From Nostoc sp. CCCryo 231-06 (GTDB taxonomy: Bacteria; Cyanobacteriota; Cyanobacteriia; Cyanobacteriales; Nostocaceae), in NCBI GenBank assembly GCA_023522315.1, contig JAHCSU010000419.1:1-64000 (forward strand): DNA of 64,000 nucleotides, given 5' to 3'. This document shows, in pieces, positions 1 through 64,000 of the stretch. Made by a program: the position numbers and the translations under genes. How positions within the stretch are numbered: position 1 is the first letter of the stretch; each line of letters starts with the position of its first letter. Under the pieces are notes generated by a model. That model ran no database searches. It saw only the letters and a list, made by a program, of their open reading frames with translations, and was not told the origin of the DNA.

Positions 1-1
1 T

Positions 2-916
2 AAAAGTTGGCTAGAAATATATTTTCCTTTGAATCAAGTTGTTTATGTAGTAATAGACAGGACTAATTGGGGATGTGTTAATCTCTTAATGATCAGTGTA
101 GTTTGGGATAAAAGGTCTATTCCTATATATTTGGAATTACTAGATAAGTTGGGATCAAGTAATTTCTCAGAACAACAAGCAGTATTCAAAAAAGTATTAC
201 CACTTTTTAAAAATTATAAGTCTGTGGTATTAGGAGACCGCGAATTTTGTTCATCAAAGTTGGCTAATTGGCTCACAGAGCAGAAAGTGTACTTTTGTTT
301 ACGTATAAAAAAATCTGCATTTATCGAAATAGAAACCGAAATTTGGCTCCAATTAAGAGATTCGGGTTTAGCTCCAGGAGTTGCTTTCTTTTATCAAGGT
401 ATTAAATATACAAAATCTCCGGGATTTATCAGCTTTAATCTTGCTGGTAAATGGAAGCGTAAACGCTTTGGAGTTGCGCCAGAGGAGGGCTGGTTTATCC
501 TTACTAATTTAGACACTTTAGACTCTACTATTAAAGCTTATAAACAGCGCTTTGATATTGAAGAGATGTTTAGAGATTTTAAGAGTGGTGGCTATAATTT
601 GGAGGATACCAATGCTTCTGGTCAACGCTTGATTTCTCTAATTTTATTAATCTCTCTTGCCTATACTAGCGCCACAATATCTGGTCAAAAAATCAAACGC
701 AAGGGTGTTCAAAAATATGTCGGTCGAATTAAAGAATCTGGGCGGACAGTTCGCCGTCATAGCAGTTTTTATATTGGATTATATGGAGCTAACTGGGTCA
801 ATTTCATGGAAAATTGCTATGACCTAGTGGCTGAGTTAATGATATTAGCTCCTAATAAGCGTAGGTTTTATCAAAAAGGAGAAAGGGCAATGAAGCTTAT
901 TCTCTCTGCATCCTAG
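2..916 (+). mobile_element. IS4-like (DDE) transposase, 5' end outside the window
   Basis: The ORF is open to the window start (KSWLEIYFPLNQVVYVVIDRTNWG...). DDE-type features: VIDRTNW, VVLGDREFCS, and YKQRFDIEEMFRDFKSGGYNLEDT, the IS4-type YREK-like region. Confidence 0.85.
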
Positions 917-948
917 CCCTTTTTGTCCCCCCGCAAGCTGCAAGACAC

Positions 949-2019
949 ATGCGGGGTATTGTCACAAGTAAGGAAATATCTTTTGTTAATCGCCGTCATG
1001 TGAGTGTGGATAAACTGAATGCAGCCCTTGTGGATATTATTAATCGCTACAATGTTTTAAAGCTTCCGAGCATTTGGGGTGACGGGACAACGGCGGCGGC
1101 GGATGGGACTAAGTACGAACTCTACGAGGAGAATCTGCTGTCTGAGTATCATATCCGCTATGGTGGCTACGGAGGGATTGCTTACCACCATGTTTCCGAT
1201 ACCTATGTGGCGCTATTTAGTCATTTTATTTCCTGCGGAACCTGGGAGGCTGTTTATATTATTGAAGGTTTGTTGAAAAATCTTTCTGATATTCAGCCTC
1301 ATACGATTCACGCAGATACTCAAGGACAATCAACGCCTGTGTTTGCTCTGTCACATATGTTGGGGATTAAGTTAATGCCCCAAATTCGGAATTGGAAAGA
1401 TTTAAATTTCTTCCGCCCAGATAATGATACGGTTTACAAGCATATTGATTCTTTGTTCAAAGATGCGATTGATTGGGAGAAAATTCAAAACCATTGGCAG
1501 GATATTTTACAGGTTGTGCTGTCGATTCAAACTGGCAAGATTTCGAGTGCGGTGCTGTTACGAAAGCTGGGAAATTATAGTCGAAAAAACAGATTATACC
1601 AAGCTTTTCAGGAGTTAGGACGGGTAATTAGGACGGTATTTCTGTTGCAATATATTTCGGATATGAAGTTGAGACAACAGATTACTGCGGCAACGAATAT
1701 TGTTGAGTCTTATAACGGTTTCTCGAAGTGGTTTTTCTTCGGTGGTTTTGGGGTTATTGCTAATAATGACCCAATTGAGCAGGAGAAGATTGTTAAATAT
1801 AATGATTTGGTTGCTAATGCTGTGATCTTCCACAATGTTGTGGATTTGACTGAGGTTTTGCGGGATTTGCTGAAATCTGGTTATTTAATTACTCGTGAAG
1901 ATGTGGCGGCGTTGAGTCCTTATATGACGAGTCATATCAAGCGTTTTGGCGATTACTTGATTGATATGGAGACTGTGCCGAATTTGTTGGATGATGACAA
2001 GCTCTTAGTTTTGGTTTAA
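949..2019 (+). mobile_element. Tn3-family transposase (TnpA), C-terminal part only
   Basis: Tn3 TnpA-like C-terminal sequence: SIWGDGTTAAADGTKYELYEENLLSEYHIRYGGYGGIAYHHVSDTYVALFSHFISCGTWEAVYIIEGLL...IHADTQGQSTPVFALSHMLGIKLMPQIRNWKDL...NIVESYNGFSKWFFFG. The N-terminal two thirds are absent and the ORF abuts the IS4-like element. Confidence 0.85.
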
Positions 2020-2070
2020 AAATTTGCGAAGGTAGGTCTGGTAAGGGTTGTAGAGTTAATATTTACAAAA

Positions 2071-2113
2071 CTTTACAACGTGTCCCATTTTGCACGTATC
2101 CCGGCTGTACCCC
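2071..2113 (-). repeat. Putative Tn3-family terminal inverted repeat (one end)
   Basis: The reverse complement reads GGGGTACAGCCGGGATACGTGCAAAATGGGACACGTTGTAAAG. It starts with GGGG and ends in an ACGTT..TAAAG-like motif, like Tn3-family IRs, and lies just downstream of the tnpA remnant. Confidence 0.6.
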
Positions 2114-2153
2114 TCGTTAGTAATAAAATTTTTGATAACTTTTTTGGTTTCAT
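2114..2153 (-). pseudogene. 5' remnant of a TonB-dependent receptor gene (first ~13 codons)
   Basis: The reverse complement encodes MKPKKLSKILLLT, matching METKKLSKILLVT of the intact receptor at 43146..45860. It is cut exactly at the Tn3-like IR. Confidence 0.7.
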
Positions 2154-2424
2154 TTGCTACCCCACACATTTAGCTATACTATTGAAATAATAATGACAAT
2201 AGTGCAGCAAATAGCTGATTTTTATTGAGAAAAACTACTATTATCATGAGAATAAACATTACATTAAATGGGTAAGCAATTACAAGTATTGCTCAGCTTT
2301 TGTGCTTTGAATCATAATTTGAGGTGCGACTCGTTCAGCCGAAACTGGAAAAACTGTGACTTAAAGTAAAAGATTGCCGTTTTTTAAAGGATTAAGACTA
2401 GCCCTTTCAAGGTGTAGGAGTGTG

Positions 2425-2518
2425 ATACCAAATTTATGTGAGGCTGCATAGAATAATTCTTTTGTCTAGCAAGAGTCTCAAGTGTCCTATTCTGTGCATC
2501 TTCATAAATAATTGGTAT
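2425..2518. repeat. MITE-like palindromic repeat (~94 bp)
   Basis: Imperfect terminal inverted repeat: ATACCAAATTTATGTGAGGCTGCATAGAATA ... TATTCTGTGCATCTTCATAAATAATTGGTAT. Confidence 0.55.
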
Positions 2519-2699
2519 GAGTATCAATGGATGCTGTTGGCGAAATATTTCTTCACATTGCCGACAAAAGAATCGCTCTCGTGATTGATGGCGTTAAAAC
2601 TAGGGGAGAAAAAGGCAACTACAGTACAGACCGTGTTAAATTTGACTCTAACGGCTCTAGTTAAGTTTTCGTTACATAGTTATAAATTTTCCCGCCTAC

Positions 2700-3641
2700 C
2701 TACTTAGGAAGTGAGATTTTATTCATTACAACCTCGTCCAAATCAGTACTCATAGATACTTCTCTCCAAGCATCTAATTCTGCTTTCATAAACTGCAATG
2801 CACTTTCAATAGTTTCTACTGTATCTGTTCCCAGTGCCAATCTGATAGGTGGGTTATCGCTATCAACCACTTTAATCATTGCCAAAGCTGCTTTTTTGGG
2901 GTCACCAAGTGCGTTTAAATCGTGATCCCACATATTCTGACGTATATTTCCAATTGATATTTCATAGTCTTCAATTTGAGTATCAATTACAACAACAGAA
3001 CGTTTAATAAAATCTGTACGGAAAGCACCAGGTTCAACAATTGTAACCTTAATGCCAAATGGAGCAACTTCACTTAGCAATGCTCCAGAAATTCCTTCTA
3101 GCGCAAGTTTACTACTGTTATAGAATCCCCAGGCAGTAGCAGTGGAAAAGCAACCTACTGATGAAACATTAAGGATGTGTCCACTGCGTTGTTGTCGCAT
3201 ATAAGGTAACACTACCCGTAGCGTTTCTAAAACACCAAAAAAGTTTGTTTCAAATAGACGACGAACTTCTTCATCGCTGACTTCCTCAATTGTCCCAATG
3301 GTGGAAACTCCGGCATTGTTAACAAGTACATCAATACGTCCAAAGTAAGCAATTGCTTGCTTTACTGCTTCCCTTACCTCTTCGGGTTTGGTCACATCAA
3401 GTTGCGCCACGATGGCACGACCTGGAAACTTTGAAGCTAAATCTTCAACTTTCTCAGCTTTTCGTGCTGTTAAAACTACCGCTTCACCTTTTTCTAGTAC
3501 TGCTTCTGCTAAAGCTCGACCAAGACCGCTTGAGCTACCAGTAATAAACCACACCCGTTCTTGAGAAATAGAAGATGTCACCATGAAAACTCTCCATTGA
3601 GTAATAAAAAGTTGTGAAATAGATGGATTACTGTTACTCAA
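2700..3641 (-). CDS. SDR family oxidoreductase
   Basis: WFITGSSSGLGRALAEAVL (TGxxxGxG), LVNNAGVS, YNSSK. The native start is probably MVTSSIS (~3584). Confidence 0.9.
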   Translation of the reverse strand: MSNSNPSISQLFITQWRVFMVTSSISQERVWFITGSSSGLGRALAEAVLEKGEAVVLTARKAEKVEDLASKFPGRAIVAQLDVTKPEEVREAVKQAIAYFGRIDVLVNNAGVSTIGTIEEVSDEEVRRLFETNFFGVLETLRVVLPYMRQQRSGHILNVSSVGCFSTATAWGFYNSSKLALEGISGALLSEVAPFGIKVTIVEPGAFRTDFIKRSVVVIDTQIEDYEISIGNIRQNMWDHDLNALGDPKKAALAMIKVVDSDNPPIRLALGTDTVETIESALQFMKAELDAWREVSMSTDLDEVVMNKISLPK

Positions 3642-3730
3642 TAATGACAGGTAAATCCAATTTTACTCAGTAAAGTAAGACCTTGAGGCTTCGTATTGAG
3701 TATTAATATAATATAAAATAATAAAAAATA

Positions 3731-5128
3731 TCAGGTAAATTTAAGTTTAGATAAATTATTAAATTCTCTAAATGTTAAAACAAAGGTTAATAACATAAAT
3801 AAAATATCTGCAAATACTGATCCAAAATATATACCTCTTAAACCGATCAATCTTGATAATAAAAGCATCATTGGTACGTTTAAAACTATACTTTTGAAAA
3901 ATATGGCTAATAATACAATCTTACCTTTACCTATAGATAAAAATAGAGTATTGCTACAATATGCTAAAGGCCATAGCGGTGTTAACATATTAAGAACTCT
4001 AAAATTTAGTATATCATCTTTTGTAAAATTAATTTCCGGCAAAATTATGCCCAAAAATGTACTAGGAGATAATTGTAAAAGCAGCCAAATCGGTAGTAAT
4101 ACGATAGCTCCAATTATTGCAAAAATTAAGTATGCTTTTTTGAGTCTGCTATAATTTTTTGAACCATAATTCATACCAATTACAGGTTGTAATGCTTGTG
4201 CAAAACCAACTATAGGAATAAAGACTAATGAAACAACTTTCATTGTTGCTCCAAAGAAAGCAATATCACTATTTTTTCCGTAATAGGAAATTAAATTAAA
4301 CATCACAGCTTCTTGAACCAATATCATAGCTGGATAAAATAGTGCTGATATTCCCACGGATAAGATTGGTGGTAGTAAATATATGGCGATCGCTAACTTT
4401 TTCGGATTAAATGGGATAGAATTTTTACCAGCAAAAAAGTAGGCTAAGTTCATAATACTATAAACAACCATTGCAATAACTGTAGCGAGAGCAATGCCTT
4501 GGGTTCCCCAATGATATATAGTAATAAATATGTAATTTAACAAAATGTTAACACCCACAAAAATCAAGTTAAATATTGTGGTTAATCTAATTTGTCCCTC
4601 TGAATTTATGACTGTATTACAAGCTTGTCCTAGTATCAAAAATACAGAGCCTAGTATATAAGTCTTAAAATATTTCGTCCCTTCGGAAGCCACTTCACCA
4701 CTTCCTCCCATAAATGCAATTAATTGTCGATCAAAATTATAGCCAATAATTGTAATAAAAAAAGAAATAACAATACTCATAATTATGAGGTTGCCAAAGA
4801 TTTTGGACTGAGTTTTAATATCTCCAGACCCAATAGCTCGACTGAGGACAGAAGCTGAACCTACCCCAATCAAGCCAGCAAAACCATTTACTACACTTGT
4901 AAGTGGTAGTGCAATTGATATACCAGCTAAAGCAGTTTCACCAATGAATCTTCCTGCAAATAAAGCATCGAGAAAAGTGTTTAAACTAAGCATCAATATC
5001 CCCAGAATACTGGGTATTGATAATTTAAACATCAATTTAATAAGATTGCCTTCAAGGATTTCATTTGCAATTTGAGATTGTTTTTGTGAAATCATTCGTT
5101 TACTCGACCTTAACCAAATGGCTAACAC
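3731..5128 (-). CDS. MATE family efflux transporter
   Basis: Multi-TM protein with MATE-type sequence (KLMFKLSIPSILGILMLSLNTFLDALFAGRFIGETALAGISIALPL...; GFAQALQPVIGMNYGSKNYSRLKKAY). Start may be MISQKQ. Confidence 0.9.
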   Translation of the reverse strand: MLAIWLRSSKRMISQKQSQIANEILEGNLIKLMFKLSIPSILGILMLSLNTFLDALFAGRFIGETALAGISIALPLTSVVNGFAGLIGVGSASVLSRAIGSGDIKTQSKIFGNLIIMSIVISFFITIIGYNFDRQLIAFMGGSGEVASEGTKYFKTYILGSVFLILGQACNTVINSEGQIRLTTIFNLIFVGVNILLNYIFITIYHWGTQGIALATVIAMVVYSIMNLAYFFAGKNSIPFNPKKLAIAIYLLPPILSVGISALFYPAMILVQEAVMFNLISYYGKNSDIAFFGATMKVVSLVFIPIVGFAQALQPVIGMNYGSKNYSRLKKAYLIFAIIGAIVLLPIWLLLQLSPSTFLGIILPEINFTKDDILNFRVLNMLTPLWPLAYCSNTLFLSIGKGKIVLLAIFFKSIVLNVPMMLLLSRLIGLRGIYFGSVFADILFMLLTFVLTFREFNNLSKLKFT

Positions 5129-5154
5129 GATATTGCTTCACTGCTTTTAATCCC

Positions 5155-5323
5155 ACATTCCGCACTTCATCGTGTAATACACGAAGATTTCCAATGTCTG
5201 GCTAATGGTGGTTAAATAGCAATCACAAATTACCAACATTTGTCAGTATTAATACTTAAGCATTGAGCATTATCAGGAAATCTTCTTGAATATCAATGTG
5301 TTACATCTTGAAGTGCGGAATGT
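5155..5323. repeat. MITE-like element with perfect 15-bp terminal inverted repeats
   Basis: ACATTCCGCACTTCA (5155-5169) and TGAAGTGCGGAATGT (5309-5323) are exact reverse complements, and the match extends imperfectly outward. The right arm overlaps the 3' end of the adjacent CDS. Confidence 0.65.
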
Positions 5324-6303
5324 CGGTTTAATTCCATTTCTTTGGCTGAGTTTAATGCACTCATGACTTCACCACAGCCCTCAATTCTGGCTTCATAAGC
5401 ACCAGTTGTACTACCATCAACAAAATCAATCCGGACTTGTGCCCAGTCAGGATTATTTTTTTGCGTAACTTCTTGCATCGCCAGTACTTTACCTGCTTTC
5501 AAATAATCTAGCCAACTCCACCCAAACTGCATCCAAATTTCGCGCTCGACAATTTGCTCCAATTCGCTTAAACCAGTCCATCCTCGGTAGTATTGACGCA
5601 AACCAGAAACTGAACCATTTCGCTGCACCAATAAATCCAATACATCTGCTTCTAAATGTCCCCACAAACATCCTTGAGGTAAATCAATTAGGGTAGGAGC
5701 AAACTGATGTCCGCCAAAATGAGTTGTTTGCCAGACTCTTAACTTTCCGTTAGAAGCAGGAGCATATTCTTTACGTAATTGTCGGTATATAGGATTGCCA
5801 AATCTGCCACAGGCAAGGTCTACTTGAGCATGGGTACAAACCATGAGTTCGCGAATGTGACTCGTTTGTTGTTGATATTGCTGAAACTCTGATAAATCAT
5901 TGGGTTGTTGCATTAACTGCTGGAATATTGCCGTTACTAAAGCAGCAGCTTTGGTTTCTGGAACAATAAATTCTTGTTTCTCAAACTGAGAAAATAGCTT
6001 TGCAGGTCGATAGTAGTAGAACACACGGGTAAAGCCGGGATAAGAATACTCGCGATCGGGAGCACTTAGTATCGGTTTTAATTTAATCCCATGATTAAAA
6101 ATTAACTCATGGAATAAACCCATCAGCGCTTTAATAGTTGGATTTTTATCAAAGATTTCTTGCGGCCAAGGTTGTGGAATTTCCATTATTAACCAATGGT
6201 CGCAAGTATCTGCTGTACCAATTGGGTCTTCTCCATTAGCTTTAGAAACTAAGGAACAAAAACGACAGTCTGTTGTGAGGAGTTGAGTATCTTGAGTTGG
6301 CAT
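5293..6303 (-). CDS. Sucrase ferredoxin-like protein (thioredoxin-like [2Fe-2S] family)
   Basis: CRFCSLVSKANGEDPIGTADTCDHWLIMEIPQPW...LMVCTHAQVDLACGRFGNPIYRQL...VWQTTHFGGHQFAPTLIDLPQGCLWGHLE is typical of the Suc_Fer-like family. Confidence 0.85.
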   Translation of the reverse strand: MPTQDTQLLTTDCRFCSLVSKANGEDPIGTADTCDHWLIMEIPQPWPQEIFDKNPTIKALMGLFHELIFNHGIKLKPILSAPDREYSYPGFTRVFYYYRPAKLFSQFEKQEFIVPETKAAALVTAIFQQLMQQPNDLSEFQQYQQQTSHIRELMVCTHAQVDLACGRFGNPIYRQLRKEYAPASNGKLRVWQTTHFGGHQFAPTLIDLPQGCLWGHLEADVLDLLVQRNGSVSGLRQYYRGWTGLSELEQIVEREIWMQFGWSWLDYLKAGKVLAMQEVTQKNNPDWAQVRIDFVDGSTTGAYEARIEGCGEVMSALNSAKEMELNRHSALQDVTH

Positions 6304-6369
6304 ATTTACTGTACTTTGCTTTAGCTGTTCTTCAAACAGAAGAAAATAGCAATAAACTATTAATTAAAC

Positions 6370-7233
6370 CTAATCCTTAAAAAGATTGTCATAAAAATAT
6401 TGGTGCGGTACTAATCTTTTATACAACGCATACAGCTTCCACTCCCACGGTGATTGCACAACAAAATATTGTCTTTTGGGTTTGCGAGCTTCCAGAGCCT
6501 CCAATATTGCTGCTGTTACTTTTTCAACTGGTAAACCTGTGGTGCGATTTCCCTTTACGGATTCTTCCATACATACTCTGAAATTATTGCCATAGATAGC
6601 TTTCATTTCGGGTGACATATTAGCTAAAACTTTTTGACAATCAGCTTCTACTTTGTCAGCCTGTTCTGGGGTAATTATTCCCTCTGGTAATATAGACAGC
6701 ACTTCAATTCCACTGGAACGTAATTCCATTCGCAAGGAATCTGTGATTGCCTCAATTGCAATTTTTGAAGTAGATAATAGCGATCTATATGGTATAGAAA
6801 ATCTACCACAAACCGCACTAATATTAATAATTCTACCTTTAGCTTTTCGTAGCATTGGCAAGAAGGCTTGTGTGACTGCAATTTGACCTATAACATTTAC
6901 TTCAAAATTCCATCTAATATCATCTATAGGTATGCATTCTAACGGCCCATCAAACCCTGAATATGCATTATTAATTAATGCGAATAATCCCTCATCACCG
7001 ATCGCCAATGAGACAAATTCTGAAGCTGATTTTATTTTTTCGGCTTTTGTGATATCCATGATGATAGGTGTTAAATTTCCAGATGCAGCTTGCTTAAGAG
7101 ATTCAGCATCCTTTTCTGTGCGGACTCCCGCAAAAACTCGGTACCCTTGCTCAGTAAGTTTAAGCGCGATTGCTCGACCGATACCTGTGGATGTTCCTGT
7201 TATAACAACAGTACCTATATTACTCTTTGTCAT
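6370..7233 (-). CDS. SDR family oxidoreductase
   Basis: VVITGTSTGIGRAIALKLTEQGYRVFAGVR, LINNAYSGFDG, STSK. Confidence 0.9.
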   Translation of the reverse strand: MTKSNIGTVVITGTSTGIGRAIALKLTEQGYRVFAGVRTEKDAESLKQAASGNLTPIIMDITKAEKIKSASEFVSLAIGDEGLFALINNAYSGFDGPLECIPIDDIRWNFEVNVIGQIAVTQAFLPMLRKAKGRIINISAVCGRFSIPYRSLLSTSKIAIEAITDSLRMELRSSGIEVLSILPEGIITPEQADKVEADCQKVLANMSPEMKAIYGNNFRVCMEESVKGNRTTGLPVEKVTAAILEALEARKPKRQYFVVQSPWEWKLYALYKRLVPHQYFYDNLFKD

Positions 7234-7369
7234 ATCTACTCCCTCTATAATGAAATATATTTTTAACTCGAAAAGGTCAGTTTATAAATATGTCGTATCA
7301 ACTGAACAAAAAACTCAATCTAATCCTTAAAACAAGCAAGAAAATGAGTAACTATTACTGTCCTTAGTT

Positions 7370-7675
7370 TTAACGCTGACCATGCATAACCATCTTTACG
7401 CCACTCCTTGGGTGACACTGGTCATCAAAACGCTTTTGTCGTTCTGGTTGCTTGTTAAGCAACTCTAATTTATAGTTTGAAAGAATAGTTGCTAATACAA
7501 GCTTCATTTGAAATGTAGCAAAAGGTGCTGCAATACAATTACGAGCACCACCACCGAAGGGTAAAAATTCATAAGGAGAAAATTTTTTTTCTAGAAAACG
7601 CTCTGGCTTAAATTTTTTTGGCTGCTGCTGACTTAATAGCCAAGTTGGTGTTTTCACTTTTGGTGGTAGCGTCAT
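7370..7675 (-). pseudogene. Internally deleted cytochrome P450 (N-terminal ~14 aa joined to the heme-binding C-terminus)
   Basis: MTLPPKVKTPTWLL matches the start of the neighbouring P450 (MKLPPGSKTPAWLI). It then runs directly into PKKFKPERFLEKKFSPYEFLPFGGGARNCIAAPFATFQMKL, the heme loop. Confidence 0.8.
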
Positions 7676-7737
7676 AAATATTACTTACTCCAGTATCAAC
7701 ACAGAGAAATGGGAAAACCCCCAGAGATTAAATTAAA

Positions 7738-9105
7738 TCAACCGCTAATGACTGCGACTTTCTTTGTACGTTGACGCACACCGCGCACGACCATCTTCAC
7801 ACCACTAGCAGGATAACAAATCAGACCTCCAAATTTGGGACGCTCTGGACGCTGACTGACTAACTCTAATTCATAACGTGAAAGAATAGTTGCTAATATC
7901 AGTTTCATTTCAAATAGGGCAAAAGTGCCGCCAATACACACACGAGAACCACCACCAAATGGTAGAAATTCGTAGGGAGAATATTGTTTTTCTAAAAAGC
8001 GTTCTGGCTGAAATTCTTTTGGTTGTGAATATAAATCTTCACGCTGATGTGTCGAATAAATATTAGCAATTAGTATTGTTCCGGGACTCAAATCGTAGCC
8101 CATTAACTTGATGGGAGACTCTACCAATCGAGGAAATGCAAATAACTGAGTTGGGTAAATTCGCAAAGCTTCATTACAAACAGCACTTAAGTATGGTAAT
8201 GCGAAAATGCTCATGGGGTCTGGGTTTTCACCAAGACTGTCGAGTTCTGATAGTAGGCGCGATCGCACAGCAGGTAAACGATGAATCCAATACAAAGACC
8301 AAGCGATCGCAGTTCCAGAAGCGTCACCAGCTGCAAATATAGGAGACAACAACAGATCCCGTACTTCTTCATTGCTTAATGGTTGACCTGTTTCATCTTC
8401 AGCAAAGATCAGATCGCTAATCATATCAGCGCATGAAAAATCTGCTTGCTTGCGACGTTCTTCCACCTCAGTCAATAACAATTGAAAAAGCTCTTGTCGA
8501 AGGTAGAGGAGATATCCTTGTGGACTCCACCGACCTAAATCTCTTTCTCCAAAAATATTCCTCAGAATCTTATCTATTGGTGATTGTCCATATCTCAGAA
8601 TAGAAATAAACAAATGCTTGATTTTCTCTGAAAGCTTTCCTTCAGTTAAACCCATTACAACTTCTATACCTACTCGTAAGGTAATATCTTCAATTGTTGG
8701 GTATGCAACAAAAGGCTTTCCAAATGTTTGTTTACCGATAATCTTTTCTGTGAGTTCGCAGATACGTCGCCCACAGGCTTGCATCCGCGCTCCATGAAAA
8801 GTTTGCATTAACAGTTTGCGTCGATTTTTGTGAATTAAACCATCAAGTTGGAGAACTCCTTGATTTCCTGTCATCAAGGCGAAACCCAAGTTCAATTCGC
8901 CCCTAGCTGTAATTTCCTTAGTGTTTGTGAAAATCTCCTTTATTCCTAAAGGATTACTGACATAAATTGTTGGTGTAGAACCCAACATGAGAGTAACTAT
9001 ATCACCATAATCTTTGGAAATAGCATCCATATAGTTAAAGGGATTGCTATCGAATTGCAGAGCTATTAACCAAGCAGGAGTTTTTGACCCTGGGGGTAGT
9101 TTCAT
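7738..9105 (-). CDS. Cytochrome P450
   Basis: I-helix LLSPIFAAGDASGTAIAWSLYW; ExxR NEALRIYP; heme loop FLPFGGGSRVCIGGTFA. Confidence 0.95.
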   Translation of the reverse strand: MKLPPGSKTPAWLIALQFDSNPFNYMDAISKDYGDIVTLMLGSTPTIYVSNPLGIKEIFTNTKEITARGELNLGFALMTGNQGVLQLDGLIHKNRRKLLMQTFHGARMQACGRRICELTEKIIGKQTFGKPFVAYPTIEDITLRVGIEVVMGLTEGKLSEKIKHLFISILRYGQSPIDKILRNIFGERDLGRWSPQGYLLYLRQELFQLLLTEVEERRKQADFSCADMISDLIFAEDETGQPLSNEEVRDLLLSPIFAAGDASGTAIAWSLYWIHRLPAVRSRLLSELDSLGENPDPMSIFALPYLSAVCNEALRIYPTQLFAFPRLVESPIKLMGYDLSPGTILIANIYSTHQREDLYSQPKEFQPERFLEKQYSPYEFLPFGGGSRVCIGGTFALFEMKLILATILSRYELELVSQRPERPKFGGLICYPASGVKMVVRGVRQRTKKVAVISG

Positions 9106-12100
9106 CAGCTTCTTTTACTCCTATTATTATTTAGAAGGTATACAGCATTATCGATACAATCTTTTAGATGTTTAGCTAATTCTTGAATATGAGGTTCAAC
9201 GAAAATCGAGAAATGATCTCCGGGAACTTCAATAACTTGAATAGGTTGGCTAGAACATTTACCCCAACCTAGTAAAGGGTCATTAGTATACCATTCTGGA
9301 TTGTCAAAGTCATGAATTATTTCTTGGTTAGCTCGAAATAAAGTTATAGGCTGAGGATAAACTTGAGGCTCATAATTCCGCATAGCTTTAACATGCGCTT
9401 TAAAAAGTTTGTAATAACGGAGGAAATCTTCAATTTCTACATCACTAAAGATGAAATTGCCTTTTTCATTAATTAAATTAAGTTGCTCAGTTAATGGCAA
9501 ATCTCGAAGTTCTTCAAAAGGTACTGAAAAATCTATATTATTATCAGTTTTTATTGATTCAGCTATGCGAAGTAAGAATTTTGCATCGTCATCGTCTGTA
9601 GTTTCAATGCGTGTTTCTGATAATATGGCATCGATAACAACCAATAAACCTACTCTTTGTCCCTGTTTTTGTAATTGTTGCGCTATTTCAAAGGCTAGTA
9701 CACCGCCGTAACAATGACCACCTAAAAGATAAGGGCCATTTGGCTGTATTTTACGGATTTCTAGCAGGTAGCGAGTTGCTGTTTCTTCTACGGAAATAAC
9801 TTCTGGTTTTTCTTTTTCTAGAGTATCTTCCAAAGCATAAAGTGGATAATCTTCACCAAGCCTCTTGGATAAATTAAAGTATGGGCTAATATTTCCACCA
9901 GCGCCATGTATACAGAAGAAAGGTATTTTGTTACCATCAGAGTTAATTGCTACTAGATGAGAATTAGAAGTCTGACGGAATGGCTGACTAACAATAGTCG
10001 CTAGTTTTTCAATTGTGGGATTTTCAAAAAGAGTAGACAGGGGTAGATTATGTCCAAATTTGTCTTGAATCTGAGCCATCAAGCGGACAGCCAAAAAGGA
10101 ATGACCACCCAAGTCAAAAAAGTTGTCTATCACCCCGACAGGGCTAGTATTGAGAAGGTTTTCCCAAAGTTTTGCTAAAGCTAATTCCGTAAAGTTTCTG
10201 GGATTAACAAATGATTTATTACTATTATATTGTGTAATTTCGTTATTTTTTAGCGCAAGTTTGTCTACTTTACCATTAGGTGTAAGTGGAAGCTTGTCCA
10301 GTATAACAAAAGTAGAAGGTAGCATATAGCTAGGCAACTTTTGCTGCAATTCTGGCAACAATTGTGCAGCTATATCCTGTTTATCTGTCACCAGATATGC
10401 AATCAAACGCTGATTTTGTTGAGCATCGTTACTGGCAATTACAACCGATTGTTGTACGTCTGGATGTTGTGCAATAACAGTTGCAACTTCACCTAATTCT
10501 ACTCGAAAGCCTCTGATTTTTACTTGTTCATCATCGCGTCCCAAGTATTCAAGACTTCCATCTTTGATATATCGGACTAAATCGCCAGTTTTGTAAAGTT
10601 TATTTCCTGGAATAAAGGGGTTATTAATAAATCTTTTTTCAGTTAATTCTGAGCGATGTAAATAACCTTTTGCCAATCCGTCGCCACCAATATAAAGTTC
10701 ACCAACAACTCCTATCCGTGTTGGTTGTAAATCACGATTTAGCACATAAACCTGGGTATTGTCAATCGGACGACCAATGGGTACACTGTTTGCTTGCTCT
10801 TGCAAGAAACTAGTGTCGTAGTAGGTGGCGTTGGCGGAAACTTCCGATGAGCCGTAAAGATTGATGAGTTTCGCAAATGGTATCAATTCTTGGAAAGTTT
10901 TAAGTAATTTAACAGAAAGTGCTTCTCCGCTACTTATCCAGAGTTTTAGCTGTGATAACTTCTTGGCCAAATGGCTGTAATTATCAAGAAGCAAGCGTAG
11001 TAATGATGGTACAAGTATAATCCGAGTAACTTTGTGATGCGCTAGAGTTTCTATAAATAATTGTGGATCTATTACAGTTGTATTGCTGATAATTACTGTA
11101 GGAATTCCTTGAAGTAAAGGAGCAAAAATTTCCCATACAGAATCTACAAAACTAATAGCTGTTTTCTGACAACAAACTTCTCCTTCGGTAAAAGGATAGG
11201 TTTTCCATAACCAGTGTAAGCCGTTAACTGTACCGCGATGAGTTCCAAGAACACCTTTCGGTGTTCCAGTGGAACCAGAAGTGTAGATAATGTAGGCGAG
11301 ATTATCAGATGAAGAGATGTTAATCGGATTTTCTAAACTTTGTTGAGCAATTTTGTCTTTTTGGATATCTAAACAAACAATTTTACCCGAAGACAATGAT
11401 AGTTTTCCTAATATCTCTTGGTTGCTAATTAACAGAGATGCTTGAGAATCAGAGAGCATAAAATTCAGACGCTCTACTGGATAACTTGGGTCAAGGGGAA
11501 TATATGCACCGCCAGTTTTCAGAATAGCTAGAATTCCCACTACCATATCTAGGTCGCGTTCTAGACATAGAGCAACCAAGGTGTCTTTTTTTACACCTTG
11601 TTTTTGTAAATAATGTACAAGTTGATTAACTCTATGGTTAAGTTGACGATAAGTTAATTCCTCGGACTCGCTAATTAGTGCTAAAGAATCAGATGTGAGT
11701 TCAACTTGCTGCTCAAATAATTGATGCAGAGATGTATCTTGGGGATAATCTGCATCAGTTTGATTAAACTTAAATAATAGTTGCTCTTGCTCAGAAGCAG
11801 TTAGTAGAGACAATTCACTGAGATGCTGCTCTGGATTTGCAACGATATTCTCCAACAGAGTCTCAAAGTTGCTGATAAATTGTGTAATTGTTGTTGAATC
11901 AAAAATATCCGTATTATACTCCAAACATCCTGTTAATCCCTCTTCGGATTCAGACAGAGATAGAAAAATATCTAGTTGAGCAGTACCGCTGTCAAAGTCT
12001 AAAGTACGCAAAGTTAATCCAGACACTTCTTCCACAGACGTTGGAGTATTTTGCAGTACAAACATAACCTCATAAAGTGGATTTCGACTTAAGTCCCGTT

Positions 12101-13286
12101 CGGGTTGTAATTCTTCTACAAGCATCTCAAAAGGCAAATCTTGATGTGCATAAGCATTGAGAGTTACCTCACGTACTTGATGTAAAAGTTCGCGGAAACT
12201 GGGATTACCACTGAGGTTATTACGTAACACTAAAGTATTAACAAATAAACCCAGCATTCCTTCTAATTCTGCACGATTGCGGTTGGCAATTGGAGAACCA
12301 ATTAAGATGTCTTCTTGGTCTGTGTAACGATATAATAATATGTTAAATGCTGCCAGCAAACTCATAAATAAAGTGGTGTCTGTTTGCTGGCTTAATTGTC
12401 TGAGTGCATTAGTTAAAACCGTGGAAAATGTAAAGTATTGTTTAGCACCAGTAAAAGTAGTAACGTTAGGTCGCGGACGGTCTGCGGGTAGTTGGAGTAC
12501 AGGTAACTCACCCTTGAGTTGTTGCTTCCAATAATTTAATTGGGTTGCGAGGAATTCACCTTGGATGCGATCGCGTTGCCAAATGGTAAAATCTGCATAC
12601 TGAATGGGAAGCTCAGGTAAGGGAGAGGGCTGATTTGTAGAGAAAGCAGCGTACAGTGTTGACAACTCCCGCAGGAACACACCACAAGACCACCCATCCG
12701 TGATAATGTGGTGCATGGTAACAAGCAAAACGTGTTCTTCTTCACTCAAGCGTACTAAAGTTGCCCTGACTAACAGTCCTTTTGCTAAATTAAAGGGTTT
12801 TGTTGCTTCTTCTACTGCAAGTTGTTTAACCTCTGATTTCCAATCTTTACCAGACAAATGCTCGAAATTAATAATGGGTAAATCCCAATTTAATTGGGGC
12901 ACAATCTCCTGTACTGGCTCCCCATTTACAAGTGTAAAATTTGTGCGCCAAACTTCGTGACGGTTGAGGATTTCATTCAAACTTTGTTGAAGTACCGTGA
13001 TATTTAGCTGTCCTTCGATATGAAAAGCAATAGGAATATTATAAAAAGAACTCCCGTGATAAAGTTGGTCAATAAACCATAATCTTTGTTGGGAGAAAGA
13101 TAAAGGGATAGTCTTAGAGACTTGACGTTTGGGAATAGTATCGACTTGAAACTTTCCTCTCTTCCATTTTTCTAGAAGGGCTTTTTTGGCTGGTGATAAA
13201 TTAGAGTATTTTTGATCCATGATTTGCACCCGTATCCATCCTAAAGTTTTCGTATTAGATTGTGTATGAACTACATAACAGTCCAA
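9105..13286 (-). CDS. NRPS, C-A-PCP-TE (termination module; beta-alanine-like A code)
   Basis: C domain MHHIITDGWS. A domain AYIIYTSGSTGTPKG with FVDSVWEIF...RIILVPSLL...WISSGEAL...NLYGSSEVSANA, hand-read code VDWIISLANK. PCP DNFFDLGGHSFLAVRL. TE FFCIHGAGGN...GGHCYGG...PGDHFS. Native start probably MDQKYSNLS. Confidence 0.93.
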   Translation of the reverse strand: MDCYVVHTQSNTKTLGWIRVQIMDQKYSNLSPAKKALLEKWKRGKFQVDTIPKRQVSKTIPLSFSQQRLWFIDQLYHGSSFYNIPIAFHIEGQLNITVLQQSLNEILNRHEVWRTNFTLVNGEPVQEIVPQLNWDLPIINFEHLSGKDWKSEVKQLAVEEATKPFNLAKGLLVRATLVRLSEEEHVLLVTMHHIITDGWSCGVFLRELSTLYAAFSTNQPSPLPELPIQYADFTIWQRDRIQGEFLATQLNYWKQQLKGELPVLQLPADRPRPNVTTFTGAKQYFTFSTVLTNALRQLSQQTDTTLFMSLLAAFNILLYRYTDQEDILIGSPIANRNRAELEGMLGLFVNTLVLRNNLSGNPSFRELLHQVREVTLNAYAHQDLPFEMLVEELQPERDLSRNPLYEVMFVLQNTPTSVEEVSGLTLRTLDFDSGTAQLDIFLSLSESEEGLTGCLEYNTDIFDSTTITQFISNFETLLENIVANPEQHLSELSLLTASEQEQLLFKFNQTDADYPQDTSLHQLFEQQVELTSDSLALISESEELTYRQLNHRVNQLVHYLQKQGVKKDTLVALCLERDLDMVVGILAILKTGGAYIPLDPSYPVERLNFMLSDSQASLLISNQEILGKLSLSSGKIVCLDIQKDKIAQQSLENPINISSSDNLAYIIYTSGSTGTPKGVLGTHRGTVNGLHWLWKTYPFTEGEVCCQKTAISFVDSVWEIFAPLLQGIPTVIISNTTVIDPQLFIETLAHHKVTRIILVPSLLRLLLDNYSHLAKKLSQLKLWISSGEALSVKLLKTFQELIPFAKLINLYGSSEVSANATYYDTSFLQEQANSVPIGRPIDNTQVYVLNRDLQPTRIGVVGELYIGGDGLAKGYLHRSELTEKRFINNPFIPGNKLYKTGDLVRYIKDGSLEYLGRDDEQVKIRGFRVELGEVATVIAQHPDVQQSVVIASNDAQQNQRLIAYLVTDKQDIAAQLLPELQQKLPSYMLPSTFVILDKLPLTPNGKVDKLALKNNEITQYNSNKSFVNPRNFTELALAKLWENLLNTSPVGVIDNFFDLGGHSFLAVRLMAQIQDKFGHNLPLSTLFENPTIEKLATIVSQPFRQTSNSHLVAINSDGNKIPFFCIHGAGGNISPYFNLSKRLGEDYPLYALEDTLEKEKPEVISVEETATRYLLEIRKIQPNGPYLLGGHCYGGVLAFEIAQQLQKQGQRVGLLVVIDAILSETRIETTDDDDAKFLLRIAESIKTDNNIDFSVPFEELRDLPLTEQLNLINEKGNFIFSDVEIEDFLRYYKLFKAHVKAMRNYEPQVYPQPITLFRANQEIIHDFDNPEWYTNDPLLGWGKCSSQPIQVIEVPGDHFSIFVEPHIQELAKHLKDCIDNAVYLLNNNRSKRS

Positions 13287-13370
13287 TTCATAACAATCTA
13301 ATTTTATATATGTGTAACCCTATTATTTCTTTGCAGATATATATTTCATCTCTACATTTACAATTACACT

Positions 13371-14126
13371 TTATATTGCTTTCTTTCGACAAACAAAGCA
13401 AGCCATACTATTATCGTCAGAACCAAAATCTTTGAGCTTGTAATAACTAATATCTTTAAAGCCAGCTTTTTCTAGGCCCAATTGCACGTCTGCTAAAAAG
13501 AAATCTTTTCTGAACCAAGTAGTATCTGAACGTTTCCAAATATTTTGTATTAACTCAAATCCAGTAACCTGAATTTCCCAAATCCTTTCTTCTGGTTTAT
13601 AGTGGAATATTTCAATCAAAGCACATTCGTGATTAACATTAACATGGTCGAAAATTGGTGGGGCAATTTCATGAAACCAATCTGTTATTGGTATAGTAAA
13701 TACAAATAATCCTTTATCTCGCAGTGCTGCATAGACGTTTTGGAAAACATATGTTAATTCTTCAACGTTTAAAATAAATAGTAGAACAATATACGATAAA
13801 ACGGCATCAAAAGTAGATGGTAGTTCAAATTGACGTATATCATTAAGGAGAAATTTACTCTTAGGTGCGTTTATTCTGGCATAACGCAACAGTTCTTTGG
13901 AAGCATCAAGTCCAGTCATTTGATACCCTTTAAGATGAAGCTGTTGTACCAATTTTCCAGAACCACAACCAAGGTCGAGAATATCTGCTTCCTTCGGAAT
14001 ATGTTGTAGCATTAAGTTTTCTAAAATAGGTATTATACCTGCTACTATTTCTTCATCTGTACTCTTTAATTCGTTCTGCATCCGAGCAAAAGCTTCATAA
14101 TCTGGAATGGGACTGAGTAGAGACAT
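13371..14126 (-). CDS. Class I SAM-dependent methyltransferase
   Basis: Motif I ILDLGCGSGKLVQQL, then GLDASKELLRYAR. Confidence 0.88.
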   Translation of the reverse strand: MSLLSPIPDYEAFARMQNELKSTDEEIVAGIIPILENLMLQHIPKEADILDLGCGSGKLVQQLHLKGYQMTGLDASKELLRYARINAPKSKFLLNDIRQFELPSTFDAVLSYIVLLFILNVEELTYVFQNVYAALRDKGLFVFTIPITDWFHEIAPPIFDHVNVNHECALIEIFHYKPEERIWEIQVTGFELIQNIWKRSDTTWFRKDFFLADVQLGLEKAGFKDISYYKLKDFGSDDNSMACFVCRKKAI

Positions 14127-14170
14127 AAACTATTTTTCCTGTTTGCAAATAAAAGTTGAAAATTGAATAA

Positions 14171-17100
14171 TTATTGTGGAAGATTAGCTAAAAAAGATTC
14201 TACCTCTTTGTCAGATAACTCCTCAATTTTTTCCAACAGAAGTTGCTCAATCATCTCTGCTTGCTTAACTGGTATCATTGCTTCCAACAAAAGGTCGCGT
14301 AGTGGTAAATCTACAGGAAACTTTGCTCGCAATCGAGAAACTAGTTGAGTTGCAATGATAGAGTCTCCTCCTAACTCATAAAAGTTGTCGTAAATACCAA
14401 CTTCTGCAATTCCGAGTACCTCTTGCCATATTTGGGTAACTTGTTTTTCCAACTCATTTATTGGAGCGATATATGAATTACTAAGATTAGGCCTGGCGTA
14501 GTGTGAGGATAAGTCTACTTGAGAGGAAGATTTTAAATCTGGTAGAGAGTCGAGATTAAATGTGCGTTCCCACCTAGCTTTTATATCTATCGTAGAAACA
14601 ACAACCTGAGTTCCTTTATCTAGAGATAATATTCGTTGAAATACTTCGACAATTTCTGCTGGAGTAATGGCTAATTCTACCTCAAATGCTTGTTCAAGTG
14701 TTTTTTGGTCTTGAGGTGTATTGAGTTGTATTTCGTCCCAGTTTACAACGTACCACGGCAAAGAATGATTTCGGTTGTGTCGGTTAGTAAAGGTATCTAT
14801 GAAATGATTAGCTGCTGAATATAAACCTAACCCAAACCCTCCTAAAATGGAAGATAAAGAAGAGAATGCAATACAGAAATCTAATTCTCTATTCTTTAAG
14901 ACTTGTTCTAATACAGTAACTTGGCGATGTTGAGAGTCAAATAAATTTCCTAATTCTATCTTACCAATTTCTGGAATTGAACTAAATATATTTTCACGCT
15001 TTATTCCAGTCGAATAAATAACCCCGTGAATTTTACCAATATTCTCAGGTGCAAGACTATCCTGCATTTGTTCATAGTTGGTTTTATCTGCACCCAAGAC
15101 CAAAATTTCTGCACCCAACTCAGCCAATGCTTGCATTTTTTGGATTTTGCAGCTCACTTCATCTTCAGCCGTGTGAGTTTCCAGCCATCGTAAATATTCA
15201 TCTTTTTCTGGAAAAGCAGAATCTTCGATAAATATGAGTTTGGCTTGTAGAGATTTTGCTAAATATTCTGCAAGTACAACTTCAATCGTTTCTAATCCAC
15301 CAGGAAAAAGGTAAACACCCTGTTTCCTCAACGGTATTTTTTCTTCAACTACTGACTCTAAGCAAACTGGCTCAAATGTTTGTACCCAACGGTAGGAACT
15401 ACGATAAGCAACAACTAAATCTGAAGATACATTTGTTAACTCACGTAAAAGTTGGTCAATAATACTTTTATCATTTTCTTCTTCTCCATCTTGTTGATTT
15501 TTGAAGGCAATATCAATACACTTACAGTTAATATTAGGATATTCTTGAGTAATCACTTTACACAAACCTAATATTGTTGCCTTTTCTGGGTCTAGTTTTT
15601 CATTTCCATTTACCTCTTGAATATTGTTTGATATTACATAAAGTTGTAATCGAACGCTAATTTCTAGTTTACTAAGAGTCTGCATTAAAAACAACAAACT
15701 GTTAAATTCTAAATAATCCTCTTTTTGCCTATTTTCAAGATTACTGATGCTCCATGAATAAGCAATATTTTGAGGATTTTTTCCTAATAATACTAATTCT
15801 TTAAAAAGAGTATTGTAGTCTTCATTTATATATGGGTTAATTGTATAAACAGCCTGACTTATTTTACTAAAGCTGTCCCCTTGCTTAACCAAAATTGCAT
15901 TTTTGCCTTGACTTTTGAATGCATTAATTAATTTATTGCCAACATCACACTCATCAACAAAAAACAGCCATTGTTCCTGTGTACTTTCTATTTCATAAGA
16001 GGATGAATGAGGCAGCAAAGAGCGTTTCCATGAAGGAATATAAAACCAGTTAGCAATATCTTGTTTATTATCTAATATTCCTAACTGGCTACTTAAAGAA
16101 GGTGATGAAGACTTAGCATCAATCCAGTATCTTTGTCGCTCAAAGGGGTAAGTGGGCAAAGGTAAACGATGACGCCGTTCGTGAGTATAAAATTCTGACC
16201 AATCTATTTCTACACCAGAAAGCCATAACCTACCTAATGTTTGCAACAACCAAGCAACATCGGATTGTTCTTCTTTGATATGGCGTAATGAACTCACTAC
16301 TTGCTGTTTAGCATTTTTATCTAAATGCTGTGTCGTTAATGTACTTAAAGTTCGTCCTGGCCCCATCTCTAGAAAAACACCTTCAAACTGCTTTAACAGT
16401 AGAGATATACCATCAGAAAATCTCACAGTTTGTCGTAGATGTTGGCTCCAATAACTGGAATTTGTAGCTTGTTCATTGGTAATCCAACTACCAGTTACAT
16501 TGGAAATAAAGCGTATACGAGGTGGACTAAGCTTCACTTGTTTTAAAGCTTGGATAAATTCCTCTAATATTGGTTCCATCATCGCAGAATGAAACGCATG
16601 AGATGTATGCAACAGCCGACATTCAACTCCTTGAGAAGATAATTGGTTTTTTAAGGCAGAAATTGCTTCGTTAGTTCCAGAAACAACACAGGAAGATGGG
16701 CTGTTAATCGCTGCGATTTGTAGAGAATTATTATCCAACTTCTCTGATTCCAACAACAACCGTAAATCTTTTTCTGGAAGTTTAATCGCCAGCATACTTC
16801 CTGATGCTAACTGTTGCATCAGTTGTCCTCTTTTTGCCACAATTTCTAATGCATCTTCTAATGAAAATACACCTGCAATTGTCGCGGCGACATATTCCCC
16901 AATACTATGACCAATCATTGCTGTAGGTAGCACACCCCAAGACATGAATAACTGAGCTAGGGCGTACTCAATGACAAATAATGCTGGTTGGGTGAGGGCT
17001 GTTTCTTGTAGTTGTTGGGTAGCTGCTTCAATTTGTTCTTGCTGTGGAAAGAGTATATGACGGATATCAAGATTGAGTTGGGGTTGCAAAATCAGAGCGC

Positions 17101-18790
17101 AAGTATCTATATATTTTTTAAATGTTGGTTCGATTTCATATAGTTCCCTTCCCATATTTGCATATTGCGCCCCTTGTCCAGAAAACATGAAAATTACTGG
17201 ACAATGACCTGGCTGGCGCTGATAAGTAAAAATACGTTGTGGATCGAAGGAAGTCAGTGCTTTTACTGCATCATCTAGACCTTGGCAAACTAGTATGCGG
17301 CGATAGTCAAAATCCCGACGACCGATTTGTAAGGTATGAGCGACATCAGGTAGGTTAATGTCAGGATTTTGCTCTAAGTAAGTACATAATAAGGCTGTTG
17401 CAGTTTCTAGAGCCGTGCTGGTTTTGGCTGAGAGAACTAACAACTGCCAAGGACGCGAGGGACTCGAAGCTTCAATTACTGGAGCTTCTTCTAGAATTAC
17501 ATGGGCATTAGTCCCGCCAATGCCAAAAGAACTTACACCTGCTCTCTTGGGTGTAGCATTGTTTTGCCACTCTGATAATTTGGTATTGACGTAAAAAGGA
17601 CTATTGGCAAAGTCTATCTCCGGGTTGGGTTTTTCAAAGTGCAAACTTGGAGGTATTTTTTTATACTTTAATGCTAGGACTGTTTTAATTAGTCCTGTCA
17701 CACCCGCTGCTGTATTCAAATGCCCAACATTGCTTTTTACTGATGCGATCGCACAAAATCCTTTTTCTTTGCTGCGTGCAAATACTTTTTTCAAGGCACT
17801 AATTTCAATCGGATCTCCCAATTGCGTACCAGTTCCATGAGTTTCAATGTAAGTGATTGTTTCAGGAGTAACACCAGCGATCGCTTGAGCCTCGGCTATT
17901 ACCTCAGCTTGACCACTCACACTCGGAGCCGTATATCCCACTTTCGCTGCACCATCATTATTAATGGCTGAACCTTTAATTACTGCATGAATGCAATCAC
18001 CATCTGCTAAAGCATCTTCTAATCTCTTGAGAACAACAAGACCGACTCCATTCCCGAAAATAGTTCCTTGGGAACTAGCATCAAAGGCTCGACAGTGACC
18101 ATCGGCAGAAGTGATACCTCCTTCTTGATAAAAATAACCTTCTTTTTGCAGAGATTCAATACAAATACCACCAGCTAAAGCCATGTCGCACTCGTAATTT
18201 AGCAATCCTTGACACGCTGAGTGAACGGCTACCAATGATGTAGAACAAGAAGTTTGAATATTGATACTTGGCCCTTTAAGGTTCAATTTATATGAAACTC
18301 GTGTAGCGGCGAAATCCTGACTGTTGCCATATGTAATCGGAAGACCCATCGATTCAATTAGGTCAGGATGGGAACTTAAATTTCTCAGAAAGTAAGAACT
18401 CATATTGGTTCCCACATAAACACCAGTCAAGCCTTTGCCTGAAGCAGGTTCATAACCAGCATTTTCCAATGCTTCCCAAGCACATTCAATAAGAATACGA
18501 TGCTGAGGATCTATAATTTCAGCTTCCCTTGGCGATAAATCAAAAAAAGAAGCGTCAAACATCTCAATATCTGACAGAATAGCACCAGCTTTTACATACT
18601 GAGGGTTACTCAGCCATGTTCGATCTATGCCTGAAGCCTCTAATTCCTCATCACTAAAGAAAGAAATTGACTCTCGTCCCTCGCACAAATTTTGCCAAAA
18701 TTCATCAACATTTTTGGCTCCCGGAAAACGACCAACTATACCGATGACAGCTATGCCTTTAGTAGAATCGTCTATTTGTTGATTAGACAT
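14171..18790 (-). CDS. Type I PKS, KS-AT-KR(degenerate)-ACP
   Basis: KS TSCSTSLVAVH / ETHGTGT; AT GHSIGEY and HAFH (malonyl-type); KR cofactor motif degraded (FPGGLETIE in place of TGGLGSIG); ACP DNFYELGGDSIIATQL. Confidence 0.95.
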   Translation of the reverse strand: MSNQQIDDSTKGIAVIGIVGRFPGAKNVDEFWQNLCEGRESISFFSDEELEASGIDRTWLSNPQYVKAGAILSDIEMFDASFFDLSPREAEIIDPQHRILIECAWEALENAGYEPASGKGLTGVYVGTNMSSYFLRNLSSHPDLIESMGLPITYGNSQDFAATRVSYKLNLKGPSINIQTSCSTSLVAVHSACQGLLNYECDMALAGGICIESLQKEGYFYQEGGITSADGHCRAFDASSQGTIFGNGVGLVVLKRLEDALADGDCIHAVIKGSAINNDGAAKVGYTAPSVSGQAEVIAEAQAIAGVTPETITYIETHGTGTQLGDPIEISALKKVFARSKEKGFCAIASVKSNVGHLNTAAGVTGLIKTVLALKYKKIPPSLHFEKPNPEIDFANSPFYVNTKLSEWQNNATPKRAGVSSFGIGGTNAHVILEEAPVIEASSPSRPWQLLVLSAKTSTALETATALLCTYLEQNPDINLPDVAHTLQIGRRDFDYRRILVCQGLDDAVKALTSFDPQRIFTYQRQPGHCPVIFMFSGQGAQYANMGRELYEIEPTFKKYIDTCALILQPQLNLDIRHILFPQQEQIEAATQQLQETALTQPALFVIEYALAQLFMSWGVLPTAMIGHSIGEYVAATIAGVFSLEDALEIVAKRGQLMQQLASGSMLAIKLPEKDLRLLLESEKLDNNSLQIAAINSPSSCVVSGTNEAISALKNQLSSQGVECRLLHTSHAFHSAMMEPILEEFIQALKQVKLSPPRIRFISNVTGSWITNEQATNSSYWSQHLRQTVRFSDGISLLLKQFEGVFLEMGPGRTLSTLTTQHLDKNAKQQVVSSLRHIKEEQSDVAWLLQTLGRLWLSGVEIDWSEFYTHERRHRLPLPTYPFERQRYWIDAKSSSPSLSSQLGILDNKQDIANWFYIPSWKRSLLPHSSSYEIESTQEQWLFFVDECDVGNKLINAFKSQGKNAILVKQGDSFSKISQAVYTINPYINEDYNTLFKELVLLGKNPQNIAYSWSISNLENRQKEDYLEFNSLLFLMQTLSKLEISVRLQLYVISNNIQEVNGNEKLDPEKATILGLCKVITQEYPNINCKCIDIAFKNQQDGEEENDKSIIDQLLRELTNVSSDLVVAYRSSYRWVQTFEPVCLESVVEEKIPLRKQGVYLFPGGLETIEVVLAEYLAKSLQAKLIFIEDSAFPEKDEYLRWLETHTAEDEVSCKIQKMQALAELGAEILVLGADKTNYEQMQDSLAPENIGKIHGVIYSTGIKRENIFSSIPEIGKIELGNLFDSQHRQVTVLEQVLKNRELDFCIAFSSLSSILGGFGLGLYSAANHFIDTFTNRHNRNHSLPWYVVNWDEIQLNTPQDQKTLEQAFEVELAITPAEIVEVFQRILSLDKGTQVVVSTIDIKARWERTFNLDSLPDLKSSSQVDLSSHYARPNLSNSYIAPINELEKQVTQIWQEVLGIAEVGIYDNFYELGGDSIIATQLVSRLRAKFPVDLPLRDLLLEAMIPVKQAEMIEQLLLEKIEELSDKEVESFLANLPQ

Positions 18791-21700
18791 CTATTTTTCT
18801 CCTTTGCTTCATTAATTGTCGCTTTTCCTGCATAGCTGCTTCTTTTCTGCTAGCACGGTCATCAGCTTGTTGAAATATCGTTTCTTCAATCTGCTTTCCA
18901 CCGATATATTCAGCTAAAGTACTTACTGTCGAATATTCAAATAAATCAGCAATTGATAAATTTTTGTTTAATGTTTTTATGATTTTACTGCGAACCTGAA
19001 TTATTAATAAAGAATCTCCTCCTAATTCAAAAAAATTATCATGAAGACCTACATTTTTTATTCCCAGAATCTCTTGCCAAATATTGGCAATTTCTTGTTC
19101 AATCTCATTGCTAGGAACAACGTAAGGATTCTGTAAATCCGGTCTAGAATATAGTACAAAATTGTTTTGCTGGCTCTCTGCTTGTTGCAATGATTCGAGC
19201 TTAACCCATTGCTTAATTCTAGCTTGAAGTTCTCCTGTAGAAACAACTATGTGATTAAGTGCAGCACAATTTAAAATTCTTTCAAAAGCTTTGACTCCTT
19301 CTTCCGATTTAATCGTCAATTCAGTGAAATTTGCATCTAAATCTGTATTTTCTTCATTTTCATTTATATTTTCTATTTGCCAGCCATCCCAACTTATGCT
19401 ACTCCATGAAAGAGGATAATTTTGATTATGTTGCTGTACAAAAGCATCCATAAAGTTATTAGCAGCTGAGTAGGCAACAAATCCTAATCCTCCTAAAACA
19501 GAGGATAATGAAGATAGCAATAAACAAAAATCAATCTCTCTATTTTCTAAAAGCTTTTCTAAGGCTAAAAGTCCATATATTTTTGGTTGAAATTGGTGTT
19601 CACAATCAAGCTGACTGATATTTTCAATTGATTCAAAAGATTTACCTTGAACAACTCCAGCAGCATGAATAACACCATTTAGTTGACCAAATTGCTGTTG
19701 AGCTTGAACAATAGCATTTTGCATTTGTTGTATGTTACTCACATCAGCACTCACCACTAAAACTTCTGCACCTAATTGTTCTAGTTCCTGAACTTTACGA
19801 ATTTTATGACTAGTATTATCAGTTTCATCATGAGTATTAAGCCATTGTTCCCATTCGTCTTTTTTAGGTAAAGCAGAACGTCCCGTCAACAGTAACTTTG
19901 CTTGTACAGTTCGAGCCAAGTATTCTGCCAAAACAAGTCCAATACTACCGAGTCCACCTGTAATTAAATAGACTCCTTTTTCTCTGAGTCGAGGCTTTTC
20001 GATTTTAGTTTTCTCAAGGCGCACTGGCTCAAAAGTTTGCACCCAACGATTCAAACTTCTATAAGCAATGAATTTTTCAGAATCAGTAACTTTCAATTCT
20101 GCCAGCAATTGTTCTAGAAGTTTTTCTTCTTGCCAACTTCCGTATTCTGGAAGTATAACATCAATACTCCGACAGCTTATATTTAAATATTCTTGAGATA
20201 TAACTTTAATTGGGCCAAGTAAAGTAGCTTTCTCTGGACAAAGCACTTCATTTCCTGTCACTGACTGTAGGTCGTTAGAAATAACCGTGATTTCAAAATC
20301 TTCAGTAGTGTCTTGTCTTCCCAGAGCTTGGGCAAGAAATAGGAGACTATAAAATCCTATCGTTTGAGCTTGATTAACTTTTTCAATTTCTAATTTGTGG
20401 TTATTGCTCGGTGTGACATTCCATAAATGTATAATTCTTTTTGGTAATTTTTTTTGTTTAAATATTTCCTGTATGAGAACATCGTAATCATGATTATTCT
20501 GAGGATTTATAGTATATTCAAATTCCCTGTTTTTAGTAAAATCTTCACCAATTTTTACAGTAATTACATCCTGGTTTTGTTTCTCTAATTCGTTTACTAA
20601 TTTGATACCAAATCCACATTCATCCACAAACACCAAAATGCTGGATTTCTGAGATAAGGATTCTTGATGTTGGAGTGGTAGTGGAGCTAAAGAAGGCTTC
20701 CAAAAAGGAATATAAAACCAGTCAGCTATATCAGCTTTTTTAGTCAGTGATACTGGAGCGCGTAAGCGCAGTCCGTCGTAGGCATCGCCATTTTGTCCTG
20801 GCTTTTGAGGCTCAATCCAATATCTTTGTCGTTCAAAGGGGTAGGTGGGTAAAGGTAGACGATGACGGAATTCGTGAGTATAAAATCTTGACCAATCAAT
20901 ATCTACACCAGAAAGCCACAACCTACCTAATGTTTGCAACAACAAGTTACTATCCGATACTTGTTCTTTAACATGGCGTAAAGAAGTCAGCACCACCTGT
21001 TTAGCACTTCTATCTAAATGTTGTTTTGTGAGTGTGCTTAAAGTATGTCCCGGCCCAACCTCCAGAAAAATCCCTTCAAACTGCTGTATCAATTGAAATA
21101 TACCATCTGAAAATCTCACAGTTTGTCGTAAATGCTGCCCCCAATAACTGGGATTTGTGGCTTGTTCATTGGTAATCCAACTACCAGTTACATTAGAAAT
21201 AAAGCGTATCCGAGGTGGATTTAGTTGAAATTTACTTACCCACTGCACAAACTCCTCTAATATTGGTGACATCATCGCAGAATGGAACGCATGAGATGTA
21301 TGCAACAGACGACATTCAACTTCTTGAGAGAATAATTGTTTTTGTAGTGTAGTAACTGCCTCATTTGTTCCAGAAACAACACATGAAGATGGGCTATTAA
21401 TAACTGCTATTTCTAGAGAATCTTTATACAATGCCTCTGTTTTTAAGAGTAACTGTACGTCTTTTTCTGGAAGTCTAATTGCCAGCATACTTCCTGTGGA
21501 TAATTGTTGCATCATTAGTCCTCTTTTTGCCACAATTGCTAGTGCATCTTCTAAAGAGAATACACCTGCTACAGTTGCTGCGACATATTCCCCAATGCTG
21601 TGACCAATCATTGCTTCTGGACGTATCCCCCATTCCATGAATAATTGAGCGAGGGCATATTCAATGGCAAATAATGCACTTTGGGTAAAAGCTGTTTGTT

Positions 21701-23477
21701 GTAGTTGAAAAGAAGCACTTTCAACATCTTGTTCCCTGGGATAAAGTAGGCGACGAATATCAACACCAAGGTAAGGTTGCAATATAACAGCGCAATTATC
21801 TATATGTTGTTTAAATGTTGCTTCCCTTTCGTATAATTCCTTTGCCATATTTACATATTGCGCCCCTTGTCCTGAAAACATGAAGATGGCTGGACAGTGA
21901 CTAGGCTTGTAATAGTTAGTAAAAACACGTTGTGGGTCGAGGTCAGCTAGCGCTTTAACTGCATCTTCAAGATCGCGACAAAGGACTATGCGGCGATGAT
22001 TAAAAGCTTGACGACCCACTTGTAGAGTGTATGCAACATCAGGTAGGTTAATCTCAGAATTTTGCTGCAAATGGGCACTCAGTTGTGCTGTTGCAGTTTC
22101 TAAAGCCGTGCTGGTTTTGGCTGAGAGAACTAACAATTGCCAAGGACGCGAGGGACTCGAAGCCTGAATTACTGGAGCTTCTTCTAAAATCACATGGGCA
22201 TTAGTCCCGCCAATGCCAAAAGAACTTACACCTGCTCTACGAGGTGTATCATTAGTTTGCCACTTTGATAATTTGGTGTTGACGTAAAACGGGCTGTTAG
22301 TAAAGTCTATTTGTGGATTTGGCTCCTGAAAGTGCAAGCTAGGAGGTATTTGTTGATGTTTTAATGCCAGGACTGTTTTAATTAATCCTGTCACACCTGC
22401 TGCTGTATCCAAATGCCCAATATTAGTCTTAACTGAACCAATAGCACAAAAACCTTTTTTATTTGTGCTAGCACGAAAAGCTTGTGTGAGAGCCTTAATT
22501 TCAATCGGGTCTCCTAAGATGGTTCCTGTACCGTGGGCTTCTACATAAGTAACAGTCTCAGGCTCGACTCCAGCTAAGGCTAAAGCTTCTAAAATTACTT
22601 CCCTTTGACCATCAACACTAGGGGCTGTATATCCAACTTTTAAAGAACCATCGTTATTGACAGATGAACCCTTGATTACTGCATGAATAAAATCACCATC
22701 AGCAATAGCATCTTCTAATCTTTTCAAGACCACTACACCTAAACCATTGCCACCATTAGTTCCTTTGGCTTGAGCGTCAAAAGCTCGGCAATGACCGTCA
22801 GGAGAGTGAATTCCTCCTTGCTGATATTGGTAACCAGTTTTTTGCAGCACTCCAACAGTAACACCCCCTGCTAAAACAATATCACTTTCACCATTGAGTA
22901 AACTTTGGCAAGCTAAATGCACAGCAACCAATGATGTAGAACAGGCAGTTTGAACGTTGATACTTGGCCCTCTCAAGTTCAATTTGTAAGAAACTTGCGT
23001 GGGTAAAAAGTCTTTGTCGTTTCCAATTAAAATTTGGTGGCTGTCTACCGATTCCATCAAATCTCGATTGGAATATAAGTTTGAAAGTAGGTATGTACTT
23101 GTAGCGACACCGGCGAAAACACCTATTTGACCGCTATAAGTTTCAGAGTTATAGCCAGCATTTTCTAAAGCTTCCCAAACACATTCTAGAAAAAGCCGAT
23201 GCTGTGGATCTGTAATCTCAGCTTCTCTCGGAGAAAAACCAAAAAATGCAGCATCAAATAAATCTATATTTTCTAATATACCGCTTGCTTTCACGTAATT
23301 TGGATCGTTAAGCAATGACGGATCTACCCCAGTAGATGTTAGTTCCTCATCTGTGAAAAAAGAAATTGACTCTACACCATTCCGTAGGTTTTCCCAAAAG
23401 CTATCAACTTTATTTGCTCCAGGAAAACGACCCGCCATACCAATAATAGCGATTTCGTCTTTATTTGCTGTATCCAT
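18783..23477 (-). CDS. Type I PKS, KS-AT-KR-ACP
   Basis: KS TACSTSLVAVH / EAHGTGT; AT GHSIGEY and HAFH; KR YLITGGLGSIGLVLAEYLA / HAAG / AYSAAN; ACP DNFFELGGDSLLIIQV; charged C-terminal docking-like tail. Confidence 0.95.
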   Translation of the reverse strand: MDTANKDEIAIIGMAGRFPGANKVDSFWENLRNGVESISFFTDEELTSTGVDPSLLNDPNYVKASGILENIDLFDAAFFGFSPREAEITDPQHRLFLECVWEALENAGYNSETYSGQIGVFAGVATSTYLLSNLYSNRDLMESVDSHQILIGNDKDFLPTQVSYKLNLRGPSINVQTACSTSLVAVHLACQSLLNGESDIVLAGGVTVGVLQKTGYQYQQGGIHSPDGHCRAFDAQAKGTNGGNGLGVVVLKRLEDAIADGDFIHAVIKGSSVNNDGSLKVGYTAPSVDGQREVILEALALAGVEPETVTYVEAHGTGTILGDPIEIKALTQAFRASTNKKGFCAIGSVKTNIGHLDTAAGVTGLIKTVLALKHQQIPPSLHFQEPNPQIDFTNSPFYVNTKLSKWQTNDTPRRAGVSSFGIGGTNAHVILEEAPVIQASSPSRPWQLLVLSAKTSTALETATAQLSAHLQQNSEINLPDVAYTLQVGRQAFNHRRIVLCRDLEDAVKALADLDPQRVFTNYYKPSHCPAIFMFSGQGAQYVNMAKELYEREATFKQHIDNCAVILQPYLGVDIRRLLYPREQDVESASFQLQQTAFTQSALFAIEYALAQLFMEWGIRPEAMIGHSIGEYVAATVAGVFSLEDALAIVAKRGLMMQQLSTGSMLAIRLPEKDVQLLLKTEALYKDSLEIAVINSPSSCVVSGTNEAVTTLQKQLFSQEVECRLLHTSHAFHSAMMSPILEEFVQWVSKFQLNPPRIRFISNVTGSWITNEQATNPSYWGQHLRQTVRFSDGIFQLIQQFEGIFLEVGPGHTLSTLTKQHLDRSAKQVVLTSLRHVKEQVSDSNLLLQTLGRLWLSGVDIDWSRFYTHEFRHRLPLPTYPFERQRYWIEPQKPGQNGDAYDGLRLRAPVSLTKKADIADWFYIPFWKPSLAPLPLQHQESLSQKSSILVFVDECGFGIKLVNELEKQNQDVITVKIGEDFTKNREFEYTINPQNNHDYDVLIQEIFKQKKLPKRIIHLWNVTPSNNHKLEIEKVNQAQTIGFYSLLFLAQALGRQDTTEDFEITVISNDLQSVTGNEVLCPEKATLLGPIKVISQEYLNISCRSIDVILPEYGSWQEEKLLEQLLAELKVTDSEKFIAYRSLNRWVQTFEPVRLEKTKIEKPRLREKGVYLITGGLGSIGLVLAEYLARTVQAKLLLTGRSALPKKDEWEQWLNTHDETDNTSHKIRKVQELEQLGAEVLVVSADVSNIQQMQNAIVQAQQQFGQLNGVIHAAGVVQGKSFESIENISQLDCEHQFQPKIYGLLALEKLLENREIDFCLLLSSLSSVLGGLGFVAYSAANNFMDAFVQQHNQNYPLSWSSISWDGWQIENINENEENTDLDANFTELTIKSEEGVKAFERILNCAALNHIVVSTGELQARIKQWVKLESLQQAESQQNNFVLYSRPDLQNPYVVPSNEIEQEIANIWQEILGIKNVGLHDNFFELGGDSLLIIQVRSKIIKTLNKNLSIADLFEYSTVSTLAEYIGGKQIEETIFQQADDRASRKEAAMQEKRQLMKQRRKIDV

Positions 23478-23533
23478 AAGTAAAAGCCCGAACCTAAATA
23501 TTTTTGGTCTAATATCAAAGCATTGAATGAAAA

Positions 23534-25219
23534 TTATTTAATTGAAATTTCAGAAGCAATCTGAATCTGATCGTTTAAAACTGCGTCAATATCTTCTTCA
23601 GTAGTTAATGGATTGGCAATGACAGCACGCATGGCAATTACAGTAATTTGTTTGTTAAACTTTATACTATTTTTTGTCGTTCGTGAGATAAAAGTGCGAC
23701 CAATATGACGCTGCATTTTTTGTAAATATTCATTAAAATTATTGACAATTTCATTGTCTGTTTCTGTTAACTTTTTATTGGCAATAGCTTCTCTAAATGT
23801 CTCTGGGATATACCGATAAATCAACAAATTGGTATCAGGTTCTGCCAACAATTCAAATTCGGGCATAGCTGAAATACGAGCAGCCATGTATTCAGTTTTT
23901 CTGATTCCTTCATCAATTAAAAACTCATATCCCTTAAGTCCAATTAGCTTTAAACCAGCGTGTAAAAATAAAGCCATGCCAGGTCGAGACCCTTCCAAAG
24001 CACGTTTACCTAAATCAAACGATCCCTTTCGCATGGTATAACTAGCCTGTTTTTCTATTGAGGAAGCTAGATAAGGGTCGCGGAAAAAGATCATACCAAT
24101 ACCCATTGGTAAATACAATTGTTTATGTCCATCAATGGTTACTGAATCAGCTTTTTCAATACCAGCAAGCTTATGTTGATGTTTTCGGGAAAAGATAACT
24201 GGCCCACCCCAAGCAGCATCTACATGAAAATGTATATTATTTTCTTGAGCGATCTCTGCAATATCTTCTAGGGGATCGACACTACCAGAATCTGTAGTTC
24301 CAGCAATGCCGACAATGGCTATGATATGTAAGTTTTGTTCGCGGCATTCTGCAACAGCTTGACGTAGTGCTTGTATGTTAACTCGATTGTTAGAGTCAAC
24401 GCTTACTCTAATCAAATTTTGGGTACTAATGCCCATCAAATCTGCAACTTTATCAAAAGAGAAATGCATCAATTCGGAACCAATGACAACTGCTCCTTTG
24501 TAGCCATAAAAATTTAGAGCTGCTGTTAAACCTTCTTTTTCTACGCCTAAAAAGTCATTTTTTGCTCCCAAAGATTTATTTCGGGCACACCACAGTGCTG
24601 TGATATTGGCTGTTGTACCACCAGAAGTTAAAATTCCTAATGTACTCTGATTATTTTGAATATGCTGGGTGTAAAAATTATCGGACAAACTATAAATTTG
24701 TCGATGCATCATTGCTAAAGCTTCACGTTCATAAAAGCTCAAAGCTTTAGCAGTCTCTATTTTGACAGCGTTTTGATTCATTGCTGTCATCAATTTTGCT
24801 AGAGGTCGTACAAAAGAAGGAAGCGCCGAGGTCATGTGACCGATAAATTGTGGCGAAGATGTATGTATAGAGTGAGAAATAACGTTATCACCTAAGTATT
24901 GGAAATAGCTTTCAAAATCAGTAGGTTCTAAAGGTATTTTGCTCTCACCAAAATTCTTAATTATCAAGTCAATCTCAACATTAGTATTTGCATTTGTTGT
25001 AATTAAAAACTCCTCAGAAAAATCATTAACTATCTCATCTATTTGGGTTTCAATAGATTTTCCCAGAGTAGGTACAAACATTTGTTTTACATACTCACCA
25101 ATTTCAGAATGTAATATTCGCTCAGTTTGAGAAAAGCTATTTGTAGATAAAAAACTTCTTTCACTTAATGTCATTTTGTCTCCTACAATAGGTAATTTTT
25201 GTTCTGCATTACTGTTCAT
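23534..25219 (-). CDS. PLP-dependent decarboxylase, PanP-like (putative L-aspartate 1-decarboxylase giving beta-alanine)
   Basis: Group II decarboxylase signature FHVDAAWGG...KADSVTIDGHKQLYLPMGIGM. The full-length layout and ISHSIHTSSPQFIGHMTSALPSFVRPLAKLMTAMNQN resemble PanP-type proteins. Confidence 0.8.
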   Translation of the reverse strand: MNSNAEQKLPIVGDKMTLSERSFLSTNSFSQTERILHSEIGEYVKQMFVPTLGKSIETQIDEIVNDFSEEFLITTNANTNVEIDLIIKNFGESKIPLEPTDFESYFQYLGDNVISHSIHTSSPQFIGHMTSALPSFVRPLAKLMTAMNQNAVKIETAKALSFYEREALAMMHRQIYSLSDNFYTQHIQNNQSTLGILTSGGTTANITALWCARNKSLGAKNDFLGVEKEGLTAALNFYGYKGAVVIGSELMHFSFDKVADLMGISTQNLIRVSVDSNNRVNIQALRQAVAECREQNLHIIAIVGIAGTTDSGSVDPLEDIAEIAQENNIHFHVDAAWGGPVIFSRKHQHKLAGIEKADSVTIDGHKQLYLPMGIGMIFFRDPYLASSIEKQASYTMRKGSFDLGKRALEGSRPGMALFLHAGLKLIGLKGYEFLIDEGIRKTEYMAARISAMPEFELLAEPDTNLLIYRYIPETFREAIANKKLTETDNEIVNNFNEYLQKMQRHIGRTFISRTTKNSIKFNKQITVIAMRAVIANPLTTEEDIDAVLNDQIQIASEISIK

Positions 25220-25287
25220 CTTTAGGACTTAAGCAAAAAACCTCTCATCCGTGTTCTCTGCTTCGTCTGCGGTTAATTTCTTTTATT

Positions 25288-28200
25288 TTATAAATTTTGT
25301 TCACCTGATTGAGACGAAACTCCGCCTTCCTTGATTGCTGTTCGATGTTCTTTTCTGGCTTGTTTTCGACGCTGTAATGAAGCTGTCCTACCTTCAGGAA
25401 CATGAGAATGTTTGATAAAAGATGTTTCTTCTCTTAATTGCTGGCTAAAATATCTAGCTAGGTGGCTGATGGTTGGATATTGAAACATTTCTACCAACAG
25501 AAAATCTCTCTGAAATATTTTTTGCAATTTACTATGAACCTGAACTAAAAGCAGCGAATGACCACCGAGTTGAAAGAAGTTATCATGGATTCCTACGTTC
25601 TCAACATTAAGTACTTCTTGCCAAATATCGGCAATAGTTTTTTCGACCTCAGTTTGGGGTGGCTGGTAAACTGTTTCCAATTCGGGGCGTGCTGTATCAG
25701 GTGCTGGTAGTGCTTTGCGATCGACCTTTCCATTTGGTGTTAGTGGTAGTGCCTCCAGTGTGATAAAAGCTGTTGGCATCATGTAGTTTGGTAACTTTGA
25801 CTCTAAAAAGTTACGTAGTTCAGGAATTGTCAGTGTTTGCTCTCTTTGAGCAACTACATAGGCGACTATTCGTTGAGAGTCTGCTGAAGCTTCGCTGACT
25901 ACAACAACAGTTTCTTGTACTGCTGGGTGTTGGCTAATGATTGCCTCAATTTCTCCCAATTCAATCCTGAAACCACGTACTTTTACTTGGTTATCAATGC
26001 GACCTAAATACTCAATGTCTCCATTCGGTAAATATCGAGCTAAATCGCCGGATTTATAAAGAAGTGCATTGGGTTTATTACTAAAGCAATTAGGAATAAA
26101 TCTTTCAGAAGTTAGTGTTGGTTGGTTTAAATAACCCCTGACCACACCAGCACCACCAATATACATTTCACCTGGTACTCCTATGGGTACTGGCTGCCCA
26201 TATCTATCTAGTAAATAAACTTGTAAGTCACCAATTGGACGACCTATTAAACTTGCTGATGCTACTTCTAAGTCTGCCATTTTTAATGGACGATATGTCA
26301 CATGCACAGTAGTTTCCGTAATCCCGTACATGTTAATTAACTGTGGTGACTGGTCGCCATGACGTTCAAACCAAGGTCTTAAACTCTCAATTTGCAATGC
26401 TTCTCCACCAAAAATCACTTTTCGTAGGCTTAGGTTGTTACTATTTTCCAGGGATTCCTCTACCTGTATCAGTTGTCGGAAAGCAGAAGGCGTCTGATTA
26501 AGTACAGTCACTTGCTGTGTTAACAATAATTGATAGAACTTTTGAGGTGAACGGCTCAACCAATACGGTACTACCACTAATTTTCCACCATACAGCAATG
26601 CTCCCCAAATTTCCCAAACGGAAAAATCAAAGGCTATGGAGTGGAATAGTGTCCAAACATCATGTTGGTTAAAGTTATACCAGTGTTCAGTTGCTGCTAA
26701 CAAACGAACAACGTTGCTGTGATTGACTAAGACGCCCTTGGGTTGACCTGTTGAGCCAGAGGTGTAGATGATGTAAGCTAGGTTATCAGTCGTACATTCA
26801 CTAATTGGGTTTTGTGAGCTTTGTTGAGCTACAATTTCACAATCTCTATCTAGATAAACAACCCTAGTCTGATGTTGTGGCAAATTCTCTATCAGCTGCT
26901 GCTGTGTTAGTAGTACTGATACAGCAGTATCTTGCAATATGAAGGCTAAACGTTCTGGTGGATATGCTGGATCTAACGGTACGTATGCACCACCTGCTTT
27001 GAGGATGGCTAGTAACCCGATGACCATAGAAAGCGATCGCTCTACACAAATCCCTACCAATACCTCTGCTTGCACTCCTAGCTGTTGCAAGTAATTTGCT
27101 AATTGGTTAGCTCTGACGTTGAGTTCCTGATAGGTTAACTGCTCCGATTCAAACACTACTGCTACTGCATCAGGTGTACTCTCTACTTGCGCCTCGAACA
27201 ACTGATGGATACATTGCTCTTTAGGATACTCAACTTCTGTATTATTCCACTCCAGCAGTAATTGACGTTTTTCAGATTCTGTTAGCAGTGATAATTCTGA
27301 AAGCCGTAGCTTCGGATTTACACTAATCTCTTTAAGCAAGGTCTGGAAATGTCCAGACATCCGACAGATCGTATTTTCTTCAAATAAATCAGTATTGTAT
27401 TCTATACTTCCAACTAACCCCGACTCTGTTTCTGTCATCGATAGGGTTAAATCAAACTGAGCAGTACCACTATCGCTTTCCAAGGGAGTTAAAGTCAAAC
27501 CAGCCAACTCTAAGGCAGACATCGGTGCATTCTGAAGCACAAACATCACTTGAAATAGTGGCGTATGGCTTAAGTCTCGCTGTGGTTGTAGTTGCTCAAC
27601 TAACAACTCAAAAGGCAAATCTTGATGTGCATAAGCTCCTAGTGCTACTTCCCGCACCTGTTTTAGTAGCTCTTTAAAGCTGGGATTTCCTGCTAAGTTA
27701 GTTCTTAACACCAAGGTATTGACAAAAAATCCAATTAACCCTTCTATCTCTGCTCGGTTGCGGTTAGCGATGGGCGAACCGACTACAATATCTTCGCTAA
27801 GAGTATAATGCCATAGCAGTATTTGGAAAGCTGCCAGCAGGGTCATAAATAAGGTACTTCCCTGCTGCTGACTCAATTTATTTAGGGTTGCGGATAATTC
27901 TTTTGATAGCTCAAATAAGTAGGTCGCACCCCCGAAAGTCTGAATTGCTGGTCTTGGGTAGTCTGTGGGTAAATCCAGTACTCTCGGTGCGTTCTCTAAG
28001 TGCTTAAGCCAGTAAGAAATTTGAGATTTTAATACCTCTCCTTGCAGCCATTGTCGTTGCCAAGCCGCGAAGTCTACATACTGTATTGGTAGTTCCGGTA
28101 ATGGTGAGGCTTGTCCAGAAAAGAAGGCTGGATAAAGTGTTGCTAATTCTTGCACCAGTACACCTGTTGACCAACCGTCAGAGACCATGTGGTGCATTGT

Positions 28201-28815
28201 CAATAATACAATATGTTCTTGTTCACCAAGACGCAATAGTTTTATCCGCAATAACAGGTCGCCTTTTAAGTCAAAAGGTTGTTGTGCTTCTTGAAAAGTT
28301 AGTTGTTTGACTTCGGCTTCTTGTTTATTTGCAGGTAACTCGCTAATATCGAATATTGATAAATTTAGGGGCTTTTCTTCAGAGATGACAGCTACTGCTT
28401 GGCCCTCTATTATTTGGAAATTGGTTCGTAACACTTCATGGCGATTGATAATTTCGTTGAAAGTTTGTTGTAATGCTTCTACATTTAATTGTCCTTGTAA
28501 GCAAATAGCAGCAGGAAGATTGTAGAATGGGCTGTCTGGTTCTAATTGAGCTAAAAACCACAGTCGTTGTTGGGCAAATGATAGTGGTAAATGTTCCTGC
28601 CGTTTTACTGGGCGAATCGGCTGTTTGTCAGCAACTAAAGCTACACTGTTATTGCGTATAAAAGTGAGGATATCTTCTTTGCGTTCAGCAAGTTCTTCCT
28701 TGATAACTGGTGTCAGCACATCTTTTGGAGCGCTACAGCGTAAGCGATTATCTTCAACCCAGAGCTTGACATCTAGACTGCAAAGGTAAGACAAAAACTC
28801 TTCAATAGTTTTCAT
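25288..28815 (-). CDS. NRPS, TubC-like docking domain-C-A-PCP (predicted Thr)
   Basis: N-terminal docking MKTIEEFLSYLCSLDVKLWVEDNRLRCSAPKDVLTPVIKEEL; C MHHMVSDGWS; hand-read A code DFWNIGMVHK (Thr); PCP DNFFQLGGHSLLLVQV. Confidence 0.93.
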   Translation of the reverse strand: MKTIEEFLSYLCSLDVKLWVEDNRLRCSAPKDVLTPVIKEELAERKEDILTFIRNNSVALVADKQPIRPVKRQEHLPLSFAQQRLWFLAQLEPDSPFYNLPAAICLQGQLNVEALQQTFNEIINRHEVLRTNFQIIEGQAVAVISEEKPLNLSIFDISELPANKQEAEVKQLTFQEAQQPFDLKGDLLLRIKLLRLGEQEHIVLLTMHHMVSDGWSTGVLVQELATLYPAFFSGQASPLPELPIQYVDFAAWQRQWLQGEVLKSQISYWLKHLENAPRVLDLPTDYPRPAIQTFGGATYLFELSKELSATLNKLSQQQGSTLFMTLLAAFQILLWHYTLSEDIVVGSPIANRNRAEIEGLIGFFVNTLVLRTNLAGNPSFKELLKQVREVALGAYAHQDLPFELLVEQLQPQRDLSHTPLFQVMFVLQNAPMSALELAGLTLTPLESDSGTAQFDLTLSMTETESGLVGSIEYNTDLFEENTICRMSGHFQTLLKEISVNPKLRLSELSLLTESEKRQLLLEWNNTEVEYPKEQCIHQLFEAQVESTPDAVAVVFESEQLTYQELNVRANQLANYLQQLGVQAEVLVGICVERSLSMVIGLLAILKAGGAYVPLDPAYPPERLAFILQDTAVSVLLTQQQLIENLPQHQTRVVYLDRDCEIVAQQSSQNPISECTTDNLAYIIYTSGSTGQPKGVLVNHSNVVRLLAATEHWYNFNQHDVWTLFHSIAFDFSVWEIWGALLYGGKLVVVPYWLSRSPQKFYQLLLTQQVTVLNQTPSAFRQLIQVEESLENSNNLSLRKVIFGGEALQIESLRPWFERHGDQSPQLINMYGITETTVHVTYRPLKMADLEVASASLIGRPIGDLQVYLLDRYGQPVPIGVPGEMYIGGAGVVRGYLNQPTLTSERFIPNCFSNKPNALLYKSGDLARYLPNGDIEYLGRIDNQVKVRGFRIELGEIEAIISQHPAVQETVVVVSEASADSQRIVAYVVAQREQTLTIPELRNFLESKLPNYMMPTAFITLEALPLTPNGKVDRKALPAPDTARPELETVYQPPQTEVEKTIADIWQEVLNVENVGIHDNFFQLGGHSLLLVQVHSKLQKIFQRDFLLVEMFQYPTISHLARYFSQQLREETSFIKHSHVPEGRTASLQRRKQARKEHRTAIKEGGVSSQSGEQNL

Positions 28816-31583
28816 AATTCTATCTCCTCGCGGTTATTGTCTACTGCATCCGTAGAAATAAGCTGTAGCTGTTGGACTGTAAGCATCTTTTCGATACGTT
28901 CTACCAGTTGAGCTACTGTCGGTGCTTCAAACAAACTGCGTAAAGGTAACTCTACTTTAAAGGCTTCCCGTAACCTAGAAATAGCTTGGGTTGCGAGTAA
29001 GGAATGTCCACCCAAATCAAAGAAGTTATCGTGGATACCTACACGCTCTTGCTTTAGTATCTGACTCCAGATGTCTGCAACTATTTCTTCTGTGGGAGTA
29101 CGGGGTGCAACAAAGCCAAATTCAGATTCATTCTTGAAATTTGGTACAGGTAATGCGTGGCGGTCTACTTTACCGCTAGGGCTAAGAGGTAATGCTTCGA
29201 GCAGTACAATCGCAGAAGGTATCATGTGCGTTGGTAGCTTCTGTTTAAGTGAATCGCGTAACTGTTGGACTAATTCATTAGTAGTTGACTCATCCTGATG
29301 AAACTCAGAGCTAGGAACAACATAAGCAACTAAATGTTTATCATCAGGGTTCTCTTCTCTAACAACAACTACAGCTTCCCTAACGGCTTGGTGCTGATTT
29401 AAAAAGGTCTCAATTTCTCCAAGTTCAATCCGGAAGCCGCGAATCTTCACTTGATGATCGATACGTCCAAGGAATTCAATATTACCATCGGTCAGCCACC
29501 TTCCTAAATCTCCAGTTTTATAAATTAAATCCCTGCGATTTTCTGGTAAGTTCTTCCTTGCATGTGTAAACGGATTAGGGATAAAGCTTAAATTAGTTTT
29601 CTCTTCATTTTTCCAGTACCCAGCACCCACACCAATTCCCGATACACAAATTTCTCCTGGAGCGCCAATGGGTAATAATTTCATTTGCTCATCCAGAATG
29701 TAGAGATTTAAGTTTGCTAATGGTTTACCAATTGGAACTGTACGTTGATTTTCACCAAAAGGTTTATCAACAATAAACTGAGTTATATCATCAGCAGCTT
29801 CCGTAGGGCCGTAAGCGTTAACAATTTTGATTTCCGGATAAATTTCAAGCCACTTATTCACCCAACTAACTGATACTGGTTCCCCCACAACCATCATCCA
29901 TTGCAAATCTGGCAATTCTCTTTCGTGAATTGGTAGCTGTGAAGTATATTCAAGTAAGCCCCCAAATAATGCTGGTACTAGTTCAACAACTGTAATTTTT
30001 TCTGCTTTTATTACTTGAAATAGTTGTTTAGGAATCGCAACAGTTTCAATATCTACTATTACTGTCTTTCCACCAATTAAAAGTGGTGCCAAGAATTGCC
30101 AGACAGAAATATCTGTGGAAGAAGGAGCGCTTTGAAGAAAACAAAATTCTTCCGTTAAGTGCAACTCATCGAATTGAGCATAAATGTGATTAACTGCACC
30201 ATCATGTCTGACAATTGCCCCCTTAGGTAGTCCTGTAGAACCAGAGGTGTAGAGCATATAAGCTGGGTCAACAGCTTCGTTTATTTGCTCTATATTATTT
30301 TTGGGAAGATGACTGAAATCAAGTTGATCGTATATTGTTATTTTCTTGTTTCCGGCAAACTTGACATTTTCACTAACAACCTCATCTAAACAGATAATAG
30401 ATTTCAACTGCGAACAGCTATTTATTAAATCATTTAACACATTTAATAATGAAAAATCAGTTAATAGAAACTTAACTTCACTATTAGATAACATATATTC
30501 AATTCTATTTGGCGGATAAGTGCTATCAATGGGTATGTAAGCTCCGCCTGCCTTATATATAGCGAGAATAGCGATGAGGAAATTTATATCGCGGTCTTTA
30601 AATATTCCAACAAATTCACCTTTGCTGATTCCTAACTTACGTAAAATTACAGCTAGTTGGTTAGCTCTTTCATTTAATTCCTGATAAGTTAATTTATTTT
30701 TTTGATGAATAACAGCTATATCGTTAGGAGTTTTAGCTACCTGTTGTTCAAATAAGTTGTTTATTGTTTGTGTAATGGGATATTTTTGAATATTGTTATT
30801 ATATTGTTCAATTAATTTATGTTTGTCCGAATCTTTCAAAAAAAGAATGTCCAATATTTTAATGTTAATATTGCTGATGATACTTTCAACTACATTTATG
30901 TAGTAATGACTCATTAGTTTAATGCTGTCATCCTTAAAAATAAGTTGATTGTACTCTATTAAGCCGCTAATAACATCATTTTCTACAAGAAAAGAAATGG
31001 TAATATCATTGTTGAGTTTTGCTAACTCAGTTTTATGATGAATATTTTCTAACAATACGACTATATCAAAAATAGGGCAACGATTCTGACTTTGAGGTAG
31101 ATTTAATAATTCAATCAACTCATCAAAAGAATAGTCTTGATTGCTGTAGGCTTCAATTACATTATCTTTGACTTGAGCAAAAAAGTTTTTAAATGTAATT
31201 TCATGATTCAGGTGAGTGCGTAAAGGGATAACCTTATCATTATTTAAATAGTCTAAATTTAGCCCGTCTATTTTTTTATATACTGGTATTCCAACAATCA
31301 GGTCATTATTCCTAGTGTACTTTTGTAGTAGTATCTTGAATGCTGATAAAAGCATTAAGTAGACCAAAAAGTAAGACCCTTTAGTTAATTTGATTGTTGT
31401 TTGAGATAAGTGAATCGGTAACTCAAAATTATGGGTTTTGTTTTTCCTACAATGCTGTGCAGGTCTAACATAATCCGGTATAAGATTCGTTTCTGGCAAC
31501 TCTCCGGAGAGTTTGTTTAACCAGTAAATTTTTTGAGACAATAACTCTTGAGGTTCTATTTTTGTAGTCATATTTTTACCCAT
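28812..31583 (-). CDS. NRPS, truncated C (C-terminal lobe only)-A-PCP (predicted 2,4-diaminobutyrate)
   Basis: It starts at YWLNKLSGELPETNLIPDYVRPA, with no HHxxxDG lobe. Hand-read A code DIWEMVADDK resembles reported Dab codes. PCP DNFFDLGGHSLLATQA. Confidence 0.9.
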   Translation of the reverse strand: MGKNMTTKIEPQELLSQKIYWLNKLSGELPETNLIPDYVRPAQHCRKNKTHNFELPIHLSQTTIKLTKGSYFLVYLMLLSAFKILLQKYTRNNDLIVGIPVYKKIDGLNLDYLNNDKVIPLRTHLNHEITFKNFFAQVKDNVIEAYSNQDYSFDELIELLNLPQSQNRCPIFDIVVLLENIHHKTELAKLNNDITISFLVENDVISGLIEYNQLIFKDDSIKLMSHYYINVVESIISNINIKILDILFLKDSDKHKLIEQYNNNIQKYPITQTINNLFEQQVAKTPNDIAVIHQKNKLTYQELNERANQLAVILRKLGISKGEFVGIFKDRDINFLIAILAIYKAGGAYIPIDSTYPPNRIEYMLSNSEVKFLLTDFSLLNVLNDLINSCSQLKSIICLDEVVSENVKFAGNKKITIYDQLDFSHLPKNNIEQINEAVDPAYMLYTSGSTGLPKGAIVRHDGAVNHIYAQFDELHLTEEFCFLQSAPSSTDISVWQFLAPLLIGGKTVIVDIETVAIPKQLFQVIKAEKITVVELVPALFGGLLEYTSQLPIHERELPDLQWMMVVGEPVSVSWVNKWLEIYPEIKIVNAYGPTEAADDITQFIVDKPFGENQRTVPIGKPLANLNLYILDEQMKLLPIGAPGEICVSGIGVGAGYWKNEEKTNLSFIPNPFTHARKNLPENRRDLIYKTGDLGRWLTDGNIEFLGRIDHQVKIRGFRIELGEIETFLNQHQAVREAVVVVREENPDDKHLVAYVVPSSEFHQDESTTNELVQQLRDSLKQKLPTHMIPSAIVLLEALPLSPSGKVDRHALPVPNFKNESEFGFVAPRTPTEEIVADIWSQILKQERVGIHDNFFDLGGHSLLATQAISRLREAFKVELPLRSLFEAPTVAQLVERIEKMLTVQQLQLISTDAVDNNREEIEL

Positions 31584-31715
31584 TTTAGTTTCTTCTCTGC
31601 AAAAAATCTTTTTTTAAGTGTATTTAATGCACTATTTTTATGCACAATTTACACAAAATGAAAATGTCAAAGTCATATATTCTGAAAACACGAGTAGTTT
31701 AGTTTAAAATCTAGT

Positions 31716-32963
31716 TTACAAACATTCATTGAAAGCTGCTTCCATCATTGAACAACCTTCTTTTAAGGTAGGCATTTCAATAGTTAGAGGAGGTAATAAT
31801 TTAATTACAGTGTCATTTCTTCCAGACTTTTCAATTATTAATCCCTTTTCAAAACAACGCATTGTGATGTTTTTAGTCAAAGTACTGCCAAAATTTGCCA
31901 AATCTATACCCCAAATCATGCCTATTCCGCGTATAGCTATGTTTTCACTGATTGGTGATATTTGTCGATCTAGAAAATTTTTCAAGAAAAGCTCTTTAAC
32001 TTTAACATCTTGTTCCAAATTACTACTTTCCCTATACTCTAGAGCAGCTGTAGCTCCTACAAATGCCAATTGATTACCTCTAAAAGTGCCATTATGCTCA
32101 CCAGGTTCCCAAATATCTAATTCTGGCTTAATTAATAATACCGACATTGGGAATCCATATCCACTAATTGATTTAGATAGTATGACTATATCGGGAACAA
32201 TATCTGCTCTTTCAAAAGAAAAGAAAGAACCTGTTCTACCACAGCCAACTTGAATATCATCGCAGATTAATAAAATATCATTCTCATCACACAATTTTCT
32301 TAATCTTTGCATCCACTCAATTGGTGCAACAACAACTCCCCCCTCGGCTTGTACTGTCTCAAAGATGATTGCTGCTGGTTTCTCAATCCCCGAATTAACG
32401 TCATTTAAAACTGACTCTATGTATTTTATTGTGTCAAAACTTTCCATAAATCCATAAGGATAAGGCATAAATGTTACATGATTTAATGTTCCAATTGCCC
32501 CTGCTCGAATTTCGGTATTACCAGTAATTGATAAACTACCTAAAGTCATTCCATGATAAGCTCCCATGAAGGAAAATATACCCGGCCTTTTTTTGACTTT
32601 TCTTGCTAATTTTAAAGCTGCTTCCACAGCATTTGTTCCAGTCGGGCCGCAGAACTGGATGCGATAGTCTAGCTGTTTCGTACTTAGAACCACCTCATTA
32701 AACTTAGCTAAAAACTTCTCTTTAGCGGAAGTATACATATCTAAGCCATGCGCTATTCCATCAGCATCTAAATAGGACATAATTTTCTGTTTTATGTAGT
32801 CATGATTATGTCCATAATTTAAAGCACCTGCTCCTGCAAAAAAATCTATATATTCTTCACCTGATTCAGCATAAATTATGGAATTTTTAGCCCGATGGAA
32901 TACAGCAGGAAAACTACGGCAATAACTTCTAACGTTTGATTCACATTTTTCAAATATATTCAT
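31716..32963 (-). CDS. Class III aminotransferase, diaminobutyrate-2-oxoglutarate aminotransferase (EctB/Dat-like)
   Basis: FCGPTGTNAVEAALKLARKV, FMGAYHGMTLGSLSITGN, FETVQAEGGVVVAPIEWMQRLRKLCDENDILLICDDIQVGCGRTGSFFSFE, SKSISGYGFPMS. Confidence 0.88.
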   Translation of the reverse strand: MNIFEKCESNVRSYCRSFPAVFHRAKNSIIYAESGEEYIDFFAGAGALNYGHNHDYIKQKIMSYLDADGIAHGLDMYTSAKEKFLAKFNEVVLSTKQLDYRIQFCGPTGTNAVEAALKLARKVKKRPGIFSFMGAYHGMTLGSLSITGNTEIRAGAIGTLNHVTFMPYPYGFMESFDTIKYIESVLNDVNSGIEKPAAIIFETVQAEGGVVVAPIEWMQRLRKLCDENDILLICDDIQVGCGRTGSFFSFERADIVPDIVILSKSISGYGFPMSVLLIKPELDIWEPGEHNGTFRGNQLAFVGATAALEYRESSNLEQDVKVKELFLKNFLDRQISPISENIAIRGIGMIWGIDLANFGSTLTKNITMRCFEKGLIIEKSGRNDTVIKLLPPLTIEMPTLKEGCSMMEAAFNECL

Positions 32964-32998
32964 ATAACTACTCTCCAGTTTATAAATTTATGAATGCA

Positions 32999-33880
32999 TT
33001 AAGATACATAATTTAAATAGGATTTATAAAATTTAAAAATTATTGGCGAAGGTATTTTAAAGACTAATCCCACAGCTAATAAAAAGTTATAGTACGAATT
33101 TTGAATAGGCATACCTTTTATACTAGCAGCCAGAGCATTCAACGAGCTTTTTCGAGTGTGCCAATCGATATTAAAAGAAATTGACATATCCAAACTTCTC
33201 ACATGATGTAATGTCCCAGGAGGCATATATAAAATCTCTCCAGGATTAACAACAAATGTGATTGGTCTAGCCTTTTTATATTCAGGATATTTATTGAAAT
33301 CTGGATTTTCTGGATTCACAAGAAACCATCGCCAGCCTTTGCGATAACAATATTTAGCATCTTCAGGTAGTAGTATGGTAAATTGTTTGCGCCCAACAAT
33401 TTGAAAAAAGATATTGTTAGTGAGTAGACAATCGAAATGTAGTGGAGTAACACTATTAGAACAACCCAAGAAAAATTGACAATAACGCCACCACTTGTAC
33501 CAATACCATTTTGGTAAATAGTCTAAAGGAAATGGTTGAGCATTTTTTATGAGTGAAGGTATTAAACTAAATAAAGGTAGGTCGTGACAATATGGTGGTA
33601 AAGGATTATTCAGGGAATCTGCTTCATAATTTTCTATTGATTCTATGTATTTTTCCATTGTCAGACTACATACTTGAATTCCTTTTCCGCTAAATTTTTT
33701 GGCGTAAATCTTTAAAGAAGGTGATAATTGTTTGAAGTATTTTAAAGACCATTGACTGATGCTATCCCAATTAGTTATTACTCCAGAAATTATGACAGGT
33801 TTTCCGAGTTCAACATAATCTTTTATAAATTCACTACTTGAGAGTTTATATCTGCGTTCGATTCCACTTGAAACGATCAT
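32999..33880 (-). CDS. JmjC/cupin-8 family Fe(II)/2-oxoglutarate-dependent oxygenase
   Basis: GKPVIISGVITNWDSISQWSLKYFKQL; HxD in TPLHFDCLLTNNIFFQIVGRKQFTILLP; distal His in PGEILYMPPGTLHHVRSLDMSISFNIDWH. Confidence 0.85.
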   Translation of the reverse strand: MIVSSGIERRYKLSSSEFIKDYVELGKPVIISGVITNWDSISQWSLKYFKQLSPSLKIYAKKFSGKGIQVCSLTMEKYIESIENYEADSLNNPLPPYCHDLPLFSLIPSLIKNAQPFPLDYLPKWYWYKWWRYCQFFLGCSNSVTPLHFDCLLTNNIFFQIVGRKQFTILLPEDAKYCYRKGWRWFLVNPENPDFNKYPEYKKARPITFVVNPGEILYMPPGTLHHVRSLDMSISFNIDWHTRKSSLNALAASIKGMPIQNSYYNFLLAVGLVFKIPSPIIFKFYKSYLNYVS

Positions 33881-34014
33881 AGTCTATCCTTTAATATCAT
33901 TTTGATTGAGTATCATTCAAAATTATCTCTGTAACTTTCATTCTTAATGTATACAAACAACAGCAAAACTAACTAAGTAAAAGTATATGTTTTTTAGAAA
34001 AAGTATGTTGTTAA

Positions 34015-35430
34015 TTAAATTTTTAAAAGCTCTGCGGCTGATACTTCTTTTTCTAAAATTGAGGTGATTAATTGCTGCTTTGGTGTTGAAAACGATAAAT
34101 ATTTTATCTGTAAATTCGGATGAGTTATCAACTGTTGCAAGAGGATTTCAGTATCTTTGAGTATTCCAGCAATAGTATCAGTCTCGAATCTTCTAGAATC
34201 GTAAGAAAAAGCTATTAACAATTCTTCATTTGGATATACAACTAAATTGAGAGCGTAGTTACTTCTGTAATACAATTCTGTGTTTTCAATTCCTAAATTT
34301 ATTCCCCCTTCAGTTGCGAATTGGCTGACTGGAAAGTTTTCAATTACCACAAGACTCTCAAATAAATTTAAGTTTCGTGGTACTTCACTCCATCGATGAA
34401 TGTCTGTCAATGGAGTATATTCATGGTCACGTGCCGCAACCAGTTTAGTTTGTAAATTCTGTAGCCATGACAACAAAGGCTGCTCAATATCTATCTTGGC
34501 ATAGATTGGCAAACTGTTAACAAACACACCAGCTATTGACTCTACTCCATCCAAATCTACTGGGCGTCCAGTAACAGTGCAGCCATATAGTATGTCGTTG
34601 CGTCTGCTATAACGCCCAAGAAGAATAGCCCAAATACCGTTAATTATGGTTGCGAGGGTGAGACGATGTTGTATGGCTAAGGATTGTATTGCCTGGGTAT
34701 GTGTTAATGATAGCTGAATTCTTTCTTCATCATATCTTTGTTCTTGAGTAGACGATTGACCAACTTTTTCTATGTAGGTAAGAGGAGTGGGTGCTTTAGC
34801 ACCTTGTAATGCTTTTCGCCAAAAAATTTCAGTTTTAGATATGTCCTGCTGCTGCAACCAGTTAATATAGTCTCTATAGGGACGAGTAGGCGCTAAAAAT
34901 ATTTCTTTATTCTTGGAAAGTGCTTCATAAATTTGCACAAACTCACCCATTATTAGTGAATCAGTCCAACCATCTATAATGATAAAGTGATAGCTCCAAA
35001 TAATTTGGTAGCAGTCATCAGCAAGGCGAATTAAATTTACACGCATTAGACATGGTTGAGATAAGTCAAAACCTTGCTTGCGATCGCTAGTAAGAAAAGA
35101 TTTTAACTGACTCTCTTGTTCAACTCCCTCCAGATGACGCCAGTCATGATGATTTAAGGAGACTTTGACTTGTTTGTAAACAACTTGTAGTGGATTTTCA
35201 ATCTCTTCCCAATAAAATCCAGTACGTAAAATAGTGTGTCGATCAACTAAAAGCTGCCAAGCCTTTTCAAAGGCAGTAATATTAAGATTGTTACGCGAAG
35301 TACGGACAAACTGGAAAAAATATAGTTGTAGTTCATTCTCGTACAAGTAGTGGAAAAGAATACCCTTCTGTAAAGGTGTGAGTTCATATATATCTTCAAT
35401 ATTCTCTGCTTTCATCTGTATTTTGCTCAC
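34015..35430 (-). CDS. Stand-alone NRPS condensation-family domain with degenerate active site (HFIIIDG)
   Basis: Full-length C-like fold (YELTPLQKGILFHYLY...IIWSYHFIIIDGWTDSLIMGEF...YGCTVTGRPVDLDGVESIAGVFVNSLPIYAKI). HHxxxDG has become HFxxxDG. Confidence 0.88.
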   Translation of the reverse strand: MSKIQMKAENIEDIYELTPLQKGILFHYLYENELQLYFFQFVRTSRNNLNITAFEKAWQLLVDRHTILRTGFYWEEIENPLQVVYKQVKVSLNHHDWRHLEGVEQESQLKSFLTSDRKQGFDLSQPCLMRVNLIRLADDCYQIIWSYHFIIIDGWTDSLIMGEFVQIYEALSKNKEIFLAPTRPYRDYINWLQQQDISKTEIFWRKALQGAKAPTPLTYIEKVGQSSTQEQRYDEERIQLSLTHTQAIQSLAIQHRLTLATIINGIWAILLGRYSRRNDILYGCTVTGRPVDLDGVESIAGVFVNSLPIYAKIDIEQPLLSWLQNLQTKLVAARDHEYTPLTDIHRWSEVPRNLNLFESLVVIENFPVSQFATEGGINLGIENTELYYRSNYALNLVVYPNEELLIAFSYDSRRFETDTIAGILKDTEILLQQLITHPNLQIKYLSFSTPKQQLITSILEKEVSAAELLKI

Positions 35431-38400
35431 TTCTTTGGTTAATCTTTGCTAGGAATCGATCCAATTTTTCTTTGCTTAAGTTAGCTTTTGGAAAGTCGGA
35501 AGGTGTATACATCATTGTTTCAACAGATTGACAGTGAACAATGAGTGAGTTTAATTCCTCTATAAAACTATGTGCTAAATTTTCAATTGTTTCTCGCCGA
35601 TGAATTGTTTGGTTATATATCCAATTAAATTGCAATTGCTCTTTAACAACCATTGCATTAATCTCTATCAAATAAACTCTATTTGTAGCTGTACTATGGC
35701 TAATGCCTTGAGAATCTTCAGGTAAACTAAATAAAGACAAATCTGAAATCATTTGGTCATATTGACCTAAGTAGTTAAAGCTTACTTCACTTTGAAGAAA
35801 AGCTCGTACTTGTGATTGTATCTCTTGCTCGCTGCTCAAATACTTTAGTATGCCATAACCAATACCAGTGTTGGGAATGCTACGCAAATACTCTTTGATT
35901 TTGATTAATGAATCACCTTGTTCTGAAGATTCTGTTGTATCCAAATTCACTGGAAAATAATTTGTAAATGAACCAACAGTACGAGATAACTTTATATCTT
36001 TAAAGATTTTTTCTCGACCATTACCTCCAATATCCAGCCGCAGTTTTTGTTCTCCTGTCCATTTTGCAAAAGCTTGTACTAAAGAAGTAAGTAACACATC
36101 GTTAATTTGAGTGTTATATGGTTTGTGTATCTCCTCTAGTAAAGCTCTTGTTTGTTGTTTATTTAGACAGATTGAAACTATATCTGCACTTGCTACTGTA
36201 TTATCATCTGTTGAATAATCAACACGTAAGCGGCTAAACGGTTTTTGCATTTCTTGGAACCAATAGTCTTGTTCTGTTACCATCTCTGAAGATTGAGCAT
36301 ACTTCTGTAGACATTTTGCCCACTCCATATATGAGGTAGTAGTATTTGGCAAGTTTATCGCTTGGTTCTGACTAAGTTGCTGATAAGCCGTTTGCAAATC
36401 TTCTAATAGAATTCGCCAAGAGATGCTATCAACTGCAAGCTGGTGAATAATAATTAGCAGGTAGCTAGTTTGGTGTGGTAATAAGTCAAAGAAGGCAAGC
36501 CGTACAACTGGTCCTTCAAATAAGTTCAAACTTGTTTCTAGTTCCGCAGCTACAGACTCAATAGTGAGTTTTCGCTTTATTTCTGGTACTGCCGACAAAT
36601 TCACTCGTCTCATTTCAACTATATCATGAAAATTGGCATAACTTTGTTGCCATTCAGATTCTTTTTGAATAAGACGTAGACGAAAGACATCATGATTTTG
36701 AATCAAGTGCTGTAAAGCCTGCTCTAATAAATTGGGGTCGCATGTTTGCTGTATTTCCAGTAGTAAAGATTGGTTGCAATGATGTAAGTTGCGTTCATTT
36801 TGCTTAAGTAAGCAATATTGAGTCGGTGTGAGATGCAACTCTTTTATTCCTAAACTCTGTTTAGGTTGAATAGTTTGAGTGCTATATAAATCGATTGCTA
36901 ATTCAGCAATTGTCTGGTGATTAAAAAACTGGTTGGGTCTTAATTTAAGACCTTCCTTATTAGCTTTGGCAGCGATTTGAACCGCAGTTACGGAATTTGC
37001 TCCCAATTCAAAAAAGTTGTCATGGATACCTATTTTGTCAATTCCGATAATTTGTTGCCAGATATCAGCCAGTATTTGCTCTATTTCGTTTTGAGGAGCA
37101 ACATAATCATTATCTAAATTAGGGCGGGGATGTTTTGCTTTGGAGAGATTGACTGAAGATGAATTTTCCCCTGAAAGCGTTAATTGCTGTTCCAAATATT
37201 GGGTAGAATTATTCTGCTTAATTAAAGCTTGTAGATCTTGTGTTGATACAACAACTTGAGATAGCCTACTTTGTAGAACGCGATTAAAAGCCTTAACACC
37301 TTCTTGAGGTAATATTCCTTTTTTTAAACTTTCTTCACGTGCTTGCCTCATTTCGCTTGGTATTACAGTCTTAACTGCCATCCCTACTTCTTGCCAAGCA
37401 TCCCAATTTATCGACACTGTGAGTTGAGAAGATTTAGAGTGATTGCGGTGAGCATAAGCATCTAGAAATGCGTTGGCTGCACAGTAATCTACCTGCCCAA
37501 TACCACCAAATATAGAATTTATGGATGAAAAAAGCACAAATAAATCCAGATTTATACTTTTTAAAACCTCATCTAAGACTAATGTGCCTTTAACTTTTGG
37601 CGCTAATACATTGCTGACCATATTCTGCGTCTTGAGTAGGATAACGCCACCACCAGCAATACCAGCAGCATGAAGTACGCCATGAATTTGACCAAATTGT
37701 TTTAATGTTTGATCAATTACTGTCTGCATCTCTTTGAAATTGGTAACGTCGGCACTTTTTACCTCAACTTCTGCCCCCAATTCTTCAAGCGATCGCACTT
37801 TCTTTATCCTACTACTAATAGGATCTTGGCTATCATGAGTTACTAGCCATTCTTCCCACTCACATCGTTCAGGTAGCTTACCTCGTCCAATTAGTATTAA
37901 CTTGGCTTGTACTGTCTTTGCTAGATGTTCTGCCAATACCAAACCAATATCACCTAGTCCCCCAGTAATTAAGTAAACTCCACCTTTCCTTAACTTAGTT
38001 TTGTCCGCAATGCGGTCATTTAAGGGCATAGCTTCAAAGCTTTGAACCCAACGATGATATCCACGGTAGGCAACTATCTCATTAGTCTGTTGTGCTGTTA
38101 GTTCAGTTACAAGGTTATCTATGAGTTTCTCAGATAAATGGGTTTGAGCAGAATGCATTACAATATCAACATTACTGCAAATGATGTTTAGATATTCCTG
38201 GGGAATTACCTTGCACGGCCCTAATACCGTAGCCTTCTCTAGGCATAAGTTTTCATCTCCAGTTACATCATGTACATTGCTGGTTACGACCATTAACTTG
38301 AGAGAATTTGTAACATCTTGTTTGCCTAATGCTTGTGCTAGGAATAGCAAGCTATAGAAACCGAAATACTGGTAATCTTCAAAAAGCTTATGCGATGATT

Positions 38401-41400
38401 CGGTTTGTTTTACTAGCTCATTGCAAGGCAAAATATCATTTGGTGTAACGCTCCAAAAGTGGGCGATCGCATTTAATTTTAAGTCCAATGTGCTGAGTTC
38501 TTGCAGTAAAGTATCATAGTCACCACTTGTTTGTGGATTAATTGCGTAAGTGCGATCGCCTAACTTGGTAAACTGCTCTCCAATTGTCACAGTGATGACA
38601 TCATGGCTTTCTAATTCCAACTGTTTGGCAAATTGCAAACCAACTCCAATAGTATCAATAAATACCAAGCAACATAGTTTTTGCTCTGATTTTGATGGTA
38701 TATGGGGGGAGCGTTTCCAAGAAGGAACGTAAAACCAGTCGGAAATATTTGGTTTTTTGTGTAATGGTTGTTGGACTTGGGTAGCTAAGTTAGCTTCTGG
38801 ATTGGCATCAATCCAGTAACGCCGACCTTCAAAAGGATACGTCGGTAAACTCAGGCGATCGCGTTGTTCATTAATATAAAAACCAGACCAATCTACTTTT
38901 ACCCCTCCCAGCCAAAGGCGACCCAATGTATTGATTAAAAATGCTACATCTGATTGTTGTTCGTAGGAATGCCGCACAGAAGGAAGCATCACTGTTTTGT
39001 TTCTATCGTTACCTTCTACACATTGCGATGCGAAACTAATCAGTGCTTGTCCAGGGCCAATCTCTAATAAAATCGGATTATCTTTTTGCCATAACTGTTG
39101 CACACCATCTGCAAAGCGTACTGGTTGACAGAGGTGTTTCACCCAATAACTCGGATCTGTTGCTTGCTCTGCTGTAATCCAAGTTCCTGTGACGTTTGAT
39201 AAATAAGGAATTTTCGGGGGCTTGAGGCTAAATGTTTTGACTAAATCGCTAAAGGCTGGTGCGATCGCCTCCATCATGACAGAATGAAAAGCATGGGAAG
39301 TTTGCAAACGTTTCCCAACTAAATTCTGCTGGCTCAATTGTCGTTCCCATTCTTCTACAGCATCTGTGGCACCTGCTATCACACACAACGATGAGCCGTT
39401 GATTGCAGATAAAGAAATGTTCTCATTGAGTAGAGGCTGTATTTCCGACTCTGAAAGCGGAACCGCTAGCATTGCCCCTTCTGGCAACTCTTGAATCATT
39501 TGCGCTCTTTTGGCTACTAGTGTGAGCGCATCTTCTAAAGACAAAACCTCAGCTAGAGCTGCTGCTACATATTCACCGATACTGTAGCCAATCATTGCAC
39601 AAGGACGGATTCCCCAAGACATCCACAACTGAGCTAAAGCATATTCAATCACGAACAGAGCAGGCTGAGTCAGAACGGTTTGATTCAGCTTTTGAGTAGC
39701 AACATCCGTTTGTTGCCCCCCACGACCTAACATTTTTCGTAAGTCTAGCCCGTTGGATTGAGTATTTTGTTTTTGCTTAACGTCATTTTGGTTGTTTCTA
39801 TTGGGATATAAAACATCTCGCAAATCAACACCAAGTTGGGGTTTGAGGAGTTCGCAACATCTATCTATATGGGTACGAAATGTTGGCTCAGTTTGGTAAA
39901 GTTCAACAGCCATATCAATGTAATGGGTTCCCAGTCCAGAAAACATAAAGGCAACAGGGCGTTCCTGAGTTTTCTGAGTACTCGTTGTAACTCGCTTTGG
40001 CTCTTGAAGTGCATTGATAGCATCTTGAATATCTCGACAGACAACCATACGCCGATGCTCGAAAGCTCTGCGTCCAAGCTGCAATGTGTAAGCTACATCA
40101 GCAAGGTTTAAATCAGGATGCTCTTGAAAATAATTAGTTAGATTTGCTGTAGCCGTTTCCAGTGCCGAACTGGTTTTGGCGGATAACATCAATAGCTGCC
40201 AAGGACGAGAAAGACTCGAAGGTTCGACCACGGGGGCTTCTTCCAGAATCACATGGGCATTAGTTCCTCCTATTCCAAAAGAACTAACTCCTGCACGTCG
40301 AGGAATACCATTGCTTTGCCATTGGGAAAGTGTGGTATTGACGTAGAAAGGACTATTGGCAAAGTCAATTTCGGGATTAGGCTGCTCAAAGTGCAAACTT
40401 GGAGGTATTTGTTTGTGCTTGAGAGCGAGAACAGTTTTGATTAATCCAGCGACACCAGCGGCGGCATCTAAATGCCCAATATTGGTTTTGACGGAACCAA
40501 TGGCGCAAAAACCTTTCTTTTGAGTACTAGAGCGAAAGGCTTGTGTCAGGGCAGCAATTTCAATCGGATCTCCTAAAGCTGTTCCAGTACCGTGAGTTTC
40601 AACGTATGTGATCGTTTCAGGTTCTACTTCGGCGATTATTTGGGCTGTTCTGATGGCCTTTGCTTGAGTATCGATGCGGGGTGCTGTATAACTAACTTTG
40701 AATGAACCATCGTTATTGATGGCTGAACCTTTGATCACAGCATGAATCGTATCGCGATCGTTCAAAGCATCTTCTAATCGCTTCAATACTACAATACCTA
40801 CACCTTCACCGGCGACAGATCCCTTTGCGCTAGCATCAAAGGCACGGCAATGTCCGTCAGGAGACATTATTCCCCCTTCTGTGTACATATATCCAGCTTT
40901 TCTGGATGCACTGATAGCAACTCCACCAGCTAAAGCGATATCACATTCCCCATTGAGCAAACTTTGACAAGCTAGGTGGACAGCAACCAACGAAGTTGAG
41001 CAGGCAGTTTGAACTGTATAACTAGGTCCTTCTAGATGGAGTTTGTAAGAAACACGCGTGGTCAAAAAATCTTTGTCGCCTGCTATTATCAGTTGCTGAG
41101 GGTCAATAGAGTTGATGATATTTTGATTTAAGTAAACATTGAGTAAGTAGCTGCTTAAACCGGCTCCAGCATAAACACCAACGGCACCTTTATAAGTTTG
41201 TGAATCGTATCCAGCACTTTCCAGAGCTGACCAAGCACACTCTAGGAAAAGTCGGTGTTGTGGATCGGTTATTTCTGCTTCTCTGGGATTAAAGCCAAAG
41301 AAGGAAGCATCAAATAATTCTGCATTTTCTAATGTAGCCCGCGCTTTTACATAATTCGGGTCATTTAGTAGAGATGAATTGATACCTGAAGTTAACAGTT

Positions 41401-41551
41401 CTTCGTCACTGAAAAAAGATATTGATTCTCTTCCCATCTGGAGATTTCGCCAGAATTCATCAATGTTTTTAGCTCCAGCAAAACGTCCTGTTAAGCCAAT
41501 AATTGCTATTTCTGAACCATTTATTGAATTAGATGTTGTTGGAATACTCAT
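35396..41551 (-). CDS. Type I PKS, KS-AT-KR-ACP followed by an epimerization-like C-superfamily domain
   Basis: KS TACSTSLVAVH; AT GYSIGEY and HAFH; KR YLITGGLGDIG / HAAG; ACP DNFFELGANSVTAVQI; E-like HQLAVDSISWRILLEDLQTAY and EVSFNYLGQYD. Confidence 0.93.
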   Translation of the reverse strand: MSIPTTSNSINGSEIAIIGLTGRFAGAKNIDEFWRNLQMGRESISFFSDEELLTSGINSSLLNDPNYVKARATLENAELFDASFFGFNPREAEITDPQHRLFLECAWSALESAGYDSQTYKGAVGVYAGAGLSSYLLNVYLNQNIINSIDPQQLIIAGDKDFLTTRVSYKLHLEGPSYTVQTACSTSLVAVHLACQSLLNGECDIALAGGVAISASRKAGYMYTEGGIMSPDGHCRAFDASAKGSVAGEGVGIVVLKRLEDALNDRDTIHAVIKGSAINNDGSFKVSYTAPRIDTQAKAIRTAQIIAEVEPETITYVETHGTGTALGDPIEIAALTQAFRSSTQKKGFCAIGSVKTNIGHLDAAAGVAGLIKTVLALKHKQIPPSLHFEQPNPEIDFANSPFYVNTTLSQWQSNGIPRRAGVSSFGIGGTNAHVILEEAPVVEPSSLSRPWQLLMLSAKTSSALETATANLTNYFQEHPDLNLADVAYTLQLGRRAFEHRRMVVCRDIQDAINALQEPKRVTTSTQKTQERPVAFMFSGLGTHYIDMAVELYQTEPTFRTHIDRCCELLKPQLGVDLRDVLYPNRNNQNDVKQKQNTQSNGLDLRKMLGRGGQQTDVATQKLNQTVLTQPALFVIEYALAQLWMSWGIRPCAMIGYSIGEYVAAALAEVLSLEDALTLVAKRAQMIQELPEGAMLAVPLSESEIQPLLNENISLSAINGSSLCVIAGATDAVEEWERQLSQQNLVGKRLQTSHAFHSVMMEAIAPAFSDLVKTFSLKPPKIPYLSNVTGTWITAEQATDPSYWVKHLCQPVRFADGVQQLWQKDNPILLEIGPGQALISFASQCVEGNDRNKTVMLPSVRHSYEQQSDVAFLINTLGRLWLGGVKVDWSGFYINEQRDRLSLPTYPFEGRRYWIDANPEANLATQVQQPLHKKPNISDWFYVPSWKRSPHIPSKSEQKLCCLVFIDTIGVGLQFAKQLELESHDVITVTIGEQFTKLGDRTYAINPQTSGDYDTLLQELSTLDLKLNAIAHFWSVTPNDILPCNELVKQTESSHKLFEDYQYFGFYSLLFLAQALGKQDVTNSLKLMVVTSNVHDVTGDENLCLEKATVLGPCKVIPQEYLNIICSNVDIVMHSAQTHLSEKLIDNLVTELTAQQTNEIVAYRGYHRWVQSFEAMPLNDRIADKTKLRKGGVYLITGGLGDIGLVLAEHLAKTVQAKLILIGRGKLPERCEWEEWLVTHDSQDPISSRIKKVRSLEELGAEVEVKSADVTNFKEMQTVIDQTLKQFGQIHGVLHAAGIAGGGVILLKTQNMVSNVLAPKVKGTLVLDEVLKSINLDLFVLFSSINSIFGGIGQVDYCAANAFLDAYAHRNHSKSSQLTVSINWDAWQEVGMAVKTVIPSEMRQAREESLKKGILPQEGVKAFNRVLQSRLSQVVVSTQDLQALIKQNNSTQYLEQQLTLSGENSSSVNLSKAKHPRPNLDNDYVAPQNEIEQILADIWQQIIGIDKIGIHDNFFELGANSVTAVQIAAKANKEGLKLRPNQFFNHQTIAELAIDLYSTQTIQPKQSLGIKELHLTPTQYCLLKQNERNLHHCNQSLLLEIQQTCDPNLLEQALQHLIQNHDVFRLRLIQKESEWQQSYANFHDIVEMRRVNLSAVPEIKRKLTIESVAAELETSLNLFEGPVVRLAFFDLLPHQTSYLLIIIHQLAVDSISWRILLEDLQTAYQQLSQNQAINLPNTTTSYMEWAKCLQKYAQSSEMVTEQDYWFQEMQKPFSRLRVDYSTDDNTVASADIVSICLNKQQTRALLEEIHKPYNTQINDVLLTSLVQAFAKWTGEQKLRLDIGGNGREKIFKDIKLSRTVGSFTNYFPVNLDTTESSEQGDSLIKIKEYLRSIPNTGIGYGILKYLSSEQEIQSQVRAFLQSEVSFNYLGQYDQMISDLSLFSLPEDSQGISHSTATNRVYLIEINAMVVKEQLQFNWIYNQTIHRRETIENLAHSFIEELNSLIVHCQSVETMMYTPSDFPKANLSKEKLDRFLAKINQRSEQNTDESREY

Positions 41552-41648
41552 AATGCGTGTTCAATCCTTAAAATCTTTTCAAGAGACTTACTAGTTTTAA
41601 TTATTGAAAAATCTTTAATCTAGAGCCAATGCGTTATAGAGCTAATCT

Positions 41649-41797
41649 GGGAGCAACGCGAAAAAGTGAGATCGGGGTTTTGTTCTCAATTACACCCCTA
41701 TATTCTCAACAAAACCTGGTTTTTTAGTTGCGTTCGCATCCTGAAACAAGCTATATACGTCCCAGGTTTCAGCACCTCACAAAATCGCGTTGCTCCC
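41649..41797. repeat. MITE-like element with perfect 13-bp terminal inverted repeats
   Basis: GGGAGCAACGCGA (41649-41661) and TCGCGTTGCTCCC (41785-41797) are exact reverse complements. A nested inverted repeat AAACCTGG...CCAGGTTT lies inside. Confidence 0.65.
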
Positions 41798-41853
41798 CTT
41801 TTGATGAGCGGTGGCAGGATTGGCAGATGAATAGGGTGTACTTTGGCATAAAT

Positions 41854-43002
41854 TTAAGGTGTATTGACCAGGGATTTATATAAGTCATCAATTACAGCAT
41901 CAGCCGCCAGCAAGTTCAACCCATCCCATGCCCAACCATCTACAAGATGAACCTGCCTTTGTTGGACAGATCTGAGGGTTTTCCAAATGGGCTTTTGTTG
42001 TAGTTCTTCAATATCTTTTCTACGCCTGTCAAAATTTAAAACGAATAAAATATCACCATCTATTTTCTCTAGTTTTTCTTCGGAGATGTTATTAATAATG
42101 CCATCAGGTATAACAAAATTTTGTGTCGGTGGCCGTTGCAGCCCAAGATCATTAAGTATGGAAGCCGAAAATGAGTCTTTCGCATAGCTGAATATACTAT
42201 TACCATAAGCACCTACAACAGAAATTGTTTTATCTTGATAGCGATTACTCAAAGCTATTTTTAGTTCTTCAACTCGCTGATAATAATGATTCCAGGCTTG
42301 CTGCGCTTCTGCTTGTTTTCCTAGTACCTTGGCAATGGAGTTAAAACGTTCTTTCCAATTTATTCTTATGTCTTTCAACGGAAACATTACTGTAGGGGCA
42401 ATTTGAGAAAGTAGAGGGTAAAATGTTTTAGTCTCTTCAAGAGATAAGATTAAATCAGGCTTAAGTAGCAAGATCCTCTCCAGATTAGGCTCACTTCTTG
42501 TGCCTATTTGCTTGATCCTTTCTGCCTTGTTCCCCAGATAGGTTTGATAACTTAAATAGGATGTAGTTAACTCACCATCCAAAAAAGCACTACTAGCAAT
42601 GGGTTTAACGCCCAAGGCAAGCGTATGACCTAAGATAACAGGTGAAGTAGTAATGACCCTTTTGGGGTGATTGGGAACGCAGGTTTCACCCATTATGTGT
42701 TGCACGACTCGGCAAGGGGTTGAGGGTGGTTCAGAAGTTAGCATTTCGCTATGATCAATTGCCGTGCTGCTACAGCCTGAGACGATCGCGATTGTAAGTA
42801 GTGATAGCAATAGCCATTGTTTTACCCCCCTCAATCCCTTGGTAAGGGGGGAAGCCGGATCTGGCTCCCTCCCTTTTATAAGGGGAGGGCTGGGGTGGGG
42901 TCGATTATCAGGAGGGCTAAGGTGGAGTCGATCGCCGTAATTGACCAATCGTCTGAGCGATCGCTTCCACCACCTCATCCAGTTGTTGATCCACCTGTTC
43001 AT
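41854..43002 (-). CDS. Iron-siderophore ABC transporter substrate-binding lipoprotein (FecB/FepB family)
   Basis: Lipobox LLLSLLTIAIVSGCSS; PKRVITTSPVILGHTLALGVKPIASS...EPNLERILLLKPDLILSL...KTLRSVQQRQVHLVDGWAWDGLNLLAADAVIDDL. Native start is uncertain and lies downstream of a repeat-derived extension. Confidence 0.88.
   Translation of the reverse strand: MNRWINNWMRWWKRSLRRLVNYGDRLHLSPPDNRPHPSPPLIKGREPDPASPLTKGLRGVKQWLLLSLLTIAIVSGCSSTAIDHSEMLTSEPPSTPCRVVQHIMGETCVPNHPKRVITTSPVILGHTLALGVKPIASSAFLDGELTTSYLSYQTYLGNKAERIKQIGTRSEPNLERILLLKPDLILSLEETKTFYPLLSQIAPTVMFPLKDIRINWKERFNSIAKVLGKQAEAQQAWNHYYQRVEELKIALSNRYQDKTISVVGAYGNSIFSYAKDSFSASILNDLGLQRPPTQNFVIPDGIINNISEEKLEKIDGDILFVLNFDRRRKDIEELQQKPIWKTLRSVQQRQVHLVDGWAWDGLNLLAADAVIDDLYKSLVNTP
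42822..42905. repeat. Interspersed G/C-run cyanobacterial repeat
   Basis: TTTTACCCCCCTCAATCCCTTGGTAAGGGGGGAAGCCGGATCTGGCTCCCTCCCTTTTATAAGGGGAGGGCTGGGGTGGGGT contains two internal inverted repeats (CCCTTGGTAAGGG and CCCTCCCTTTTATAAGGGGAGGG). Confidence 0.6.
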
Positions 43003-43145
43003 TCCTTAACCTCACTAAACAAATTCCCTTCGCTTTATCCCCATCTCCCTTAACCTCCTAGTTGTGTGACAAAAACTTTTTGAGCTTAGAAAAAGCTATT
43101 AACAGAAATTGCTTCTTCAATAGCGATAGTTAACAGAAAAGCCAA

Positions 43146-45860
43146 TTAAAACTCCCAACTGATAGAGCCAGTGATGGTAAACGGTTCGGTTCTTTTAATA
43201 AATGTTCTGCTTCCCGCAAACGCAGTAGCATCTATGTCAAATAGATTACGGACATTAATCGCCACATTAAAACGATCTCTCCGATAGTAAAGGGCTGCAT
43301 CGGTACGGAAGTAATCGCCTAGCTCAAACGAATTATTTAAATCTCCTTGCCGCGCACCCACATAAAACAGCCCCAGACCAAATCCCAAGCCGCTGAGAGC
43401 AGCTTTCTGAATTGTATAGGTTGTCCAAAGACTCGCTTGATTTTTGGGTACGTTTGGCAATCGATTACCGACCGTAAAAGTGTTATCTTTCGTGAGTTCT
43501 GCATTGGTATAGGCATAGGACGCAATCACGTTCCAACCAGGCAAAATTTCACCTGTAAGATCCAACTCAACCCCGCGACTTTGTTGCTCCCCAGTTTGAA
43601 TCGAACGTAAAGGGTCAGTTGGATCTCCTGTGAGTGCATTTGTCTTGGTAAGTTGATAGGCTGCTAAGGTTGCTGAAAGCCTGCCGTCTAGAAAGTCAGA
43701 TTTGACACCAATTTCATATTGAGTTCCCTTTGTCGGGGCAAATGTGATGTCTGGATCAAAGCTATCAAGCCCGGCTAAAGCGGCAAACGAACGCGTATAG
43801 CTAGCGTAGAGCGATACATCTCTGCTAGGCTGATACACCAAGCCGATCCGAGGACTGAAGGCAGTATCATTCTGTGTTGGAAAAACAACGATCTCTCCAA
43901 GTGTATTAATATCTCCTTCAAAGTCAGACGAAACCGAATCAAAGCGACCACCAATTAAGAATTTTAGGTTATCACCAAATGCAACCTGATCCTGAAGGTA
44001 CAGACCATAGGAGCGCCTCACGATATTGAAGTCGGAGAAAGAACGATTTTTGGAAAATGTAGGTCTTGTAATGTCATAATTTGGATTGCGGATATCTAGA
44101 GGCGGTAAAGATGTATCAGCATTAATGCGATCGCCAACATTGCTAAAGCGGTTGAAATCAAAACCTGTCAAAACCTGATGAGAAATTGATCCAGTTTTAA
44201 ATTTGCCAAGCAAATCAATCTGTCCAAAATAGGTGTTTCTCTGAAAAACACCTTCATAAACAGCAAATGAATCCAAGAAGCGATCATCTACTAGGCTAAA
44301 ACCTGTTGCAAAATTTTCTCCAACACGAGTAAGAGCTACAGCAACATTATTCCGAATTTGCCAATTATCGCTAAATTCATGCTCTAAGGTGTAGCCAATT
44401 CTATGAGTATTGACATCAAGCGACTGTAAGCCAGGATAATAAGTGGCAAAGCCTCGAGGTGTTAAGCTACCATTGCCTAAAAGCACAGCATTAGAAAAAC
44501 CAGCAGCAGGATTGGCGAAAAGGTTAGTGTACTCATAGTAGAGATTCAGATTTGTCCGATCGCCCAACTTTAACGTGATAGACGGTGCAATTCCAAGCAG
44601 TCTGTTATCGGAAAAGCCTTGAAAATCGCTTGAACCTTGATAACTTGCAATAAAACGGTAAAGCACCGTTTTATTGGTATTTAATGAACCTGAGAAATCG
44701 ATACTAGGCTGATACAGTCCATAATTTCCTGCCTCAAACGCAAGATTGTAATAGGGTTCACTCAAGGGTTTTTTAGTCACCGTGTTAATAATCCCACCCG
44801 GTTCTCCAGATCCGAACAAAACTGAAGCGGGACCTTTGAGGATTTCCACTCGCTCGATCGTCTTAATGGGAGATGATAGGGTGTTGAAATCACCATCTGG
44901 AAAGCCATTGCGGAAAATGACAGTACTTGCACCCCCTTGTTCAAATCCTCTGACAATGCTTGAGCGTGCAAAAGGCGTATTACCATAGTTTGCTGAGCCA
45001 AGAGCAACGCCACTAACAGTTTCTAGCGCCTCCGTTACAGTTCTCACATTACGATCTTCCAGTACCTGTCGCGGTACGACCTGAATTGAAGCAGGAATAT
45101 CCCGTAATGGTGTATCCGTCCGCGTCGCCGTACTGGCATTCGGTACGCGATACCCATCTTGCTCGCCTGTCACGACTAATTCAATTGGCTCATCCGGCTG
45201 CGCTGCTGATTCTTCTTGTGGTGTTTCGGCTGCTGGCTTTTCTTGTGCTGGAGCTGTTTCCTGTGGCTGTGTTGCAATTGCAGCAGAAGTTATGCCAAAA
45301 ACTACCCCAGCATCATCATCAAATAACTCAACCGTGGGCAAAGTTTTCTCACCTACCACAGTCACTCGCACAGTACTCGCATCAACATTCGTAACTGTTA
45401 TCTCGATAATTCCTGCAAGGGGTTTTTCCGAACGAAATGTAAACGCCTCACCACTGGATGAACGCAGTTGGGCATTGGGAATGTCAGCAATAAAGTTATT
45501 ATCGGCACTGCGATTTGTAATTTGCAGTTTTTCTCCTTGAGTGGTTTGTAAAATTACTTCCACACCCTTATCGGTGGGTTTAGCTTGCACTCCCGTAACT
45601 TGGATAACATCTCCCTGAGAAGGTGAAGGGGGGTTAGTTGATGCTGGTGACTGTACTAGCATTTGGGCGCTAGTGCTGGGATGCTCTATCTCACTGAGTT
45701 GGCGAATCTCTCTAATTGACCGGGAATTACGTAGTACCGATGCCATAGATTTATTCTGCATCTCTGGCTTTGGTATCTCTTGAGCAGCTGCGTTCATTGT
45801 ACACCACAACCAAACAGAACTCGTCACTAATAAAATTTTCGATAACTTCTTTGTTTCCAT
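43146..45860 (-). CDS. TonB-dependent siderophore receptor with N-terminal AMIN domain
   Basis: Signal peptide; AMIN region (VTGVQAKPTDKGVEVILQTTQGEKLQI...); plug (PLRDIPASIQVVPRQVLEDRNVRTVTEALETVSGV...RVEILKGPASVLFGSGEPGGIINTVTKKP); C-terminal ...GSISWEF. Confidence 0.95.
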   Translation of the reverse strand: METKKLSKILLVTSSVWLWCTMNAAAQEIPKPEMQNKSMASVLRNSRSIREIRQLSEIEHPSTSAQMLVQSPASTNPPSPSQGDVIQVTGVQAKPTDKGVEVILQTTQGEKLQITNRSADNNFIADIPNAQLRSSSGEAFTFRSEKPLAGIIEITVTNVDASTVRVTVVGEKTLPTVELFDDDAGVVFGITSAAIATQPQETAPAQEKPAAETPQEESAAQPDEPIELVVTGEQDGYRVPNASTATRTDTPLRDIPASIQVVPRQVLEDRNVRTVTEALETVSGVALGSANYGNTPFARSSIVRGFEQGGASTVIFRNGFPDGDFNTLSSPIKTIERVEILKGPASVLFGSGEPGGIINTVTKKPLSEPYYNLAFEAGNYGLYQPSIDFSGSLNTNKTVLYRFIASYQGSSDFQGFSDNRLLGIAPSITLKLGDRTNLNLYYEYTNLFANPAAGFSNAVLLGNGSLTPRGFATYYPGLQSLDVNTHRIGYTLEHEFSDNWQIRNNVAVALTRVGENFATGFSLVDDRFLDSFAVYEGVFQRNTYFGQIDLLGKFKTGSISHQVLTGFDFNRFSNVGDRINADTSLPPLDIRNPNYDITRPTFSKNRSFSDFNIVRRSYGLYLQDQVAFGDNLKFLIGGRFDSVSSDFEGDINTLGEIVVFPTQNDTAFSPRIGLVYQPSRDVSLYASYTRSFAALAGLDSFDPDITFAPTKGTQYEIGVKSDFLDGRLSATLAAYQLTKTNALTGDPTDPLRSIQTGEQQSRGVELDLTGEILPGWNVIASYAYTNAELTKDNTFTVGNRLPNVPKNQASLWTTYTIQKAALSGLGFGLGLFYVGARQGDLNNSFELGDYFRTDAALYYRRDRFNVAINVRNLFDIDATAFAGSRTFIKRTEPFTITGSISWEF

Positions 45861-45943
45861 TGGCTACTCTACACACCTGGCTATACTATCTGATCGAAGA
45901 GGCAGGGGAGAAAGATTCTGGAATTCCCCTGCCAAAAGGGGTC

Positions 45944-46046
45944 TCAAGCCCCTAAATTTATTTATGCCAAATCTTAAATATTTATTTCGAGATGCGTAGC
46001 ACGAGAAATAATGCCTCCTTGTTTCAAGCCCCTAAATTTATTTATG
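45944..46046. repeat. Two exact 23-bp direct repeats (TCAAGCCCCTAAATTTATTTATG) in the receptor 5' region
   Basis: Copies at 45944-45966 and 46024-46046, 80 bp apart. A 9-bp inverted repeat GGCAGGGGA/TCCCCTGCC lies just before (45901-45933). Confidence 0.7.
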
Positions 46047-46229
46047 GGGTTCTCCCCCCAGCTAATAGCTCCCTGCCCCCTTTCCTCTTCAGTGACTAAA
46101 GAAAATTAATGTCAGTATTACATGAGTTATTTACTATGATTTCAAGAATAAATCTTACAGAAAATGGTTTAGCAATTGCAAGTATTTATCAGTTTTTCTT
46201 CACAAAACTAGTTACATAACGATCCATCC

Positions 46230-49200
46230 TTAACTATTTTCAATTGATTTCATTTTTTGCAGACGCTTTCTTTGTTGAGCTTTACCATCAGCAATTTTTT
46301 CTGTGACAACATCTACTACACCAGAAGATAATTTTCCATTTTTGACTTGATTCAAGTAGTCTGCTAAAGAACTTATGGTTGGATATCTAAACAGGTCAAT
46401 TATGGATACCTTACTCTTAAAGGCTTGAAGCAATTTTCTATGAACCTGAACCAAAAGCAACGAATGACCACCCATTTCAAAAAAGTTATCATAAATTCCT
46501 ACATTTTCAACATTCAGTATTTTTTTCCAAATATCAGCAATAGCCTGTTCCACCTCAGTTTGGGGTGGCTGATAAATTGCTTCTAATTGGGGGCGTGCTG
46601 TATCTGGTGCAGGCAGTGCTTTGCGGTCAACTTTGCCATTAGGTGTGAGCGGTAGTGCTTCAAGAATGACAAAAGCTGCTGGCATCATGTAGGTTGGTAG
46701 CTTTGACTCTAGGAAGCTACGTAGTTCCGTAATTGCCAGTATTTGTTCTTTTTGTGGAACTACATAAGCAACTAAACTTTGACCATCTACTAGCACAACT
46801 ACAGTTGCTTGCACTCCTGAGTGTTGAGTGATAACTACTTCAATTTCTCCCAGTTCTATACGGAAACCACGGAGTTTCACTTGGTTATCAATCCGACCAA
46901 GATATTCTATCTCTCCATTCGGCAAATAGCGTGCCTTATCTCCTGTTTTGTACAGACGTGCTGATTTATCGCTAAAGGGATTGGGGATAAATTTTTCTGC
47001 TGTCAAATCAGGACGGTGGAAATACCCCCTTGCGAGTCCTTCCCCAGCTATACAAAGTTCACCTATCGTACCCACAGGAACTAACTGGTTGTACTGGTCT
47101 AGGATATAAAGTTGCGTGTTCGCAATTGGGTAACTAATTGGTACTGTATTACTGTTAAGTGTTTTTACCAAGCTAGCTGCTGACCAAATGGTAGTTTCGG
47201 TAGGTCCATACATATTCCACAAGGAGTGACACTGTTGCCGTAATTGATTGGCCAAGTGTGCAGATAAAGCTTCACCACCACAAAGAATTTTTAATTGATG
47301 ATTACCACCCCAGCCTGCTGCCAAAAGTAACTGCCATGTCGCTGGTGTGGCTTGCATAACTGTAGCTTTGGAGTCAGTTAATGTTGCTGATAATTGCGTT
47401 CCATCCAAAGCTACTTGCCGACTGATAATGACTAAGCGACCGCCTACTATGATTGGCAGGAATAGTTCTAGCACTGCAATATCAAAGGAATAGGTAGTAA
47501 CTGCTAGTAAGGTATCCTTTTTGGTTACACCTGGGCTTTGCTTCATTGCAAGTAAGAAGTTGCTCAGAGCAATGTGAGGAATTTGCACGCCTTTTGGTTT
47601 GCCTGTGGAACCAGAGGTATAAATGGTGTAAGCTAGGTTGTCAGGAGTTAGCTGGGAGAATAAATTTTCCTGGGTTTGTTGCTCAATTAGATGCCAGTCA
47701 GTGTCTAAAGAAACGACTTGAGCTTTGTGTTGTGGCATTGCCTCCGCAAGGCTCCCTTGAGTTAGCAACACTGCCAATTGAACATCTTCTAGTATAAATG
47801 CTAATCTTTCTTGAGGATACCTTGGATCTAATGGTACATATGCACCACCCGCTTTGAGGATGGCTAATAGTCCAATTATCATATAGAGCGATCGCTCTAC
47901 ATAAATCCCCACCAATACTTCTGGTTTTACTCCCAGTTGTTGCAGGTAGTGTGCTAGTTGATTTGCTCTAATATTCAGTTCACGATAGGTTAGCTGTTCA
48001 TCTTCAAATACTACTGTTACAGCATCAGGTGTTTTTTGTACCTGCGCTTCAAATAATTCATGAATGCATAGCTGCTGGGGATACTCAACTTGAGTATCAT
48101 TCCACTCTTCGAGTAATTGATGTTTCTCAGATTCACTCAACAATGGTAACTCCGACAAACACTGCTTTGGATTAGCCACAATTCCAAACAGCAACGTTTG
48201 TAAATTTTCTACCATCCTGTGGATAGAAATTTCTTTGAATAAATCAGTATTATATTCTAAATTACCAACTAGTTCTGACTCTGTTTCACTCATGTAAAGA
48301 GTCAAATCAAACTTGGAAGTATTGCTATCACTTTCTAATGGACTCAGAGTCAAACCAGGTAACTCCAGGGCAGACATTGGTGCATTCTGAAGCACAAACA
48401 TCACTTGAAATAGTGGTGTATGGCTTAAGTCTCGCTGTGGTTGCAGTTGTTCAACTAACAACTCAAATGGTAAATCTTGATGTGCGTAGGCTCCTAATGC
48501 TAGTTGCCGCACCCTTTTGAGTAGCTCCTCAAAGCTGGGATTTCCTGCCAAGTTAGTTCTTAACACCAAGGTATTGACAAAAAATCCAATTAACCCTTCT
48601 ATCTCTGCTCGGTTGCGGTTAGCGATGGGTGAGCCGACTACAATATCTTCTTGCCCTGTGTAACGCCATAGCAGTGTTTGGAAAGCTGCTAACAGCGTTA
48701 TAAATAAAGTACTTCCCTGCTGCTGGCTCAATTTATTTAGGGATGCGGATAATTCTTTTGATAACTCAAATGAGTAAGTTGCACCCCGGAATGTCTGAAT
48801 TGCTGGTCTGGGATGATCTGTGGGTAACTCTAATACTTTTGGTGCATTTTCTAACTGCTTGAGCCAGTAAGATAGTTGAGTTTCGAGTACTTCTCCTTGC
48901 AGCCATTGTCGTTGCCAAGCCGCGAAGTCTACATACTGTATTGGTAGTTCCGGTAATGGTGAGGCTTGTCCAGAAAAGAAGGCTGGATAAAGTGTTGCTA
49001 ATTCTTGCACCAGTACACCTGTTGACCAACCATCAGAGACGATGTGGTGCATTGTCAGTAATACAATATGTTCTTGTTCACCAAGACGCAATAGTTTTAC
49101 TCTCAGTAGATGGTCGCTGCTGATGTCAAAAGGTTGTTGTGCTTCTTGAGAAGCCTGTTGTCTGATTTCAAGTTCCTGTTGCTCTGAAGTTAATTCACTC

Positions 49201-52200
49201 AGGTCAAGTAAAGGTATTACAAGGGGTTTAGTTTCCTTGATAACAGCTACTGCTTGCCCTTCAACTGACTGGAAATTGGTTCGTAATGCTTCATGGCGAC
49301 TGATAATTTCGTCGAAACTTTGTTGTAACGCTTTGAAATTTAATTCTCCTTGGAGGCGCACAGCAGCAGGTATGTTGTAGAAGGGGCTGTCTGCTTCTAA
49401 TTGAGCTAGGAACCATAACCTCTGTTGAGCAAATGATAGTGGTAATTGTGGCGATCGCCCAATCCGCTCAATCTTCGTCGATTCAATTCCTGAGTCTACC
49501 TTAATCGCTTTTTCAATTTCTTTTGCTAATCCAGCTATTGTTGGTTTTTCAAATAAGTAATGTAAAGGAAGTTCTACTTGAAATACTTGCCGTATTTGGG
49601 AAATCACACGAGTTGCGATTAACGAGTGCCCCCCTAATTCAAAGAAGTTATTATTAATACCTACTTTATCTAAACCAAGTACTTCCGCCCAAATACCTGC
49701 TAATAAATTCTCAATTGGTGTGCAAGGAGGGACTATATTGGATGATGATATCTGTGTCAAGTCAGGTACAGGTAGCGCTTTGCGGTCAATTTTACCATTA
49801 GGCGTGAGTGGTAGTGCTTCCAATGTGACAAAAGCCGATGGCACCATGTAGTTTGGTAGCTTTGACTCCAAAAAGCACCGCACTTCAGAAATTGCCAGTC
49901 TTTGTTCATTTTGTGGAACTACATAGGCGACTAAACGTTTAGAATTTACTGATTCTTCGCTGACAATAACTACAGTTTCTCGTACTACTGGGTATTGACT
50001 GATAATTGCCTCAATTTCTCCCAATTCAATCCGGAAACCACGTACTTTTACTTGGTGGTCAATACGACCAATGTACTCTATCTCTCCATTTGATAAATAG
50101 CGTCCCTTGTCCCCCGTTTTATACAGACGTTCAGTTTGCTTACTAAAAGGATTAGGTATAAACTTTTCTGCTGTCAAGTCGGGACGGTTTAAGTAACCCC
50201 TACCTAGTCCTACACCACTAATATAAACTTCACCCGTTACACCCATAGGAATAGGATTGAGATATTTATCAAGTAGATAAATATGAATATTTGCAATTGG
50301 TTGACCGATGGAAACTGTATTTTGGTTGGTTACACTATCTTTTTGACACTGCCAAAAAGTAACATCCACAGCAGCTTCTGTTGGGCCATAAAGATTATGT
50401 AGTTGAGTATCAAGTCGATTAAAGAAGCGTTTTTGCAGTTGGGCTGTTAATGCCTCACCACTTGCAATGACTCGCACCAGAGATTGACATTTTTCTAAAC
50501 CTTCTGCTTCGATGAAAACTTGCAGCATTGACGGGACGAAATGTAAAGTCGTAATTTGCTGCTGTAAAATTAAGTTGACTAAATATTTAGTATCTCGATG
50601 CCCTTCTGGTTGAGCTACTACTAGACGCGCACCCGTCATCAACGTCCAGAAAAATTCCCATACAGATACGTCAAAACTGAAGGGAGTTTTCTGTAAAACA
50701 GCATCTGCCGATGTTAATTGGTAAATATCTTGCATCCACAGTAAGCGATTGCAGATACCACTATGGGTATTCATTGCACCCTTTGGTTTACCTGTAGAAC
50801 CAGAGGTGTAGATTACGTAAGCAAGGTTATCACACGTGATGTTGGATACAGGATTTGCTGTGCTTTCATTGGCAATTTGTTTCCAGTCGCCGTCGATGCA
50901 AATTACTTGAGCTTTATGATTTGGTAGACTTTTTAACAGGTATTGTTGTGTTAGCAACACGCCTGGTTGCGAGTCTTCTAACATATAAGCCAAGCGTTCT
51001 TGGGGATAGCTAGGGTCTAGTGGAACATATGCACCACCTGCTTTAAGGATGGCTAATAGTCCGATTATCATAGAGAGCGATCGCTCTACACAAATCCCAA
51101 CTAATACTTCTGGTTTTACTCCCAATGAACCCAAATAATGCGCCAATTGGTTAGCTTTCGTGTTGAGTTCACAGTAGGTCAATTGTTCCGATTCAAATAT
51201 CACTGCTACTGCATCAGGTGTGCGTTCTACTTGCGCCTCGAATAATTCATGAATGCATTGTTTTTGAAGATATTCAACTTCTGTATTATTCCACTCCACA
51301 AGCAACTGATGTCGCTCAGATTCACTCAACAGTCCTAACTCTGACAACCGCTGCTGTGGATTAGCAACAATTGCTTCAAGCAAGATTTGCAAATGACCTG
51401 CCATCCGACATATAGTATTTTCCTCAAATAAATCAGTATTGTATTCTAAACTGCCAACTAACCCCGACTCTATTTCTGTCATAAATAGGGTTAAATCAAA
51501 CTTGGCACTATCACTACTGCTTTCCAATCGACTCAAAGTCAAACCAGGAAACTCTAAGGCAGATATCGGTGCATTCTGAAGCACAAACATCACTTGAAAT
51601 AGTGGTGTATGGCTTAAGTCTCGCTGTGGTTGCAGTTGCTCAACTAACAATTCAAAAGGCAAATCCTGATGTGCATAAGCTCCTAATGCTACTTCCCGCA
51701 CCCGTTTGAGTAGCTCCTGAAAGCTGGGATTTCCTGCTAAGTTAGTTCGTAGTACCAAAGTATTCACAAAAAATCCAATTAACCCTTCTATCTCCGCTCG
51801 GTTCCGATTGGCGATGGGCGAACCAACTACAATATCTTCTTGCTCTGTATAACGCCATAGCAGTGTTTGGAAAGCTGCCAACAGGGTCATAAATAAAGTA
51901 CTTCCCTGCTGCTGACTTAATTTATTCACAGCAACAGAGAGTTCCTCGGATAGCTCAAATGAGTAAGTTGCACCCCGGAATGTCTGAATTGGTGGTCTTG
52001 GATGGTCTGTGGGTAACTCTAATACTTTGGGTGCGTTCTCTAAATGCTTTCGCCAATAAGATATCTGAGTTTCGAGTACTTCTCCTTGCAGCCATTGTCG
52101 TTGCCAAGCTGCAAAGTCAACATACTGTATTGGCAGTTCACTTAAGGGTGAGGGTTGTTCGTTACAAAAGGCTTGATAAAGTGTTGCCAGTTCTTGCACC

Positions 52201-55200
52201 AGTACGCCGATTGACCAACCGTCAGAGACGATATGGTGCATTGTCAGTATTAAAATGTGTTCTTGTGTATTAATACGTAGTAATTTTACTCTCAGTAGAT
52301 AGTCGCTGCTGAGGTCAAAGGGTTGTTGTTCTTCTTGTGCAGTTTGTTGTTTAATTTCGGCTTTTTGTTGGTCTGAAGATAGTTCGCTAATATCGAATAT
52401 TGAAAACATTAAGGGCTTTTCTTCAGAGATGACAGCTATTGCTTGCCCTTGTGTTGTTTGGAAATTGGTTCGCAGCGCTTCATGACGACTGATAATTTCG
52501 TTAAAACTTTGTTGTAATGCTTCTACATTTAATTTTCCTTGTAGGCGAACAGCACCAGGAGTACTGTATAATGGGCTGTCTGGTTTTAATTGAGCTAGGA
52601 ACCACAGTCGTTGTTGAGCAAATGATAGCGGTAATTGTGGCGATCTCCCAATCCGCTCAATATTCGTCGCCTCAACTCCTGAGTCTACCTTAATCGCTTT
52701 TTCAATTTCTTTTGCTAGTTCAGCTATTGTTGGTTTTTCAAATAAGCAACGTAAAGGAAGTTCTACTTGAAATACTTGCCGGATTTGGGACATTACGCGA
52801 GTGGACATTAAGGAATGTCCTCCCAATTCAAAGAAATTATTATCAATACCTACTTTGTCTAAAGCAAGTACTTCCGCCCAAATACCTGCTAGTAAATTCT
52901 CAAAAGGTGTGGAGGGAGGGACTATATTGGATGATGATACATGTGTTAATTCCGGTGCAGGTAGTGCTTTACGGTCAACTTTGCCATTAGGGGTCAGTGG
53001 TAGTGTCTCCAATGTGACAAAAACTGTCGGCACCATGTAGCTTGGCAACTTTGACTCTAAAAAGCTACGTAATTCAGGAATTGCCAGTGTTTGTTCTTTT
53101 TGAGGAACTACATAGGCAACTATTCGTTTAGAATTTACCGATTCTTCGCTTACTACAACTACAGTTTCTCGGACTGCGGGGTGTTGATTTATAACCGCTT
53201 CAATTTCTCCTAATTCAACACGGAAACCTCTAATTTTTATTTGGTTGTCAATTCTACCGATATACTCAATATCTCCACTTGGTAAATAGCGGGCTAAATC
53301 ACTAGTTTTATAAAGGCGATCGTTTTCTTGTTTACTAAAAGGATTGGGAATAAATTTCAGGGCTGTTAATTCAGCTTGATTTAAATAACCTCTAGCTAAT
53401 CCAAGTCCGCCAATGTGCAATTCACCCGGTACTCCCAGTGGTACTGGTTGCAAATATTGGTCTAAAATGTATAATTGGGTATTAGCGATCGCCTTACCAA
53501 TGGGTATAGATCCTGTAGAATGTTTACCGACTGGAACCTGATAAACACAGCAGCCTACTACTGTCTCTGTGGGGCCGTATTCGTTAACTAATATAGTATC
53601 TGGAGCTACATCTTGCCAGAAGGTGATGCTTTGGGCTAATAAATTTTCTCCACCAATAATAAAAGCTCTAGTTTTATTTACGATCTCTTCTTTGGATAAC
53701 TGTTGTTTCAGCAAATCCAAGTGAGCGGGAGTAATTTTCACTAAACTTAAATTTGAGCTTTTCTTTAAAGCTTGAGAAAGGGTTTCGATGCCTTGTTCTT
53801 CTGATAGTAGTTCTACTGTGCGTCCAACTAATAAAGGTGATAAAAGACTGGTAATTGTTAAGTCAAAACCTAGAGGCGAGTGGACTAAAGTTCCTCCTCC
53901 TTGTTCTACTGCATATCTTTGAGTAGCCCAAATTAGGTAGTTAACTAATCCTTGATGAGGGATTAGAGTTCCTTTCGGTTTCCCAGTGGAACCAGAGGTG
54001 TAAATAACATAGGCTAAATTTAATTCGGTTGTTGTAGTGATTGGATTTTCAATTTTTTGTTGGTTTATGGCTTGGAAATCACTATCTATACAAATTACTT
54101 GAATTCCATTTGTAGCTAAATCTGCAATTAAGTGCTGTTGAGTCAGCAGCACTGCCATTTGAGAATCGTTTAGTATAAAACTTTTTCTTTCTAAGGGATA
54201 GCTTGGATCAATTGGTATGTATGCACCTCCTGCTTTTAAGATACCTAAAAGTGCAATCAACATTAAAGGCGATCGCTCGACACAAAGTCCCACCATTACA
54301 TCTGGCTTCACACCTAATTGTTGTAAGTAATGAGCTAGCTGGTTAGCACGAGTGTTTAATTCTCGGTAGGTAAATTGTTGATTTTTATAAACAATAGCAA
54401 TGTTATCTGGCGTGCGTTCTACTTGTTCTGCAAAAAGTTGATGAAAACATTTATTTATTGGAAAAACAGTTTGTGTATTATTAAAGTCAATTAACAGCTT
54501 TTTTCGTTCATTATCGCTGAGTATCTCTAATTCACTTAACAATGCATCAGGATGATTAATTGCACTTTTTAAGAGAGTAAAAAATTGTCCTGATAAACGT
54601 TCGATATCTTCTAGTAAAAATAACTCCGAATCATAGTACCACTCGGCGTGGAGAGAATTTTCTGTACGGATAAATGATAATTTTACTTTGAACTTGTCAA
54701 AACAAACATATTGCTGCAATAGAGAAAAGGTGACTGCATTTGTAGTCAAAAATTTACAATCTTGCTCTATAAAGTCGAAACAGAACGGGAAGAAAGGTAC
54801 ATCGTTGATAGCTTTATCTAATCCAGAAATTAATTCCCAATTAAAACAATCTTGCCATTCATCTGCTTGATTTTGAGAAAAAGTAATTTGTTCTAAAACT
54901 TCGCTCAACTTGAAGCTACCTTGGAGATGACAATCCACTGGTACATATTTGGCAAGTAGTCCCAGCATTTCTTGAAGTTCTTCTTCCGATCTACCATCGC
55001 AATTAGTACCAATAACCATATTTGATATATTGGTTAAACGCCATAGTAATATTTGCCAACATGTTAGTAATACTGTTGATTCTGTAGTATTACATTTTTT
55101 GGCGCTCGCAGTTATTTCGGCTGCTAAGTGAGGCGGAATTATCTGAGTGAGAATTTGAGGTTGAAATTGAGTTTCTCCAGACAATAGATTTTCATTTGGC

Positions 55201-55826
55201 AGTTTCAAGTTGAAAATATGGGTGATATCTTTTTGTCGCCAATATTCTCTACCAATTTCTGCTTCTTCTGATTCTAATAATTCATTTTGCCAATCTGAAA
55301 AAACAATGTATTGTACTGGTTCATCATCATGCAAATGTCCAGTATAAGTACGGCTTATTTCTCCTACTAAATTATTAAGTGAGGTGGCATCTGCATATAA
55401 AGCAGGTAAGTTTAACAGCAATACATATTTAGATGCTGACAGAGTAGCTAGAGATATCTGTAATGAGGATGATTTTTCCAAGTCAAACATTTGCTGTTTA
55501 GCAGATTCAATAAGTAATTCAACAGCATTTTTTTGTTCTTCAGGTTTTATCGTTGTGAAGTCATGTTTTTCTATTAAGAAGTTCCCACCATTTTCAATTA
55601 CTTGTAGTGGAATATTCATCCCTGGTAAGGAACGAAAACTAGTATCAAGAATTTGATGTCTCTTGACAGCAGTTTCTAAGGCACTTTTCAAGGTTTCAAT
55701 ATTTAAATTACCTGTAATTTCCACTGTACAAAATGAACGATATGCAAGGCTATGTTTATCTTGTAGTAGCCATAAATGTTTTTGTTGTGGCGAAAGTTGA
55801 AAACCGTGAATTGATTCATTATTCAT
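46230..55826 (-). CDS. NRPS, C(degenerate)-A-PCP-C-A-PCP-C-A-PCP (predicted Asn/Asp, Ser, Gly)
   Basis: The first C has LPALYADATS in place of HHxxxDG. Hand-read codes: A1 DLTKIGEVGK (Asn/Asp-type), A2 DVWHISLVDK (Ser), A3 DILQLGMIWK (Gly). Three PCPs with GGHSL. The second and third C domains have MHHIVSDGWS. Confidence 0.94.
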   Translation of the reverse strand: MNNESIHGFQLSPQQKHLWLLQDKHSLAYRSFCTVEITGNLNIETLKSALETAVKRHQILDTSFRSLPGMNIPLQVIENGGNFLIEKHDFTTIKPEEQKNAVELLIESAKQQMFDLEKSSSLQISLATLSASKYVLLLNLPALYADATSLNNLVGEISRTYTGHLHDDEPVQYIVFSDWQNELLESEEAEIGREYWRQKDITHIFNLKLPNENLLSGETQFQPQILTQIIPPHLAAEITASAKKCNTTESTVLLTCWQILLWRLTNISNMVIGTNCDGRSEEELQEMLGLLAKYVPVDCHLQGSFKLSEVLEQITFSQNQADEWQDCFNWELISGLDKAINDVPFFPFCFDFIEQDCKFLTTNAVTFSLLQQYVCFDKFKVKLSFIRTENSLHAEWYYDSELFLLEDIERLSGQFFTLLKSAINHPDALLSELEILSDNERKKLLIDFNNTQTVFPINKCFHQLFAEQVERTPDNIAIVYKNQQFTYRELNTRANQLAHYLQQLGVKPDVMVGLCVERSPLMLIALLGILKAGGAYIPIDPSYPLERKSFILNDSQMAVLLTQQHLIADLATNGIQVICIDSDFQAINQQKIENPITTTTELNLAYVIYTSGSTGKPKGTLIPHQGLVNYLIWATQRYAVEQGGGTLVHSPLGFDLTITSLLSPLLVGRTVELLSEEQGIETLSQALKKSSNLSLVKITPAHLDLLKQQLSKEEIVNKTRAFIIGGENLLAQSITFWQDVAPDTILVNEYGPTETVVGCCVYQVPVGKHSTGSIPIGKAIANTQLYILDQYLQPVPLGVPGELHIGGLGLARGYLNQAELTALKFIPNPFSKQENDRLYKTSDLARYLPSGDIEYIGRIDNQIKIRGFRVELGEIEAVINQHPAVRETVVVVSEESVNSKRIVAYVVPQKEQTLAIPELRSFLESKLPSYMVPTVFVTLETLPLTPNGKVDRKALPAPELTHVSSSNIVPPSTPFENLLAGIWAEVLALDKVGIDNNFFELGGHSLMSTRVMSQIRQVFQVELPLRCLFEKPTIAELAKEIEKAIKVDSGVEATNIERIGRSPQLPLSFAQQRLWFLAQLKPDSPLYSTPGAVRLQGKLNVEALQQSFNEIISRHEALRTNFQTTQGQAIAVISEEKPLMFSIFDISELSSDQQKAEIKQQTAQEEQQPFDLSSDYLLRVKLLRINTQEHILILTMHHIVSDGWSIGVLVQELATLYQAFCNEQPSPLSELPIQYVDFAAWQRQWLQGEVLETQISYWRKHLENAPKVLELPTDHPRPPIQTFRGATYSFELSEELSVAVNKLSQQQGSTLFMTLLAAFQTLLWRYTEQEDIVVGSPIANRNRAEIEGLIGFFVNTLVLRTNLAGNPSFQELLKRVREVALGAYAHQDLPFELLVEQLQPQRDLSHTPLFQVMFVLQNAPISALEFPGLTLSRLESSSDSAKFDLTLFMTEIESGLVGSLEYNTDLFEENTICRMAGHLQILLEAIVANPQQRLSELGLLSESERHQLLVEWNNTEVEYLQKQCIHELFEAQVERTPDAVAVIFESEQLTYCELNTKANQLAHYLGSLGVKPEVLVGICVERSLSMIIGLLAILKAGGAYVPLDPSYPQERLAYMLEDSQPGVLLTQQYLLKSLPNHKAQVICIDGDWKQIANESTANPVSNITCDNLAYVIYTSGSTGKPKGAMNTHSGICNRLLWMQDIYQLTSADAVLQKTPFSFDVSVWEFFWTLMTGARLVVAQPEGHRDTKYLVNLILQQQITTLHFVPSMLQVFIEAEGLEKCQSLVRVIASGEALTAQLQKRFFNRLDTQLHNLYGPTEAAVDVTFWQCQKDSVTNQNTVSIGQPIANIHIYLLDKYLNPIPMGVTGEVYISGVGLGRGYLNRPDLTAEKFIPNPFSKQTERLYKTGDKGRYLSNGEIEYIGRIDHQVKVRGFRIELGEIEAIISQYPVVRETVVIVSEESVNSKRLVAYVVPQNEQRLAISEVRCFLESKLPNYMVPSAFVTLEALPLTPNGKIDRKALPVPDLTQISSSNIVPPCTPIENLLAGIWAEVLGLDKVGINNNFFELGGHSLIATRVISQIRQVFQVELPLHYLFEKPTIAGLAKEIEKAIKVDSGIESTKIERIGRSPQLPLSFAQQRLWFLAQLEADSPFYNIPAAVRLQGELNFKALQQSFDEIISRHEALRTNFQSVEGQAVAVIKETKPLVIPLLDLSELTSEQQELEIRQQASQEAQQPFDISSDHLLRVKLLRLGEQEHIVLLTMHHIVSDGWSTGVLVQELATLYPAFFSGQASPLPELPIQYVDFAAWQRQWLQGEVLETQLSYWLKQLENAPKVLELPTDHPRPAIQTFRGATYSFELSKELSASLNKLSQQQGSTLFITLLAAFQTLLWRYTGQEDIVVGSPIANRNRAEIEGLIGFFVNTLVLRTNLAGNPSFEELLKRVRQLALGAYAHQDLPFELLVEQLQPQRDLSHTPLFQVMFVLQNAPMSALELPGLTLSPLESDSNTSKFDLTLYMSETESELVGNLEYNTDLFKEISIHRMVENLQTLLFGIVANPKQCLSELPLLSESEKHQLLEEWNDTQVEYPQQLCIHELFEAQVQKTPDAVTVVFEDEQLTYRELNIRANQLAHYLQQLGVKPEVLVGIYVERSLYMIIGLLAILKAGGAYVPLDPRYPQERLAFILEDVQLAVLLTQGSLAEAMPQHKAQVVSLDTDWHLIEQQTQENLFSQLTPDNLAYTIYTSGSTGKPKGVQIPHIALSNFLLAMKQSPGVTKKDTLLAVTTYSFDIAVLELFLPIIVGGRLVIISRQVALDGTQLSATLTDSKATVMQATPATWQLLLAAGWGGNHQLKILCGGEALSAHLANQLRQQCHSLWNMYGPTETTIWSAASLVKTLNSNTVPISYPIANTQLYILDQYNQLVPVGTIGELCIAGEGLARGYFHRPDLTAEKFIPNPFSDKSARLYKTGDKARYLPNGEIEYLGRIDNQVKLRGFRIELGEIEVVITQHSGVQATVVVLVDGQSLVAYVVPQKEQILAITELRSFLESKLPTYMMPAAFVILEALPLTPNGKVDRKALPAPDTARPQLEAIYQPPQTEVEQAIADIWKKILNVENVGIYDNFFEMGGHSLLLVQVHRKLLQAFKSKVSIIDLFRYPTISSLADYLNQVKNGKLSSGVVDVVTEKIADGKAQQRKRLQKMKSIENS

Positions 55827-55907
55827 AATCTAAAAAGTGAAAATCTCTTAACTTTTTAATAATTATTCATCCTGCATACTGTATGCATTTCATGACTGAA
55901 TAATACT

Positions 55908-58490
55908 TTAAAAATGATGCTGAAAAGGCTCACCCATTGCAGTTAAAATTTTTCTGGAACCAGAGTAAGGATTACGTCCGTGAGCTGTCAACATATTATC
56001 TAGCATTAATATATCCCCTTTCTGCCAAGGGTAAACAATCATTGCTTGTTGATAAGCTTCACGAATTTCTGCAATAACTGAGTCTTCAATGGGAGAACCA
56101 TCACCATAAAAAGTGTTGTATGGTAAATCTTCTTCTGTCAACTCGCTGAAAAATTTTTCTCGAAATTGTGTTTGTAAACTCGACACATGCCAAAAAACAA
56201 CATGATTAAACCAAACCATTTCACCCGTTTTTGGATGTTGTGCTATGGCTGGACGAACTTGACTAGTTCTTAAACGGTTGCTATCTTTCCACTCAACCTG
56301 AATGCAAGCGTTACGACAATATTCTTCCATCACAGCTTTGTCGGTTGTGTGAAAGGCTTTTTGCCAAGGTAAACCAAATCCATCACCATAGTTGCGAACT
56401 AACATCCAGCCTTTTTCTTGAAAGCGTTCTCTAATCTGAGAGTGAACACGTTGAAATACTTTTCTCACATCAGCAATTGGAGTTTCTCCCCCTTGGTTTG
56501 CAGGTTCAATGCAACAAAACCATATCTTCATGGGATAGGTACTGGCATAGGATGACTCATTATGTAAAGCAATGGTTTGGTCAGATGGAAATTCGGTAGA
56601 TGTATAAACTTTTTCGCTTAACTTAGTACGAGGTGTGGAAGATTCTATGTAAGGCATTAATTGAGGACATACAGCACTAACGAATTGCTCAAAATCCTCT
56701 TTTTCATTAACAGCAAAACCTCTAAATAAAATTCCTCCATATTTCAACAATTTATTGATAATGAATTCTTGATTTTTATCAGCCCAAATTGGGAAATTAA
56801 TATCACTGATTTTAGGTGTAATAACTAAAGGTAAATTTCCTTCAGGTTGCAAAAAATTTTCTGTAATTAATTCTTGCTGAGATAAGTTAATTATTGTAGG
56901 TTTTGGTTGTGACTTAAATGCTTTAAATTTTTGGCGGCGGGCTTGTTGAAATTCATGTTGCTTTACATCTTGTCTTTGCTTATCTGCTGTTGCTAATATT
57001 TCTTTTATAGTTGTAAATTTAATATTAGCTTGAGCAACAACGGCACGCAAAATAATTTCATAATCTGTAATAAGTTTAGCGATTTTTGAAGCATTAAATA
57101 AGTCTGTACTGTATTCCAAACTACCACTCAACCCTTGTTTGCTTTCCCACATATTAAGTAGTAAATCAAATTTAGCCGTGCCATTGTCAAGATATTCGAC
57201 AATTTTCGAGTTCAAACCCTCTAATTCAAGTCGGGGTTTTGGGGCATTTTGTAGGACAAACTTGGATTGGAACAGAGGTGTATGGCTCAAATCTCGCTCT
57301 GGCTTCAGGGCTAATACTAACTGGTCAAACGGCATATCCTGATGTTCATAAGCAGCCAAAGTCACCTCACGAACACGTTTCAACAATTCCTGAAAGGTTG
57401 GATTTCCTCCCAGGTAGGTACGTAATACTAATTGGTTAACAAAAAAACCAATAACATTCTCTAGTTCTTGTAAATTACGGTTAGCAACATCAGTACCTAC
57501 AACAATATCATCCTGCTTTGTGTAGTAATGCATCAAGGTCTTGAATGCTGCTACTAGAGTCATAAATAGAGTGACTCCCTCCTGATGGCTAAGTGCTTTA
57601 ATTTCTTCACAAAGTTCTTTTGGCAGTTCTAGATGTTGCCTGGCACCGCGAAAAGTTTGGATTTTGGGACGGGGATAGTCGATAGGTAATTCCAGCACAG
57701 GTAAGTTACCAAGTTGCTGTTTCCAATAAGATAAGTGTTTCTCTATCACCTCCTCTTGCAGCCAGTGATTTTGCCAGTAAGCGAAGTCTGCATATTGAAT
57801 TGGCAATTCTGGTAAAGGTGTACCCCTTTGGGGAAGCAAGTTATGCGTAGCGTCTCGCAGAAAAGGTTTTCCTTTGCTGAAAGCTGCATAAAGCGTGGAA
57901 AATTCGTGAAAAAATATACCAACTGACCAACCATCAACGGCAATATGGTGGATTGTGAACAGCAGGAAGTGTTCCTGTAAACTTGTTTGTAGGAGTATTA
58001 CTCGCAGCAAGGGGCCAGTTGCTAAATCAAAAGGTTTTTGAGCTATCTGTCTTGTTAGTTGCTCGACTTGTGCTTGTCGTTCAGCTTCTGGAATCGAGAG
58101 CAAGTTCACCACTGGCAGCCTCACTGTTACATTAGGATGAATAACCTGAACTGCTTGTTCCTCAACTAACTCAAAAGTAGTACGTAATACTTCATGGCGC
58201 CGCACAATTTCATTGAGACTTTGTTCTAGCGCATCCACGTTAAGCACACCTGTCAGCTGTACACACGCTAGTTCACTGTAGTAAGAATTGCTGGGATCTA
58301 ACTGTTCAAGAAACCATAGTCGCTGCTGAGCGAAAGACAGAGGAGCAGCACTGTGCTGGGTACGACGAGGAATAACTATTTGTTTAGTATCAGGGTCGTG
58401 CTCACCTCGTAAGCGCTTTTCTAAAATTGCTTGTTTAGCAGGTGATAGCTTAGAACGTCGTTTAATAATTTCATCTGATTTGCTATCCAT
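55908..58490 (-). CDS. NRPS C domain fused to a TauD/TfdA (SyrP-like) Fe(II)/2OG hydroxylase
   Basis: C motif IHHIAVDGWS; TauD part with LHNESSYASTYPMKIWFCCIEPANQGGETPIADVRKVF...KGDILMLDNMLTAHGRNPYSGSRKI (HxE and distal H). Confidence 0.92.
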   Translation of the reverse strand: MDSKSDEIIKRRSKLSPAKQAILEKRLRGEHDPDTKQIVIPRRTQHSAAPLSFAQQRLWFLEQLDPSNSYYSELACVQLTGVLNVDALEQSLNEIVRRHEVLRTTFELVEEQAVQVIHPNVTVRLPVVNLLSIPEAERQAQVEQLTRQIAQKPFDLATGPLLRVILLQTSLQEHFLLFTIHHIAVDGWSVGIFFHEFSTLYAAFSKGKPFLRDATHNLLPQRGTPLPELPIQYADFAYWQNHWLQEEVIEKHLSYWKQQLGNLPVLELPIDYPRPKIQTFRGARQHLELPKELCEEIKALSHQEGVTLFMTLVAAFKTLMHYYTKQDDIVVGTDVANRNLQELENVIGFFVNQLVLRTYLGGNPTFQELLKRVREVTLAAYEHQDMPFDQLVLALKPERDLSHTPLFQSKFVLQNAPKPRLELEGLNSKIVEYLDNGTAKFDLLLNMWESKQGLSGSLEYSTDLFNASKIAKLITDYEIILRAVVAQANIKFTTIKEILATADKQRQDVKQHEFQQARRQKFKAFKSQPKPTIINLSQQELITENFLQPEGNLPLVITPKISDINFPIWADKNQEFIINKLLKYGGILFRGFAVNEKEDFEQFVSAVCPQLMPYIESSTPRTKLSEKVYTSTEFPSDQTIALHNESSYASTYPMKIWFCCIEPANQGGETPIADVRKVFQRVHSQIRERFQEKGWMLVRNYGDGFGLPWQKAFHTTDKAVMEEYCRNACIQVEWKDSNRLRTSQVRPAIAQHPKTGEMVWFNHVVFWHVSSLQTQFREKFFSELTEEDLPYNTFYGDGSPIEDSVIAEIREAYQQAMIVYPWQKGDILMLDNMLTAHGRNPYSGSRKILTAMGEPFQHHF

Positions 58491-58532
58491 AATATTATCC
58501 TTATAATTTATGAGTTTTTTATTACTAATAAA

Positions 58533-59603
58533 TTAAGCAATTACTTGAAAATTTACATAGGAAGGTACAGGTTGAATTCGAGTTAAATCATTTTCAAAAA
58601 TAACTAAATCCCTATTATTATCAATTTCTTGAAATCCTGCAAATTTATAAGATATATACATCATTCTGTTGCGGTCATTTGGTAAAAACTCTGCCACAAG
58701 ACGGACATTATTGCTTTGAGCTAGACTCATAATATGATTCATCATTATTGTCCCAACTCCCCTCGACATGACGCGACAAGACATCAGCAAAAGCTTTATT
58801 GTCCATGATTTTGGCTGGCATTCGATCAGAACTAAACCTATCTTACCGTAGCTGCCATACTTATCTTCCAGACTTGCAATCAGCAGTTTATGGTTGTCTG
58901 ATTGGCGAAAATGATTGAGTTCATCATAGGAGTAGGTATAACCAGTTGTATTCAATTGGTTGGTTCTTAGTGTTAATTCTTCTGCACGCTGTAAGTCTTC
59001 TTCTTTAGCAGAGGAGATAGTGAAATTCATATTGAGAGTAGCTAAGAATTCGTCTGCTGTGCCAACAAATTCTTTCTCTGCATTTTGACGCTCAATATCA
59101 CTAACATACATCAACCTTCTAATTTGTGAATCTTCCGTAAGAAAACGGGGATTCATGACAGGCATATCTAAAATATTCTCTATCTCATCTACGTTTATAC
59201 ACAGGATTTCTGGTAAAGAAAATTTTACTTCTTCTAGTTCAAACAATTGGTCATCAATAAAGGCGATCGCATCCATACCAATATTAAGTAACTTAGCAAC
59301 TTCTTTGAGAGAAGCAGCCTTAGAATTCCAATTTATTTGTGGATATAAAAAATACTCTTCTAAACCAAATTCTTCTAGTTTAGCTATTGCTGTAGCACGC
59401 TCGTTCTTACTAGCTATAGATTGTATGATACCACGACTATCTAAAGTCTGAATAATATTTACTATATTTTGTCGCAGAGAAACTTTCTCGTCTTCCAGCA
59501 AAACTCCATGCCATATGGTATTATCCAAATCCCAAACGACACATTTAATAACTTTTTTGTCTTTTTGTTTACTATTTATGTCTTGTTCTTGAGTACTAAT
59601 CAT
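58533..59603 (-). CDS. HAD-superfamily FkbH-like protein (1,3-bisphosphoglycerate to glyceryl-ACP)
   Basis: HAD motif VVWDLDNTIWHGVLLED; IASKNERATAIAKLEEFGL; IAFIDDQLFELEEV; C-terminal acyltransferase-like region. Confidence 0.9.
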   Translation of the reverse strand: MISTQEQDINSKQKDKKVIKCVVWDLDNTIWHGVLLEDEKVSLRQNIVNIIQTLDSRGIIQSIASKNERATAIAKLEEFGLEEYFLYPQINWNSKAASLKEVAKLLNIGMDAIAFIDDQLFELEEVKFSLPEILCINVDEIENILDMPVMNPRFLTEDSQIRRLMYVSDIERQNAEKEFVGTADEFLATLNMNFTISSAKEEDLQRAEELTLRTNQLNTTGYTYSYDELNHFRQSDNHKLLIASLEDKYGSYGKIGLVLIECQPKSWTIKLLLMSCRVMSRGVGTIMMNHIMSLAQSNNVRLVAEFLPNDRNRMMYISYKFAGFQEIDNNRDLVIFENDLTRIQPVPSYVNFQVIA

Positions 59604-59606
59604 ATA

Positions 59607-60791
59607 TTAACTTATCTCTGCTAATTTCTTTTCCAAGCCAGTAGTAACATTTGCAAAAAGATAATCTTGATAACCTGAGTCTGCGATCGTAATTTCTTGA
59701 ATTTGAGTACTACCTTCAATGATTTCCATAATTTTAGAGTCGCGTAAATACCTTTCCACTGGGTACTCACTACTACAACCATTGCCACCATGAATTTGCA
59801 CGGCATCATTTGCTATTTTGCTAGCTACTGTGGATGCAAAGTACTTAGCAATAGAAGTCTCTATAATTGAGTTTGGGTCGTTAATGTCTTTGAGATAACC
59901 AGCTTGATAACACAGCAGTCTTGCTGCTTTGACGTTAGTTATCATCTGACTAATCATTTGGCGGATTAATTGATGTTCTTTCAGATAAACGCCAAACTGT
60001 TTTCGCTCATTTGTATACTTGATACAAGCTTCTAAACAAGCTTGAGCAATACCTACACAACCCGATGCCACACTATATCTACCATAATCAAGTGCAGTAG
60101 CAGCAATGTAGGAAAATCCAAAACCCAGTTTACCTACTAAATTTTCTAAAGAAACCTGACAGTTATCAAAGTGTAATTCTGCTGACATTGAAGCCCTAAC
60201 ACCTAAAATCCCAGACATTGGTTTGACTGACAGTCCAGGACTATTTTTTTCAACTAAAAAAGCAGTGGGTTTCCCCTCACATTTAGCAAAGACCAAAAAT
60301 ACATCTGCTATTTGTCCATAGGTAATCCATTTCTTTTGCCCATTTAAGACATAAACATCACCAACAAGTGTTGATGTTGTTTCTACACTTTTAGCATCGC
60401 TACCTACATTCGGTTCGCTTAACGCAAAAGCAGCAATAGTTTCACCAGATGCAAATTTAGGAAGCCAATACTGTTTTTGAGATTTATTACCCCATTTACA
60501 CAAAGCATGAGCAACCATGTTGTGAACTGTCAACAAACTTCGCACGGAAGAACATCCCCGTCCAATTTCCTCGTTGAGAATGCCATAGGTAATCATGTCC
60601 ATTCCTTGACCGCCATATTCTTGGGGTAATATAGCACCGAGAAAACCACGTTTAGCTATCTTCTTAATTAGTTCTCGCGGGGTAAATTCTTTCCTATCCC
60701 ATTCGCCAGCATCAGGGCATATTTCCTGATTAACAAAAGCTCTAAATTCAGCTTTAGCGTTTTTTTGTTGACTAGACAGTTCCAGTTTCAT
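59607..60791 (-). CDS. Acyl-CoA dehydrogenase family protein (FkbI-like)
   Basis: GFLGAILPQEYGGQGMDMITYGILNEEIGRGCSSVRSLLTVHNMV...FALSEPNVGSDAKSVETTS...QIHGGNGCSSEYPVERYLRDSKIMEIIEGSTQIQ. Confidence 0.92.
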   Translation of the reverse strand: MKLELSSQQKNAKAEFRAFVNQEICPDAGEWDRKEFTPRELIKKIAKRGFLGAILPQEYGGQGMDMITYGILNEEIGRGCSSVRSLLTVHNMVAHALCKWGNKSQKQYWLPKFASGETIAAFALSEPNVGSDAKSVETTSTLVGDVYVLNGQKKWITYGQIADVFLVFAKCEGKPTAFLVEKNSPGLSVKPMSGILGVRASMSAELHFDNCQVSLENLVGKLGFGFSYIAATALDYGRYSVASGCVGIAQACLEACIKYTNERKQFGVYLKEHQLIRQMISQMITNVKAARLLCYQAGYLKDINDPNSIIETSIAKYFASTVASKIANDAVQIHGGNGCSSEYPVERYLRDSKIMEIIEGSTQIQEITIADSGYQDYLFANVTTGLEKKLAEIS

Positions 60792-60831
60792 AATACCATT
60801 TCTGCCACATAAAATGGCACTTTATATTTTG

Positions 60832-61080
60832 TTACTGCACCAAAATAGCCGTTTTACGTTCAATTAAATTGGCGAGAGAGTTGATTGTGCGAAAATTTTC
60901 AAATTCCAAGTCTTCATTTTCAATAGTAATCTGAAACTCTTGCTCTACAAATAAAACAAGTTGCATAGCAAACATAGAATTGACAAAACCTAGAGCAAAA
61001 ATGTCTTCATCTGGTTGCAAATCATGATTACCGAAAAATTTGAAAAGGAAAGTTTTTATTTTAGCTTGAATTTCGCTCAT
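60832..61080 (-). CDS. Discrete acyl carrier protein (FkbJ-like)
   Basis: 82 aa, LQPDEDIFALGFVNSMFAMQLVLFVEQEF, with the phosphopantetheine Ser in VNSMFAMQ. Confidence 0.88.
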   Translation of the reverse strand: MSEIQAKIKTFLFKFFGNHDLQPDEDIFALGFVNSMFAMQLVLFVEQEFQITIENEDLEFENFRTINSLANLIERKTAILVQ

Positions 61081-61099
61081 TAGTCTTGATTATTCCTAT

Positions 61100-62017
61100 T
61101 TATTGATATACGTAAAACCCTTTACCAGTTTTTCTTCCATACAACCCTGCATCAACCATTTTTTTGAGTAAAGAGCATGGTCTGTATTTGCTATCATTAA
61201 AGTTTTCGTACAAGACTTCGATAGAAAATAAAATTGTGTCTAGCCCAATTAAATCTGCTGTTTCTAAAGGCCCCATTTTGTGACCAAAACAACCTTTAAA
61301 TATTTTGTCCACATCTTCTGCTGTAGCAACTTGGTCTTGCAACAGAAAAATAGCTTCGTTAATAGTTAACATCAACACACGGTTGGAAACAAAACCCGGT
61401 GAATCATTGACAATGATGCATTCTTTACCCATCTGAGCGAGCATTTGTTTTGCCGTTTCAATTGTTGTATCAGAGGTATGATATCCACGAATCATCTCCA
61501 CCATCGGCTTCATTGGTACAGGATTCATAAAGTGGATACCAACAACTTTATCGGCTCGTTTTGTGACTGAAGCTATGCGGGTAATGGGAATAGCTGATGT
61601 GTTAGCGGCGAATATACAATTTACTGGGCAAATAGAATCTATTAAGGGATAAACCTCTCTTTTAATATCCCATTTTTCGGTGACATTTTCAACTATAAAA
61701 TCTGCCTTTTCTAAATTTTTATAGTTTGTAGAAAACTCTATTTCTTCGATGATACCATCTGGAGTTTCTGTGTTGTCGCTTTTTTTGAAAAACCCCTGAA
61801 AGCGGATATTATTCCTGATTTGCTGTTTCGCTTTATCCAGGATATCTTCAGAAATATCTACAAGAACAACTTGATGACCTGTTTGAGCCAGATTTTGTGC
61901 AACTCCAACTCCCATTACTCCTGCACCAACAACGCCTACTGTTTGAATATTCATAATTTTTACAAACCTACCTTTGCTACCAAATCTTTTAATTTCAGCT
62001 GTGGATAGCATAACCAT
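61100..62017 (-). CDS. 3-hydroxyacyl-CoA dehydrogenase family protein (FkbK-like)
   Basis: VGVVGAGVMGVGVAQNLAQTGHQVVLVD; GIHFMNPVPMKPMVEMIRG; NDSPGFVSNRVLMLTINEA. Native start is probably MNIQTVG. Confidence 0.9.
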   Translation of the reverse strand: MVMLSTAEIKRFGSKGRFVKIMNIQTVGVVGAGVMGVGVAQNLAQTGHQVVLVDISEDILDKAKQQIRNNIRFQGFFKKSDNTETPDGIIEEIEFSTNYKNLEKADFIVENVTEKWDIKREVYPLIDSICPVNCIFAANTSAIPITRIASVTKRADKVVGIHFMNPVPMKPMVEMIRGYHTSDTTIETAKQMLAQMGKECIIVNDSPGFVSNRVLMLTINEAIFLLQDQVATAEDVDKIFKGCFGHKMGPLETADLIGLDTILFSIEVLYENFNDSKYRPCSLLKKMVDAGLYGRKTGKGFYVYQ

Positions 62018-64000
62018 TTAGCTTTGCTGTTTCTTCTTCAGTTAATTCCTCTAATTCTTCTATAAGTATGTCTTCAATAACCAAGGCTAACTCAGCTACA
62101 GTTGGCGCTTCAAAGATATGACGCAGGGATATTACGACCTGAAAATCTTTACGAATCTGGGAAACCAGTTGAGTTGCTATTAAGGAGTGTCCACCTAAAT
62201 CAAAAAAATTATCATCAACACCGATTTTCTCAACCCCCAATAACTCCTGCCAAATTTTTGCTATCTTTTGTTCAATTTCAGACTGCGGCGGCTGAAAAGT
62301 TTTTGTTAATTCTGGACGCAGGTTTTCAGGTACAGGTAAAGCACGACGATCTACTTTGCCATTGGCTGTCAAAGGTAAAGCGTCTAGCACTACAAAGACA
62401 GAAGGAAGCATATATTCGGGCAGTTTTTCTTTGAGAAATCTCCGTAGTTCATTTATAGAAGGGGTAGTATTCTCATGATTAACTAGATATGCAACTAGAC
62501 GACAGTCATTTGGTATATCTTCCCTTGCTACTACTACCGTTTCTCGTACCTGTGGATGTTGCTCTAATAAAGCTTCAATTTCTCCCAATTCAATTCGGAA
62601 ACCACGAATTTTTACTTGATGGTCGATGCGACCAATGTACTCTATTTCTCCACTGGGAAGATAGCGAGCTAAATCCCCTGTTTTGTATAGACGTGCTGCT
62701 GGTTTATCACTAAAAGGATTGGGAGTAAATTTTTCTGCTGTCAAGTCGGGACGGTTGAAATAGCCTCGTGCTAGTTGCTCACCACCTATATATATTTCGC
62801 CTAGTACACCCACAGGAACAGGCTGCTTACTTGCATCTAGTATATGTATTTGTGTATTAGCAATTGGACGACCGATTAATACGGATGCTGACAAGGGTAG
62901 TTGTGGAGTAATACTGTAACAAGTGACATCCGCAGACACCTCCGATGAACCGTAAAGATTTAACAAGGTACTATCTGGCAAACTCTGCCGAAATTGCACA
63001 AGCAAGTCAGTAAACAGTGCTTCACCACTGCTAATCCATAACTTTAACTTGGGTAGCTGCAACTGTAAGACATCGTATGTATCTAACAGTATACGTAGTA
63101 ATGAAGGAACAAGTACTAACCGTGTCACCTTGCTGTGGGCAAGATTAGTTACAAACTGTTGTGGGTCTTTGACAACTTGATCGGGCACAATTACTGTGGT
63201 TATTCCTTGAAGTAAAGGTCCAAAGATTTCCCATACTGAATCCACAAAGTTTAGGGATGTTTTCTGGCAACAAATTTCTTCTTCTAGAAAAGGATAATTC
63301 TGCCACATCCATTGGAAACGATTGATAGCACATTTGTGCAAACCAAGAACTCCCTTCGGTTTACCTGTAGAACCAGAGGTGTAAATTACATAGGCTAAAT
63401 CTTGTGGGTTCGCATTACTGACTATATTTTCTGGGCTGTAATCAGTAAACGCTGTATTGTCAGTGTCGATACATACTAGTTTTGCCGAATGTGGTGGTAA
63501 GTCATTAACTAAATGAGCTTGCGCTAATAATACCGATACCTGAGAATCTGCTAAGGCAAAAGCCAAGCGTTCTTTAGGATAGGCTGGATCTAGGGGCATA
63601 TAAGCACCCCCTGCCTTCATAATGGCTAGCAATCCTACTACCATTTCAATAGAACGCTCTACACAGATACCAACAATAACATCTGGTTTTACGCCTAGCT
63701 GGTGCAAGTAATGTGCCAGCTGATTTGCTCGGTTGTTTAACTCTCTATAAGTTAATTGTCGATTTTCAAAGATAACAGCAATATCAGACGGCGTTTTCTC
63801 TACCTGTGCTTCAAATAGTTGATGAATGCACTTATCTTGTGGATAGTCTGTCTTGGTATTATTCCACTCAACTAATAACTGTTGTATTTCAGATGGGGCT
63901 AGTAGTTGCAAGTCTGATATGCGCTGTTGGGGATCGCTAACTATTCTTTCCAGTAGAGTCTGGAAATGTCCCAGCATCTGAGTAACCGTATCTGCCTTAA
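61995..64000 (-). CDS. NRPS, (C)-A-PCP, 5' end outside the window (predicted beta-alanine)
   Basis: Reading frame stays open to the window edge (KADTVTQMLGHFQTLLERIV...). A domain FVDSVWEIF...RLVLVPSLL...WISSGEAL...NLYGSSEVSADV, hand-read code VDWVISLADK (beta-Ala). PCP DNFFDLGGHSLIATQL. Confidence 0.92.
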   Translation of the reverse strand, partial: KADTVTQMLGHFQTLLERIVSDPQQRISDLQLLAPSEIQQLLVEWNNTKTDYPQDKCIHQLFEAQVEKTPSDIAVIFENRQLTYRELNNRANQLAHYLHQLGVKPDVIVGICVERSIEMVVGLLAIMKAGGAYMPLDPAYPKERLAFALADSQVSVLLAQAHLVNDLPPHSAKLVCIDTDNTAFTDYSPENIVSNANPQDLAYVIYTSGSTGKPKGVLGLHKCAINRFQWMWQNYPFLEEEICCQKTSLNFVDSVWEIFGPLLQGITTVIVPDQVVKDPQQFVTNLAHSKVTRLVLVPSLLRILLDTYDVLQLQLPKLKLWISSGEALFTDLLVQFRQSLPDSTLLNLYGSSEVSADVTCYSITPQLPLSASVLIGRPIANTQIHILDASKQPVPVGVLGEIYIGGEQLARGYFNRPDLTAEKFTPNPFSDKPAARLYKTGDLARYLPSGEIEYIGRIDHQVKIRGFRIELGEIEALLEQHPQVRETVVVAREDIPNDCRLVAYLVNHENTTPSINELRRFLKEKLPEYMLPSVFVVLDALPLTANGKVDRRALPVPENLRPELTKTFQPPQSEIEQKIAKIWQELLGVEKIGVDDNFFDLGGHSLIATQLVSQIRKDFQVVISLRHIFEAPTVAELALVIEDILIEELEELTEEETAKLNGYAIHS

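Follow-up and report, generated by a model that had tools for sequence, protein, structure and literature searches.

What broke the short receptor-like sequence at one edge of a large Nostoc biosynthetic cluster, and what kind of gene was lost there? The window, that is, the whole stretch of DNA analyzed, comprises 64,000 nt from Nostoc sp. CCCryo 231-06 (GCA_023522315.1), positions 1 to 64,000 of the forward strand of contig JAHCSU010000419.1; the host assembly amounts to 7.08 Mb in 720 contigs and is 99% complete. Within the window lies a large NRPS/PKS cluster that includes a receptor, which passes TIGR01783, and an iron-siderophore binding protein. By the criterion of iron-transport genes in the cluster context (PMC4247773), it counts as a putative siderophore cluster. 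Many Nostocaceae keep its gene order NRPS, P450, SDR, sucrase/ferredoxin-like, MATE, SDR, with gains and losses. Because the sequence past the last SDR gene differed in nearly all compared genomes, the cluster edge was placed at approximately position 2700. The features referred to below are as follows.

1-938, plus strand: 3′ portion of an insertion sequence of the IS4 family, lying within the Tn3 tnpA gene
939-2019, plus strand: TnpA of the Tn3 family, C-terminal part, cut short by the IS4 element
2064-2113, minus strand: terminal inverted repeat of the Tn3 family (GGGGTACAGCCGGGATACGTGCAAAATGGGACACGTTGTAAAGT...), at the tnpA-proximal end; a near-matching repeat is found at both ends of intact elements
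2114-2118, no strand assigned: predicted 5-bp Tn3 target, AACGA on the minus strand
2115-2153, minus strand: the 13 opening codons (MKPKKLSKILLLT) of a disrupted TonB-dependent receptor gene
2154-2301, minus strand: non-coding 5′ leader of the same broken gene, ∼148 bp, homologous to the leaders of intact receptors
2301-2392, no strand assigned: dispersed repeat of ∼92 bp, abutting the leader
2425-2518, no strand assigned: MITE-like element whose 31-bp inverted repeats are imperfect; ∼100 bp recur in relatives
2580-2700, no strand assigned: end fragment of an IS630-family element, ∼120 bp, abutting the stop codon of the last cluster gene
2700-3641, minus strand: SDR-family gene at the cluster edge, the final conserved gene of the NRPS/PKS cluster
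41854-43002, minus strand: periplasmic iron-siderophore binding protein gene, adjoining the intact receptor
43146-45860, minus strand: intact 904-aa TonB-dependent siderophore receptor (AMIN, plug, and barrel), inside the cluster

Two further details of the window were recorded. Genes for an HAD protein, an acyl-CoA dehydrogenase, and a 3-hydroxyacyl-CoA dehydrogenase lie in a row at 58533-62017, an arrangement that we take to resemble hydroxy/methoxymalonyl extender-unit pathways (FkbH-type sets). An insertion at 45945-46047, in the leader of the intact receptor, contains two copies of TCAAGCCCCTAAATTTATTTATG and is absent from all other aligned leaders.

The receptor stump and its relatives

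The segment singled out by an earlier note (2071-2300) combines the tnpA-proximal Tn3 end (2071-2113) with a stump of 188 bp on the minus strand (2114-2301), made up of the leader and 13 codons. Over 2153-2114, the start of the stump and that of the receptor at 45860 shared 34 of 40 nt, or 35 of 41 counting the next G, which reproduces the ∼35 of 41 given in that note. Within the window the two sequences aligned in a 70-bp block running from ∼35 bp upstream of the ATG to the break (83% identity; E value, 1e−15) and in a second block further upstream (66 bp; 77% identity; E value, 3e−9). Receptor homology ended at 2114 and the GGGGTACAGCC repeat began at 2113, exactly the coincidence that had been reported. 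Continued into the Tn3 end, the stump frame reads MKPKKLSKILLLTRGTAGIRAKWDTL and meets a stop codon 13 codons inside the transposon. Plug and beta-barrel domains are absent from the stump, which, as judged from its sequence, is a pseudogene remnant of a former TonB-dependent siderophore receptor gene and now encodes no receptor. The description "decapitated" was therefore the wrong way round, as the head is kept and the body is gone.

The leader block (2301-2114) was searched against 218 genomes of the same family. It matched G149 with 83% identity over 188 bp (E value, 4e−51) and G155, G139, G129, and G145 with 72 to 74%. In all five, the homologous leader runs into an intact receptor of 873 to 894 aa (894 aa in G149), ∼49 to 52% identical to the receptor of the window, whose own leader is partly homologous to that of the stump. 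Leader parts are also shared by G117 and G127, likewise ahead of a receptor gene. The alignment showed the stump and G149 to be identical over the final 16 nt before the break, and six intact receptors besides G149 have common leader blocks; the stump shares start and leader with these genes, all of which extend beyond its end point.

As the coding portion is just 13 codons, chance or a generic signal peptide could in principle produce such a likeness. However, the homology reaches 148 bp into the non-coding leader, with the E value for G149 cited above, and nine other receptor leaders from the same genome scored at the level of shuffled sequence (18 to 28, compared with 219 for G149 and 79 for the receptor of the window). 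The generic signal peptide, named in the earlier note as what would refute its claim, is thus excluded, and the reading as a whole has a negligible probability. The leaders of receptors lying past the edge gene in four relatives also scored no better than shuffled sequence (18 to 28). Taken with the G149 match and the continuation of intact homologues past the break, the leader homology bears out the proposal of a second, like-oriented TonB receptor of this family. Region 2114-2301 is very probably the surviving 5′ end of that gene, cut by a Tn3-family element at codon 13/14, with an IS4 element later inserted in tnpA.

The similar start sequence and shared orientation could also be explained if the stump were a tandem or segmental duplicate of the receptor at 45860. 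As far as an alignment of 198 columns allows, this is contradicted by the leader tree (200 bootstraps), in which the receptor of the window joined G117 and G127 (support, 100) and the stump was placed by G149/G139, and by leader identities of 0.82 between stump and G149 versus 0.73 between stump and window receptor. A duplicate is accordingly very improbable. The leader sequences point instead to a distinct receptor lineage and no recent copy of the intact receptor, for which the evidence is moderate because the alignment is short.

The Tn3-family remnant and the missing receptor body

The open reading frame at 949-2019 matched PF01526 (DDE transposase, Tn3 type; 435 bits), and the best solved relative of its product was the TnpA of Tn4430 (E value, 6e−49). 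Window DNA from 934 to 2113 shared 94.7 to 95.7% identity with elements of G020, G150, and a plasmid of Nostoc sp. TCL26-01, and the transposase protein was 98% identical to the plasmid copy. Intact elements were found in G020 (3,934 bp), G055 (3,984 bp), and G150 (4,849 bp), with a closely matching repeat at both ends and perfect 5-bp target duplications (TGTAA, TTACA, and TTATA, respectively). Given the matching ends and duplications of these three relatives, position 2113 is the true end of the transposon, and AACGA (2118-2114, minus strand) is therefore the expected target; the same bases occur in the intact G149 receptor. The other flank of the window copy, where the duplicate would lie, is missing from the assembly. 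The Tn3-like repeat of the earlier note is confirmed by these ends together with the two transposase matches. Tn3-family elements have terminal inverted repeats of about 38 bp or longer at their two ends. Intact relatives carry both; of the window copy, one is in the assembly, at 2113, and of a full ∼1,000-aa TnpA and resolvase this copy keeps the C-terminal part of TnpA. It is a truncated remnant of a Tn3-family transposon, not a complete one.

In G150 (L163, 1629-6477) and G020 (L157, 411-4344), a tyrosine recombinase gene is divergent from an HTH/double-zinc-ribbon gene, which recalls the TnpS/TnpT layout. A survey of 190 Tn3 members included three TnpI-type elements (PMC7157771). The terminal repeat of the window element was also present as inverted pairs ∼306 bp apart in G128, G134, G142, and other genomes, suggesting short non-autonomous derivatives of the Tn3 type found in the window.

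The contig begins at window base 1, inside the IS4 element. Two other contigs carry the end of this element at their own ends, which accounts for the contig break here. In the proposed course of events, codon 13/14 of a second TonB-dependent siderophore receptor gene would have been the landing site of a Tn3-family transposon, whose tnpA-proximal terminal repeat thereby came to lie at 2113, and the receptor body would have been either split off or deleted. Later, tnpA would itself have been hit by an IS4-family element, which inactivated the transposon where it stood and ended the contig.

The missing parts were sought throughout the assembly. No second Tn3 terminal repeat was found in the 720 contigs, nor was the remaining left half of the element, and the transposase N-terminal domain PF13700, present in an intact relative, was not found in the host genome. 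At neither the DNA nor the protein level did the assembly contain a headless receptor body. Receptors elsewhere in the host genome comprised eight further loci and one divergent locus, and none of these is a headless gene abutting a Tn3 end. The C380 receptor was considered as the missing body; of these loci it is the closest to the G149 receptor (61%), and it was rejected because it has a signal peptide of its own and an AraC-like frame lies upstream. Another receptor gene, on contig C231 (1775-4283), is in two frames, split at residue 768, and is likely a frameshifted pseudogene or an assembly error.

The body could have been lost by transposon-adjacent deletion, through intramolecular replicative transposition, and not displaced by simple insertion. 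The lack of any headless body in a 99% complete assembly favors this, as does the corresponding lack of the left half and second repeat of the transposon. On the other side, the assembly is in 720 contigs and breaks inside a multicopy IS4 element, so the missing sequence may be unassembled. Taken by itself, loss by deletion was rated a little below an even chance. With receptor body, left half, and second repeat all absent from the assembly, the two processes are inseparable, and adjacent deletion is as possible as simple insertion. For the same reason, we infer that the gene was continuous before the insertion and, with it, that the target was an intact, working receptor. The target may already have been a fragment, since the other edge of the leader also ends at a repeat (2301).

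The cluster border in relatives

The earlier note held that a receptor had once lain at the left border. A receptor stump does lie there; the idea of a native border gene stands unproven, as position 2301 adjoins repeats and the closest relatives are without a border receptor. Just past the edge gene, G158 and Pelatocladus have a receptor on the same strand, and Fischerella, Calothrix PCC 7716, and G071 have one on the opposite strand. Most other examined genomes had none at this place. In G106 and G135, which are the nearest relatives whose contigs are long enough, and in most named Nostoc, no receptor was present within ∼9 to 10 kb of the edge gene. The receptors at this border in G158, Pelatocladus, Fischerella, and Calothrix PCC 7716 were each considered as the source of the stump and set aside, their leaders being dissimilar.

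As the edge at 2301 abuts repeat, MITE, and IS630 fragments, the presence of the stump beside the cluster may be secondary. In that event it would be a stray fragment of leader and gene start, moved to the edge by repeat or IS rearrangement before the Tn3 insertion, and no functional border receptor would ever have existed. The homologous block stops at 2301 exactly where the dispersed repeat ends, the MITE-like and IS630 fragments occupy much of 2301-2700, and the receptors most like the stump follow an NRPS gene inside the cluster in relatives; the receptor-free borders of G106, G135, and most named Nostoc fit as well. Against this, G158 and Pelatocladus carry their same-strand receptor just past the edge gene, and the good preservation of the leader, together with 13 start codons still in frame, suggests that the gene was whole until recently. 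A stray fragment was judged unlikely, at about one chance in four. In a search of a plasmid collection with the stump region, the 20 records listed of 23 matched the flanking repeats only.

Contig C90 (locus L071; 6392-6643, 6907-7350, and 1861-4635) of the same genome carries a degenerate second copy of the cluster-edge genes, with MATE and SDR fragments that are 66 to 69% identical. Downstream of this copy come an AraC-type regulator, an intact receptor of 924 aa, a binding protein, and a permease, and all share one strand.

In G139 and G129, the receptors with the most stump-like leaders are found inside the cluster, in its central slot; in G149, the receptor follows an NRPS gene. It is conceivable, and rather doubtful, that the cluster swapped its siderophore receptor, with another lineage now in the central slot and the older one left as a broken relic at the edge. 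If so, the stump would be the record of a switch of receptors, and that switch could track a change in siderophore. Receptor position and lineage vary among otherwise conserved clusters, which bears on predicting how receptors and products are paired. Loss of the second receptor was probably tolerated, because the cluster keeps an intact receptor and binding protein and the genome has at least eight other receptor loci.

Comparison with known systems

The event is ordinary pseudogenization by nested mobile elements, a transposon in a gene and an IS in the transposon; it affords a view at base-pair resolution of the loss of a siderophore receptor gene beside a large NRPS/PKS cluster. The window element resembles the Tn3 family (Tn4430-like TnpA, PF01526) in its TnpA domain, in a terminal repeat starting with GGGG beside the 3′ end of tnpA, and in the 5-bp target duplications seen in its intact relatives. 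It differs in that the window copy is truncated by IS4 and in that its intact cyanobacterial relatives carry a tyrosine recombinase gene paired with an HTH/zinc-ribbon gene of divergent orientation. Among TonB-dependent siderophore receptors (TIGR01783, cyanobacterial AMIN type), the intact homologues of the stump are full-length and mostly NRPS-linked, whereas here a leader and 13 codons remain, without a receptor domain. In a survey of cyanobacterial NRPS/PKS clusters, 62 had siderophore transport genes and 26% contained or were flanked by mobile elements, mostly highly degraded (PMC4247773). In contrast to such debris, here one element can be tied to the loss of a named gene.
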